A DNA stretch of 64,000 nucleotides, from positions 11,942,937 through 12,006,936 of the forward strand of contig NC_088313.1 in NCBI RefSeq assembly GCF_910592395.1, written 5' to 3'. Under the pieces are notes generated by a model that was not told the DNA's origin, ran no database searches, and was given only the letters and a program-made list of their open reading frames with translations. Positions 1 to 64,000 of the stretch are shown piece after piece (within the stretch, counting starts at the first letter, position 1; the number at the start of each line of letters is the position of its first letter). Made by a program: the position numbers and the translations under genes. The DNA comes from Lineus longissimus (Eukaryota; Nemertea; Pilidiophora; Heteronemertea; Lineidae).

Positions 1-31
1 TTTCGTAAGGGTGCGAAACCTCACTAGTAGC

Positions 32-479
32 GAGTTTCCGCATCGCTTACGATTACGATTACGATTTGTGTTTGACGTGATCGATTTTTGGTGATACGTC
101 ATCCCCGGCGAAATCGTATATGGTACTTTCGTCTCGTTCTTACGAGGATTCCGGCTTATCTTCGTAAGTCGAAAAACGATTACATGGATTAGCGAAAAGC
201 CTATTTTCCACGCTACATATCAAATTCAAAGTGAATTAATGTTCATTGAAGAATACTTTAGAACATATCTGTCAAACATAGGAACTGCATTTAATGCGAT
301 CAACGGCGATTTTGATCATGTTTTAGCGCCGAGAAAAGTGCACCCAGAGCATGAGAGCAGAGTATAGGGCCTATACTACAGTACACCAAGTCGTTGGTGT
401 GAATGCGGAAACCAAATTTCTGGTTCATGCCGGTTTTGAGAGTATTACGATTACGACTTTGAAAGCGATGCGGAAACTC
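32..479. mobile_element. Short non-autonomous inverted-repeat element (MITE-like)
   Basis: The 17-bp sequence GAGTTTCCGCATCGCTT at 32-48 recurs as its exact reverse complement at 463-479. Near both arms are runs of the word ATTACG (ATTACGATTACG). No coding sequence is credible between the arms. I could not identify a clear target-site duplication, so the outer limits are approximate. Confidence 0.5.
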
Positions 480-1370
480 CCTATTGGGAGTCAGACATAC
501 CGATGCGACGAGTTCGGTGTCTGCCATGGCCGACTTCGATTGCTTACTCGAGTTCTCCCCGAGTGACTCGGGGAGCAATCGAACATAGAATTTTGCTCGG
601 GTGACTACCCGAGTGACGTCATATTTGACCTACTTAGTTCCTCGAGGACTACCCTGGACCGCACAGGAGTGGGTTTTGAATTACCCGCAGAACACGTGAT
701 TAATCATGGCTGCCAGCAACTTGTAAGCACGTTTTCTGATGAAAAAAAACCCCTGTTTTTGGCCGTATTTCTTCTGTTCGTTACCAAATATCCCTAAATG
801 AAGTAGAACTAGAACAATAGTTATCGGATTGCTAGCTGACATCGGTTGTAATGCGTTCTCAGACACTGAAAGGGCCTAAACAACACAGTTTGTACAAAGT
901 AGGCCTGCACCGTCCATGTACATGATCAGCCTACTACACTGAACACTGAAGTACATGTAGCCTATGTACATCATCATCATCATGCACTGCATCAGCATCA
1001 TGATCATGTTGGCCTGGGCCTTCATACATGTAATTGACTCAGTAGACTAGCTGGGCCTAAAGTACAAAGTACGTCATTCAGATATCCATTGATTCAATTC
1101 TGTAGCTAGCTAGCTAGGGCCAGTTGCGTTTGTGTTCAGGGTTCAGTTCAGCAGCAGGCCTCTTTGAATTGTAGGCCTTTCTTTTATTTAAGTGGCCTGT
1201 CCATCGCCCCCCCCCCCCCCCCATATGCCTGATTTGAGGCATTGAGTGTGTCGTCGTGGATCGATAATATGCTGTATTCTTTAAGTCATTTTCTGTCTTT
1301 ACCTTTTCAGGGTGAAGATAAAAGTGGGCGATGTTGATGCTATGGTATCGCCCGATATTTTGCAGATTCT

Positions 1371-1802
1371 GAGACAAGACCACAATTGATTTTCCAAGCC
1401 ATTTCCAGTTATTTCAAATGCCCGCCATCAAAGAATGCGTCAAGTAGTGAAACTGAAATTCGGATATGATATACGGGTTAGTCTTGCGAGTAACTGGTGC
1501 GATGGAAATTGGTGATTGACCACGGAAATTTTTTTTTAAATTGACAAGTTTGACACAAGTGGACATTTTTACCCATTTCGGCCATTTTCACTCCAAATTT
1601 GAACCACCTCCCCTATGGCCAGGTTGTCAAAATTCAAAATTATTTTTTTTACCAAATAATTTATTTATATCTGTAGACTTGCCACAGCAAATATTTTTTC
1701 AATACCTCTCCAAATATGTACTTGAGAGTAAAACACATGCACTCGTCTAATAGATAGGCCTGGACCCTCCAACCTATGAATATTCATTAGTGGTCTTGTC
1801 TC
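1371..1802 (+). repeat. R repeat, left terminal copy
   Basis: This 432-bp copy starts with GAGACAAGACCAC and ends with GTGGTCTTGTCTC. It is followed by AATGAAG, the same word that follows the R copies at 31428, 32419 and 33411. It lacks the long poly-C tract seen in the array copies (short CCACCTCCCC version). Confidence 0.9.
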
Positions 1803-2529
1803 AATGAAGAGGGATAATCTTGAGATATCAATGAAATATGCCTTTTCCCAAGCATTTGAGATGTCTTGACTAACATAACCAAGTTTCATCAAAAATGAAC
1901 TTGATTTGAGCGAGCTATTAACGTTTTAAAATGTTGTCCGATACGGACAACCTACCTTATATTTCGTCTTCTAATTGTTTACAGACTGTCTTCAATTTAA
2001 GCTCATTAACTCGTAGAATTCTTAATCGATTGGTACCAAATCTTCGACAAATCACCAGTGGTCTACAGTCAATCTGAAATAGGAATTTGAAACAATTTTA
2101 ATTCATGACAAATATTCAAAAATTTCAATTTTTTGGAAAAAAGTTGTCTTTTTAAAGGATGTTCCAAGGTTGTGACAGTGGTATCATGCTGAAAATGTCA
2201 AAATTTAAAATCGAACAATATTGACTTTGTCTGAAATTTAAAAAACAACAAATATATGATGCATTATAAGCATGGAAAGCTTGTTAGTAAGGTGTGAAAT
2301 GAGAAAAAGATTAACCCATATGTTATCACCTTGTCTGTCACATCCAAGTCTGACACTTCCACAACAGCAACCATTGTCATCGCTATTGTCCTATCAACAT
2401 CCACCCTTTTGTAATCTCTTGTCCTTTCTTGTGTATTTTCAGTCTGTTGAAGGAAGCATCCCGAAATAGACATCTCCTAGGAGTACGATTTTAAGCAAAG
2501 AGAGACAAGTTACGAAAAGACAAGACAAG

Positions 2530-5119
2530 ATGAGGACAAAGGCGAGGAGATTGATAGGAAAACGGGGTCCGAGGTGCCCTAGGGCATCGAATGCAGCAAT
2601 GAGAACAATGTTCAAGAGCGGACACGTGCGGAGTGGAGGTGTCGAGGTGGTGAGCGACGACGAACGAGAAGTAGGCCTACAACCCGCATGGAGACGACTC
2701 ACGCCCCAGGAGTACGGACAGGTCACAACGATGGGACACGACGGCAAAAGACACATACCGGATATTAATAACCGTACTGCCAAGAATGTCAACTTACTAC
2801 GGCTGAACATGAAAGAAGACACTGATGATGAGATGGAGATACCAGATGAGACCATGGAGCATGATCACGAGAGTTTCGTTGTTCAGACAACCAAACTGAT
2901 GGATGTGCTCAACGACGTTAACAGGGCCCATAGCGAATATCACGTGAACTGTCAGCCAATATTCAAATATGGAGAGGTACGTAAGCAGGGGGTGTGTTGT
3001 TCAGTCACTGTGGTGTGTAAAAACTGTGGTTTTGATTCGAAATTGTATAAACTTTTTGAGGACATAGACACTGGCAAGCGCGGACGAAAAGCCGCTCTTC
3101 CAAATGTTGCATTACAGATTGCGTTGCAGGACACAATGATTGGCAACGAGAGTATGAGTTACATACTGAGCATGATGGGAATCCCGCCCCCCTGTAGGAG
3201 TATCATGCAAAAGCAGGCAAATAAGGTTGGTGATGAAACAGTTAAAATGAATGTGGCCGATATGGCAGACATACGCGAGAACTTGAAAAGGATACTGCGC
3301 CTAAGAAATCAGGACGACACAGGAATCAATGTCCAAGCTGATGGACGCTATAACAGTTTACACCTCACTTCGAGGAACAAGATGGGCCGTTGTGCGAGCA
3401 CAATGACTGGATTATGTGTTGAAAATGTGACAGATGAACACAAAATCATTGACATTGAGGTTAAAACAAAACTCTGCTGGATAGGGGCTGCAATGCGGGC
3501 GAAAGGTTTTGAAGTTAAATGTGGTGCCACTGGCACAAACGTTGACGAACGACACTCGAAGTGCACGGCTAACTTTCCTGAAGCAGATGCATTCAGAGAA
3601 TATGATCTTGGGGTTGCATTTGCCGAGACTTTTGAGAAACAGGGCCTACATGTAGAACATTTGACTACAGATGGTGATTCCAGTTCATTCAAAGGGTTAA
3701 CTGATGCAACAAAAAAGCTCTTCGGCGGCTTATTCACGGTGAAGCATCAACTTGACTCTATACATTTGCATCAAGCCCAGACGCGTGCAGGACATAGAGC
3801 TGAATTCAGTAAAGGTATGTTCCCGGGACGTACTGCCGAGGAGAGAACACTGTTAAAAACAACGTTTCTGAATGATCTTAGGGTAAGGTCATCCAAGATT
3901 TTGCAATCTCTATTCAAGCGCTGCAACGGTGACCTCGACAGGATCATGGGATACCTGTATGACACTGTTGCCTGTGTTGTGAACTGTTATGGTGGTGACT
4001 GCACTGGTTGTCCACAGAACGAATTCTCACTGTGCTCAGGCACAACTGGTTCTTGATGGCACAAATCAACACGATGGTCATCTTACGGTGAGATTCCCAA
4101 GTTTAAAATGACAGTGATTGACAAGAACTTGGTACATCTCGTTTTGGAGGTATGCCTTAGTAAAGGAGCGTTGCGACAGCTGAGTCTTGGCGTGACAACC
4201 CAGGGGGTTGAGTCCAAGAATCGAGGTCTGTCGGCCAGCGATCCTAAGATTGTGACCAGGAGCAGGAACTAAAACCCTCGTATCCATTCACCATAACATA
4301 GCCGAGAGCGGGCGACGGAAACTAAAGTGGTTCAACATCGAAGTCGATACTTGTTGCCGCCCAATTCTTCTTCTTCTTCTTCGCGTTCGCTCTGCCTCTG
4401 GAGGGGTCATTCTCCTGGGAGTATTTCCCCTCCAAGGCGGGATGAGCGGTAATGCGTGCCACTACGGTTTAGCGCCAATTGGGTTTATTGGCCTAGTGAC
4501 TCCGACTTCGGCTTCGTGGCATAGACACCACAAGTTGAGGAGGGGTAGTCCACCACAAGCTACAGTCCACTTGGATGGGGTCTTTTACTTGCTCTGGAAT
4601 AGACACCAGATACAAGGAACCTCGGTTTTACGTCTCATGCGAAGGACGGAGCAATCGAGGTAAATCAACTTGCTCAGGGTTGAAAGCAGACAGACCGGTG
4701 CGGGAATCGAACCCATGATCTTCGGATTGTGAGTCCGAAGCCCTAACCACTCGGCCATGCTGCCCCCAATGAAAGCGCTGGACAGAATTGCAATGAACAG
4801 GCAGTACACAGTCAGGTACCAACGGAGTGCTAGACACCAGAAGTTAGCTGGTGTATTGAAAAACATCAGGGCAACAGATTACTTCACGAAAAAGAAAAAC
4901 AAAACCAGGGGTGGTGACTACAAGAAACATGTGATGATAACAATGCCGGACTTGCGAAGGAAGGCTGTCAAGAAGGCTGTTGCACGACGAGACAGACCGC
5001 CCGTACCAGAGTGGAAATGTCTCGACCCAAACAGCAGAAACTACGACCACTCCTACTTTCGGCGATCCTTCAAGATCCAACCAGCCACCAAGACATCCAA
5101 GAGGTTGCCATCGCGGTAA
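2530..5119 (+). pseudogene. Mutator-like transposase (metazoan 'Mutator' domain family), frameshifted and split by a SINE
   Basis: The first 508 codons (2530-4053) are open. They carry a Cys-x2-Cys zinc motif (CKNCGF, about residues 163-168) and a transposase core with an ADGRYN box (Asp271) and a TTDGDSSSFKG box (Asp381), followed by an MFPGRT segment and a Cys-rich CYGGDCTGCPQ segment. These correspond to conserved blocks of the metazoan Mutator-like transposase domain (Pfam family recalled as PF20700). After the stop at 4054-4056, recognisable family sequence continues in other frames (VTTQGVESKNRG near 4190, PKIVTRSRN near 4250). A tRNA-derived SINE (4366-4764) then interrupts it. The C-terminal basic part resumes at 4765-5119 (an RYQRSARHQK-like region, then a terminal NYDHSYF block). 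The copy is therefore dead, although its N-terminal two thirds is intact. The start at 2530 is the first in-frame ATG. A GTAAGA donor-like site lies at 5117. Confidence 0.82.
4366..4764 (-). mobile_element. tRNA-derived SINE with (GAA)n tail
   Basis: Read on the minus strand, the element starts with a tRNA-like head: A box TGGCCGAGTGG, anticodon-type stem-loop TCGGA-CTCACAA-TCCGA, and B box GGTTCGATTCC. A ~300-bp body follows, ending in a (GAA)n tail at 4366-4385. The 6-bp word CCCAAT at 4360-4365 and 4765-4770 is the likely target-site duplication. The anticodon position would read CAC (Val), but a long non-tRNA body follows, so this is a retroposon rather than a tRNA gene. It sits inside the Mutator-like transposase and so inserted after that element. 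Confidence 0.8.
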
Positions 5120-5597
5120 GAAAACTTTCAAATGTCAATTCAATATAATGATATTTTCTTTCAACTTCAACATATAGCTTACCAGGAAAAATGCATTTAG
5201 GGCGGTTGCCATGGCCTGCACAGACTTTCTTGGCATTGCACCTTTTTCTACTTTGATTGACCCTTCCTCTTTCTATTGTCAAGTGCTCGACTTTCACGCA
5301 CAGAGGATTATGACAAAGATGACTTATATGATAACCTGCGCCAGTTTTGAATTTCAATTCATCATGGTCACACAAAAACATCGCACGATGTGCCGTCATT
5401 GTGACCGGCTTATCCAAAAAACTTACTTTAACAAACCCGTATGTTACCCCCCTCTTTTTTTGTTTAGCCCCCTCCCAATTCAAACAAAAACCATTACTTT
5501 TAGTCTTTGCTAATATTCTCGCTCGTAATTCAGATACTTTTCTCTTGAATTCACCTGCTGAAATAAAAAAATTAGTGAAAGCTTGGTACCCTGCCAC
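5070..5597 (-). CDS. His-Me finger / HNH endonuclease with zinc-binding loop (homing-endonuclease type)
   Basis: This 175-codon ORF, convergent with the transposase, has the signature of the zinc-binding-loop His-Me endonucleases (Pfam zf-His_Me_endon type). The block HLCHNPLC (His93, Cys95, Cys100) is followed by His105, then Cys120, Cys126, His129 and Cys135 in a CxGHGNRPKC arrangement. These residues would bind structural zinc ions and position the catalytic His for single- or double-strand DNA cleavage. The ORF is uninterrupted. Beyond residue ~138 it runs antisense over the 3' end of the transposase, and a donor-like GGTAAG lies just after the CIFPG codons (near 5190), so the true C-terminus may differ. 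Its position inside the R-bounded unit suggests that the element carries it. Whether it takes part in mobility is inference. Confidence 0.75.
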   Translation of the reverse strand: MAGYQAFTNFFISAGEFKRKVSELRARILAKTKSNGFCLNWEGAKQKKRGVTYGFVKVSFLDKPVTMTAHRAMFLCDHDELKFKTGAGYHISHLCHNPLCVKVEHLTIERGRVNQSRKRCNAKKVCAGHGNRPKCIFPGKLYVEVERKYHYIELTFESFLTAMATSWMSWWLVGS

Positions 5598-5954
5598 CTA
5601 GCGTGCTCTGTGCCCGACACCTCCCAAAATGAAAATAACATGCAAAACAATCAACACTATCATTACTATTCACAATTGATGATTGTTATGAAACATATCT
5701 AGCCCAAAAAAGTAGAAAAATTTGAAATTATTTGAAATTTTTTGAAAATTTCAATTTTTGGCATTTTCACTTAAAAGCCCTGTAGGACAGGGGGGGGGGG
5801 GGGGTTAAATTTGAGAATTTTCTTTTTTTCCACATTTTCCAATTTCCATGATATGTCCACACATTCTCAACACATTTCAGCCAATTCAAACGGTTTTTGT
5901 GGATTTCAGAGCTCATTTACTATTTTTGACCTGTAACCCAAAACCCTCCAAATA
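5598..5954. other. Non-coding 3' part of the Mutator-like internal segment
   Basis: AT-rich sequence without a credible ORF. It contains a 16-bp poly-G run near 5789-5805 and several TTTGAAATT-type words. It ends in AATA directly before the right R copy. It probably holds the promoter and 5' region of the minus-strand endonuclease. Confidence 0.5.
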
Positions 5955-6390
5955 GAGACAAGACCACAATTGATTTTCCAAGCCATTTCCAGTTATTTCA
6001 AATGCCCGCCATCAAAGAATGCGTCAAGTAGTGAAACTGAAATTCGGATATGATATACGGGTTAGTCTTGCGAGTAACTGGTGCGATGGAAATTGGTGAT
6101 TGACCACGGAAATTTTTTTTTAAATTGACAAGTTTGACACAAGTGGACATTTTTACCCATTTCGGCCATTTTCACTCCAAATTTGAACCACCCCCCCCCC
6201 CTACGGCCAGGTTGTCAAAATTCAAAATTATTTTTTTTACCAAACAATTTATTTATATCTGTGGACTTGCCACAGCAAATATTTTTTCAATACCTCTCCA
6301 AATATGTACTTGAGAGTAAAAAACATGCACTCGTCTAATAGATAGGCCTGGACCCTCCAACCTATGAATATTCATTAGTGGTCTTGTCTC
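5955..6390 (+). repeat. R repeat, right terminal copy
   Basis: This 436-bp copy is in the same orientation as the left copy and nearly identical to it, including the stretch CCAAGCCATTTCCAG that distinguishes this pair from the array copies. It ends at GTGGTCTTGTCTC and is followed by the TTCT target duplication. The shared variant sites indicate that the two terminal copies derive from one another. Confidence 0.9.
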
Positions 6391-6521
6391 TTCTGCAGAG
6401 TCCGGATTCAGGTATGTTCTTACTAAAAGTTGTCTTGGCCCAGGCCAGATGGCTAGTACCTAGCATGCCTAGCTAATAATCGAGACCTATTTCGGCAAAT
6501 AGGTGATATGATGGCTATGCC

Positions 6522-7574
6522 TTGTTTGTTCAGTTGTCGACAGCACGTGCCACCACATTCCATCTTTCCAACCCATCACTCATGATCAAACCAGTCACTG
6601 TGACTGAGTTGGTGACCAGATGTTTTTTTGGAGTAAGATGTTTTTTGGGAATCCTTCGTCAGGCCCTACAGTGCCACCCCTCTGTTTCACCAACAAGTCT
6701 AATGGGATCCATTTCAATTTCAGCTCCAGCATTAAAAAGCGACATCATACAACAGATACTGAGTCAGAAAGCAAGACTAAGTGCTCAATCACAGGCAGCT
6801 CCTCCAAGACCAAGACCAGCCCCAGCAGCTGCTGGAGCTCCACCCGCTCATGCAGCTGATGCTCCACACCACCAAATAGACCAAGCAGCAGATACTCCAC
6901 AAGACCCACCAGCATATTATGATCCTGCTGATGATGCTCCACCACTTGAAGCTGAGCCTGTGGCACCCATGCCCGTTGCCCATATTATTTGGTTACCAAA
7001 TGAACAGGCCAAGCTGGTAGAATTACGGTTGGAACAGGAAGACAAGTTTCGTGCTGCCAACAGGCATGACCTGCTGTGGACGAGTATCGCCAAGGAAATT
7101 AACCCAGAAATTAGCGGAACACAGTGTCTGAACAAATGGAAGTACATCAAGTCTAAGTATACGAAGCATTTGGATGGCCAGAATTCCACTGGGAATGCCC
7201 GGTTACCTGCTCCAATGTTTTTTGAACAATTGGACAGGGTTTACGGAACCCGGGCAGTGAACCGTCCAAAAAATCTCATGGACTCTATGCGGCCCAAAGA
7301 GGCTGTAGACATGGTAGATGCAGTTGAGGTTGTTGGGGGTAATGTTGATAATGGGGCTGGGCCTGGGGTAGCTAAAGTTGGTGAACCGCGTCCGAAAAAG
7401 CAGAAACTTTCAGACCGGGTCTCTCCGCAAGACAAGGTTGTGATTCAAATCCAAGAGATGCAGGAAGGTCAGATCCGTGTTGAAAATATGATGGAAAGGC
7501 ATCATGGTGAGAGGTTGACATGTATGAACCGCTTTTCGGATTTGTTCGAAAAGTCAGTCAACCATCACACTTAA
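6522..7574 (+). CDS. Harbinger-associated Myb/SANT-like DNA-binding protein
   Basis: The ORF has a Pro/Ala-rich N-terminal linker (about residues 70-150) followed by a trihelix/Myb-SANT-like domain (about 155-245). The domain has the spaced aromatics W, L and W in the phrases IIWLPNEQAKLVELR, LLWTSIAKEIN and CLNKWKYIKSKY. The C-terminus is basic then coiled-coil-like (QDKVVIQIQEMQEGQ). Such proteins accompany HARBI1 nucleases in PIF/Harbinger elements and are known to help the transposase enter the nucleus and bind the termini. A TTTCAATTTCAG acceptor-like site lies just before the codons for APALKSD (near 6722), so the first ~65 residues may be intronic and the real 5' exon may lie elsewhere. 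The C-terminal half is intact to the stop. Confidence 0.65.
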   Translation: MFVQLSTARATTFHLSNPSLMIKPVTVTELVTRCFFGVRCFLGILRQALQCHPSVSPTSLMGSISISAPALKSDIIQQILSQKARLSAQSQAAPPRPRPAPAAAGAPPAHAADAPHHQIDQAADTPQDPPAYYDPADDAPPLEAEPVAPMPVAHIIWLPNEQAKLVELRLEQEDKFRAANRHDLLWTSIAKEINPEISGTQCLNKWKYIKSKYTKHLDGQNSTGNARLPAPMFFEQLDRVYGTRAVNRPKNLMDSMRPKEAVDMVDAVEVVGGNVDNGAGPGVAKVGEPRPKKQKLSDRVSPQDKVVIQIQEMQEGQIRVENMMERHHGERLTCMNRFSDLFEKSVNHHT

Positions 7575-7788
7575 TAGACTATAGGCCTCATAGTCCATGT
7601 ACATTGTAGAGCCAGGCAAAGAAAAGGCCTGCATGGGTAATACATGTATGATCACAAGTTTACAGTGTGCCAGTAATTTGTAAAGCCATTGCCTTCAATC
7701 TTCCAATTGTTATGGTTATTGTGCGTAATTTTGAAGGAAGATTTCCTTTTGATTGACAAATATTTGTTAGTATTTGATAATCGTGTAT

Positions 7789-8048
7789 TATTTTGTGCAA
7801 TCATATGTTCTTGTGGATCATACATCTAGTGCTGTACCGAGTACCAGTATTTTAGATATTTTTGTTCCTATGGGAATTTTGATAGAAGATGTTATTTTTG
7901 ATCAGAGTCAGACTGTATTTTTGTGCTGTCTATCATTTTGTGCAGTCATATGTTCAAGTGGAACAAGATGCTGTACTGAGTACCAATGATCATGTTACGG
8001 ATATTTTTAGTCATATTTTGGATATTTTTGTCCCTATGGGAATTTTGA
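7789..8048 (+). repeat. Imperfect tandem duplication downstream of the Myb-like ORF
   Basis: The segment 7789-7883 (ATTTTGTGC ... GGGAATTTTGAT) recurs at 7934-8048 with an inserted ~20 bases and scattered changes. It lies in the presumed 3' untranslated part of the Myb-like gene. Confidence 0.65.
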
Positions 8049-8089
8049 TTGAAAATGAAATGTAATTTGTTGACGATTTGTTGATGTAA

Positions 8090-9565
8090 TTTGTTGATTA
8101 AACTTTTGCTGTTGGATTTTTATGTTTATAAAAATTGGTGTTGTTGTCATTGTCTTTTTCTCACCCTTCACCTTGATTACATCCTCTGACTTGGACATTC
8201 TGGCTCAGCTCCTGAATTCCTGTCTGTGAAGAGGAACTAGTGAGCAAAGCATGCAAGGATGTGCCCATCATCTGGTCCTTTCAAAGTGAATGACTCCATC
8301 CTGAAGAAAAGGCATCCAAGGACCATTAAGTGTGTCGTATGGCTGATAGGGAATCTCCAGTGGACACCCAACTTACATCCTTTGCCTGGAAAGCGGGGTC
8401 GGCAAAATAAAGGTGCACTGAGCTGGACACCCCTCTTCGGATTGAAAAACATCATCCCCCTAGATGTTGGACAATTTGTCCCCTGAAAAGTAGTCCCATC
8501 AGGATATGTTATCCCCTTGAATAATCCGTCCTCAGGTTGTCCCACAAGATCCTCCCAGGACAAATTGTGCAAAGAGATTTGCCCGACCCCCCCCCCCCTT
8601 CAATTACAGAGGATTTTAACAGTTGTATGAGATGGGATATTTCCACAGTTGGGGACAAATTTTCCAGGGACGAATTACCCTGTAAAACCCCTTGCAGCTG
8701 TTGTGTCTTTGTCTTCTGCGTGTAGGGAGTAGAGAGTATCAATGGTGGGAATTCCTACTTTAGGAAAGACATCTCTTGTAGGACCAGGTCGTCTTTGGAC
8801 ATATTGGAGGACTGGGTAACATCCATCCTGGGAAATGAACATTGTCCTCACTTTCTTCCTAGGACATGATAACAAGACCTCATTGTTGTCTAAGGAGTCA
8901 ATGGATAGGGACATCATTGAGGGCAGAGTGATTTGGGAATCTGTGGTTTACTCAAACATTCACTGGGAAGTTGCTCCAGGGACCATGGGAGCAGGGACAA
9001 ATCTTGTGCTCCAGTGGTGGATCCCAAGTGGCAGCCAGGAAGACAGGCTACCTGTTTGCACATACATGTACATGGTCATGCATCACATCCTTCAATTTTT
9101 GCCAGACTAATTGCAATCCAGTATCAGAGTTTTGAAAAGAAAAGGGGTGTTGCCTTCATTTAAAAACCTCTGATGGACCAGAATGACTGAAATGAATGTA
9201 CAGGAAACTAATTTGCTCAACATATTTATCAAAGTACGTTTTACAAACATAGCACATTTTACCATGTGGACAGACTCACTGAATGAACAGAATCATACCT
9301 TAGTAAGATTTGAGTACAATGGTTACCGGTATTACACTGGGACAAAATACATACTAGTACTGTCCATATCTATGAGATATACTCATGTCAGGATGTGGGT
9401 ACAATTGTCACTTGTGGGTGCAAGAATTACCATCCTAAAGTTCACCCTTTGGAGAAAGAATGGGTCAAAGACAAACCAAATGTATAAGAAATGCAAAGAT
9501 TTTGAATTACATATGCAGTCACAAATGTCTGGATCATTTTACATAGTCCTTGCAAAATAAATGGT
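8090..9565. other. Non-coding middle of the Harbinger element
   Basis: The two Harbinger genes converge on this ~1.5 kb. Only short unrelated ORFs are present, with no recognisable domain or RNA gene, and a poly-C run at 8587-8598. I see nothing further in it. Confidence 0.5.
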
Positions 9566-11263
9566 TTAGACCGCATCTCTCAGCTGATTGATTTCGTGCA
9601 TCACTTGTTGTCGACGCACCACTCCGTCACGAGCATTTCGGATCATATTTGGTAAACGATTTGGATGAGGTGGCAGGTCCATATCAATATAATGATCAAT
9701 GTCATCATCCTCAATGATGCAAAGATTGTGCAGAATGCATGCTGCCATGATGAGTTCCTCGACCTCATCAGCATCATGCCCCATGACCTCTTTCAACCTC
9801 CTCATCCCTCCCTTCAGATGACCAATGGCCCTTTCAACACTTTGTCGGCACCCTGATATCCTTCGGTTGAAATTTCGCTGCTCTCTTGTCAAATTTCCAT
9901 TGTTCTGGAATGGTGTAATCAGCCAACGCTTCAGCGGATAGGCAGAATCTGCCAAGATTATGTTGCCATCTGCCACTGCCTGACCAGCCTCAGCACGATC
10001 GAACAGAGCACTATTGCGAAGCACCCTGGCGTCATAGGCACATCCAGGCCAACCTGTAGTTGCATTTCTAATCATTAATTTGTGGTCTACCACAAGCTGA
10101 AAGCAAACCATCAAAACATGAGAAGACAAATGGTGGGAAAGATAAAACGTAGGATTCAACATTCTAGTTCAATGTGGCCTTAACTTGATGTGAGTTTTTA
10201 TTCATTTTACTCTATTAATTGAATTGATGTCTCACAACCTTCAAAAATCATTGTAGATTTCAGGGCCATTCTATCCAACTGAAGACAATTAACCTGCAAG
10301 GGTGACTGCATGGATCTTCATCTTTAAGATTGACACATAAAATCAGTGATTATGACATTATACCTGCAACTGCATTGATGGATATCTGGATCTGTTGATG
10401 TAGTCCTGATCCCTTCCAATACAGCCAGTCAGCTCAATGTGCGTCCCATCGAGTAACCCAATGACACCCTGTAGCTGGTTGGTTGCCTCAAACGCTGCTG
10501 ATATCTGGGCCTGTTCTTGTACGGTCGGCCAATTGATTACCTGAAATTAAAAAGGACAAGGTTTTGAATAAGCCAAGCTCAAAGCTGTCTCTGTTGGGCC
10601 TGGCTAGTCGTTGCTAGGCTAGGCTGATTTTTCTTAAGATTTTCCATACGATTTTGGCCAGTGTTCATTCGTTTCACAGCCAGCCAGCCAGCAGCATGAG
10701 CAACACTCGGCAACCAACGAACGAATTTTATTCAGCAATGAATTTGTCGTTGTTGTAAAGGGAGAAAAAACCTGGACCTACACAGGGCAAATACTACACT
10801 GTACACACACCTGAATAAATCTGCGGGTGATGGCTCGGGCTACTTTCTTGAATTTCAAGCACACGGTCGATATGGACAAGTCAAACTGGAGAGCTTTTTG
10901 CCTCATAGATTCTTGGTTGACTATGTACCACATGAATACAAGTAACTGCTTCTCGGTGCTGACGGGATCCCTGCCTCCAAAGTGGTTGCTAACCAAGTCT
11001 TCCTGAATTTCATTCAGAACAGAGACAAATATGCCCTTGCTGAATCGAAAATGCATTGAAAAGTCACGCAGGCTGAACATGGGCACAACATCTTCGCATA
11101 ATCCTTGGATCTTTGGGACTTTAGACCTTCGCATGCATAATGTCGGAGTAGCAGCGATCATGAACGATGTTTTGCCAAGGAATTGACCGTCTGGGGGGTG
11201 GAGTAACTCGTCAAATTGGAAAAAACTTATCACAAACTCACGATTTAAGTTCGGCGCCGCCAC
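9566..11263 (-). CDS. HARBI1-like nuclease (PIF/Harbinger transposase), three exons
   Basis: Three minus-strand exons join in frame: 11263-10811, 10540-10364 and 10096-9566 (151 + 59 + 177 codons including stop, about 386 residues, the usual HARBI1 size). Junctions are CAG|GTGTGT, TTTCAG|GTAATC, GCAG|GTATAA and TTTCAG|CTTGTG, and all are phase 0. The catalytic triad is visible: Asp in GLLDGTHIEL (exon 2), Asp in ILADSAYPLKRW (exon 3) and Glu in SVERAIGHLKG (exon 3), followed by the usual LIMAACILHNLCI block. Exon 1 holds the N-terminal helical region (STEKQLLVFMWYI, then FDLSISTVCLKFKKV, which looks like a helix-turn-helix). No stop or frameshift interrupts the model, so it may be intact. It converges with the Myb-like ORF. 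Confidence 0.85.
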
Positions 11264-11436
11264 GATTATTCGCTACTCCATTCTCGCGGGCCGTTCGATT
11301 GTTCCCCTCACTCGACATGCGCAGAGCACGCATTACCTCATCGGTGACGTCACGCTCGGGCACTCGCACTCTACCCTAGAGTAAGCAATCGAAGTGGGCC
11401 AGGGAGGACAACCCGAGGAAATGTACACAGAACGAA

Positions 11437-12978
11437 ATGAGAGTGACGAATGAACCAAAGACAACACCAATGAGAGAGCGGGTATTTCAGATTATCAGAG
11501 CCGTACAGGCAGATGAGCCAGTAGATACAGACACTGACTGGGCCTGGGATAGCCAATCAATGAGGAAGGCTCAGTTGGAGGACCCCGAATTAGCAGAGGT
11601 AGTGAAATGGTTGGAGTCTGGCACACAGAGACCAGATTGGAAGGACATTTCACATCAGGGCATAAGACTCAAATCCTACTGGAATCAGTGGCAGTGCCTG
11701 GTGTTGAAAGATGGCATACTATGTCGACGCTGGGAGTCCGACAGTGGAGAAAGTATGTTGCTGTTAGTGGTTCCTTCCAGGTTTCGTGCCAGGGTACGAC
11801 GAGAATTGCATGAGGCACCGGCTGCAGGCCACTTTGGTTTCAAACGAACATTGGCGAGAGTACGACAAAGGTTTTACTGGGCTGGAATGAGACGAGATGT
11901 GGAGATCTGGTGCAGCCAATGCCTGCCATGTCAGCAGAGGAAGGGTCCCAGGAGACGCCGAGCTCCCATGAAACAGTTCAACGTGGGTATCCCAATGGAG
12001 CGCATAGCATACGATGTGTGTGGGCCATTCCCCGAGTCGGACCATCATAACTCCTATGTTCTTGTAGTTGAAGACTACTTCACTAAATGGGTGCAGGCTT
12101 TCCCAATACACGATCAAGAAGCAACGACTGTAGCTGACTGCCTTGTCGATCGTTTTATGGCGATATTTGGGGTACCAGATTTGGCGCACTCTGACCAAGG
12201 CACCAACTTTGAGTCGAAGGTTTGGACAGGGGTGTGCAAGCGACTAGGGTGCATGAAAACCAGGACCAGCCCGCAGCATCCTGAGTCTGATGGAATGGCA
12301 GAGCGTTTTATGAAGACTTTAGGAAACCTCATATCAATGTTCTGTGACGAAAATCGATTCGATTGGGACATCCATCTGCCGCTCCTGATTATGGCGTACA
12401 ATTCGTCAAAACATGAGACCACAGGGTTTAGTCCATCCCAGCTTATGTTTGGCAGGGAGCTTGCGCTACCTGCTGATTTGCTATTTGGTACTGAATACCC
12501 TGGCCAACCTGAGTGCAATCCCTCTGAATACCTAGAGACCCTGTTAGACAAGATGGACAAAGTTCATAATCTTGCGAGAGACCACTTACAGATGTCAAGC
12601 AACAGACAAAAGGAGTACTACGACCGCAAGGCCAGCTTAGAACCTTTTGCTGAGGGAGATATTGTATGGTTTCACGATCAACCAATCCGAAGAGGGAAAA
12701 GCAAGAAATTGGGAAAACCTTGGCGTGGGCCTTATCGGGTGGTACGCAAAATATCCGACTTGCTGTACCGTATTCAGCAAGGTCCAAAATCGAAGGCCAA
12801 GGTCGTCCATATTAATCGCTTGAAACCATTCATAGGCCCGACACCAGAGGGGTTAGATTGGGAAATTGTCAAACCAACAACCCCAACTGATACAAATAAG
12901 GATGTTACAAATCCTGACCAGCAGCCAGCTCGGCGTAGCACCAGAAAAAGAAAGGCTGTGGTCAGACCTAACCTATAG
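11437..12978 (+). CDS. Ty3/gypsy integrase (C-terminal part of pol)
   Basis: The 513-residue ORF has an HHCC zinc finger (His125, His132, Cys162, Cys165). A retroviral-type integrase core follows with Asp193 (AYDVCGPF), Asp253 (HSDQGTNFES) and Glu289 (SDGMAERF), giving exact D-D35-E spacing. The C-terminal domain is GPYRVVRKISDLLYRIQ ... VVHINRLKPF. A basic Arg/Lys tail (RRSTRKRKAVV) could be a nuclear localisation signal. No chromodomain is evident. The reading frame stays open back to the Harbinger junction at 11395, so the listed start is only the first ATG of a truncated polyprotein. Its role is strand transfer of cDNA into host chromosomes. Confidence 0.9.
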   Translation: MRVTNEPKTTPMRERVFQIIRAVQADEPVDTDTDWAWDSQSMRKAQLEDPELAEVVKWLESGTQRPDWKDISHQGIRLKSYWNQWQCLVLKDGILCRRWESDSGESMLLLVVPSRFRARVRRELHEAPAAGHFGFKRTLARVRQRFYWAGMRRDVEIWCSQCLPCQQRKGPRRRRAPMKQFNVGIPMERIAYDVCGPFPESDHHNSYVLVVEDYFTKWVQAFPIHDQEATTVADCLVDRFMAIFGVPDLAHSDQGTNFESKVWTGVCKRLGCMKTRTSPQHPESDGMAERFMKTLGNLISMFCDENRFDWDIHLPLLIMAYNSSKHETTGFSPSQLMFGRELALPADLLFGTEYPGQPECNPSEYLETLLDKMDKVHNLARDHLQMSSNRQKEYYDRKASLEPFAEGDIVWFHDQPIRRGKSKKLGKPWRGPYRVVRKISDLLYRIQQGPKSKAKVVHINRLKPFIGPTPEGLDWEIVKPTTPTDTNKDVTNPDQQPARRSTRKRKAVVRPNL

Positions 12979-13014
12979 ATCCTTCTAGTAACACGGGGTA
13001 TCCGTTTCTCGTTC

Positions 13015-13548
13015 ATGATGGCAGAACAGCCCTTCAAAAGATACGTGTGCAACCAGTGCGAATATGCGACCGACCGTAAGGCCAACCTGGAGCGTCATGC
13101 AGACAGATGCCATCCCCCGAAAAGGAAGGAAGTGGCCTCGTCAGAGGTGGTTGTAAATCGGTCTTCCTACTCAAAGGTGACGGGTAGCCCGATGGCCGAC
13201 CTTACCTCACCCAATGTAAGTTTAGGGGAGGTAGAGGGCGATGGTGATGAGGCCTTGGAGACTGTTAGTCATGTTAGTACACCGAAACGTAGAAAGGTGG
13301 TAAATACAGGACCCCCCTTACCCGACTCTTGTGTTCGCGAAAGCCGGCAGGAAGATGGCGATGTGGAGGCCGTGGAAACGGTCAGTGGCAGTGCACCCAA
13401 ACGCAGAAATGTTCTAAATTCAGGGCCTACCTTGCCCAGCTTCCGTGTTCTCGTTGGAGAAAAAGGACCACGTCCGGAAACAGAAGGGAAGAGGCCCCTA
13501 CGTCTCGTCGGAAGGCGGCTGTTCGACACCGCACGGTACCGGGTGTAG
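13015..13548 (+). CDS. C2H2 zinc-finger accessory ORF of the Ty3/gypsy element
   Basis: The ORF starts 36 bp after the integrase stop and ends before the LTR, in the position where some gypsy elements carry env. It encodes 177 residues with one classical C2H2 finger near the N-terminus (Cys12, Cys15, His28, His33 in YVCNQCEYATDRKANLERH). Two ~30-residue repeats follow (ALETVS..STPKRRKVVNTGP and AVETVS..SAPKRRNVLNSGP), each with a PKRR basic motif. There is no signal peptide or transmembrane segment, so it is not an envelope protein. A nucleic-acid-binding or nuclear role is inferred from the finger and the basic motifs. Capture of a host zinc-finger exon is one possible origin. Confidence 0.7.
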   Translation: MMAEQPFKRYVCNQCEYATDRKANLERHADRCHPPKRKEVASSEVVVNRSSYSKVTGSPMADLTSPNVSLGEVEGDGDEALETVSHVSTPKRRKVVNTGPPLPDSCVRESRQEDGDVEAVETVSGSAPKRRNVLNSGPTLPSFRVLVGEKGPRPETEGKRPLRLVGRRLFDTARYRV

Positions 13549-13872
13549 GCCGTTACCGAGAGAGTTTGTCATGTGGACGGGACCCGCGAAGAAATCACTT
13601 ACGACCTGGAATAGACCCCTCAGGATATAATTTTTGTATATATGTGGACATTCTTGATTGTGTTGGACTTTAATGTTCCTATACCATGTATAATGCGTTT
13701 TTGGACTGGCATTGAACATATTTAGGAATTCTTTGGACTGGAGCAGTGGATTCTGGATTTGCGCCAATAGTTTGTTTTTCTAGTGTTGCGAGTTAGTGTT
13801 TGGACTGTTATGTTGTTTATGTGTTGGGGTACATTGTACAGGAGTACAACCTCTTAATAGAGGTGGGGGTAA

Positions 13873-14083
13873 TGTGGCGCCTGGGTACGAGATTGCTCAC
13901 GGGTGACCTTATAAATGTGAGCGGGTGTGGGCCTGGTGGCAGTCAAGACCTGCTCTCCGTACTGACAGCGTCTTACGTTATATGTTATTATTAAAGTTGT
14001 AACCAGGAGATAGGAGGTGCGTAATAAAGTATCATTCAGTTGTATATTGCGTAATTATTGGCCGAGGTAGACGTCACACTACA
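13873..14083 (+). repeat. 3' LTR of the Ty3/gypsy element
   Basis: This 211-bp segment begins TGTGGCGCC directly after a purine-rich tract and ends CACTACA, giving TGT..ACA termini. It contains a TTATAAATG TATA-like box (13910-13919) and an AATAAAG polyadenylation signal near 14023. The partner 5' LTR is absent from the window. Confidence 0.7.
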
Positions 14084-15169
14084 ATGCAAAGTTGGAAACC
14101 TTTATGTTTCAAGCATATAACTTCAGACAAAACATGTCCAAAAACACCACCAACTATCAGTCTAAATTGGACCTCGTATTCACCAATCCTACTCCATCTG
14201 CCACAATCGACTTGGTTGATATAATAGACAATTACTGGTCAGATAATAAAATAGCCTATTCTGCTTTGTCATATCTGTAGTTACCTCAATTCAATTCACT
14301 TTCCATGTCATCCATCAATCCTTCACAAGAGGTTAGCACAATGGCCCTGGCCATTTCATTATAATATTATGTATCAAGATTAATTCTTCTCCACTGATCT
14401 AGTTCTTTCCTCCTGGAAGTTGAACTTTGTCAGCTCGGCTAATGCTACATGTGTTCCATTTTGTGTAATTCGAATCCAATGGTTGTGTTAGTTTTTGTAA
14501 TACTGCTGACCTTTCGCGGACACCTCTGACATGTCTGAGACTTGTTGACAACAAGGCCTTTGTACTGGGTTTGGGTCTTTTCTTATGTATGTGCATAGGT
14601 TTGTCTCTTTACTGGTTTACGCTTTACTGGTCCCTTTCGTGTACACAACTGTGGATTGGAAGGACGGGAGGGCGTTTGCTCCCGTTCCTTCTCCTACTTT
14701 CTTCGAAGATTGCTCCTATCCTCTTTTCACTCCTTTCGACTTCGTTTTGTTTCTTTCCAAAACTATAGAAAATAACTTTCTGAGTGCATTCATATTCTCA
14801 CTTGCTGACGACATATCCACATTTGAACTTATAATAATTTCTACTAAAAAGATTACAAAGTAGGGAGACCACCATGAAAAGAGTGTCGACCAGGGTGAAA
14901 TTCGGGGATGAATCAAACTCACTGCGCGCGCATTTAGTCCATTATACGGATCGATGACTGAATGATTGATGACTAATGACGTTTGGCTATTATTACCCTC
15001 CAACCAAAATTGGTACATGCGGGTTAATATTAATAGATTTGGCGACCAAACATAAATGATAAAACACTCAACAGTAACACATGTACAATTAACTTAAAAT
15101 TATTAAATACAAACTTAAACTTTACCCAGCTACTCTGATACATGTAGTAGAATAAAAATGATAATGAAT
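14084..15169. other. Intergenic DNA between the gypsy LTR and the LINE
   Basis: About 1.1 kb of AT-rich sequence with only short ORFs, no recognised domain and no clear repeat. I see no gene in it. Confidence 0.5.
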
Positions 15170-18100
15170 TTGTTTTTATACAGGTGGACTTTAATGGTGG
15201 AGAGCGCCTTAAAGCATCTTGTTCTTCTTCTCGTTCGCCAGACAGTCCACTTCGGTCCGATGATAAACTCAGCGGTTCGCTCTGGAGCTGTTCTTTGTCC
15301 CCGTAAAGCTGGTTTTGTAGGCAAGTTCCTTCAGGCCAGATGTCATTCCTAAGGGTTGCCAATCTGGTACATCTCCCCATGATGTGCTCCACGGTCTTGG
15401 GCTCCATATCGCATGGGCATACGTCGCTCTCTCCAATTCGGAACCTAAAACAGGTGATGTCGTATAAACCTGTTGTGGCCGGTACGTAATCTGAATAATG
15501 GTCACATGCTCCCTTCTTGTCAGTTTGTTGTAGCTGGCGTTTGCATCATATCCCTGCATGGTGCTCGTCCTTACACTTGTTCCAATATGCAGCTTTGATG
15601 TTTGTTTTTGCCTTCTTATAGGTTAGGGACATGTCGCTTTGCCGTTTCTTGCTTCGTTCCTAAGCTTGGCTAGGTGGTCGGCCTTCTCATCCCCTTGATA
15701 TCGCAGTGAGCTTGGACTTGGCTGCATTGGCCATTGCAGATGTTCCGTACTCCATCCCTTGCCTTATTCTGCCGACATAGAGTTTCTTCAAGACTTTCGC
15801 GTCTGCTCCCCACTGGCTACATGTAAGCTTCTTCATGGGTGAGAGTCGTCGCTTTGCTCTTGTAGTGGATTGCTCTTTGTGGTTCCTCCATGTCATTCGG
15901 CGGTCAATGGTCTCCCGAGGTACCTGGGGGACGGTTTTTGTTGAAGAGGCTTCCCGTTTAGTGTGAGGCGTGTTTGCTGCTGCTTGGTTGAGAGAGAGAG
16001 ACGACTGTGTAGGCTGTCTTGGTGGAGTTCACAGTAACAAGTCAGGTTTCGGCCCACTCTGCAGTGTATTCAGAGTTCCCTGGATGCGCGATCTTGTCAT
16101 ATTAAGTTACTCTTCTATGAGCACCACAAAACCAAGTCATCAGCGTATATAGCTCCCTTGACTTTCTTGGGCATTCCGGCTAGTATGTCGTTGATGAATA
16201 CCAAGAAGAGTGTAGGTCATACTCTTCCCTGCGGTACACCTTGTCAGCAGCTTCCTCCTTCTGTATGGCCCTTGCACCTTTACTCTAGCCGTTCTGTTTT
16301 TTAGATGCTGTGATCGAGATCCATGCGTACATGTTCCATATGATCCTACACTGGTGTAGTTTGAGTTTAAGTCCTGCCTTCCAGACGTTGTCAAATGCCT
16401 TCCCCATGTCGACAAAGACGGGTAGTGTGACCCCTAGTGTCCTGGAATGTGTCTTCGATCTCCTGGGCTATGTAGGTTACTCTGTAGATCGATTTCTTCC
16501 GAAGCCTGCTTGCTCTGGTCGGAGGACGTGTTTATCATCTAGGTGCCATGTCAGCCGGTTGCTAATTAGCCGCTCTATAACCTTTCTGTCATTGCTTGTG
16601 AGACTAATTGGTATGTAGCTTTGTGCTTTTGCTTTGTCCTTGCCTGGCTTGTGTATTGGGATCATGACTGCTTCCTTCCAAATTTGTGGAACATTTCCTG
16701 ATTTAAAGCTAGTATTATAGATGTTTAGCAGCCTATCTTCGACTACCGGTCCTAGATGCAGATCTAGACCCATCTCGATGGTGATTTTCTTCAATTTCAA
16801 CGTGGACAGGGCTTCTTTCGGTTCCTTTTTGGTGAAGTTATTGGTCATCATCTCATCCCCACTCTGCAGGACTTCTCTGGTGGGATTTTTATGTCACTGA
16901 TTTGTTGGTATTCGTCGATGAAGTGGTTCGTAGCTTTCTTTTCCGTCAAGAGCTGCTGCTTGTTCTCGAGAATCGGGGCCTGTCCCATTGGTCATTCATC
17001 ATTTGGGGCCTGGGCGAGCTTCCATGACTTGTTGCCATCTCGGTCCAGGTTGTGGCTCTCGGTTTTCTCAATCCACGTCCTCCTTGAACTTTGGATGCAT
17101 GCCTTCTTGTACCTTGCAGTTGCTTCTTTCAGGGTGATGTTGTTTTCTGTGGATAGTGTTACTTCAACTTTCTCCTTCGCTTTCTGCACGGCATCATCTA
17201 ACCCTTGCAGCTCCTCTGTTCAGTAGGGTTTGTAGTTTTTTCTTGCCCCTCTTTGGAATGCTTTCATTGGCAGCAGTGTACAGTGGCTGGTTAAACTCTT
17301 TCATCATTTTGTTGATTTTAGGGCTTTTCTGCAGATGTTTGGTGTTCTCAACTGTTTTAGAGGTGAAGAGATCTCAGTTGGCTTTCTTGTAGTTCCATCT
17401 AGGGAGAGTGCTAGCTTCTTGCGGCCTGTGGCCTAAGTTGATAGTGAGTTTGATTGGTCTGCGGTCACTTCTTCCTAGTTGTTTCAGAACAGATCTTGTG
17501 GTTCACCCATACAGGTCATTAGTGGCAAATGCGTGGTCCGGGTTTGAAGTCGTGTGCCACCTTCTCGAGTAGAAGGTTGGGGGATCCTCGGCATCGTTCA
17601 GAAGCAGCAGGTTGTTATCGATCTGCCAGTTTTCCACTTCATCTCCTCTCTTGTCTGATTCCGGATATCCCCAGCTTTCAGATTGACTGTTGAAGTCTCC
17701 GAGTACCAGGCAGTTGGATTCTGGCATTTCAAGCTTCTCTAGGGATAGTTCTTCGTCAGTGGGACAGTTGGATGTTACAGATCTTGGTGTATTCATCTTG
17801 GATATTTGTCCTGATTCCGTTTATCTCTGCTCCCCTGTTGGTGTTTACTTCGAAGTCTCGTACTGGGATGGAGTTGTGTACCAAGACTAGTACACCAGAC
17901 TTCGAACTTTCAATGCGGTCCATACAAATGGTTTGGTACCCCCCCCCCCCTCACCGTGAATCGGCGATTCTCAGTAATGTGAGTCACATGGATGCATGCG
18001 ATATCGATTCGTTCTGTATGCAGGCGTTCTGTGAGAGCGACTTTCTTGTGGTATACGCCTTCTGCATTCCATTGAAGCATGTTAAGGAATCTTTTTTTTT

Positions 18101-18700
18101 TCCTTGGGTTGGTCAGTAGTATTCCTTGCCACACACGTCTCCTGGCTCCTCGAGGCGAGGTCAAGGGACCACCAGTAGGATGGTTTAGACCCCTTCGAGG
18201 CTTGGGACCCGATGCTCTTCCAGCCTGGCGGGGCTTCACGGGTCGAGCACCATCTCGTATCATCATAGCGTTTGTGTCTGTCATATTTGCGTTTGGTTGC
18301 ATTGCCGTGGTTAGGAGCCAGGAATGCTGGCCAAGTGCATCTGTCTTCAGCGTGCTATTTGACCCATTGCTGGGGATTGGATTGGTGAGTGCCAGGGCAT
18401 TTCCACACGCCGGTGGGCCTGCACACTGTACCTCTGGAGTTCCAATCTACTCCAAGACCCCGTCATTCAGACTGGAGCCGCAAGGTATCCAGTTACTGGG
18501 ATCCACCACGAAGAGGAAATGATTGAGTCTTGATGAAGGAGAGGCTGTGTACTGGCAGGGGCAGGCTGGCGAGCTTTTGCTCCCCTTTTCGCCAAAAGGC
18601 TAGCCAGCGGCAATAGCTGATAGCGAGGAGAGTTATGAAGCTTCACACTACGCTTAAACATTAAGTGCATCAATCCACCCTGTGGCTAGGTCACGAGCCC
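15170..18700 (-). pseudogene. Degenerate non-LTR retrotransposon, Nimb/I-like LINE
   Basis: Minus-strand fragments in several frames follow the order of an I-superfamily pol protein. The APE endonuclease start (LNMLQWNAEGVYHKKVALTE) lies near 18075-18020. The endonuclease core CLVLGDFNSQSESWGYPESD and PPTFYSRRW lie near 17700-17560. The linker DGNKSWKLAQAPNDE is near 17000. RT fingers (AVMIPIHKPGKDKAKAQSY ... PEQAGFGRNRSTE) span 16680-16477, and the RT catalytic AIYADDLVLW codons lie at about 16124-16153 (YADD at 16136-16147). The C-terminal CPC..H..C knuckle followed by IWPEG is near 15420-15330. Many frameshifts and stops separate these parts. The blocks resemble the molluscan 'pol-like'/Nimbus proteins. 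The 5' and 3' limits are estimates. Confidence 0.75.
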
Positions 18701-21700
18701 CCACCTTGCAGCATGAAAACCAGTACTTTCGGTAAGACACCTAGCGCAGATGGACACTTTTTCTATAAAGCTTTAGACCTTTTGAAATGTGATTAGCCAA
18801 GTTCTGAAAATTCGCAGATTTAGGATTACAGTTCATCAGTGACTGAAATTGCATTACATTATGGTGAGTAACATTGTTGCCTGGAAGGAGTTGTCTTCAC
18901 AACTCGTCTAAAACCTGACTTTCGATTATACATGTACGTGCGCGCGCTCGCCCTCTCTACAATACAAGGCTACATGAACTACGAATAACAATTAAATTGG
19001 ATATGTCATTTGGGAAAAAAATATTCGCCGACGGACTTGGGTTGGCAGTTCGTGTTTTTAATACTTCTGGATCCGGCATACTGATTCAATTATTTGATTA
19101 TGCTATGAGCCCCTTTTCTATATCGTATCATGTGCATATGTAATTACATTTCATCATTCGGAGTTCCAGAAACGATATTTGTAGAGCCATAATTTCTACA
19201 AGGACTGCACCAGTTCCGGTTGCCTACTAGTTGACTGGTTTGCTGTGTTTGTTCTGTGCCTTCGAACAGTGAGCCAACATAAAATTAGTTCAAATTGCGT
19301 CTTATGAAAATATTGAGTGTCTATGCTGGAACATTGGTCCTCTAAATAAAATTCTATTTCATTTGGGTAAATCAGCTTCAATGGTTGTTTCTTGGGGGAA
19401 GAATTCTAACTTTTTCTAGGATTATTTTTCCGGGGACCAAGTCCTTGAAGCTGTTTAAGATATATTTTTCTACAGTAAATTTCACGTAAGTTATGCGTCA
19501 TATATGCGTCATGTTTGCACCATTATGAATGAAATGCTTCCTTTGCTAACATTGTCCATTGACTAGCCTCGTGTGGCCAGGTGTTATCACATGTTACACA
19601 AATGTTTCATAATTCATGTGTCATCTGTCTTTATTGCAGTGTTTCGTTTTATGCGTCCCACTTTCGATTATAGTGGGAGATGTGTATACAAGTCAGTCAG
19701 TTACCAATATTAGCATTTGTAATTGTTCGTTTGAGTGAGAACCGGTACTCGGATAGATTTCGACCCCCCCCCCCTCGATACATGCCTAGAAAGATAACGA
19801 CAATGTCTTGTATTCGTATTTAAAGAAAGGCCATCTTAATGCAAATAATTACAATAATTCGAGATTATTTCGGATTTTGCGTTATACGACGCACGAGATA
19901 ACATTTTCAATTTTCAATTTCAATGTGAGGGTGTTAGGGCGCCTTACCCCCCCCCCCCCCCCCCGATACTTGATGATATTCATACTTAAAGAACCTTATC
20001 ATAATATTATAATATTATTACCAGATGAACACAACCGGGAGGAAGTGACGTTATGTCCCCTTTTTGTGATGTAGAAAATGTCCTAAGCCTCTTCCACTCT
20101 ACAGGCACCACTGCTCAGTAAGTCGGAGGGCCTGCGTTGACAACACAAGATTTAGATGATTCTCGGCAAGCTGGCAATTGATTCTCCAGGATGACTCACA
20201 CTGTGAAACAGAGACTGTTGAAACAGTGACTGTTAGATACACACCCGTTATTCAGTGCGCAATTAGACTAAGTTTGAAAAAAATTACTTTGAATTTTAGA
20301 AACACTGTCACGGACAGCAAGTTAAGCCACGGGTCTAAAATTGTCCAAAATTAGCCCCATAACCCTAAAATCAACACAGTCAACCACAGAAAAGACATCA
20401 TGTTTTGAGAAACTAGCTACCATACAATGATATAGGTGTAATGAACCTCAGCTTATTGCTTTTATCGGAGCGTCTAGGAAAGGATATGTGCCGTTATCGA
20501 TCTCCCAATGAAAGTAACTTGTTAATGCACTAGAATTGTACTACCAGTTGCAACATCTTGTAATTAAATATGGTGAGTAAGATTTTACCAAATAAGTGAG
20601 CAACTGATGAATACAAACTACGTGTTTTTCGTAACTTAGGTGAATGGTTTACCAAAAGATTGTGGTGTCGTTGTACAAGATTAGATCACCTGTCCACATC
20701 CTGAGATCAGGCCTTTTTAATCCTGTGTCGTGTACAAAACTATGAGAAAAAAGCAGTACAATACTTTAGGAACGGTGGCTGTTCCGATAACTTTACGCAC
20801 ATTGTACAGCTTATGTTCAGATTAGCTGTATTACTACAATGAAGACAGGTCTTGATAAAATCTAAGCAGTTCCTAACGTTTCGATTCTTCAAGCTACATC
20901 GATTTTATGCTGTTAAACATTCTGTTGAAGTGCTTTTTGTCGTTATAACGAAATGAAATAAACTTGCAGCGGGGGACGCGCGATTCATCAAAGAGCCTTC
21001 GTCAATTCAAGTTTTCGCAGGACCAGCGATTCAGCCTACTACTTTTTCCCAAGTGGTAAACATGTACCTTACATGTATTTCCTGTTAAAAAGCCCGCCAC
21101 AGATCAGTTACTCTGAGGATGAACATGTTGACGATAGGGCCAACAATAGACTTTCACTCAGAATCTCTCATGCATCAATTGCTTGATTTTGCCATGGGAA
21201 GGGCATTGGGTTGCTCTAATAGCACCCTGAGTGTCACCCCTCTTCGCTCATTCTCTTTGAATATTGGGAAAAGGAACATTTAGATTCAGCTCCCATTTTG
21301 GGCATTTTCATTGAATTCAACTTAGCTAATCAAAGACGAGAACGAAAGAATCCCAAGCCCTTAATCTACGTGAAAGTCAAGCTTCCACAAAGCCTTCCAC
21401 CGAAATACAGCTCTTATCTGTACAAATGAATACACTATCTCGCCACATTGGCCAGTCCATCGCCCCATGGCCAATCACGACTGATGTCCATAAACTTCAA
21501 GACTCTGCACATCTACAGCCTTCCAACTTAAAAGCCAACATATGCTACAATATGACGACCCTCCGATCATTCGTCAATTTTTTATCGCCACTCGATCATT
21601 GCCAGCCACGAGTGACCTTCATCTGCTGCGAGACTGGCTGCACCTTTGCAGATGGTATAATAAATGTGTACTCAGGCGTAACTCATTGACTTTTAGATGC

Positions 21701-22074
21701 CAACTGCATAGCATTCTCACTAATATCCTGCACTTTAATTTATAACCTTTTTCTGGCTTGATAGAACCTTTTTTTCACTCGTTTTACTTTTATTCTGAAC
21801 GTAAACGATTTGTAATTTGGTAAAGGACGGGTCAATTTTCTAGGCTGGGATCTGGTGTTGACCTCGTTCATTGTGTTAGGTCGTGTGTGGTGTTGGTGTA
21901 CCCCGTAACATTTTTTTGTGTTTTTTTCTTGGAGGCTTATTTGAGTATTGCCAATCCTCCAATGTGTGTGTGGGGGGGGGGGGGGGGAATGTCATAGATT
22001 CCGAGACTAATTCTCCTTTCACACCGCTTTATCCGCATGCACGAAGTCATCACATTCGCTCAGGTAATACAACT
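18701..22074. other. Long gene-free stretch
   Basis: About 3.4 kb without a convincing ORF on either strand. It has poly-C runs near 19765-19775 and 19949-19964 and some CGCGCG microsatellite near 18938. I recognise no transposon protein, RNA gene or tandem array. Confidence 0.5.
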
Positions 22075-23095
22075 TATAGCTGGGGTAGCATGTAAACACT
22101 GAAACGTTTCAAATGAAACAGGTCAAACGAAACGAGGCAAATAAATGGCCAAAACGTGAAATTGAAAATGCACTATGTGGATGTGTCGTTTTTCAAGGCT
22201 CTGTTTTGTATTTTTACCGCATAAAAGCCACAGAAATTCAAACAGAAAGCGATTACATGTAATTATAAATAGATTTACCACAGTCCGTTCAGCTCTTTCA
22301 CAATTTAGATAAACCGGTATTTCCCCACGTAACCTCGTACCCTGCCCAAATATTTAGCGCTATTGTATAGTTTAACGACAATAACGACGATTTATTGGAA
22401 CACGTTGAATCGAACATGTCCAATTTTGCCTTGAACTCTTTCGAACGTAGCACTGAGACACGGAGCATCAGCAGATCAGAGGTCATAGCATTATTTATGT
22501 TATTCCGCATTTCATCTGGCATTTCCCTGCCCTAATTGGCCGCCATTATTGCCGAATGTGCTGGATCCACTCATTTCATTATTACAAGATGTTCAAAGCA
22601 TATATTGATGCGAAACGTTAAGACATGATAAGGGTGATTGTTTAATTTTAAACGCCATAACCTTTTGTTATTTCGTCCCCAAATAGAGTACGAATCTGTG
22701 GCCGCGGCCATTTTCAGTTCAATTACACTGCGCGATCGCAATGCATAATGTACAGTGTTTCGCCAACATGGAAGCCAATTCGGGCAGGGATAATATTTTG
22801 AATATTAACTCTGCTTTTGGAGATTGGCACGGGGACGAGGCTGATTTACTTATTGCGCTGAAAATGTGGAATGCCAAGGCGTGTCGCCGTGTTGCAAACA
22901 ATTTACCAAATTCATCACCTAAAAATCTATCCAGACTATCAAAGTACGCAAACAGAATTATTGTAATCATTATAACAGATCATGAGTATAATTATTCAGT
23001 AATATTCATTTTTATGCTATATTTTTATTTTTGACTTGTTTCGTTTGACCTGTTTCTTTTGAAACGTTTCAGTGTTTACATACTACCATAGCTAG
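22075..23095. mobile_element. Non-autonomous DNA transposon with ~60-bp terminal inverted repeats
   Basis: The left arm (about 22078-22135), containing GTAAACACTGAAACGTTTCA and ACAGGTCAAACGAAAC, recurs inverted at about 23035-23093. Only single changes separate the arms over more than 50 bp. The interior holds short ORFs on both strands (22298-22522, 22719-22970 and 22741-23034) with no recognised domain. The superfamily is unknown, and the target duplication was not resolved. Confidence 0.7.
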
Positions 23096-23214
23096 GCCTA
23101 TTTGTTTGTTCCGCTTTTGTCCAATCAGGGTTCGCCCATTCCAGCGGCTCTGGTCTAGTTATTGTGTTCAATAAAGGGCGGAGATTCGTTTTCATCTGCG
23201 CAGTAGCCAAAGAC

Positions 23215-24205
23215 AAACCAACGTTACTCAACTAAAATATATTGTTGGCATAACAAGAGGTTCATGTGACGTCTGCTCAGCTGCGATTCATTGGTGGCAT
23301 AACAAGAGATACTAGGAGCCTCGTGCTCAGCTGGGATTTATTTGTTGACATAACAAGAGGTAGCAGTGGCTGTTACTCCGCGAGATTTATTCATGGCATT
23401 ACAAGAGGCTTAAAAAGTCCACTGCACTGCTGGAATTCATTAGTAAAATGGAGGCGCCAGGGCCCAGTAGAGGCAAGACCACCATGGATTCTTTAAGCCT
23501 TTTAGCAGTTCAATTGTCAATGTTTGACCGCGACGCATCAAATACTGCGTGGGGTTGTGAATCTGAAATTTTGATATGATGTTCCGGACAGTCGGGCAAG
23601 TAAATGGTGAAAAGTAAACTGGTAGTTGACCACGGAAATTTTTTGATAATCGACAAATTAGACAGACATTGATATTTCCACTCTTCAGCCAACTGGCAGA
23701 AAAATCTCAAAACACGCCCCCTATTACCAAATTAGCAAAATTCGAAATTAATTTTTTGATCAAATAATTTCTTTATATCTGTATACTTGCCACAGCAAAT
23801 ATTTTTTCAATACCTCTCCAAATATGTACTTGAGAGTTAAAAACATGCACTCGTCTAATTGATAGGCCTGGACCCTCCAACCTATGAATATTCATTGGTG
23901 GTATTGTCTCAGTACTCAACTGGGATTGATTTGTTGGCGTTAACCAGAGGTGCCAGTGCTTATTACTGAGCTGAAATTCATTGGTGGCATAACTAGAAAC
24001 CCCAGGGCCAACTCCTCAACTGGGATTCATTGGTAGCGTAACAAGAGACGCTAGGGCTTAGTGCTTTACAAGGATTCATTGGTTGGCATAACAAGAGGTG
24101 CCAGTGGCTATTACTCAACGGGGGTTGATTTGTTAACATAACAAAATGTCCCAGGGCCAACTATTCAGTTGGGATATATTGGTAACAAAACAAGAGGCCC
24201 TAGGG
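23215..24205 (+). repeat. Degenerate ~50-60 bp minisatellite, interrupted by a solo R copy
   Basis: The motif ATTCATTGGTGGCATAACAA followed by GAGG and a CCAG/CTAGGGC word repeats about ten times with substantial divergence (tracts 23240-23469 and 23911-24205). The solo R element sits in the middle and splits one repeat unit. Confidence 0.75.
23470..23910 (+). mobile_element. Solo R repeat with 4-bp target duplication
   Basis: A 441-bp copy of the terminal repeat found at 1371 and 5955, with slightly diverged termini (GAGGCAAGACCAC ... GTGGTATTGTCTC). AGTA precedes it (23466-23469) and AGTA follows it (23911-23914). This independent insertion confirms that the R unit alone has functional ends and that the integration step duplicates 4 bp. 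It lies between two minisatellite tracts. Confidence 0.85.
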
Positions 24206-24915
24206 TTTGGATCGGTTTGACGCACTGTCTAATGGTTGTGTCAAATATTTTATGATCGATTATTATGTTCAGACTATCTACCTATCACATACGTGTCCTA
24301 TATCCCTGCTGACTGGAGAGATTTTGAGAAAAAATCACTTTCTTCAAATGTCACCCCCGATTGCCACACCCATCTTCAAACTTGGGATGGGTTTGACGCA
24401 CAGTTTAAAAGTTGTGTCGAAGATTTTATGATGGATTATTATGCTTACACTACCTGCCTGTCACCTCCAATCGTCCTAGACCCCTGCTAATTGGACAGTT
24501 CTCGCGAAAATTTCACGTTTTTTATTGAATGTCACTCCCCATCGACGAGACCAATTTTCCAATTTTGGATGGGTTTGACGCACAGTCTAAAGGTTGTGTC
24601 AAAGATTTTATGATCGATTAGTATGCTCACACTACGTACCTGCCTATCACCTCCAAGTGTCCTAGACCCCTGCTGACTGGACTGTTTTGGAGAAAAATCC
24701 ATATTTTAATGTCATCCCCTTGACCAGACTAATTTTCAAATTTGGGATGAGTTTGACGGACTGTCTAAAAGTTGTGTCGAAGACTTAATGCTTACACTAC
24801 CTGCCTATCACATCCAAGTGTTCTAGACCCCTGCAGATTGGACAGTTTTCGAGAAAAATCAATTTTTTTCATCTCACCCCTTGACCAGACCAATTTTTAA
24901 ATTAGGGATGGAATT
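24205..24915 (+). repeat. ~178-bp satellite-like tandem repeat, about four units
   Basis: Units start near 24210, 24388, 24570 and 24748 at the phrase GGTTTGACGCAC/GGAC. Each contains GTTGTGTC, TTTTATGATSGATTA, CCTGCCTATCAC and GACCCCTGCTGATTGGA. Divergence between units is moderate. It has no coding capacity beyond chance ORFs. Confidence 0.8.
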
Positions 24916-25030
24916 TTTGGCTGGCTTCATCATGATTCGGTATAGAGACTCGGAATGAAACTGTTAAAACTAATTACTTGGCTGCCACTTGGATGAATTA
25001 GTTCACTGACTAAATCGTTTGAAATTAAGG

Positions 25031-25211
25031 AATTGATACCGAACTGGAGGTATTGGTTGTCACACCCAAACCGCAAGGATGGAGCTGAAATGTAAACCAA
25101 AACCGAGGCGTAGCCGAGGTTTTGTCGTAGCCGAGGTTATGTCCAATGTTTTAGCTCCAACGAGCGGTTTGGGTGAGACATTCAATACCGACAGTGTATG
25201 AGGTATCAATT
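25031..25211. repeat. Imperfect palindrome / foldback MITE
   Basis: AATTGATACC at 25031-25040 pairs with GGTATCAATT at 25202-25211. Inner blocks CACCCAAACCGC/GCGGTTTGGGTG-like and GGAGCT/AGCTCC pair as well, so the ~180-bp unit can fold almost end to end. There is no ORF. Confidence 0.7.
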
Positions 25212-25792
25212 TCTATTCTAAAACATCTCAAATTAAATATCGAATAATGTGGTTTGAAATGCTTTTGAAATACTTCCACATTTTGAACCAACCCAAGCGG
25301 TTATGGTTGTTTCCGCCAAACCTCTTTAGTGAGAACGAGGCTATGTACATTAACCATTATGAAAATGAAATATTCTCACTCGGGTGTTTTAGAATATTCG
25401 ACTCGGTATCATTTCTAAACTACATTTAGTTCACGTGTTGTCTACTTATCAACAAAACTGATCCTTTTTACTAGTATTTCACATTCATTTTAGAACTTTA
25501 CGAGGGGATGCTCAATTAAAAGTTAGGTAAAAGGAAATCATGATATGCATTTCCAAATTTTTTTCAGACAGACATTCTCGATTATATGCACAAAGAGACG
25601 CCAAAATAAACGCAAATGAGTGATAAACCATCACTATGGTTAATCTGCATCATCAAGTGTAAACACGTTTTATCGAACAAAAAAAGACACTTGGAAGAAG
25701 TGTCCGATGTCAATCATGCCCGGTCTCGTAACTTCCCGTAAAATTGAATCCAGTTTAAAACAGATTGTCAATGAACGTCATTGTGCTATATA

Positions 25793-28199
25793 CCGTCTTT
25801 TCATCGATGTAAGACCGGTTGATTAGGCTTAATGCATACGCCTACCGCGAGCACAGGGCACAATACCATTTCACTCATTGGTCGAAAGTTGAATGAAGTA
25901 GGTGTGTTACAAGTAGAAGGACAGATTGGCCTAACGAGACACATAGGATATGCAAAGCGCTCGCGTTTATTGTGGTTTGCGGTCTGAGTTTGCGGTTTCA
26001 GCGCAGTTTTGCGGTTTGGGTCTGTTTGATAGATCAACGTTAACCCTTTCTCACATAAAACGCGTTGGAGTGAGCATCACAGGCCTTTTGGGGGCTCTAC
26101 CAGCATCGCTTCAGGACAGCGACGCTTCATGCATTCAGGTTTATTCAGATTGGCTTTCAGCCAATCTTTATTCATCTTTTTTGCCTTTATTCATTGTTTT
26201 TTTATTTTTTATTTTTTATTTCTCATTTCTGTTTTCTTAATTTTTTTATTCATTATTTTTGATTTTTATTCTGGTCCGGTTGCCGATTGTCTCTGTTGAC
26301 CCGATTGCTTACTGCCCTGCTATCTCAGGCTCAAACTCATCAGGCAGATTGAGGAATGCTACCCCCTGTTCGTCGTCATCGTCGTCATCTGGAACTGGGT
26401 GTGGACCTGCGTCTATGTTCTGTGGGCGTAACGCTTTCTCAAATCCATGCTCGACGACCTCTGGGCTGATCGCTTCCAAGGCAAGGCTGACGATGTTGAC
26501 AACATCTCTCAGTCCAATTGGATCACACTGGCCTGCTTCGTTGGTGTTTTCGGTCTTCCATGACTTCCATGCTTGTCTGGCGTGACATTTGAAGGATCTC
26601 ATGACAGCCACATCCAGGGGTTGTGCCAAAGATGTGCATCCGGCCGGTAAAAAGTTGAGTCTGCCCCCTTCTGCAGTGAGACGATTCCTGAAGTTCTCCG
26701 TTCGATGTACTCTGAACTAATCCACCAAAAGTATGAACTGTTCAGCATGGGCCTCATGGACGTATGGTATGAAGATTTCGTCAAGCCAATGGTGAATCGT
26801 CTCCTGTCTGACCCATCCCGTGGCGGACGATGTGACCACAACGTTTTCGGGCAACTCGGCCTCTTCCAGAGCTCGAAGCGCGCGAACAAATCATCTTCTC
26901 GGAAAGGTGATGTGGGCTCGCATCTTATCACCATTCGCCGCCACGCAAAGTGTAACAGAACATCCCAGCTTTGGATTCTTCCTGGAGGTCGGTACATCAA
27001 CAGCCTTGCCGCCTTTCTCATTGAGGGTGTACATTAGGCGGAGGTCAAAAAGGAGGAAAGTCTGGTCCATGTTGAAAAACAGGCGCATTGGTATACCAAA
27101 ATTTTCGATGGTGTTGGTTATTTCATCGCGAAAGTTTCGAACCAGGACAACGGCGTTTTCTGGAATGGTGGTAGTGTTCTTCGTGACTTTTCGCAGGCTG
27201 ATGTCCTTCCTCTTCATAAAAAGTTCCACCCAGCCGTTGGATGCATGGAAATCATGCATTAGTGGTTTTGCTTCTGTGGCGAGTTGTCGGCGCTCTTCTG
27301 GGAGGGCATCCCACCAGGTGTGGAATAGTTGCACGGCCTTCTCCTGGACATCCTGGATCACAACAGGTAGACGTCTTCGCCGAACATCCCGGAACCAAAT
27401 TTCTAGTTGGTCTTCGACCTCAGGCCAGTAACCAATCAACCTCTGCTTCACCTTTCGGTCTTTGCCCCGGTTCTGCTCCTCCTTCAATTCCAGGTCATGA
27501 CGGTTCCACCTGCGAAACGTCTCAAAAGGTGTGTTGTGGTGGTTGGCAAATTCTGTCATCGTTCGCACAGTGCCATTTCCAATGGCAATCTCAAAGTCTT
27601 GCAGGTATCGCAGCTTCTCCGACACGGAATAACTACGCTTTCTTTTCGGCAGTGGCTCATCCATATTTCTACAAGTTGTAGGCACGGCAAGAAGAGGTTT
27701 CCGATAGTACCCAAACTTTATATACGCCTGAAACCTCACTGATTACTCAATAGTTTTTGCCCTTTTAAGCCTACGTGTGTCCCAACTAAAATGCTAAGGT
27801 AATTCTCCCGGATTCCAAACTCATGGACCAGACATTGTTGTTCGAAGTTCCTTTCTTTCAATCATCCATTACACTTAGCAAACAAGCCTTGATATGCCTT
27901 TTTTACGCTTTTTAAGGTACTCAAATTTTGAAATTAAACACCCCGTAAAAACCGGTGGAGTATTTTGTGGGACACCCCGTATTATTCCGCCGCGGCACTC
28001 GTCCGTACAAATGACGCAACCCTATTAGGTCACCTGTGAAACATACAGCAGCCGCTCTAAAACCTAGGCATGCCTTCCAAGTTGACAGTCTACTGCTATT
28101 GGTCGTTACCATGCGTGTATTGTGATCCTCTACTACGTACCATCATAAGGTGGGTTTGGCCTGAATATTAGGAACGGTGGTTTATCGATGAAAAGACAG
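25793..28199 (-). mobile_element. pogo/Tigger-type Tc1-mariner superfamily transposon
   Basis: Terminal inverted repeats TACCGTCTTTTCATCGAT (from 25791) and the complement of TACTGTCTTTTCATCGAT (to 28201) each abut the TA dinucleotide expected as target duplication. The 2.4-kb unit contains a single DDE_1-type transposase on the minus strand. Confidence 0.8.
26309..27739 (-). pseudogene. pogo/Tigger-like transposase with two in-frame stops
   Basis: One continuous minus-strand frame of 476 codons carries a CENP-B-type N-terminal helix-turn-helix (SVSEKLRYLQDFEIAIGNG). A second CENP-B-type domain follows (DALPEERRQLATEAKPLMHDF, then NGWVELFMKRKDISLRK). The DDE_1 catalytic core has Asp in FFNMDQTFLLFD, Asp in ILLVD and Asp in LAQPLDVAVMRSF (a D-D-D triad, as in pogo). 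Two stops break the frame: TGA at 26891-26893 (codon 283) and TAG at 26717-26719 (codon 341). Both are explained by single transitions, and there is no frameshift, so inactivation is recent. The C-terminus has an acidic DDDDDD run. Confidence 0.85.
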
Positions 28200-28201
28200 T
28201 A

Positions 28202-29050
28202 TTGTAAAAACGCATTGATGACTTAAAGCTGTCCATGATACAATTTGGCAATACACTGTCAGTGAAAAAGGCTTAAAACGTTTTTTATAAGCTCAAAACG
28301 CCTTTTGTTAGAGTTTACTGTATTTTCCGACCCGAGTGCAGCACGCTTGAGTGTGAGAGCGACAGCGATTGATGTAACTATTACAAACGTTTCGAGGCAA
28401 ACGGCCAAAATGTGTGTTTTCCCGAGACGGCGGTCCAGGTTCTAAGATATAATAAATGTTGTAATAATCCCAAAATGTTTTGTCTTCTTTTCTTTTTTGG
28501 TTTCGACGATCTGCCTGTGCAAGGATTTGAAATGTCAAAGTTCCAAGGTTGACGATACAATAATCATAATGACATTTGTTATTATAACAATTTTTTATTC
28601 ACTTCCACAATGGTTACAACTTTACCAATTTTACTATGTTTCCGAATAAACGACCGAATTATAGCTGACTTTTATTTATGTAGCTGATAAAACACGAACA
28701 TTTATTAATGCTACGTTAATAATGCCTTCACTATTATTTTATTCCAAATTCCCATTTTATAAATGACGTCAAGCCAGAGGAAAATCGCGAGGATATTCAT
28801 CAGTTTTGGGCGGACATTGAGGTTGATATAATCTAAGATGTTTCCCCCCCCCGACCTTACGCCCCTGTCCTTTTATCACTCTATCAGCGGTAGCCTTCCT
28901 TATACATGTAGTTTGTAAACGCTGATGAATGTTACCTTAGCGCAAAATACATCGGCCTAGGCCTGTTTTCTCAAAAGGAAGTATAAACACTTGACTTGAC
29001 ATAACCTATATGTACAATGGAAGTTCAGTAGGACTCTCGCGCATGAGATG
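28202..29050. other. Upstream flank of the Ig gene
   Basis: About 0.85 kb of AT-rich DNA with a poly-C run near 28846. No gene or transposon protein was recognised. It may contain the Ig-gene promoter region. Confidence 0.45.
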
Positions 29051-29051
29051 G

Positions 29052-29058
29052 TATAAAT
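29052..29058 (+). promoter_or_regulatory. Possible TATA box of the Ig-domain gene
   Basis: TATAAAT lies 327 bp upstream of the predicted ATG. Transcription would then start near 29080-29090, giving a ~300-base 5' untranslated region. This is a single-motif prediction, and an upstream non-coding exon is equally possible. Confidence 0.25.
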
Positions 29059-29384
29059 GGAACGTCAAAGGAAAATATGTTTTCTGCATAAAAGAACTAG
29101 CTAGAGGCTAGATGGCATATCAAAATGCTTCAATGTATATATTGTGATACTGTGGCAAAACGTTTGTACATATTATTTCGATTCATCATCGAGCGTTTAA
29201 TTTCGGAGTTGGCTACGTACGGTCCAACGAACACAAAACGAAACTGTATTGCCCAATAGAAGCGAGAACTGGAATTCCTTTGGGAACTACCTAATCTTAC
29301 CTCATCAGAGCTCATTTCCTGTAGCCTTTGGTGGACTATCTTGAATATACAGACCTCTCTCTCCATCAACACCTGGATTCGACC

Positions 29385-29454
29385 ATGGCTGGAAAGGATA
29401 TGACACATCTGGTTCTGCACGTGTTGTTCTATTCAACCATAGTCAACTCTCAAG
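29385..29454 (+). CDS. Ig gene exon 1: signal peptide
   Basis: This exon encodes MAGKDMTHLVLHVLFYSTIV followed by NSQ and one base of a Val codon. The hydrophobic core (LVLHVLFYSTIV) and polar end fit a cleaved secretion signal. The donor is AAG|GTATAT (phase 1). A ~9.9 kb intron follows, occupied largely by transposons. Confidence 0.75.
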
Positions 29455-32400
29455 GTATATGTATATGGGTGATATTTTATATATAGGATAGGTTACAAAA
29501 CAAAATGTACATTTCGTTAGCCTCATAGCATAATTGCCTAAGTCATATTATGGCCAAAATGTGAAAATTTTATGTCTATGTCACTTTTCTGTATAATTCA
29601 AGCATTGTTTACTTATTTAATGGTTTTAAAAATGTTGAGACATCTGTTATAAGTTCTTGTTAAAGTTCGAATAAAAATTTCCTAAGCGTTGTCTAAAAAA
29701 ATGGTTCTTTAATTTTTCTCAAAACCTTCAAAATTAATATGAGTTAGGCAATTATGCTATGAGGCTAACGATTTGTAGTTATGTGTGACAGGACCATGGA
29801 GATTCATTGGCAACGGAAATGTCTCACGAACGAATTTATAAAATCGTAGGTCAAAACATGCCATTTTAGCCAGTAGATAGAGAATTTAGATAACATTACA
29901 CCGAGGTTACCAGATTCAACATCCTGATATTCAGGGTTTTTGTCACTTTTTCGTCATTACAAAACCTCGACGAAAAGCAATTGAATCCTCTGCGGAGAAG
30001 GCTGTTCCGATTACTTTCCGATTATTCGACACACCCGTACCTGTGGTGTATAATTCAAGAGAGATTAATTTAAACAATTTCTTTAAAGCTTTCATACAAA
30101 ATTATATCTATTTTACGCTGCTACACACACCGATTCAAAGTGTTTATTGTGAAATTTATTAAACCTGCCGCAGGGGGGGGGGGGGGCATAACTGGTATCA
30201 CGGTAATTGCCGACTGCAGTGCGGACGCTGGATGACAACCAATAAAAATGCGTGTTTGGATAACGATGACGAAATTTCGAGTCGGATGCTGTCGACGCTC
30301 TGATTTGGCTTTCTTAGTTTTTTTCAACCCGCAACAATCTGTCTGAAGGGTAGATACAATTTTTACCAGGGGTCTGAAATATCGCGAGGCAGAGTATATT
30401 GAAAACCACTGGTTATACCAAAATGGATATTCTATACATGCATGCAGATTCACCGTCTAGCCATGCCATGACGTGGTCGTCAGTTCATATGGCACTTGGC
30501 GAATCGGCCAAATTAGCATAGCCAACGATTTGCACGCATCGTATACATACTACCGTAGTAGTAGTATATCACGGTCAATGGATGGGGTGTTAATAAACAG
30601 AGAAACAGAGAAACGAAGTAATCGAGAACTTCCCATATCGAGTAGTTAGGCTTTAATTTCTGCATTTCTGGAGGTGTATAATAATGTCCAGCACAAGTTA
30701 AGACCGTTTATTTACTGGTTGGATAGGAGAATGAAACCATTCAGTTATTAAGAGAAGTGTCAGTAAAATGGTTCCCATCTGCGTCCCTTCTCAAAGCACC
30801 GATGTACACCTGGCACGGCGAAGTTGCACCCCCACTTCATATCTCATTTCAGCCTTGTTGAGTATTCAGCATAGTCCAGTCTTAATTAGCAAAGTCTGTA
30901 TTTTAGATCTACCCAGTGTAACAGTAGATCGTAGTCCGACGTGAGAAATAAAGCATTTCATCTCCGATATTCTCGACTCTGAGACAAGACCACAATTGAT
31001 TTTTAAGCCTTTTAGCAGTTAAATTGTCAATGTTTGACCGCGACGCATCAAAGAATGCGTCAAGTAGTGAAACTGAAATTCGGATATGATATACGGGTTA
31101 GTCTTGCGAGTAACTGGTGCGATTTAAATTGGTGATTGACCACGGAAATTTTTTTTTTAGATTGACAAGTTTGACACAAGTGGACATTTTTACCCATATC
31201 GGCCATTTTTCACTCCAAATTTGAACCCCCCCCCCCCCCTATGGCCAGGTTGTCGAAATTCAAAATTATTTTTTTTACCAAACAATTTATTTATATCTGT
31301 AGACTTGCCACAGCAAATATTTTTTCAATACCTCTCCAAATATGTACTTGAGAGTAAAAAACATGCACTCGTCTAATTGATAGGCCTCGACCCTCCAACC
31401 TATGAATATTCATTGGTGGTCTTGTCTCAATGAAGGTACATTTCAGGGGTTAACATTTTGAGAATTTTTTCAAACTAATGTACATGACATCCCACAACTC
31501 TCCAACAAAGGAAAGTCATATCTGGACATTTTTGGAGAAATGAGAGACATTTCAAAGAGTGGTACACTGTGCCAAAAGCGACGAAAGAGGACAAAAAGTC
31601 ATGATTTTGCAGCCAACAGCACCAAATTCAAAGACCAGCCCTGGCCAGAATAAGCAAGCTATGGAGCTGAAACTTTAGGATGTGATTTAGGAATATCTTT
31701 GCTGCTTTGGACACAACTTTCAGAATCAAGGCCTAAGTAGTTTCAAAGAAATTACAAAATGAATGGCAACACAACAAGACTTGTAAAAATGAAACCGAAC
31801 TTAGACCGGGGGTAGGTTGACTCATATTTGGGTCAAATCAAGTTTTTTTCTCATTATTTTAGCTTGTTTTGACCTTAAATCACCAGCAATACAATATTCT
31901 AAATGAATTAGAGTGATTTGAGCACATTCAAATTTTTCACTAAATTGACCCAAAATGTAGTGTAAATGGAGACAAGACCACAATTGATTTTTTAAGCCTT
32001 TTAGCAGTTAAATTGTCAATGTTTGACCGCGACGCATCAAAGAATGCGTCAAGTAGTGAAACTGAAATTCGGATATGATATACGGGTTAGTCTTGCGAGT
32101 AACTGGTGCGATTTAAATTGGTGATTGACCACGGAAATTGTTTTCTAAATTGACAAGTTTGACACTAGTGGACATTTTTACCCATATCGGCCATTTTTCA
32201 CTCCAAATTTGAACCCCCCCCCCCCCCCCCTATGGCCAGGTTGTCGAAATTCAAAATTATTTTTTTTACCAAACAATTTATTTATATCTGTAGACTTGCC
32301 ACAGCAAATATTTTTTCAATACCTCTCCAAATATGTACTTGAGAGTAAAACACATGCACTCGTCTAATTGATAGGCCTCGACCCTCCAACCTATGAATAT

Positions 32401-35400
32401 TCATTGGTGGTCTTGTCTCAATGAAGGTACATTTCAGGGGTTAACATTTTGAGAATTTTTTCAAACTAATGTACATGACATCCCACAACTCTCCAACAAA
32501 GGAAAGTCATATCTGGACATTTTTGGAGAAATGAGAGACATTTCAAAGAGTGGTACACTGTGCCAAAAGCGACGAAAGAGGACAAAAAGTCATGATTTTG
32601 CAGCCAACAGCACCAAATTCAAAGACCAGCCCTGGCCAGAATAAGCAAGCTATGGAGCTGAAACTTTAGGATGTGATTTAGGAATATCTTTGCTGCTTTG
32701 GACACAACTTTCAGAATCAAGGCCTAAGTAGTTTCAAAGAAATTACAAAATGAATGGCAACACAACAAGACTTGTAAAAATGAAACCGAACTTAGACCGG
32801 GGGTAGGTTGACTCATATTTGGGTCAAATCAAGTTTTTTTCTCATTATTTTAGCTTGTTTTGACCTTAAATCACCAGCAATACAATATTCTAAATGAATT
32901 AGAGTGATTTGAGCACATTCAAATTTTTCACTAAATTGACCCAAAATGTAGTGTAAATGGAGACAAGACCACAATTGATTTTTTAAGCCTTTTAGCAGTT
33001 AAATTGTCAATGTTTGACCGCGACGCATCAAAGAATGCGTCAAGTAGTGAAACTGAAATTCGGATATGATATACGGGTTAGTCTTGCGAGTAACTGGTGC
33101 GATTTAAATTGGTGATTGACCACGGAAATTGTTTTCTAAATTGACAAGTTTGACACTAGTGGACATTTTTACCCATATCGGCCATTTTTCACTCCAAATT
33201 TGAACCCCCCCCCCCCCCCCCCTATGGCCAGGTTGTCGAAATTCAAAATTATTTTTTTTACCAAACAATTTATTTATATCTGTAGACTTGCCACAGCAAA
33301 TATTTTTTCAATACCTCTCCAAATATGTACTTGAGAGTAAAAAACATGCACTCGTCTAATTGATAGGCCTCGACCCTCCAACCTATGAATATTCATTGGT
33401 GGTCTTGTCTCAATGAAGGTACATTTCAGGGGTTAACATTTTGAGAATTTTTTCAAACTAATGTACATGACATCCCACAACTCTCCAACAAAGGAAAGTC
33501 ATATCTGGACATTTTTGGAGAAATGAGAGACATTTCAAAGAGTGGTACACTGTGCCAAAAGCGACGAAAGAGGACAAAAAGTCATGATTTTGCAGCCAAC
33601 AGCACCAAATTCAAAGACCAGCCCTGGCCAGAATAAGCAAGCTATGGAGCTGAAACTTTAGGATGTGATTTAGGAATATCTTTGCTGCTTTGGACACAAC
33701 TTTCAGAATCAAGGCCTAAGTAGTTTCAAAGAAATTACAAAATGAATGGCAACACAACAAGACTTGTAAAAATGAAACCGAACTTAGACCGGGGGTAGGT
33801 TGACTCATATTTGGGTCAAATCAAGTTTTTTTCTCATTATTTTAGCTTGTTTTGACCTTAAATCACCAGCAATACAATATTCTAAATGAATTAGAGTGAT
33901 TTGAGCACATTCAAATTTTTCACTAAATTGACCCAAAATGTAGTGTAAATGGAGACAAGACCACAATTGATTTTTTAAGCCTTTTAGCAGTTAAATTGTC
34001 AATGTTTGACCGCGACGCATCAAAGAATGCGTCAAGTAGTGAAACTGAAATTCGGATATGATATACGGGTTAGTCTTGCGAGTAACTGGTGCGATTTAAA
34101 TTGGTGATTGACCACGGAATTTTTTTTTTTAATTGACAAGTTTGACACAAGTGGACATTTTTACCCATATCGGCCATTTTCACTCCAAATTTGAACCACC
34201 CCCCTATGGCCAGGTTGTCGAAATTCAAAATTATTTTTTACCAAACAATTTATTTATATCTGTAGACTTGCCACAGCAAATATTTTTTCAATACCTCTCC
34301 AAATATGTACTTGAGAGTAAAAAACATGCACTCGTCTAATTGATAGGCCTCGACCCTCCAACCTATGAATATTCATTAGTGGTCTTGTCTCCTCTGTTGC
34401 CCTGCCAATATGCAGCGCCATCTTGGAAAAGCCGTGACGTCACCGCGGTATCCTCCTTGCTACCCGCCTCACGAAACAAGCCTCGTCCCCAGGACCAAAC
34501 AAGCAGGAGGGACGAGGTTACCAGGTCTAAAATTGCCCAACTAAAGTCTTGGTTGATTGGTTTTTAGTGGTTGTTTTCTTGGTTTTTAATAACCTAATAC
34601 ACAGTCAAAACTGTCCAAGCTAGGTCAGGATTTGCTACATGGCTATACGCCCCTTGATTGTTTTAAATTGATGCTACTTCATTTTGAACAAAACAAAATG
34701 GCTGTTGACACACAAGTACTGATTTTGTGTAGTAATGCATTGGGAGACGAGGCCTAACTAGTCGATGGGGGAAGTTCTCGATTTCTTCGTTTCTCTGTTT
34801 CTCTGTTTATTAATACCCAAATGGATGTACACATGCAGCTGATGGTGGGCTTGTGATGAAAGACGCCCGGACGCCCGATCACGCCCGACGCCCACGCCCG
34901 GCCCTTCTACGCAGGGGTCTGCAGACTACCTTTACCAAAATGAAATGGTAACAGATCAAACCCCAAATGAAATACTTTCACATTCTAAAATCGTAAGGTC
35001 GCTCAAAATATACATCATTTGTTGTCATTGGTAAAGCATGAAGTTTGGGGTTTTTTTTTTTCATGTTTCTAAAAGTTTGTGATATTTCAAAAACATTTAT
35101 TATTGCATCTCAATTTTGGATTTACTTTGTTATGCGGCTTCTTCCTAACCGCTTACCCAGGGGTCATTGCGTGATCCTATGGTCGCTTGCACTGCCCCTG
35201 GTATCATGTTGAGCTAAAACATATTTTATTGGTCAACGAATAATGTTTGACAAGCAAATAAGATGTAAATAATGTTTTGACACTTCGCATGTTCATGGCA
35301 TGTATTGAATCAGCGAAAAGGGCGACTTAGCAGACTACATACAACCAATTACCCTATTATGCGCTCACAAATCAATTGACGGCATTATAGAACTACATGG

Positions 35401-38400
35401 ACGCCAGTTATATATGAGCTAATGCTGATATCAAAAAATAATTGCGTCATTTAGTGGGCCCATATGCGGGCACTCCGAGCAAAATAGAACCGAAGAACCT
35501 CATGTTACAAGTCCCAATCGCGCGAGCGCTGTTAACATATTATTTCAAAACCCATTTTGATAATTTATTTTCATATTCGAGTATAAGGCTATTATATGTA
35601 AACATCCTGAGATAATCACTACTATAATGGACATAGAGCTGATATAGTTTGTCACACATCTCCTCCGTCAGTTCAGATCGAATGACCTCGAAACTTTTCC
35701 TGAAAGTTGTGGTTGATATGGAGATGGTCCTCGCCGGGTTAAATGGGTAAACTTTGCAGCGATCTCGGAGAAAAAGCATTTTTTGTTCTTTCTATATATA
35801 GGCATACTAATTAACATAAGGGGCCTTTTCAGCAGGTCTGATTTGCATATGGGGCCATCTATTAAATCAAAAGTGTGGGATTATGTAAAAATAAGCCGGG
35901 AAAGTATTGGGGCCACTATGTTAAAAGCATTCATCCATTTCCGCAATTTTTCCCCTTTATTTTGGTCGTACTCTTTCACCTTACCTTGTTAATCGCTGTT
36001 AATTTTTCTGAGTACCGTATGGGAAATCATCACGTGATACACGTCACATAATAACAAAACCGCCTCACCCGACCCAAGCACTGGGCGCAAAGTAGCGCAC
36101 AGCTCCCTATATGAATACCCATGCAAATATAAAATATCATATAAAATCCCGATTAACATTTCTTTACTGCAATAAAAAAAGGCTAACCACTGCAGATTAA
36201 CAAGTAAGTGAGTGTTCCGGAACGAGTGGAGTCCGTGCGGAGGGTGTCGAAAAAAAACCTAGGCGAACTACTTCCTCCGTCTGGTGCTGCCACCCACTAT
36301 GCTCGCGGCATTTGTTGTACTTAGTTCGTGACTTCACGCCATTGCCTTTTCACCATTACCGAAATAGTTCGTCAAAATAACTCGAGACCACTTTGAAGAG
36401 TGGTGGATTTTAGACAACATCACAACCCCCAGACATGTCATTTCACCCAAATTGCCCCAACCCCACAGTAAGCCAACACCCTAAAACAACCCGCGCAACG
36501 GGTATTATGCTTTCAGATGATAGTCAGCTACAAACGGGTTTTGGTCATGTTGAAACAGTGCTGACACGCAGTGCCCGGGTCATAGGTCACCGCCAGATTC
36601 TAGCGGTGAGGAGCGATATGATTGGATATGACGTATAGGAGTATCAAGGGTCTAGTGGTGCAGCCATTTTTAATGCTAATCAAGTAGACCCTGCATCAAG
36701 AGTCTGGGCCTCTTCCCGCCCCTCTTGGTGAATGTTATTTTCAATCCACGATTGCATGTCACCTAATCGTTGAGATTTCGCGGGAGATGAAATTGTAAAC
36801 AATCGCACGTGCGCAGTTCGAATGTCAACAGAAATATAATACACGTGTTGTTGGGTTTTCCCGGTATTTCGAAAAGGGTTTCTTGACGGGGGACTATAGG
36901 CAGGAGCTGGGGGGGGGGGGGGGGGGGGTCAAAATGGTGGTCTCTATTTTACTTGAATTTGCAGTTAGGGGATGGGGACAGTGTTGACCGTGTGTTTACA
37001 TACACATTATCTGTGAAGGAATTACATTGAGGGGGACAATTTTGAGTACACTGTACATTTTTACGATTATTTGCATGGGAGGGGGGGTCTGTGGGTACGT
37101 ACAAAAAAAGTACGCACCTGACCTTTCAAGGTGTCAAATGCATGCAACCTGTCGAATTCCAGCAAGAATGTGGACCACGTTTATTAACATCAGGTGACCT
37201 GCAACCGTGGATTGAATATAACATTTGTCGAGGTATAATCTGCAGACCGGGCGTCGGGCGTGATTGGACGTCCGTCCGACGCCCGATGCCCACCGACGCC
37301 CGGTCTGCAGATTATACCTTGACACTGTTCTATTCAATCCACGATTGCAGGTCACCTGATGTTAATAAACGCACGCAGTATACACTTCGCATTTCAATAC
37401 CGAATACGGATATATGTTTTCCAGCGAAATTCGTACTTTTTTAAGTACGTACCCAAAGACCCCCCCCCCCCCCCCCATTTGAACTGCCCACGTGCGATTG
37501 TTTACAATTTCATTTCCCGCAAAATCTCAACGATCAGGTGACCTGCAATCGTTGATTGAAAATCAAAAAGAGGCCGCGTTACAAAATAAATCCAAAATAG
37601 AGATGTAAAATATTTTTTCACAAACATCCAAAAGTTTAACAAATGTGTGAAAATAACACCCTGTATACTTTGAGCGACCTTAGTTATGATTTTAGGGAAT
37701 GAAATTATTTATATTATTATATCTCTATTTGGGGTTTGATCTGTTACCCTTTCATTTAGGTAAAGGTAGTCTGCAGACCCCGGCGTGGTGGGGCCGGGCG
37801 TGGGCGTCGGGCGTGATCGGGCGACCGGGCGTCTTTCATCATAAGCCACATAGGACCTATCATATGGATATTATAAGCCCCCCTTCTTAGGAGGGGCTCT
37901 TAAGATACACGCGTGTGCGGGAGTATAATGACGAGAAATGACGAGAGTAACTTGCATAGGCTACAATCAATTTTGTTTGGTTTTTCAAAATGGCGCTCAA
38001 TTAACTCCGTTTAGTTTACGATTTCTCCACGATCTTCCGGTGGTGGTTGCTATCCCATTGGTTGAAATTAATTTAAATCTTCATGGGAATTCGCTACATA
38101 TGCCTAAGAAATTGGCCAATTATATTTTTATTAGGGAAATATCCGTCCTAAATAATGACAGAAAAGGGTGGTTTATTTCAATTTTGTGTCCACATGGTTG
38201 AGGTCACGTGACATAAACAAAACAATCGCACACACCCGTTCAAAAAAGCACTTTAAAAAAAAACAAATACGTTTTTCCTGCTTAAAACCACACTGACGAC
38301 TAAGTTATATTGGTCTACTGCCCAAATCTGAAGTATCAAAATGAATCATAAACTAGAACTAGCACTATTTAGCTATAGTTGCGTGAAAAATTCGGGTGAG

Positions 38401-41400
38401 CGACATTCTGCACCCTGGCGGCCAATAATTAAACTACTTTCAGCCGTCTGCTCCGGTCCCGTTAGGGAGTTTTTCCAAAATGTACGCGATGATCACGTGC
38501 CCCATTAAATAACAGGACGTAACATCTATTTTAAAATGCGTTTCCAAAGTGAATGCATGAGGACAACCCATTTGTGTCGTATATCACTGGAAACGCCCGA
38601 TTCCCGTGATTCTGCAGGATGCTAAATCGGGCATTTTATTTCTTTAAATAAATCATAAGCGTCGCATTTGCTGCTAGCTCTGTTCACCATCCCAAATGGC
38701 AATATTGCCAATTGGGCCGGACAATCACGAAAAACCCCAAATATTATACATTTCTTTCTGAATAATTCTTACAGCGCCCATTCCCCCATGAAAGACAGTT
38801 GCTTACGCTACACAACAATCAAAAAAAATCGAGGGTCAACCATTGAACTTTTGAGATATGTTGAATTTTGCACAAATCAGAGAAAAACGCACCAACTGGC
38901 ACTGGACGGCTTTTCAAAACGGGGCCGACGCACATCCCAAGTTCAGTGTACACATACGTCGGCAACAACAGTAAATGCGTAGTTTCTTGCTAGCCGCCTA
39001 TTGGGTAGCGCTCTAGGTTTCAGAAACTCCAACAAAACATGTCTTTACCAAAACAACTGCTAAATCAACACTGACATACTGTGAGGACCGAGAAATCAAT
39101 GATTTAAGGAACTACGGTTAGGGCTTGGCCGCGCATGAATAAGGACAATCACAATGTATTACCTTACCAAAACAAAAATGTGTCGGAAGGAACTATGGAT
39201 GGTCCCAACAGGGGGGGTTCAGGGGGGGTTCCCCTCCATTGTACTGGGTAAAAACGTAGGGGAGTTCGGGGGTGCTCCCCGACCTAAAGGGGGGCTCACT
39301 AAGTCCTTGACTTTACATATTATGTATGATATACACAATGATATACATGATTTGACTTCGGTTTTTCTTTGACTGATTTACTTTATTTGTTTTTGCTACA
39401 GTTCTTGCTCTTTCTGTTTACCTCGAGTCGGACAAGACTGTTACGAATGCCGGAGAACATGTTACGTTTATTTGCACTGCAACAGAACACCAGCCAGCTC
39501 CAGAACTGCATTACTACAGAATTCAGACTGGTAGTACGACGAAGGTGGACATGTACAACGACTATATATTGTCAAAGGCGGACAACCAGGCACGCTTTTA
39601 CTGCGAAGCAAAAGTGCCCGGATACCCGGAAAAGAATACAGTTTCAGAAACGATCACCATCACAGTAAAATGTAAGCCGCATTAGACTGTTAGCAGGTCT
39701 TCTTGCCAATGAAGCCAGCAGCAGAGATGCATATGGCAAATATTTATTTATACATGTACACGTATGTCGCTTGATTCGAGTGATCGGAGCGTATGTTGTG
39801 CTGCCGGCCGCAACACGGTGCTGAAGATCTTTACCGTGGGCTTTTAAGAGAACAACCAATTGCAACTACATGTGAGAACGTTTTATCATCAAATGAGAAA
39901 AAATAATTACCGTACGATTGGTCCCTGAAGAATTGTGTGCTGTTGTCGAAGAGCTAAAATAAAGGCTGGGTTGTTTCGACAAGTTTACTGTTAGGCTGCC
40001 TAAGCAACTAACAGAAACTAAATAGCTATAACTTGTTATAAATACCAACATCATTTCAATTATCATAATCTGCTTGCAGTCAATGCCACACGGATCACTA
40101 TGACAGAGAAGCCACCAAACTCAGTTGGAAACGGTGATCTTGTGAGCCTGAAATGTCGGACAGACAGCAGCTATCCAGGTGCCGAAATCGAATGGTTAAA
40201 GTTCAGACCAGGGTGGCAAGCTCCGCAGCAAATTTACACATCGATCAAATCAAAGCAAGACAGGGCTGACTTCGGTACAGTGCAGGAGAGCGAACACAAC
40301 TTCCTGGCGACCAGAGATGACGGTGATGCTACCTATGTATGCAAAATCAAAGAGACTGACATCCAAAGTACTGTGTTGATTAATGTCACATGTAAGTTCT
40401 CACCACTGAAATCCTAAGAGCTGTAAGCCTACTCATGAACTCAAGCATAGAAGGAAGAGGCTGAATAACTCTCTCTGTCTGAATGAAATTCTGTTCGTGT
40501 AGTATATATAATATACACGCCACGATAAAATTATCGGCCCTAATTATTTTCCAGTTCCTCACACGGGGACAGAACTCAAAGGCGACCACACGACAGCTTC
40601 CCCGCTGAACAGTCCAACGACACTTCACTGTCGGACAGACGAGAGCAATCCAGCTGCTGTTCTCAAGTTGTTTGAGTTGACATACCGAGAAGGTAAGCTA
40701 CGTGTAACACAGACAGGAATGTACGGTGGCTGGGAAAGGACATCGAGAAAAAAAAATTCTCGGCGGGACGACTTATTATATCGGGGGGACGACTTACTAA
40801 GTCGGGGGGGACGACTTACTAAGTCGGGGGGACGACTCAGTAAGTCGGGGGGACGACTTATTATCTCGGGGGCAATTTATTAAGTCGGGGGGACGACTTA
40901 TTATGTCGGGGGACGACTTATTATCTCGGGGGGACGACTTATTATCTCGGGGGGACGACTTAGTAAGTCGGGGGGACGACTTATTATCTCGGGGGGACGA
41001 CTTAGTAAGTCGGGGGGACCACTTATTATCTCGGGGGACGACTTATTATCTCGGGGGGACGACTTATTATCTCGGGGGGGACGACTTAGTAAGTCGGGGG
41101 GACGACTTATTATCTCGGGGGGACGACTTATTAAGTCGGGGGGACGCCTTATGAAAGCGAGGGCGAGGCCTGGCTGTGACTGTCTCATCTCTTTCACCAT
41201 ATCAATAACAAGCAGTGCGGCGAAGACTCATGCAGCCTGGCTGTGACTGTCTCATCACTCTCATCATGTTGTCAACACGGTGGAGCAGCCAGGACTGATT
41301 TGGCCTGGCTGTGACTTCCTCATCTCTCTCACCATGTTGACAACTTAATAATAATATTGCCCTACTGCCTTTTTCATGAATCAATTTTGAGCATTATGTT

Positions 41401-44400
41401 TACAACGTAGTTGACAATAATTATAGTGAGAGAGATGAGACAGTCACAGCCAGGCCGAATCAGTCCTGGCTGCTCCACCGTGTTGACAACATGATGAGAG
41501 AGATGAGGAAGTCACAGCCAGGCCGAATCGGTCCTGGCTGCTCCACCGTGTTGACAACATGGTGAGAGAGATGAGACAGTCACAGCCAGGCCTCGCCCTC
41601 GCTTTCATAAGTCATCCCCCCGAGATAATAAGTCGTCCCCCCGACTTACTAAGTCGTCCCCTCGAGATAATAAGTCGTCCCCCCGAGATAATAAGTCGTC
41701 CCCCCCGACTTACTAAGTCGTCCCCCCCGAGATAATAAGTCGTCCCCCCGAGATAATAAGTCGTCCCCCTGACTTACTAAGTCGTCCCCCCGACTTACTA
41801 AGTCGTCCCCCAACTTACTAAGTCGTCCCCCCCGAGATAATAAGTCGTCCCGCCGAGAATTTTTTTTTTCTCGATGTCCTTTCCCAGCCACCGTAGGAAT
41901 GAAAGAATAGAACGCGAAATGATATTTTCTACCTCCTGACTTAAAGCCTCCACTACGCCTGGTAGAACGGGCGGCCTGCGGTGTATCCCACCAAAGTGAT
42001 GGGTGTCTATAAACCGAAGATCGAAGACCGCAGACCGAAGACCGAAGATGGAAGATCTATAAAACGAAGATCCCACCAACTATAAAGCGAAGACCCTACT
42101 ATAAAACGAAGACCCCACTAACTATAAAGCGAAGACCCTACTATAAAACGAAGACCCCACCTACTATAAAGCGAAGACCCTACTATAAGACGAAGATCCC
42201 ACCAACTATAAAGCGAAGACCCTACTATAAAACGAAGACTCCACCTACTATAAAGCAAAGACCCTACTATAAAACGAAGACCCCACCAACTATAAAGCGA
42301 AGACCCTACTATAAAACGAAGATCCCACCAACTATAAAGCGAAGACCCTACTGTATAAAACGCTTTTTGCAGTCATAAAAACGTGTTACGTGCGAAACGG
42401 GTTCATTGGCCGATCTGGCCGTCTCTTTCTGCACACAGGGTGTACGCTTCAGTCTGAGGTGCTCGCAAACAGGTCATACAGTATAGAACCTATTTTTAGC
42501 GCGCGGTGAGTGTGATACGGGGCGTAGCTTAATGGTTACGGTATGATCTCAATGATCCTATTTATGCAAGCGGAGTGGGTTCGATCCGCGGATAGGTTGC
42601 TTTTTGTCTTTAAATTTATAAATTCGTTTTTATTTTTATTTTTTTATATATATTTATAAATACTCTGTGTTTTTACCACAAAATTACGGTGATTCCCCAC
42701 GGTGGGTTTGTCGGCCTTTTAGGTATTTTTCCGATCAACTGCTGTGACATTGTTTGTTAACTCTCTTCTGATTGGTTGCTGCACTGTATCATTGCTGGTA
42801 TCAGTGGGGTTGGCGTAGCGTAGGGTAGGTTTGGGGACAGGCTCAAGACAGCGCTTCCGTAATCCTGAAGTCCAGTCAATCCAGGACAAATAGGACTGTG
42901 ACCCAAAATGAATTGCTTTATAGTTGGCAGGGTCATATCGCCCTTTGCCCGTTGGGTAAACATCAAGGAAGGACCTATTGAGAGTCGACTGGGGGGGGGG
43001 GGGGGGCTGCTCCCCCAACGCACTGGATAAGCATCAAGGAAGGACTTGTTGAGAGTCCACGAGGGGGCTCCCCCAACGCACTGGATAGCACATGTTCGAA
43101 GGACCGGGGATTTGGGGGCTCCCCCCCCCCATTGTACGTTGTGTGATTTCTCTAAGACTGTGACCTTGCATATTAATAGGGTCTTCGCTTTATAGTAGGT
43201 GGGATCTTCGTTTTATAGTAGGGTCTTCGCTTTATAGTAGGTGGGGTCTTCGTTTTATAGTAGGGTCTTTGCTTTATAGTTGGTGGGGTCTTCGTTTTAT
43301 AGTAGGGTCTTCGCTTTATAGTTGGTGGGATCTTCGTTTTATAGATCTTCCATCTTCAGTCTTCGGTCTTCGGTCTTCGATCTTCGGTTTATAGACACCC
43401 CCAAAGTGATGACTTATCCACGACTATTCATTATGGCCAACCACTTGCTGAGCTGCTGGGTCAAGGTGGTTGCCGAAACCATCCTCTATACTGAGGTAAG
43501 CACCAAGCATCAGCTTTGGAATGGTAACAACTCGGCAACTGCTTCGTACTCTTGGTACATGGTGATCCATGGTCTATTTACTTTAGTCACTTTCTATCAC
43601 AGGTGCAGCCCCCTCTTGGAACGAAGTCAAGGACAACATTACCTCACAAGACGTGCCGGGCCATTATGGCGGAACGATGACAGTATCTTCGTTAAGTTTA
43701 AAAGCTACTAAAGCATTGAACAGCCGGAAGTATAAATGCATGTCTGTCTATTCATCGGGGAACGAATCCATGGTACTAAATTCCTCAATCGCCACCATAA
43801 AAGTCAAATGTAAGTTTAGGGATAGACCAGAATGATGAATAAATAGATAAAACAAAGTCACTAAATACAGACTTACTCCGCCGCCAGCAACCATGATCTC
43901 GATATTCATCCTTACAAGGAAGAAAATAGACATGTAGTAAGAAATTTAAAAAATACGGAAATGATACATGTGCGTATTTTAGTATTGAACGTACATACGT
44001 ATATGTGCTCCAAATTTGAGTATTTCGTTGAAACACCACGCTTCTCGTTACAAGACACATTAGCCTAGTCAGTGTATTTCAAATAAAGAATCAGGTCACG
44101 GCAAATATCCTTTGATCCCACAGCTCTCGCGGGCAATTAACTCGAAGCCATGATGAAGCCCTTTTTAATTCAGCTACAAACTAAGCTGAGGTGCAAAACA
44201 ATGATAGAACGACCAAAATTCAACGAAAACAATTTACTCTGCACATTGGGTACACATATGATTTATCGGGTTACAAATATATACAACATAAATTATATTG
44301 ATGAGAACGATCTAAGAATTAAGAAAGATGTGTTGATTAGCTGCTTATTGCCAAACAACAATAATCAAACCACAATAAGCTGCATGCACTCTCATCTGTT

Positions 44401-47400
44401 AGCAATTAGTTATAAAAAATCCATAATCAGGTTGTAATCAATGGCAACATATACTGTAAATTGTTTCTTATGAGGCGACACAAAAATTGATGTAACAGTC
44501 CTACCAGAAAGTAAATGTCCACCGTTTTTTAAAAATATCACAGAAATAAAATAAGATATTTGAATGCGGTTTTCAGCAGAGTATGGTATATTTAGTTGAT
44601 CATATATGTATTGTATTTGGATGCACCTTACTCCATCCTTTCATTTCTGCTCAGGATTTTTATGTTATTTTTTTTCTCTTCAATAACCTTTGATAAAGAC
44701 CCCCAATCCTTCATGTATGAGCTGAGTTGGCCATAAAGAACCTGACTGACTGCATTACTGACTATGAGTGGTGCTTTCAAAGGTCACTAGCTGTCTGAAA
44801 AAAACAATCACCTGTAGCGAGCTTTAAAACTAATCTTCAAAATGAAAGAATTTAGCAGGAATTTTCTAGTAATGAAAGCAAAAAAACAACTTTTGTTACG
44901 TCATAGTTCACTCATACATTGTGAAAAAGAACAAAAAATAGATGATAAATTAAAAAGTTACTTTTTGAACATTTTAAAAATTGCCTGTTACATAATGAAG
45001 AGACAGGATAAGCTGGGCCCAAATGCAACAGATACATGACCAACTAGATATACCATTCTCTGCTGAAAACCGCATTCAATTATCTTATTCTATCTCTGTG
45101 ATATTTTTAAAACCTGTGGACATTTACTTTCTTGTAGGACTGTACATGTACACATCGTAAATGTTTTTAAGGTTTAAGCCAAATTGCATGTTCAACAATA
45201 TTGGAACGGTATAACCTCACACCAATTTGCGCTTATATGTGTGCCAAAACAAACTCATCGATGTGAAAATGAACCGTTTTCTAATCTAAATAAACTAGAA
45301 ACTGGGCTTCAAAATCACAAAACTATCAAATATCCCATCAAATAACAGTTACATTAAATTAGAAACATTTTGATAGACATAAAATGCGATTTCTAAACAT
45401 GTGAACATCTAACCACAACAAACGAGACGTTTTGCATTTTTTCATGTTTTTTTCTAGTTTTTTACCGCGAACGCGAAATTAAACCTGCTATAAAACCAGT
45501 TGAAATCGGTCAAAATTAATAAGATATGAATATTCCATTAGATGACAACAAATGGAACCATGTGCTATCCTTAGATGGTCCATTCAGCACCGACAACATA
45601 CTAAACTGCTAACCACAAAAATATGTGATGATGTGGAGTAGAAAAACCTTCTTCGAAAATTATTCTCAAACCAGTGCCATCACTTCTCCTCAAAACTGTC
45701 GAACAGCAAAATGCGAAACATATCGCTTTTCATATAAATGTTATATTTGACATTGTATCTAAACTAGCATTGTACCCGTGGCGCAGGCAGGTTCAAATGG
45801 GCTATACCTTGAATAGATTGAATTGCAATGAAAATCTAATGCAAAATCAAAGGAGCGATATCGAAGAGACAAATTAAACCAACCATTTGTCCACAGACTC
45901 GGACCTATAGCTGTGGCGTGCTGTATGCGTGCACATAAAAGTAAGTCAATTGGTCCGATAGAGATGATGAGGCAATGTGAATATGCCTCGTTCCTTAGTC
46001 AGCAATATGCCCCTTTTTATACGGAGAAGAAGGAGAACCCAGATAGGCATTCACATGTCGGCCTCCAAATGGCTCGGACCAATTGCACTATCACTACTAT
46101 AACTTTAAAATGCGTGCTCCTCCTACATGTAGCATGATCTCGGGCAAGGCACTTAGTCGACAGCAAGCTAGTAGTTCAGCACCGTGAGCAGCTCCTTGAT
46201 AAGGCCATGCCAAGTTCAGATTGCCTCTTCAGATACATCAAGTTTTGAAAGCTGTGGGGAGCACATAAACATACCATTGTAACCTTAATTTGAAAATCCC
46301 TTTATAATCAAGGGCTAGCTCTGGCTAATACAGTACCCATAAACAATAGACCATCAATTTGACCCCAGCTCCTTACTGCGGGAAAACCCAAGTCCAGCAA
46401 CCAAAAGTACCAAAAAATACGTTTTTGTTTACATTTGAACTGCACACATGCGTTTGTTTACAATTTCTTTCCCCGCGAAATCTCGAAGATCAGGTGACCT
46501 GCAATCGTGGTTTGAAAATAACATTAACCTGGGTTCAGCAGGTCAACAGGTACAGGCTGTTCCAATCATCCCCCTACAGCCAGCTGTTCAACAGGTAGTG
46601 TTAGTCACCCCACAGGGAGTGCAGGTGATTGATTAAGCCCCTGCATAACTAAACAGCAATGGCTTGGCTTCTGTGAGTGGTAAGGAGAATTGACAGTGTC
46701 CGATTAAAAATCCCTCATTACTGCTCCGCTGAAGTAAATTTCCGAAAATAAACATAACGTTGCATCAGGATAACATAATCATCTGCAAACGTGCAAAATT
46801 TCGAGACGAAACACGACCCCCAAATGGCACTTTATCGAGCCGCCTTATAGTATTATGATATAGATAGTTTTATAGAGATCAGTGACTTTGAAGCAGGCGT
46901 TTACTTTCAAACGGGGTGTTTGTATCGGCCATGTTCAGCTGATCGAAGAATTATTCAAAGTCCTGTTGTTTCGGAATGGGCTTGACCCGAGAGAGCCCTG
47001 TCCCAACGCGTGTCTTTCGAAATGGTCGGTGGCTTTGATGTTGAAACCATATGTTCCCTATAGCTAGTTGCCTGACTCTTTATTTGAAAGACTCTGGCCT
47101 AGTTCAGTCTGACTGGTCGGCACATTGGTCCGACCTGCGATTGGGATGGCACACCCGCCCAAGTTTTACGACAACATTGTAACAGCGGTTATGCCATCTC
47201 GATACGTCGGGCACCAAAAGCTTGAAGGACTTGGATCCAACAATACTACGAGACAATACCATCGCGGACAACGTGCCAATAGCAAGGCCGATGACTCTCT
47301 CGAATGGCTGATTGCGACTGCGCGATGTCACTTGACTACCAAATCTGCAACATAACTGTTGATTATTATCATTACCAATCAAAAACTAAGTTCGCTGATC

Positions 47401-50400
47401 CAGGACATTACTGTGAAGTTGACTCCTAGTTCCCAGTACCCAGTTCCTTATTCGTGCCCATTTCGAAATTTGTTATTTAGCCTGCGATTACTTCCAGTAT
47501 GGGCGCCAATAAGAAACTGGGAGTTAGGCTAAGTATTTCCAAGTTTCCAATTCAATTTTCTTTCAAATATTAACCCTCCAAAGTCCGTTAACTCCTCCGA
47601 TTGATGTTAATCCGTTGTTACTCTAGCTCCCGATTTAATTTCTGCCTCCCGATTTAACTTGATATCCGCTTGACCCTTTGTAACTCCATTTCCCGGTTCA
47701 AAATGCTAGCTCCGTATTCGTTTCACGGTTCGTTTAACCCTTTGTAAGTCCATTTCCCGATCCAAATGCTCGCTCCCGATTAAACTACCGATCAGTTAAA
47801 CCCATTCTTAGTCCATTTTCCCAATGAAAGTGCGAGTTCCAAATTCGTTGTCCAATTCGCCTTACCCTTTCTAACTCTATTTCCCGATTCAAATGCTAGC
47901 TCCCGATTCAACTCCCGTTTCGTTTAACCCTTTCTTATTGCATTTCTCGGTTTAAAATGCTGGCTTCTCATTCATTTTCCTTATCGCTTAACCCGTTTTA
48001 ACTCCATTTCCCGATTTAAATCCTATCTCCCAATTCAACTCCTAGTTCATTTAACCATTTCTTATTGCATTTCCCGGCTCAAAATGCTAGCTCCTAATTC
48101 GTTGTCCAATTCGTTTAACCCTTTCTAATTCCGTTTCCCGATTCAAATGCTGGCTCCCGATTCAGCTCCCGATTCAGTTATGGGACCTTGGAGGGTTAAT
48201 ATTTGGAAGAAAAATGACCTTGGAACTGGGAAATATTTAGGCTCACTCCCAGTTCCTTATTCTCCCGATACTGGAAGTATTCGCAGGCAAATAACAAATT
48301 TCAAAATGGCCACGAATAAGGAACTGGGAACTGGGAACTGGAGCCAACTTCACAGACCCCTTTTTATAACTACACATTTTGTCACGGCTACTATAAAATC
48401 TTATTTTTGCTCCTATTTCAGGGGCGGCAACAGAAGTCTTGATGACAGACAAGCCCCTGCACCCAATTAATGTCGGTGAGGCAGTCAACATAACATGTGA
48501 AACGAGCAGTAGCCAATCTGGCCCACCCGGTGAATTTGACTGGTTCAAAAACGGCCAGCCAGTCCCTCCACGTTTCACTATATCAGAATCCAGTTCAGAA
48601 CGAGATGGTGTGGATTACTATGTCAGTAGTCTTCAGTTCGCAGTTGACAAAATTGACAACCAGGCCAGCTTTGAGTGCAGGATTAACGTTGAGAAAGCCT
48701 TTCGGAAGGAGGTCACTGTACAAGTATTTTGTAAGTGTAGACACTGGTTTCTTCCAGCAAACGATGATGCACCCTGGCAACCTCCTACTTTGACACTGAT
48801 TTAATCACTCTTCAGCCTGAATTGACTTCACCTGAAATAGTTCCCTTACGCGGTAACACAAATAATAGGTAGTGGTTCGGCTTCAGTCTCTATATTTTCA
48901 ATGGTCGACAGGTCGACAGGTTAAAGATAACTTTTTTCCGGCACTTTATTGTAGTTCCAAACATGTTGGGCCGAATTTACGAAGGGTGTTTAAGAGTTAG
49001 ACGCGTGTAAATTCTACATAATCAGTTTCAGGGCCTAATACGGTTTTCATGAACAAACCCTGCAAGGCCCTGACTCTGTCTATTCAGACATTAAACGCTG
49101 TTTTAAGCTAAACACCCTTTGTAAATTCGGCCCGTTATGTTTTCAGAGCATTTATTGAACACCTCCGCACTGGTCGACACCTCGACAGTTCGACGGCTCG
49201 TTCCATTTTCAAATTCATGTAGGCCCTACGGCAACTTCATCGTGAGCCGTAGTTATCCAGAGTGTGGGGAATGCTTACTAGAAAACACACTATTATCATT
49301 TCATAAAAGTATCTTATGATACTTTTAAAATAAATAAGTCAACATTTTGATTTTTATTCAATTATTATGATGGTTCATTATCATCATTTCCTTTACTTCG
49401 TATCAACACTGTAAATGACATTGATGTCACTGCACGAGCGTCCACACTGGGTTCCTCAACCCTTGAGATGTATTCAAAAATGCCCTGCATTGTTCATGAT
49501 GAATACAACATTGATATGACGTTACCTGTCATATATCAGTCAGACTATCCACCGACCTGTCGACCTGTCAACCTGACAACCTCTCATGCAGTTAGTCACA
49601 CTATCCAACTACCTATCGATCTGTCGACCTGACAACCTGTCATTCAGTCTCACTATCTCGCACCTGTCGACCTGTCAACTATCAACTCCTTCAGAACACG
49701 CGCATACGTTATATTATTACCACTAGTAGGAGGCTTTTTCCGACTTATTAACGATTTTTCTAACTTTTTCTGATTTCTCCGACATTTCTCCGACATTGTC
49801 CGACTTTTCTCCGACTTTGTCCAAAAGATCGGATTTCCAGCAAACCAGTGAAAATTAATAGGGCTTCCCAAAATAGTCTTTAAAGGCCATATATCTAGGT
49901 TTTTTGCCATTTTCTGCTGTAAGACGATTTCAAAAGTGTACCTAACACTTTATACAATACAGAAAACCAAATGCAATTAGCTCCATCCATTTTGAAGATA
50001 TAGCCAATTATGTGTTTGACAACTTGGTTACCAAATCAGGCTAGCAACTGGCTTGTTAGAGCCAGGCGGCGGGTTCAGCAAAAGTTGTGATGTAGATCAG
50101 GTTATCTGTACATGTCATGCAATCATAAAAGCAGGAGGGCCTTAATTAATTATGCACACCTGGAAGTAATGTGTTTCATTCACTATGGTGTATTGTGTGG
50201 CTCCGAATTGTGTCAAGGCTATCACAAAGAACAATCGAATGACGGATGGGACCCATTTTCATGAATTTCCAAAGCCAGTTGAACGAGAGAGGAGGAAGCT
50301 GTGGATTCGGAAGTGCAAACGTTTGGAGTGTTGGAAGCCTGGGCCTTCGGCCAAACTTTGCAGTGATCACTTTATCGATACGGATTATCACATGAAGCCG

Positions 50401-53400
50401 GATATCTGCATCCAACTGAATATTAAATGCCACTTGTTAAAAACAGCTGTTCCAACCATGTCAATTGCATTTAATGCCCGAGGCTGCTGAGGTCGGTTGT
50501 TATACATAATGTGTAGGCCCTATTGGGGCCTGTGATACCGCATAGTGTCTTCTTGTGTTCCAGCCATAGCAAGGTGACAGCGACACAGGTCAGTGTCAGT
50601 GACAGCCACCGTCAATGACAGATTATTGTCATCTGACATCTAGGCCTATCTAACGTTGCACGGCATTATATCGTCACGTCAAGATGATTGTGCATAATAC
50701 CGTCACTTTTCAATAGTAGTCAGCGTCATGACATAACTGGCGATACAACACAGACGAGGCGAAACAATATTGTGCAACATTAGTCTGTTCAAAAATCATA
50801 CATGTTATGCATCTGCAACCGTCTATAAATGTCTTCTTTGCTATATCGGCAGGTCTGCCATGCAAATTGATTAACCACAAATTCTAATCACTTTCGTCCG
50901 AATGATCACTCTCATTATGATCTAGTGATATTAATGGCTCGAACATGTACGGCTCAACGTTTAAATATCCTTCTGTATCGACCAAAACATCCTCAAATTC
51001 ACTGCTCTCACTCTCTGAACTGTATGCGGAAGCCATCTTGCTTTGTTCTGACTGGCCTGATCTACGTCATCAAAAAATCCCTAGCGGCCACATGTGGAAC
51101 TAATCTAAAGTTGTGTGTGGTGGGAAATTCAAATAGTTTAAAATTGAAAATTGAAATAACTAAATAATGACTTTATTATTAGAATTTTTTTAATGTCTGA
51201 GATCTTGTTTTTTTAACCCTCAACATATTTCATGAGTATCTGGCATGTTTTCAAACCTTGATATATGGCCTTTAAATGTTGTCAATACTTTTTTATTGAA
51301 CAACCCAGTGAAAATATGCAGTACACAAGCCAGAGAAAACCCTGTGTAAGTAATGTATGAATAAGACAAGTTAAACTTGGAGGGAAATTTTAACTGTGGT
51401 AAAAAACGCTTCAGCTCCAAAACATGTAAAATGGCCACGACAACAAAGCCTTGTGAATTCAAGTAATTTTTGATGTGCTGAACTGTATAATTTATAGTAT
51501 TTACATGCATGATACAGACCAATACCTACATGTATGTTGAATACCATTGGTAAGACAGTTGTTTTTATATCAAACGTCTTGAATTGTACACCATACTTAA
51601 AGCTAGACGCAAAATATGTATCCGACAGTCTGTTGCATAGAGTTGAACAAGTGCAGCAGAAAGGGTACATTTAACAGATCCTTATTAAAAACGTGTTACG
51701 TCGCAATGCAGAAAGTACAAAAGGGGACTTTACACGGTGCTAGATCGAGACAACCCTCCTGTATAACAGCATTTAACAACATTCGTACATGGGTAATTAA
51801 CTCTCTTTTGCACTGGACATATTTGTTAACTCTTTTACCACCGAACCTGAGTATTAACCCTTTGACACCGTACCAACAGAGCAAATGCCGATGTCGACCA
51901 ACGTAGCAGATCTGCTACACCGAAATTGGCCCATCCCCTGTCATTCGTGTGATCACTTTTTATTGATTTGTTGCAACCTACAGTTACTTCAGTTATTAAC
52001 AAACATTACGTTACAGCAAATAAACAAATATTTTCCCCGTAAAGTGTGCCATCTGGTCAACAGCACCAAAATGTACTGCCATTTGATGGTTATAAACGGA
52101 ACTGATCTAAGTAGCAGATTATCCACAGTGGTAAAAGGAGCAAAAAAATCGTAATCTTGGTCAATCACTCATACCATTTTGACCATGTAGCAGATCTGCG
52201 ACAGTGGTTAATATAGAGTTAATGGTTATGCATTAATTGTATGCCTCTTTAAGTTCGAATTTCTTGGTCCATTCTAGAAAATCTCAAAACTATAATGGTC
52301 ACAAAAAATTAACGGTTTGCAGTTGAAATGTGGTTTTATGCGATTTTCTAAAAATGCCAAAATAGTAGTGTGGAACTATTCAAAAAGGTATTTGTGCTAA
52401 AGTGTTATCAGTGAGTAAATAACTTATAAAGGTTCCAATGACCAATTGCTTTTATATACATAAAACTCAGTGTTTTCTTTGTTTCTTACCATATAGAATT
52501 AGACCTATTTTGTAAAAGTCTCCCCTGCTTGAACATGGAGTGGGCCAACCCAGATCCACCAATGTGTGACATGCGAACGGTCCAAGGAGTTGAGCTAATT
52601 ACTATTCACACCTAGGGTCACTTTGGGCGTTTGCATCATACCTCATCAACCCTATTAAACTTAGGCATTTGATTTTTAATGGACTATTTTGGGAAGCCCT
52701 AGTATTTTTCACAGGTTTTCTGGAAATCCGACCATTTTGACAAAGTCGGAAGAAATCTCCTACTTGTGTACTCAGCGTGTTGCCAGTGCTGTGAGGGTGT
52801 CTATAAACCGAAGATCGAAGACCGAAGATCGAAGATAGAAGACCCACCCAAAACTATAAAACGAAGATCCCCCAACTATAAAAGGAAGACCCTAATGTCA
52901 ACTATAAAACGAAGATCCCCCCATCTATAAAAGGAAGACCCTAATGTCAACTATAAAACGAAGATCCCCCAACTATAAAAGGAAGACCCTGATGTCAACT
53001 ATAAAACGAAGATCCCCCCAACTATAAAAGGAAGACCCTGATGTCAACTATAAAACGAAGATCCCCCCAACTATAAAAGGAAGACCCTAATGTCAACTAT
53101 AAAACGAAGATCCCCCCATCTATAAAAGGAAGACCCTGATGGTTTTCATTCTCATGTTCAGTTACTGCACAGTTTGTTTTCATTTTCGGTCCATGCTACA
53201 TTAATGATTTGAGAAAGTAAGTGTACCGGGTACTACACCAGTCGTGTCTAGCCTTAGCAGCTTAGTGGCACAGTTTACATAAGGCGGGGAGCCCCGTACC
53301 TGTTACCATGCAGCCGTGCTCCAATATGACCTAGTTTCTCACTGTACTCATCATAGCCAGCCCTCAGCTTCGTCCAGAAGCTGTTTCTATGTGCATGTGT

Positions 53401-56400
53401 GTGTATCGTCATAGGCTCCCAGCAGGTTAGTTGATCACACGGCCAATATGGAATTGGTCCTACATACAGAAAAACAATCCAAACGTCGACCCATAGCTAC
53501 CCCCCCCCCCCCAACAGTTTCAATGTTTCCCTGCTCTGGGTGACTTGGTAATTTAGAATCTCGTCCCCAGGGGTTAGGCTCCACCATCATGGGTCGAGAC
53601 TGGCAGGTCGGTCGCCAACTCCTAAATGCAGTGTTAGGAAAATCCGGAATTTACCTGAATGATCTGATCTCCTATGTCACTACGCCGCACTCAGGCTAGC
53701 TTGCTTGTTGAAATACAGATGCTCAGTCACGTGTTATGACGTGCAAGTCTGCAGTAACTGAACCTGAGGGTCTAAAACCACCAGGGTCTTCCTTTTATAG
53801 ATGGGGGGATCTTCGTTTTATAGTTGACATTAGGGTCTTCCTTTTATAGATGGGGGGATCTTCGTTTTATAGTTGACATTAGGGTCTTCCTTTTATAGTT
53901 GGGGGGATCTTCGTTTTATAGTTGACATCAGGGTCTTCCTTTTATAGTTGGGGGGATCTTCGTTTTATAGTTGACATTAGGGTCTTCCTTTTATAGATGG
54001 GGGGATCTTCGTTTTATAGTTGACATTAGGGTCTTCCTTTTATAGATGGGGGGATCTTCGTTTTATAGTTGACATTAGGGTCTTCCTTTTATAGTTGGGG
54101 GGATCTTCGTTTTATAGTTGACATCAGGGTCTTCCTTTTATAGTTGGGGGGATCTTCGTTTTATAGTTGACATTAGGGTCTTCCTTTTATAGATGGGGGG
54201 ATCTTCGTTTTATAGTTGACATTAGGGTCTTCCTTTTATAGATGGGGGGATCTTCGTTTTATAGTTGACATTAGGGTCTTCCTTTTATAGTTGGGGGGAT
54301 CTTCGTTTTATAGTTTTGGGGGGGTCTTCCATCTTCGATCTTCGGTCTTCGGTCTTTGGTCTTCGGTTTATAGACACCCAGTGCTGTGAGCATGCGCACT
54401 TGTAACTGGGGTAGTAAAAGTAGTCCTTGGAAGGCGAAGGGAATAGTCAACTTCTAATGTACCCGTTTCCAGACTTTATGTTGTTAGGCTCTTTGTAAAA
54501 GCATGTATACCAAAATCCTTAATGTTGGGAAATAAATTCTTTTTCCCGTTCTTTATTAATGGCAGATTTAATAATCTTCTCAGCCCGTTATTCGGTAAAA
54601 ACCTGGCTGATTTGAAAGCCGTTCACATACAGAAATTGCCTTAGGGCAGGGCCCAAATCAGAAGAAAAAAACACAATTTTGGCATTTCGATATTAGTGCG
54701 ATTGCCCCTCTGTATAGATAGCATCTTATGTTTTGACGTTATTTTAGTTATCCCGGACGGAATCAAGCTGAGTGACTCGCTTATAACATCATGGGAAGGC
54801 GATCGAAACACTTTGGTCTGTGAGACCACATCGAGTAGTAATCCACCAGTTATTCTTTCCATGTGGAAAGCAGGTAAAGCGCTGGATCAGCGGGTCGGCC
54901 CAGATGTGACAGACGGAGACAACGGAGGATATAGCGCCAAAGTTGAGGTGTTAGTTGACACCAGCCGTTCTGATAACGGGGTGCAGTACCTCTGTATCGC
55001 GACCTACATGAACACTTTGACGTTGCTAATGCCAGCACGTAACAATGTGAAGTGTAAGTCATTACTCAAGAGGAGCCGATTAATTTGCATTATTAGATAT
55101 TGAGGTCTTTAAGAATATCAATACTTTTTTGGACCAACATTAATAAATAACACTCCTTCACGAGTGATTTTTGCAAAGGCAAATGCATTAGGGTACACTT
55201 CGGATGCTCTTAATTCTTAATACCATCATGCACAGCGCACGGAGCTACTAGGCTTACTAGTACTCAGTTGATACATTCTGAAAACCATCTGGGCGGATTG
55301 TGTTGTCACATTTTGTCACGAGGTACCCATATGATATACATTTTACATCATTTTTCTTGCAGTCAACCCAACCAACATCTCAATCACAGATAAACCAACT
55401 CGGCCATTACTTGCCGGCGAGATCTTTCCTATCACATGCAAAGCGGACAGTGCGAATCCTGCTGCAGATATCCTAGTTCATCGTAAGAGGCAAGGTCACA
55501 GCTGGGAGAACATTACGGTTGATAACGGCTTGATTTTCTTAAAAGAGAGAAAAAAAGATGGCGCCTACAATGGCGAGATACGAACGAGTCAGATACGTGT
55601 TAACGCGACGCGACACGACAACGGTGCAGAATTTAGATGTCTGGTGAGGGATCAGGCTCACGGCTTTGAAGTGATGGATACTGCTCTAGTAGAAGTGTTT
55701 TGTAAGTACACGCTGTATGTTGACGTTAACTTTTTTGCGACAGTACGGATGTTTTATTGGCACTCCACTTTCCTTTAAGTAGCTTTGGTACTCGTGACCC
55801 GAGGTCCTAGGTCCAGCTGCAGCGGGCCTGCCAAATTTTGTTTTGCTCGATGTAAGCGTTATTCCATTGCCAGACATCACAGCACTTTTGTACATCGATT
55901 TTTCTGCAAAAAGCTATTTTTATCGCTTGGGGTTAGGAGTTGAACTGGAGGTCTTGAACCACGGGCTGCCAAAGGTAAATTTCTATCGCCTTTTTTCCAA
56001 CGCCAAACAACCAGCACAGACGCAAGTTGATATCTGTTGCGAAATCGACCGACAAGGTAACACACCAGCTCTACAAAACTGCGCTCTGTGTACGTGCGAA
56101 TAACTCTGATGAAATACCGATTCAATTTCAGACCCGCCCATACTAGAGATGGAGAAGAGCAGCAGCATAATGAAAGAGGGCGCCAAGCTGGTATTGACCT
56201 GCAAAGCATTCGCTGGAAATCCAAGCAACTATACGTACTCATGGTACCACAATGATATCCTAATTTCCGGTGCGAGAGAAAGCGTCTACCGGGTAGAAAA
56301 TGTATCAAACACGCAGGGCGGAACCTATAGATGCGAAGTAAGGAATTACTCGCCAGGAGGTGCTGTGTCAATCGCCGGAAACATCGATGTTCAATGTAAG

Positions 56401-59400
56401 CGTGATATATTTTACTTCGGGCAAATAAATAACAATGTCAATATGGTATAGCTTGAATATTGTAAATTATATTTACAATATTTAGATATTAGGGAGGTTA
56501 AGATCTCGAACGATAAACGTCAACGGGAACGGTATGGTAACGACGTCGTCGTCCTAATCGTCAACGGTTTCAATGATGAATAATGTCGTTCGGTTCAGAA
56601 GGTCATTACAGGCCTATAATGCACCTTCTGTGAGCGCAGTGCAGGTCTTTAATATGATTATGAATTTCTACACACATTGATGATGTAATCCATAGGCCTA
56701 GTGTAACAAACTTGTAACTCCATGTGAGATAGCCCAGGTGAAACCCTGTCGACCCGGTTTTGAAGTTTAAAATGCCCTAGGATAGAATGCCCGGGAAACA
56801 AAGGATTCTATTATGCGCTTCAATCTCTGAGCTATTGACGGTCAGGGTCTCTATAGAACCATATTGCAGAATACAATAGGGCCGGACACTTTTTCCAGGG
56901 GGGCATTTGTTACTGTTACACCGCCCGTTCGATCATTCACTTCTTTACAGTCACTCAAGTGGAACATGAAACCGAAGTTTCGTTTCTCTCAACTCAAAAT
57001 GAGACCAGGATGTGCTGCAGCTGAGAGAAGTTGTCGTTGTGCATGGTAGAGCAGCAAAAAATCTTCGTCATCTCCCAGAAGAAGCAGTGGATCAATGTTG
57101 GTGTTGGTCCGCTGACTACAAAAAATGTATCTAAAAGTGGCATGCACATCTACACGTCTAAAGTTGACGAGGGAATTTATTGAATAGCCGTGTACAACAG
57201 GCCCTGAAAGGCCAGGAAAAGTCACATTAAAACATTACTGAAGTCAGTTAAATGGCCTTGTTCTAGCGCCTATATCATTAAGCATAATATATTTCCATTA
57301 GTGCTAATGGCATCTTGATGACGGTCACTTTAAGAGCAGGGCATATCAAGAAGGTACCTTTAAAATATCTAGGTTAATGGTAACATTAAGAAGCGTTTCA
57401 GGTAGTGCTTTTATCTGTCTTTTACTAATAGGGTAACCTTAAATCTAATGGAAGGTTGGGGTTCCTTTAGCCGACAAAAATACCGAATTTTCGATGCGAG
57501 GGTCAGCAGTTGAAACATGGAGACTATTTTGGACGCCTGAGAAACGGTTTACAAATTATTATAACAGTAGTTGTGCGGCTAAAAGACGCAAAAAGCGGCC
57601 ATCTGAGTGTATGTTGGTGTGGGGTCAGTCGGGGCAGGCAAAGGTAGGCTTATTGTCATTACTCGGGTAGAATATTTATTAGTATTTATCTCGGTCAGTT
57701 ATAGACGGGACAGGGACGAATTTACAAAATACATGTACATGTACTTATAAGTTTCATTATTGACATTCTAGAATGAATATAATTAAACAAGAACCAGCTT
57801 AGCGTTGCCCACAACATCGGGATGATTTCTTTTCCTTTGCTATTTTCAATTTCTTTGCAGTCTATGCGCACAAGTTACATCTTGATCAAAGTTTGTTTGT
57901 ATTTGTTAATAATAACTCATTACTTGCATATCTGTTCTAAAAAGGATCCATAGCCGTCTGTGCCTTGCTACCCTTAATCTCAGACAGGACTCAAAGCAGA
58001 AAGTCGTTTTGATACGGAGTTCACCACTCAGTATCAAAATGTCTGTCGCCAAATTTCTGTCGCACTGAGATTTTTCATCTATCGGTTGCTTCGGTTAGAG
58101 GGTAGTAATTTCAAGTCAAAATATCGTGGTAGACGGGTACATGTTTAGCATCAATACGCTCACTACTTGCCTACAGCCATAGCGCCAGGGTGGTCTTAAC
58201 CACTCGATTTTATACCGAGAAATCATTTTATCAAGCTGTAGCATTTTACCTACAATAGTTCATTCATTTTTCGACATCCAGATCCACAGATTACGGTACA
58301 AGCACAAAATCCCAACCCGCGTTTGAACAGATTTGTATGCATTCTCATAATGGTACACCTTAGATTCGAAGGGCTGCTAAAGTTAATGGAATGACACGAT
58401 AAAAACGCTATATGAAAGTATTTAATGACGTGGCATTACCGTGGACTTAAATACTTCCATTAAAGTACCTTAATGGAAAACCATTAAAAATCTTTATGAT
58501 ATAGGCGCCTGGGACATCATAAAGCCTAATAAAGTGCCTTTAGCCCTAATGCTAGGATAAAGCCACTCCTTAAAGGGAGAACGCTTTTCATAAACGTGCC
58601 TTTAAAATATCTAGGTTAATGTTACCATTAAGAGTGTTTCAGGTAGTGGTTTAATCCTGTCTTTATTTTATTCGGTTCCTTTAAACCTGAAGGTAGTCTA
58701 GAGTTCCTTTAGTCGCGAGGACTTCGTCCAGGGTAGACGTGGAATCATGTTGCGCTTGATTCAGGAACGGAATAGGTGAATAGTATCGGTGATAGTATCG
58801 GTGATATTCACCATGTGAGCATTGCGACAACATCGAGGTGTATTGGTGCTGTGTCATCCGCGTTTGCAGCACGCATTGACCAACACGTTCACTTCGAGAG
58901 GGACCTCCAGAAGGTCAAAACCATTTTTTTTCTTCATAACACGGGTTTTCCAAGAGTAATTGGATCGATCGATGGGACCCATTGCCGTATACGCTAGCCT
59001 CACATCAACGAAAACGTGTATATCAATCGGAAAGGATACCACAGCATTAATATCATGCTAGTTTGTGATTGGGATATGATCATAAATAACTAGGTGGCAC
59101 GTTTTCCAGGAGGGTCTCATGACGCCTTCGTTCTCCACAGTTCAGCCCTTGGCCAGGCATTTGAAAACAATCCAGCGAATGGTTGGATGTTGGGAGACTC
59201 GGGGTATCCTTGCAAGAGGTGGCTTTGACACCTCTTGCCAATGCCCAAACCAGACAGGAAAGGGCATTCCAGGATGCAAATATGATGCAAATAAGAGCCA
59301 GATGCATCATAGAACGTTGCAACGGTCTCCTAAAGCAACGGTTCTGATGCCTCCGCAAGGAGATTCAATACACACCACAAAAGGCAAGCATTATTATTCA

Positions 59401-62174
59401 GTCCTGCTGCCTGCTCCACAACATTGCTGTCCGGGATAGATAGCCCTTAGTGGAGGATTCAGATGACGATACATACATACATACATACAAATAGCATTTA
59501 TATAGCGCAAAATCCAATTAGAAAAATTGCTCAGCTGCGCTTAACAAAAACACTGTTCAAATAGTTTGGTTTTGAAGTTGTAATCTTCTTTTGAACTCGC
59601 TGACGGTGGAGCTGTTGCGGGTGTTAGTGTCCAGCGAGTTCCATAATTTGCTGGCATAAACTGTAAAGCTTCTGCCACCAAATGTCTCAAGGCGATACCT
59701 GGGAGTCACCAACAACTCTTGGTTATCCGATCTCAGAGATCGCCCTGGGACATACGATGGTAGGATGTCCGAGATATATGATGGAGCCATGTTGTTTTTG
59801 GCTTTGAACACCATGAGTAAAACCTTGAAATCGATACGATATGGTATCGGAAGCCAGTGGAGAGTTCTCAAAACGGGTGTTATGTGCTCACGTAGTGGAG
59901 TCCTTGTAATTATTCTTGCTGCACGGCTCTGCACTAGTTGTAATTTGTGCAGGAGTTGCTCATTAACCCCAGCTAACAGACTATTTCCGTTGTCCAAACG
60001 AAACATCACCAGTGAGCGCACTAGCTCTTTCGTTGCTGCAGTTGTAAGGAGCTTGCGAGAGCGACTAATATTACGCAAGTGGTAAGTTGCAGATTTGACG
60101 ATGTAGTTTATGTGTGATGCCATAGAAAGAGTTTGATCAAAATACACTCCGAGGTTCCGCACAGGGCCACTGGACGGAGTGACCTGGACGCCAGCGACTA
60201 CAAGTGATTTAACGTTCAGTGAATCGATTACTCTCTGTGAGCCAAAGAGTTCGATCTCTGTTTTAGAAGGATTTCCTTTGAGCTTGTTAACAGTAAGCCA
60301 GTCATGAATATCAACGAGACAGATCTCGAGGTTGATGATCCTTGAAGCGGCCTGAGTGACAGAAGTGCTACATACAACTGATTGTCATCCGCGTATCCGT
60401 GCCTAGGGGTGCCAAAACCATCGATAAGGGGACCAAGTGGCAGGATGTAGACCAGGAAAAGGATGGGGCCTAATACTGACCCCTGTGGTACGCCATAATT
60501 GAGTGTTTGAGGCGCTGATCTCTTTCCGCTGATACACACATGTTGCGTCCTCCCCGCCAGATATGAACGAAACCACTTTAGCGCGATACCGTCGATACCA
60601 AGGAGATTTTGTAGACGCGAGAGGAGAACTTCGTGGTCGACCGTGTCGAACGCGGCACTGAGATCTAGTAACACTAATACAGCTGCACCATGTTTATCAA
60701 CCATGTTGCGAATATCGTTCTGGACCCTCAGTAAAGCCGATTCAGTACTATGCTTAGCCTTGTAGGCTGACTGGAAGGCATCGTGAAGGTTGTGAGTGTC
60801 CATGTACGTATTCAACCGGGCTGCAATAACACGTTCAAGTACCTTCGACAAAAAGGATAAGTTGCTAACTGGTGCCAAAAGGGTTATTGTTGTCCTGGGT
60901 GATGCACAATATCACCCAGCCTCTATCTGGGTGATGCATAACAGTGTCAGCCAAATGAACATTTTACGTTTACCGGAAATTCGATGTATGCTTGTTAACC
61001 CAACTAACGTTATTTCTTCACATATAACGTAGTGACGTCATCGTCGGTACCGTTGTCGTTTATCGTTCGAGTTCTTAACCTCCCTAATGCTCCGTATCGC
61101 TCGGCAAGTTCACAATTCACGCCCGTGTTACGTATCCCTATCAAATTTACGTTTGACATTTTTTCCATCTTCTACAATGTTGCTGAAAGTTGAAATGATA
61201 TGGTTCGTCCAAGTAACTTCTCAATCAAGTATCATTCACATGTAAATCAGCGTCCCAATCACATATCACGCATCGATAATGTGCAAGATATGAAAATACC
61301 ATACGTAAAAACGATACGGATACGCAATACGGGCATGAATTTTGAACTTGCCGAAAGTTCCCAGACATTTACCTTAACGCCGATTAAGCAATATTGGCCC
61401 ATGGCTTTACTTAAAAAGCTACATTATTTCGAGACTTCGGTTCCCACACAAGGGTAAAGCTTCTAGACGTGAGAATGTTGGCATACAACGGCGCATATTA
61501 TACCAGAAAAAATTCTTCTAGGTGAATAATTTCCATCGATTTGTTTTCCAGATAAACCCCGCTGGAACCCCCAATTCTCTAAAATCATGACCAAGCTGGC
61601 GAACCTCAACGAATGGGTAACTTTAAACCTACACGTGACGGCTAATCCCAGTCCACCTAGTATCAAGTGGTCACGCCAGTCGAGAGAGAAAGCGACCTTT
61701 ACCGTCCACGGCAACGCCGTGACCTCTTCCATCAAGGTTCAAGTCACTGGAAATTCTGACTTCGGATATTACATCGCAACTGTAATGAACGGCATTGGAG
61801 TAACAGTCTTCGAGTTCATGTTAGTGAAAGGTAAGATTTACGTAGAATAACTGCGATGCAATATTTTCGATCTACATATACGTGTTTCATTCAATCTATA
61901 TGAAGCCCTGACACTCATTTTATTTCTCATCATGGATAAGAAATTAAACACGAAGTATTCTCCTTCAGACGCAGCCACTACACCCATGACATCAAGTATG
62001 AACATAACTGAGGGCAATGAAAACATAACACAGAATGGCGTCAATGCGACAGGTTTGGCGGAGCGAAAGAGTGTCGCGAGTGCTGACTCCGGATCCATGA
62101 TCAGAGCCCGATTTCCTATCTACATGTACGTCCTGTTCGTTTTGTTTGCGGCTCATCTCCCTTCATATACATAA
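29385..62174 (+). CDS. GPI-anchored cell-surface protein with eight Ig domains (11-exon gene)
   Basis: Exons: 29385-29454, 39402-39671, 40080-40391, 40555-40692, 43603-43809, 48422-48730, 54748-55053, 55363-55701, 56132-56395, 61552-61830 and 61969-62174. They sum to 2700 nt (899 residues plus stop). All acceptor/donor sites are AG/GT, nearly all donors are GTAAG, and all introns are phase 1. The product has an N-terminal signal peptide, eight Ig domains of the C2/I type, a Ser/Thr/Asn-rich stalk and a hydrophobic C-terminus without a cytoplasmic tail, typical of a GPI signal. About a dozen N-x-S/T sequons are visible. Several domains share a CxTxSSNPxA-type phrase after the first Cys, seen in nephrin/CD80-like C2-set domains. 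A role in cell adhesion or recognition is inferred. The exact orthologue is not recognised. Confidence 0.85.
30981..34391 (+). mobile_element. Tandem R-I-R-I-R-I-R array of the Mutator-like family
   Basis: Four R copies (30981-31428, 31969-32419, 32960-33411, 33952-34391) alternate with three essentially identical 540-bp internal units. The whole 3411-bp array is flanked by CTCT (30977-30980 and 34392-34395). The second and third R share private variants (GTTTTCTAAATTG, GACACTAGTGG) absent from the first and fourth, so the inner units were amplified after insertion or on a circular multimer. The array is non-coding and inserted within the TTAA-flanked element. Confidence 0.88.
31429..33951 (+). 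repeat. 540-bp internal units of the R array (three copies)
   Basis: The units are 31429-31968, 32420-32959 and 33412-33951. Each begins AATGAAGGTACATTTCAGGG and ends GACCCAAAATGTAGTGTAAA plus TG, so AATG stands at both edges. There is no ORF and no similarity to the transposase-bearing internal segment at 1803-5954 beyond the first seven bases (AATGAAG) and the final AAT. They are near-identical to each other, implying recent tandem amplification. Confidence 0.85.
35921..36513 (+). mobile_element. Non-autonomous Helitron-like element, copy 1
   Basis: This ~590-bp segment matches the reverse complement of 62689-63336 throughout (blocks such as CCGCCTCACCCGACCCAAGC, ACTTCCTCCGTCTGGTGCTG and CACCCAAATTGCCCCAACCC). 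Its 3' end has the hairpin-like CCCGCGCAACGGG followed by TATTATGCT. The terminal CTAG is altered here to CTTT. No Rep/helicase is present. Confidence 0.5.
36715..37572. repeat. Inner inverted repeat pair around the palindrome
   Basis: The segment at about 36740-36815 (TCAATCCACGATTGCA, then TGAAATTGTAAACAATCGCA) recurs inverted at about 37487-37560. A third related copy is at 46455-46525 (AGATCAGGTGACCTGCAATC). These mark another dispersed short element family with a CAGGTGACCTGCAA core. Confidence 0.6.
37179..37370. repeat. 192-bp palindrome with perfect 20-bp outer arms
   Basis: GTTTATTAACATCAGGTGAC at 37179-37198 is matched by its exact complement at 37351-37370. Pairing resumes through GGATTGAAT, GGTATAATCTGCAGACCGGG and CGTCGGGCG towards the centre. 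It would extrude as a cruciform. It has no coding content. Confidence 0.8.
37842..39401. other. Distal part of Ig intron 1
   Basis: About 1.5 kb with short ORFs only. A poly-G-rich patch at 39205-39300 (GGGGGTTC/CCCC words) resembles 42990-43130. No gene was recognised. Confidence 0.4.
39402..39671 (+). CDS. Ig gene exon 2: Ig domain 1
   Basis: The acceptor is GCTACAG|TTCTTG and the donor AAAAT|GTAAGC, phase 1 on both sides. The domain has its first Cys in HVTFICTATE and second Cys in ARFYCEAK. The core Trp position is occupied by Tyr (LHYYRI). It ends in a TITITVK strand. Confidence 0.85.
40080..40391 (+). CDS. Ig gene exon 3: Ig domain 2
   Basis: The acceptor is CTTGCAG and the donor ACAT|GTAAGT, phase 1-1. 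It begins FNATRITMTEKP, an opening echoed in domains 4 and 6 (VLMTDKP, ISITDKP). Cys residues lie in VSLKCRTDSS and ATYVCKIK, and the Trp in IEWLKF. Confidence 0.88.
40555..40692 (+). CDS. Ig gene exon 4: first half of Ig domain 3
   Basis: The acceptor is TTTTCCAG and the donor GAAG|GTAAGC, phase 1-1. It encodes the N-terminal half of an Ig fold, with Cys in TTLHCRTDESNPAA, and ends after LTYREG. The other half lies in exon 5, 2.9 kb away. This is the only Ig domain of the gene split by an intron. Confidence 0.82.
40722..41894. mobile_element. Foldback element with inverted ~25-bp minisatellite arms
   Basis: The ends TACGGTGGCTGGGAAAGG and CCTTTCCCAGCCACCGT are inverted repeats. AGGAATG flanks both sides (40715-40721 and 41895-41901) as a 7-bp target duplication. 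The arms (about 40770-41150 and 41605-41870) are arrays of GGGGGGACGACTTATTATCT / ..TTAGTAAGTC units and their complements. The centre holds inverted copies of TGGCTGTGACTGTCTCATCT-type sequence. It lies in intron 4 of the Ig gene. Confidence 0.85.
42001..43400. mobile_element. Foldback element, family F2, copy 1 (10-bp target duplication)
   Basis: The termini are GGGTGTCTATAAACC and its complement. CCAAAGTGAT occurs at 41991-42000 and 43401-43410. The arms are inverted arrays of ~22-bp ACTATAAARCGAAGACCCT / AAACGAAGATCCCACC units (42050-42358 and 43178-43350). The centre includes a tRNA-like SINE head and short direct repeats with poly-G tracts. The 10-bp duplication and simple termini suggest mobilisation by a Mutator-type transposase. 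It lies in intron 4 of the Ig gene. Confidence 0.85.
42520..42598 (+). repeat. tRNA-like sequence (SINE head) inside the foldback element
   Basis: An A-box-like TAGCTTAATGG (about 42525-42536) and a canonical B box GGTTCGATCC (42578-42587) are spaced as in tRNA promoters. The acceptor and anticodon stems do not pair well, so this is a tRNA-derived remnant rather than a functional gene. Confidence 0.5.
43603..43809 (+). CDS. Ig gene exon 5: second half of Ig domain 3
   Basis: The acceptor is CTATCACAG and the donor AAAT|GTAAGT, phase 1-1. It contributes the second Cys (SRKYKCMSVYSSGN) and several sequons (NITS, NESM, NSSI). It ends in an IATIKVK strand. Only the join to exon 4 gives a complete domain. 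Confidence 0.82.
44493..45144. mobile_element. Tc1/mariner-type MITE
   Basis: TA-flanked inverted arms of about 90 bp start CAGTCCTAC and contain AGAAAGTAAATGTCCAC and GAATGCGGTTTTCAGCAGAG. The right arm is inverted at 45051-45142. There is no transposase. It lies in intron 5 of the Ig gene. Confidence 0.75.
45764..45880 (-). mobile_element. Helitron-like 3' terminus (fragment)
   Basis: Read on the minus strand, a GC hairpin-like GCGCCACGGG is followed by TACAATG and CTAG, then T. This matches the end at 62689 and the Helitron rule of a hairpin shortly before a CTRR terminus with insertion before T. The 5' extent of this copy was not found, and the right limit given is arbitrary. Confidence 0.35.
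46448..46636 (+). other. Short Gln/Val-rich ORF, possibly a captured coding fragment
   Basis: The C-terminal part reads QQVQAVPIIPLQPAVQQVVL followed by VTPQGVQVID and a stop. This looks compositionally like protein-coding sequence from a transcription-factor-type Gln-rich region. An AG acceptor-like site precedes it (GGGTTCAG, near 46538). Upstream sequence is part of a dispersed repeat also seen near 36780 and 37490. No family was recognised. Confidence 0.25.
47411..48355. mobile_element. Foldback element with internal ~60-bp minisatellite
   Basis: The ends CTGTGAAGTTGACTCC and GGAGCCAACTTCACAG are inverted. They extend over ~130 bp per arm, including AGTTCCTTATTCGTG and CCTGCGATTACTTCCAGTAT-type blocks. 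The interior (about 47590-48185) is a degenerate tandem repeat on CCCGATTCAAATGCTAGCTC ... GTTTAACCCTTTCT. No target duplication is clear. It lies in intron 5 of the Ig gene, about 65 bp from the exon 6 acceptor. Confidence 0.75.
48422..48730 (+). CDS. Ig gene exon 6: Ig domain 4
   Basis: The acceptor is CTATTTCAG and the donor TTTT|GTAAGT, phase 1-1. It begins WAATEVLMTDKP. Cys residues lie in VNITCETSSSQ and ASFECRIN, and the core Trp in EFDWFKNG. Length and layout match the neighbouring exons, consistent with tandem domain duplication. Confidence 0.88.
48968..49133. repeat. Short hairpin MITE
   Basis: GGGCCGAATTTACGAAGGGT (48968-48987) pairs with ACCCTTTGTAAATTCGGCCC (49114-49133), followed inward by TTAAG pairing. 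The 166-bp unit has no ORF and lies in intron 6 of the Ig gene. Confidence 0.7.
50185..50490 (+). CDS. THAP (C2CH) zinc-finger domain protein fragment
   Basis: The 101-codon ORF has the THAP signature: Cys4 and Cys9 (VYCVAPNC), FHEFPK (25-30), Trp40 in RRKLWIRKC, Trp50-x-Pro52, and Cys59-x2-His62 in LCSDHF. THAP domains bind DNA in a sequence-specific way. The remainder after ~residue 80 is not conserved, and the ORF ends soon after. Either it is the first exon of a larger transposon protein or the downstream part is lost. It lies in the 49725-52764 element, antisense to nothing and in the same orientation as the host Ig gene. Confidence 0.75.
   Translation: MVYCVAPNCVKAITKNNRMTDGTHFHEFPKPVERERRKLWIRKCKRLECWKPGPSAKLCSDHFIDTDYHMKPDICIQLNIKCHLLKTAVPTMSIAFNARGC
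50884..51036 (-). CDS. Small acidic ORF resembling the N-terminus of transposon-borne 'P2X7-like' proteins
   Basis: The 50-residue ORF starts MASAYSSESESSEFED, contains EPYMFEPL (residues 29-36) and ends in an acidic DHSDESD followed directly by TAG. An acidic Ser-rich start plus a PYxFEP phrase is how many invertebrate 'P2X purinoceptor 7-like' zinc-domain proteins begin, many of them repeat-associated. This is recognition of a short motif from memory, so the assignment is tentative. It is convergent with the THAP ORF in the same inverted-repeat element. Confidence 0.35.
   Translation of the reverse strand: MASAYSSESESSEFEDVLVDTEGYLNVEPYMFEPLISLDHNESDHSDESD
52795..54379. mobile_element. Foldback element, family F2, copy 2 (10-bp target duplication)
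   Basis: It has the same termini as the element at 42001 (GGGTGTCTATAAACC / complement), with AGTGCTGTGA at 52785-52794 and 54380-54389. The arms are inverted tandem arrays with a ~55-bp period: AACTATAAAACGAAGATCCC, then CCAACTATAAAAGGAAGACC, then CTAATGTC. The left array (52848-53140) has about five units and the right array (53786-54315) about ten. The centre is ~640 bp of unrelated single-copy sequence with a poly-C run. It lies in intron 6 of the Ig gene. Confidence 0.88.
54748..55053 (+). CDS. Ig gene exon 7: Ig domain 5
   Basis: The acceptor is TTATTTTAG and the donor AAGT|GTAAGT, phase 1-1. Cys residues lie in NTLVCETTSSSNPP and VQYLCIATY. Trp in ILSMWKAG occupies the core position. 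It shares the SSNPP phrase with nephrin-type C2 domains. Confidence 0.87.
55363..55701 (+). CDS. Ig gene exon 8: Ig domain 6
   Basis: The acceptor is TTCTTGCAG and the donor TTTT|GTAAGT, phase 1-1. It begins FNPTNISITDKP, closely matching the openings of domains 2 and 4. Cys residues lie in FPITCKADSANPAA and AEFRCLVRD. The core Trp is replaced (ILVHRKR). There are several sequons. Confidence 0.87.
56132..56395 (+). CDS. Ig gene exon 9: Ig domain 7
   Basis: The acceptor is CAATTTCAG and the donor CAAT|GTAAGC, phase 1-1. Cys residues lie in LVLTCKAFAGNPSN and GTYRCEVRN, and the core Trp in YSWYHND. It is a compact I-type domain of 87 codons that begins with the YPPILE-type linker usual for the third and later domains of adhesion molecules. 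Confidence 0.87.
57355..58650 (+). repeat. Direct repeat pair inside the second Harbinger element
   Basis: The segments 57355-57409 and 58597-58650 share CCTTTAAAATATCTAGGTTA, then CATTAAGA and GTTTCAGGTAGTG. The sequence between them is AT-rich with no gene, and repeated TTAAAG/TTTAGC words surround it. Confidence 0.6.
58776..59455 (+). pseudogene. HARBI1-like nuclease pseudogene
   Basis: Fragments in order are SIATTSRCIGAV, then GFPRVIGSIDGTHCRIR (first catalytic Asp), then a TAG stop near 58994. VYINRKGYHSINIMLVCDWD, FPGGSHDAFVL and MLGDSGYPCKRW (second Asp) follow. After a frameshift come ANAQTRQERAFQ and CIIERCNGLLKQRF (catalytic Glu), then SCCLLHNIAV. Several stops and at least one frameshift make it non-functional. 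It is distinct in sequence from the intact copy at 9566-11263, so it represents a different Harbinger family. Confidence 0.8.
59470..60885 (-). pseudogene. 5'-truncated CR1/L2-like LINE, reverse transcriptase and 3' end
   Basis: The minus-strand RT begins at the conserved PVSNLSFLSKVLERVIAARL. It continues through QSAYKAKHSTESAL, LLDLSAAFDTVDH, GVPQGSVLGPILF and GYADDNQLY (the catalytic YADD). After a frameshift between about 60330 and 60160, the C-terminal domain follows (NLGVYFDQTLSMASHINY, IITRTPLREHITPVL, LHWLPIPYRIDFK, SKLWNSLDTNTRN) to a stop at 59557. The tail is a (TGTA)n microsatellite at 59470-59488, typical of CR1/L2-type LINEs. It is inserted in the Harbinger HARBI1 region. Confidence 0.85.
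61552..61830 (+). CDS. Ig gene exon 10: Ig domain 8, lacking the disulphide
   Basis: The acceptor is GTTTTCCAG and the donor GAAAG|GTAAGA, phase 1-1. The sequence follows an I-type Ig fold (PSIKWSRQ, then DFGYYIATVMNGIG). The first Cys position is Leu/His (VTLNLHVTAN) and the second is Ala (YYIATV). The Trp and the DxGxY tyrosine-corner motif are kept, so it is probably a folded membrane-proximal domain that lost both Cys together. Confidence 0.83.
61969..62174 (+). CDS. Ig gene exon 11: stalk and GPI-anchor signal
   Basis: The acceptor is CTCCTTCAG (phase 1), after a 138-bp intron. It encodes a Thr/Ser/Asn-rich stalk with three sequons (NIT, NIT, NAT), small residues SADSGS that could hold the omega site, a basic spacer (RAR) and a C-terminal hydrophobic run FPIYMYVLFVLFAAHL ending three to four residues before TAA. 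With no cytoplasmic tail, GPI attachment is more likely than a transmembrane anchor. Confidence 0.75.
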
Positions 62175-62224
62175 TTGCAGCCCTTCCCGCCTTCGAGAAC
62201 ATAGACAGACAAATACACATGGTA

Positions 62225-62262
62225 ACAATGCGACAGGTTTTGCGGAGCGAAACAGTGTCCTT
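62225..62262 (+). repeat. Partial duplicate of exon 11 coding sequence in the 3' region
   Basis: AATGCGACAGGTTTTGCGGA plus GCGAAACAGTGTC repeats the exon 11 stretch at 62043-62076 with three to four changes (peptide NATGFAERNSV versus NATGLAERKSV). It lies after the stop codon. An acceptor-like TAATTGCAG occurs at about 62171-62179. Confidence 0.6.
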
Positions 62263-62307
62263 AAAGTCAGTCATTTACTGGTAACGATTACCTACATTGA
62301 AAGTCCA

Positions 62308-62428
62308 AATAAAATACAATGCAGTTCTATCAATCGCTTCATTAATAAACAGTTTCCTAAAAAACAAAACGAGCACCAGCCCCGTAACATTTTATGCAAT
62401 TCTGTTTAAAAGTCTGAAGTCCAATAAA
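62308..62428 (+). terminator. Polyadenylation signals of the Ig gene
   Basis: AATAAA occurs at 62308-62313 and again at 62423-62428, 134 and 249 bp after the stop codon. Either would give a short 3' untranslated region. The choice cannot be made from sequence. Confidence 0.45.
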
Positions 62429-62688
62429 GGAAGCCTATCTTCAATAGCTCGATGCAAGATGTGATTTTAAGTAGTTGTTGCATCGAAAGTGTGTGAACAG
62501 ATTCCTTAATTACTTATCTCAGAATATCAGACAGAATGGACACTCTGTTCTAAAATCATATTGTATATATCCATGTATTCAAAACGCCCATTTCATTGTT
62601 GATGTACCCCACATGTAGGTATTCCCAAACCCATTACCCTAGAATAATCATTTTTTAAATATACTGTTGTAAGCTTACATTGTATATA

Positions 62689-63336
62689 CTAGCATAATAC
62701 CCGTGGCGCGGGTTGTTTTAGGGTGTTGGCTTACTGTGGGGTTGGGGCAATTTGGGTGAAATGAAATTATATGTCTGGGGGTTGTGATGTTGTCTTGATT
62801 TTTATGATTGGGACTATCTTGGTGATATGGGTTGATTGGTCTGAGGGGTTGTGACCGGAAAAATCAAACGCCACTCCATTTTGACGAACTAGTTCGCGAA
62901 TGATGAAGAGGCAACATTGGCGTGAAGTCACGAATGCCGCGAGCATAGTGGGTGGCAGCACCAGACGGAGGAAGTAGTTCGCCTAGGGTTTTTTCGACAC
63001 CCACCGCACGGATTCCACTCGTTCCAGAACACTCACTTACTTGTAAATCTGCAGTGGTTAGCCTGTTTTTATTGCAGGGAAAAAATGTTAATGGGGATTT
63101 TATTATTATCTTTCATATTTGCCCCGGGTATTCATATAGGGAGCGGTGCGGTACTTTGCGCCCAGTGCTTGGGTCGGGTGAGGCGGTTTTATTATTAATT
63201 GACGTGTATCACGTGATGAAATCCCATAAGGTACTTCGAAAAATTAAGAGCGATTAACAACGTAAGGTGAAAGAGTACGACCAAAATAAAGGGGGAAAAT
63301 TGCGGAGATGGATGAATGCTTCAAACATATAGTGGA
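62689..63336 (-). mobile_element. Non-autonomous Helitron-like element, copy 2
   Basis: Read on the minus strand, it starts TCCACTATATG after an A (5' TC rule). It ends with the hairpin-like CCCGCGCCACGGG, TATTATG and CTAG, followed by T, matching the Helitron 3' rule. Its body is the inverted match of 35921-36513. There is no terminal inverted repeat and no target duplication, as expected for Helitrons. It carries no Rep/helicase gene. Confidence 0.55.
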
Positions 63337-64000
63337 TTGAAAAACATCTTGTTCTAGATTCAAACTAGATTATTTTTGAAGATATTGTATATTGTATGTA
63401 TTGCACAGAGTGAAAAACATTTTCTCTCTTCATTCAAATGCGAATATTTCATATTCCTTTATATGTTGTGTGGATTTTGTTTTTCAAGATTCAATAACGT
63501 ATAATATTTCTGAAGATTTTCCTTGAGATCCGCTATGATGCACTGGAGAATTGCTCAGCAATGACAATGGGAATAGCTAGTCGTGCCTTTACATTGTATA
63601 GCTCTGTTAGTTACCCCGCTTCGCCCAACGTGTTCATGTGTGTGTTTTATAAACAACGCGTTTCTATATATTTAATGACTTTTTAAGTAAAAAGATATAA
63701 TTTGTATACACACATGACTGTGTTCATAGTTTGAGATATTTCGATTTGCTAAAGTTAGTTTTATTCCTGGCTGTTTTAAGAGGAGGTGGCTAGTCACATG
63801 TTCAGTGTGTAGTTTGCAGTGTGAAGTGCTGAATGAGCTATGTTTCCAGGACATAGGATTTATAATAAACATGTCCGATTGGATTCCCATGTTAGATTCT
63901 TTTTATGATTAACTGTGTGTTGAAAAATAGTAACGTTCATGTAAATCTTACAAATACATTATAAAGCATTATGTAACTATTGATATGTTAACTTATTTAA
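63337..64000. other. Gene-free right edge of the window
   Basis: AT-rich sequence with only short ORFs. I recognise no domain, RNA gene or repeat. Confidence 0.45.

Follow-up and report, generated by a model that had tools for sequence, protein, structure and literature searches.

A probable decayed KolobokP DNA transposon in Lineus longissimus, with solo and multimeric forms of its long terminal direct repeat

Classical Mutator elements duplicate 8-11 bp of target DNA (the figure is taken from an earlier note on the DNA analyzed here), canonical Kolobok elements duplicate TTAA, and LTR retrotransposons have repeats that end in TG..CA and, in autonomous copies, encode a reverse transcriptase. 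The KolobokP elements were described by Kojima & Bao (2022, Mob DNA 13:24, PMC9587614), who report 228 families from 7 animal phyla. According to this description, a KolobokP element consists of an internal region (INT) between long terminal direct repeats (LTDRs) of about 450 or 660 bp. Each LTDR is bounded by inverted ends of its own, which reach 18 bp in length and measure 11-18 bp in the oyster families. The termini are given as 5'-RR and YY-3', and the target site duplications as 3-4 or 4-5 bp in the solo copies analyzed there, with no strong target preference (PMC9587614). Two proteins are encoded by most families, namely a DDD/E transposase (direct strand) and a nuclease similar to I-PpoI (complementary strand); a CCHC zinc finger is almost invariant (PMC9587614). 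The elements are also described as solo LTDRs and as (LTDR-INT)n-LTDR multimers (PMC9587614). A literature search returned no paper naming KolobokP besides that of Kojima & Bao (2022), and a full-text literature search returned none that pairs a Mutator-like transposase with a homing endonuclease.

The DNA analyzed here is a 64-kb stretch from the nemertean L. longissimus (64,000 nucleotides), which we call the window. Its main block is composed of an internal region (1803..5954, plus strand) between two long terminal direct repeats, R1 on the left (1371..1802, plus strand, 432 bp) and R2 on the right (5955..6390, plus strand, 436 bp). R1 and R2 have the same orientation and are identical at 426 of 432 aligned bases, with 4 additional gap columns in a run of C. 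Both repeats have GAGACAAGACCAC at the 5' end and GTGGTCTTGTCTC at the 3' end; in R1 the latter is the reverse complement of the former, with 13 of 13 positions complementary. The tetramer TTCT occurs directly outside of the block on both sides (1367..1370 and 6391..6394, neither with a strand), and this 4-bp match is the longest one between the end of the left flank and the start of the right flank. In random position pairs with the same separation in the 64-kb window, a 4-mer match occurs with a frequency of 0.0053. When the two repeats are considered separately, the left one is flanked by TTCT and AATG and the right one by AATA and TTCT; hence the internal region begins with AATG and ends with AATA, two tetramers which are near-alike in that they differ by 1 base. 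The earlier note had called the R copies direct repeats and had placed them at exactly these coordinates, and the identity of 426/432 confirms this view. It had also proposed that each R has 13-bp inverted ends, which agrees with the 13/13 complementarity in R1 and with the presence of both 13-mers in R2. Its statement that only the outer edges share a duplication is correct, with an inner pair that is 1 base apart, and its view that R-INT-R moved as a single block is supported; a second composite at 30981-34391 likewise has a matching pair, CTCT/CTCT, on its outside.

A BLAST search with R against the window detected 7 copies in all, i.e. 5 beyond R1 and R2. A profile search of the window found no extra full copy; 7 matches passed the inclusion threshold and 3 fell short of it, the latter all short (24-36 bases). 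The seven copies are 432-452 bp long; 6 of them flank an interior and 1 is solo. The termini are GA..TC in every copy (7/7), and both 13-mers are exact in all copies except the solo R, which has one mismatch in each 13-mer (6/7 exact).

The solo R (23470..23910, plus strand) is located in host sequence that is locally repeated and diverged, and it has its own duplication, AGTA/AGTA; R is therefore not confined to pairs. When the two flanks of this copy were joined with a single AGTA, they aligned across the junction to a neighboring host repeat with 209 of 296 columns identical and 9 gap columns. No gap occurs within approximately 20 bases of the junction, where the neighbor reads AGTG and the target AGTA. 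The alignment of the joined flanks thus supports the interpretation that the solo R is a clean insertion, which would have duplicated 4 bp. For the main block and for the array described below, the same joining of flanks gave no other junction-spanning copy within the window, so that an empty site was recovered for one of the three insertions.

The other four copies form a non-autonomous multimer with the structure R-S-R-S-R-S-R (30981..34391, plus strand), which is flanked by the duplication CTCT/CTCT. Its R copies, A1 to A4, start at 30981, 31969, 32960 and 33952, and all six inner edges carry AATG. The inner tetramers of the array therefore also match one another, an observation that counts against a purely outer pattern. 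The three S units have a length of 540 bp and show 0 differences in each of the 3 pairwise comparisons, while the LTDRs A1-A4 are 98.2-99.8% identical when gap columns are left out. Identical S units between slightly differing LTDRs fit a recent expansion of the array by unequal crossover, although the array may also contain an assembly error. The right-hand sites of the middle LTDRs fit a chimeric origin, with a 5' part like A4 and a 3' part like A1. We do not claim such an origin, because the evidence on the left consists of the length of a T-run and of a small number of changes seen in A1 alone, and because columns 169-181 are mixed. A BLAST comparison between the interior of the main block and that of the array gave nothing convincing (best E 0.022).

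The outermost edges of all three insertions (3/3) carry a 4-bp duplication, TTCT, AGTA and CTCT respectively, for which the chance frequencies of a match are 0.0053, 0.0048 and 0.0043. None is longer when lengths of 1-20 are tried, and the 8-11 bp typical of Mutator were hence found in none of them. These edges are also relevant for the question of whether two MITEs had inserted by chance to the left and right of a transposase gene unrelated to them. Such a coincidence would agree with the solo R and its own 4-bp duplication (1/3 insertions), with the inverted ends that R itself possesses, and with the inner array copies A2 and A3, which have AATG on both sides. However, R1 (TTCT/AATG) and R2 (AATA/TTCT) have no duplications of their own while their outer edges match, and the array repeats this outer match with CTCT/CTCT. 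Furthermore, the same composite structure is shared by the published KolobokP families (PMC9587614). A chance arrangement of two MITEs is on these grounds very unlikely.

The coding content of the main block was analyzed by a Pfam scan of 13 ORFs (3 + 10), a set that includes part of the short ORFs. An ORF on the plus strand (2530..4056) matches the transposase family PF20700 with an E value of 7.2e-53 and is ended by a TGA at 4054-4056. The same frame goes on beyond this TGA to a further stop (4057..4272, plus strand) and includes there the candidate for the last catalytic E (codon 4210); the first stop codon thus lies before this residue. A reading frame on the far side of a SINE-like insertion (4765..5119, plus strand), which has no Pfam match, is by its position the putative C-terminus of the transposase. 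The other candidate catalytic residues, picked by eye like the E, are a D at codon 3340 and a D at codon 3670 or 3676. The C/DxxH motif, also identified by eye, reads DSIH and is at codon 3754. Between this motif and the last E is a Cys cluster, CVVNCYGGDCTGC, which provides the zinc finger described for KolobokP in this interval, with ligands assigned by eye. Downstream of the first D the residues C, C, H and C follow in the order of a possible CCHC zinc finger.

The SINE-like insertion is tRNA-derived (4366..4764, minus strand; extent judged by eye). It contains an Rfam tRNA match at 4692-4764 on the minus strand, the only one that Rfam gave, and ARAGORN predicted 0 tRNA genes in the window. 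The insertion is flanked by CCCAAT at 4360-4365 and 4765-4770. The transposase hence has three lesions, namely the stop at 4054-4056, the stop at 4270-4272 with a change of frame beyond it, and the SINE-like insertion at ~4366-4764. Because of these lesions an active transposase is not expected from this copy. A pattern search for relatives of the transposase gave 2 stretches in viral contigs and 29 in genome contigs, of which 0 were confirmed by tblastn.

On the opposite strand an ORF (5070..5597, minus strand) codes for an I-PpoI-like His-Me finger endonuclease, with a match to PF05551 (zf-His_Me_endon) at E 1.6e-13. The ORF is open and its first start codon is a GTG; the coding exon possibly starts downstream of an acceptor-like site near 5557. 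The protein has Cys or His at eight positions (C38, C95, C100, H105, C120, C126, H129 and C135), and the candidate zinc ligands among them were chosen by eye. A comparison with I-PpoI chains produced weak matches to 4 distinct sequences (E 0.018-0.66), and the alignment takes in SHLCHN followed by H...E....N. The residues S92, H93, H105, E109 and N114 correspond to S97, H98, H110, E114 and N119, which are named in PMC9587614. A structure model from the single sequence was of no use (mean pLDDT 31.4), and a search for relatives of the endonuclease gave 1 viral-contig stretch by pattern and 0 confirmed by tblastn. The ten further ORFs showed no Pfam family above the cut-off; one DUF match (E 0.014) was below it. 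No reverse transcriptase was found in the 13 scanned ORFs of the main block, which gave only the transposase, the endonuclease and weak matches below the cut-off.

Together, these results indicate that the main block is very probably a decayed autonomous KolobokP DNA transposon of the form LTDR-INT-LTDR, and that the same LTDR family is present in the window twice more, as a solo LTDR and as a non-autonomous multimer. This assignment is based on architecture and domains as compared with the published description of KolobokP; of ten features listed for architecture, ends, duplications, domains, solo or multimer forms and the phylogenetic place of the transposase, eight were found here. The earlier note had correctly seen that the block is at odds with both a classical Mutator element and an LTR retrotransposon, considering its 4-bp duplication, its GA..TC ends and the lack of a reverse transcriptase in the scanned ORFs. 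Its suggestion of an undescribed class of animal DNA transposon fails, since the architecture, including the His-Me endonuclease on the complementary strand, has been in print as KolobokP since 2022 (PMC9587614). The term Mutator-like, which it also used, is right insofar as it reflects the Pfam name of PF20700, but KolobokP is filed in the Kolobok superfamily by PMC9587614. Hence the locus does not add a new transposon class. The transposase was likened to KolobokP by description, and one zinc-finger motif is uncertain, which leaves some room for a class distinct from KolobokP. Such a class is nevertheless highly improbable, because the structural features tested, among them the His-Me endonuclease on the opposite strand and the multimers, fit what has been published for KolobokP (PMC9587614).

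At this probable KolobokP locus we directly observed the arrangement of the parts, the 4-bp duplications at the outer edges, both coding regions and, for the solo R, an empty site. For its mobility we follow the scheme in PMC9587614. The substrate of the DDD/E transposase would be the 13-bp LTDR ends, of which the enzyme could use any suitable inverted pair. If the two outermost ends were paired, the whole block would move; if both ends of one LTDR were paired, a solo LTDR would be moved or excised. Recombination between LTDRs, perhaps provoked by a cut of the His-Me endonuclease in an LTDR, would generate solo LTDRs and (LTDR-INT)n-LTDR arrays, and the original outer duplication would stay in place.

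A candidate site for such a cut is the perfect 12-bp palindrome ATGAATATTCAT, which is present in R1 (1776..1787) and R2 (6364-6375) and has no strand. Each of the 7 R copies contains it once, and it is absent from the rest of the window; it is positioned 15 bp inside the right end of R. About 13% of R1 shuffles hold some palindrome of at least 12 bp, so that its presence by itself is unremarkable. It sits in the least variable part of R, where 121 of 129 columns (325-453) are invariant over the 7 copies, as compared with 136 of 220 in columns 81-300. With respect to the inner edges, the interior is bordered by AATG/AATG in the array and by AATG/AATA in the main block; in the clam family KolobokP-1_MeMe the interior edges are TATA and TATA (PMC9587614). 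Matching inner tetramers would be the expected trace of an LTDR insertion, with a duplication, into its own interior. One can combine the two observations in a scenario in which the His-Me endonuclease cuts at ATGAATATTCAT in the LTDR of its own element and repair of the break expands the arrays, and in which an LTDR had at some time inserted into an interior of circular or tandem form, where the 4-bp duplication that it made left the same tetramer at both interior edges. We consider this scenario unlikely. The insertion would explain the origin of the composite shape. The palindrome in 7/7 R copies and the inner AATG...AATG, which resembles the published TATA...TATA, are modest additions to what is known; ATGAATATTCAT provides a concrete DNA site for the proposed self-cleavage by the endonuclease of the element.

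A comparison with other known systems gives the following picture. LTR retrotransposons and TRIMs resemble the locus in their long direct terminal repeats, solo repeats and tandem arrays with common repeats, but the 13-bp inverted ends, the GA..TC termini in 7/7 copies in place of TG..CA, and 13 scanned ORFs with a transposase and an endonuclease and without a reverse transcriptase make this identity of the main block highly improbable. Canonical Kolobok elements differ in their duplication, which is TTAA and not TTCT as in the main block. Classical Mutator elements and MULEs share the Pfam label 'Mutator' on PF20700 and the C/DxxH signature, which is common to MuDR and Kolobok (PMC9587614); the main block differs in that its perfect inverted ends extend over no more than 13 bp and its duplication over 4 bp versus 8-11 bp. 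As in bacterial composite transposons, a comparison made in PMC9587614, the mobile block is bordered by repeats that have inverted ends themselves, and a repeat can move alone, whereas the transposase of the main block is in the interior, outside of the repeats. KolobokP is the closest system (PMC9587614). The likeness includes the LTDR-INT-LTDR order with R lengths of 432-452 bp versus about 450 bp published, the 13-bp inverted ends, termini GA..TC that fit RR..YY, outermost 4-bp duplications, a direct-strand transposase with a complementary-strand His-Me nuclease, and one solo LTDR and one multimer, each flanked by a duplication (PMC9587614). Two differences concern size. The main block measures 5,020 bp versus 4,022-4,748 bp for the autonomous oyster families, a range into which it falls once the SINE-like insertion of ~400 bp is subtracted, and the non-autonomous R-S-R unit of about 1.4 kb is below the 1,738-3,261 bp in oyster (PMC9587614). 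The window holds three published forms of KolobokP, i.e. monomer, solo LTDR and multimer, together with an empty site that is free of gaps at the junction.

The transposase gene of the block, a decayed KolobokP transposon, contains a tRNA-derived SINE-like insertion on the minus strand (4366-4764), which has CCCAAT on both sides. An Rfam tRNA match covers 4692-4764 within this insertion; ARAGORN called no tRNA for it. The endonuclease ORF of the block has no early ATG, and an acceptor-like TTTTTTTATTTCAG, as judged by eye, is present on the ORF's own strand at window positions 5551-5570. Together these two features indicate that the first exon of the endonuclease ORF may be spliced. On its right the block is adjoined by another ORF (6522-7571) with a Myb/SANT-MADF-like DNA-binding domain (PF13837, 5e-8).

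The solo R, a lone copy of the long terminal direct repeat (23470-23910), was compared with A1, one of the copies in the R-S array. At the right end (columns 321-453) 129/133 columns match, versus only 126/188 in columns 81-280; this difference suggests that the right end is under constraint or has undergone gene conversion. Host sequences are repeated locally at 23220-25200, where short diverged repeat units surround the solo R, and the units immediately downstream of it have a period of ~161-186 bp.

The R-S array itself, in which R and S alternate, lies between two 67-bp inverted-repeat arms (30585-30651 and 34752-34818) that are 93% complementary. Because these arms flank the array and each carries TTAA close to its outer end (30590-30593 and 34810-34813), the array may reside inside another DNA transposon, one having a TTAA duplication.
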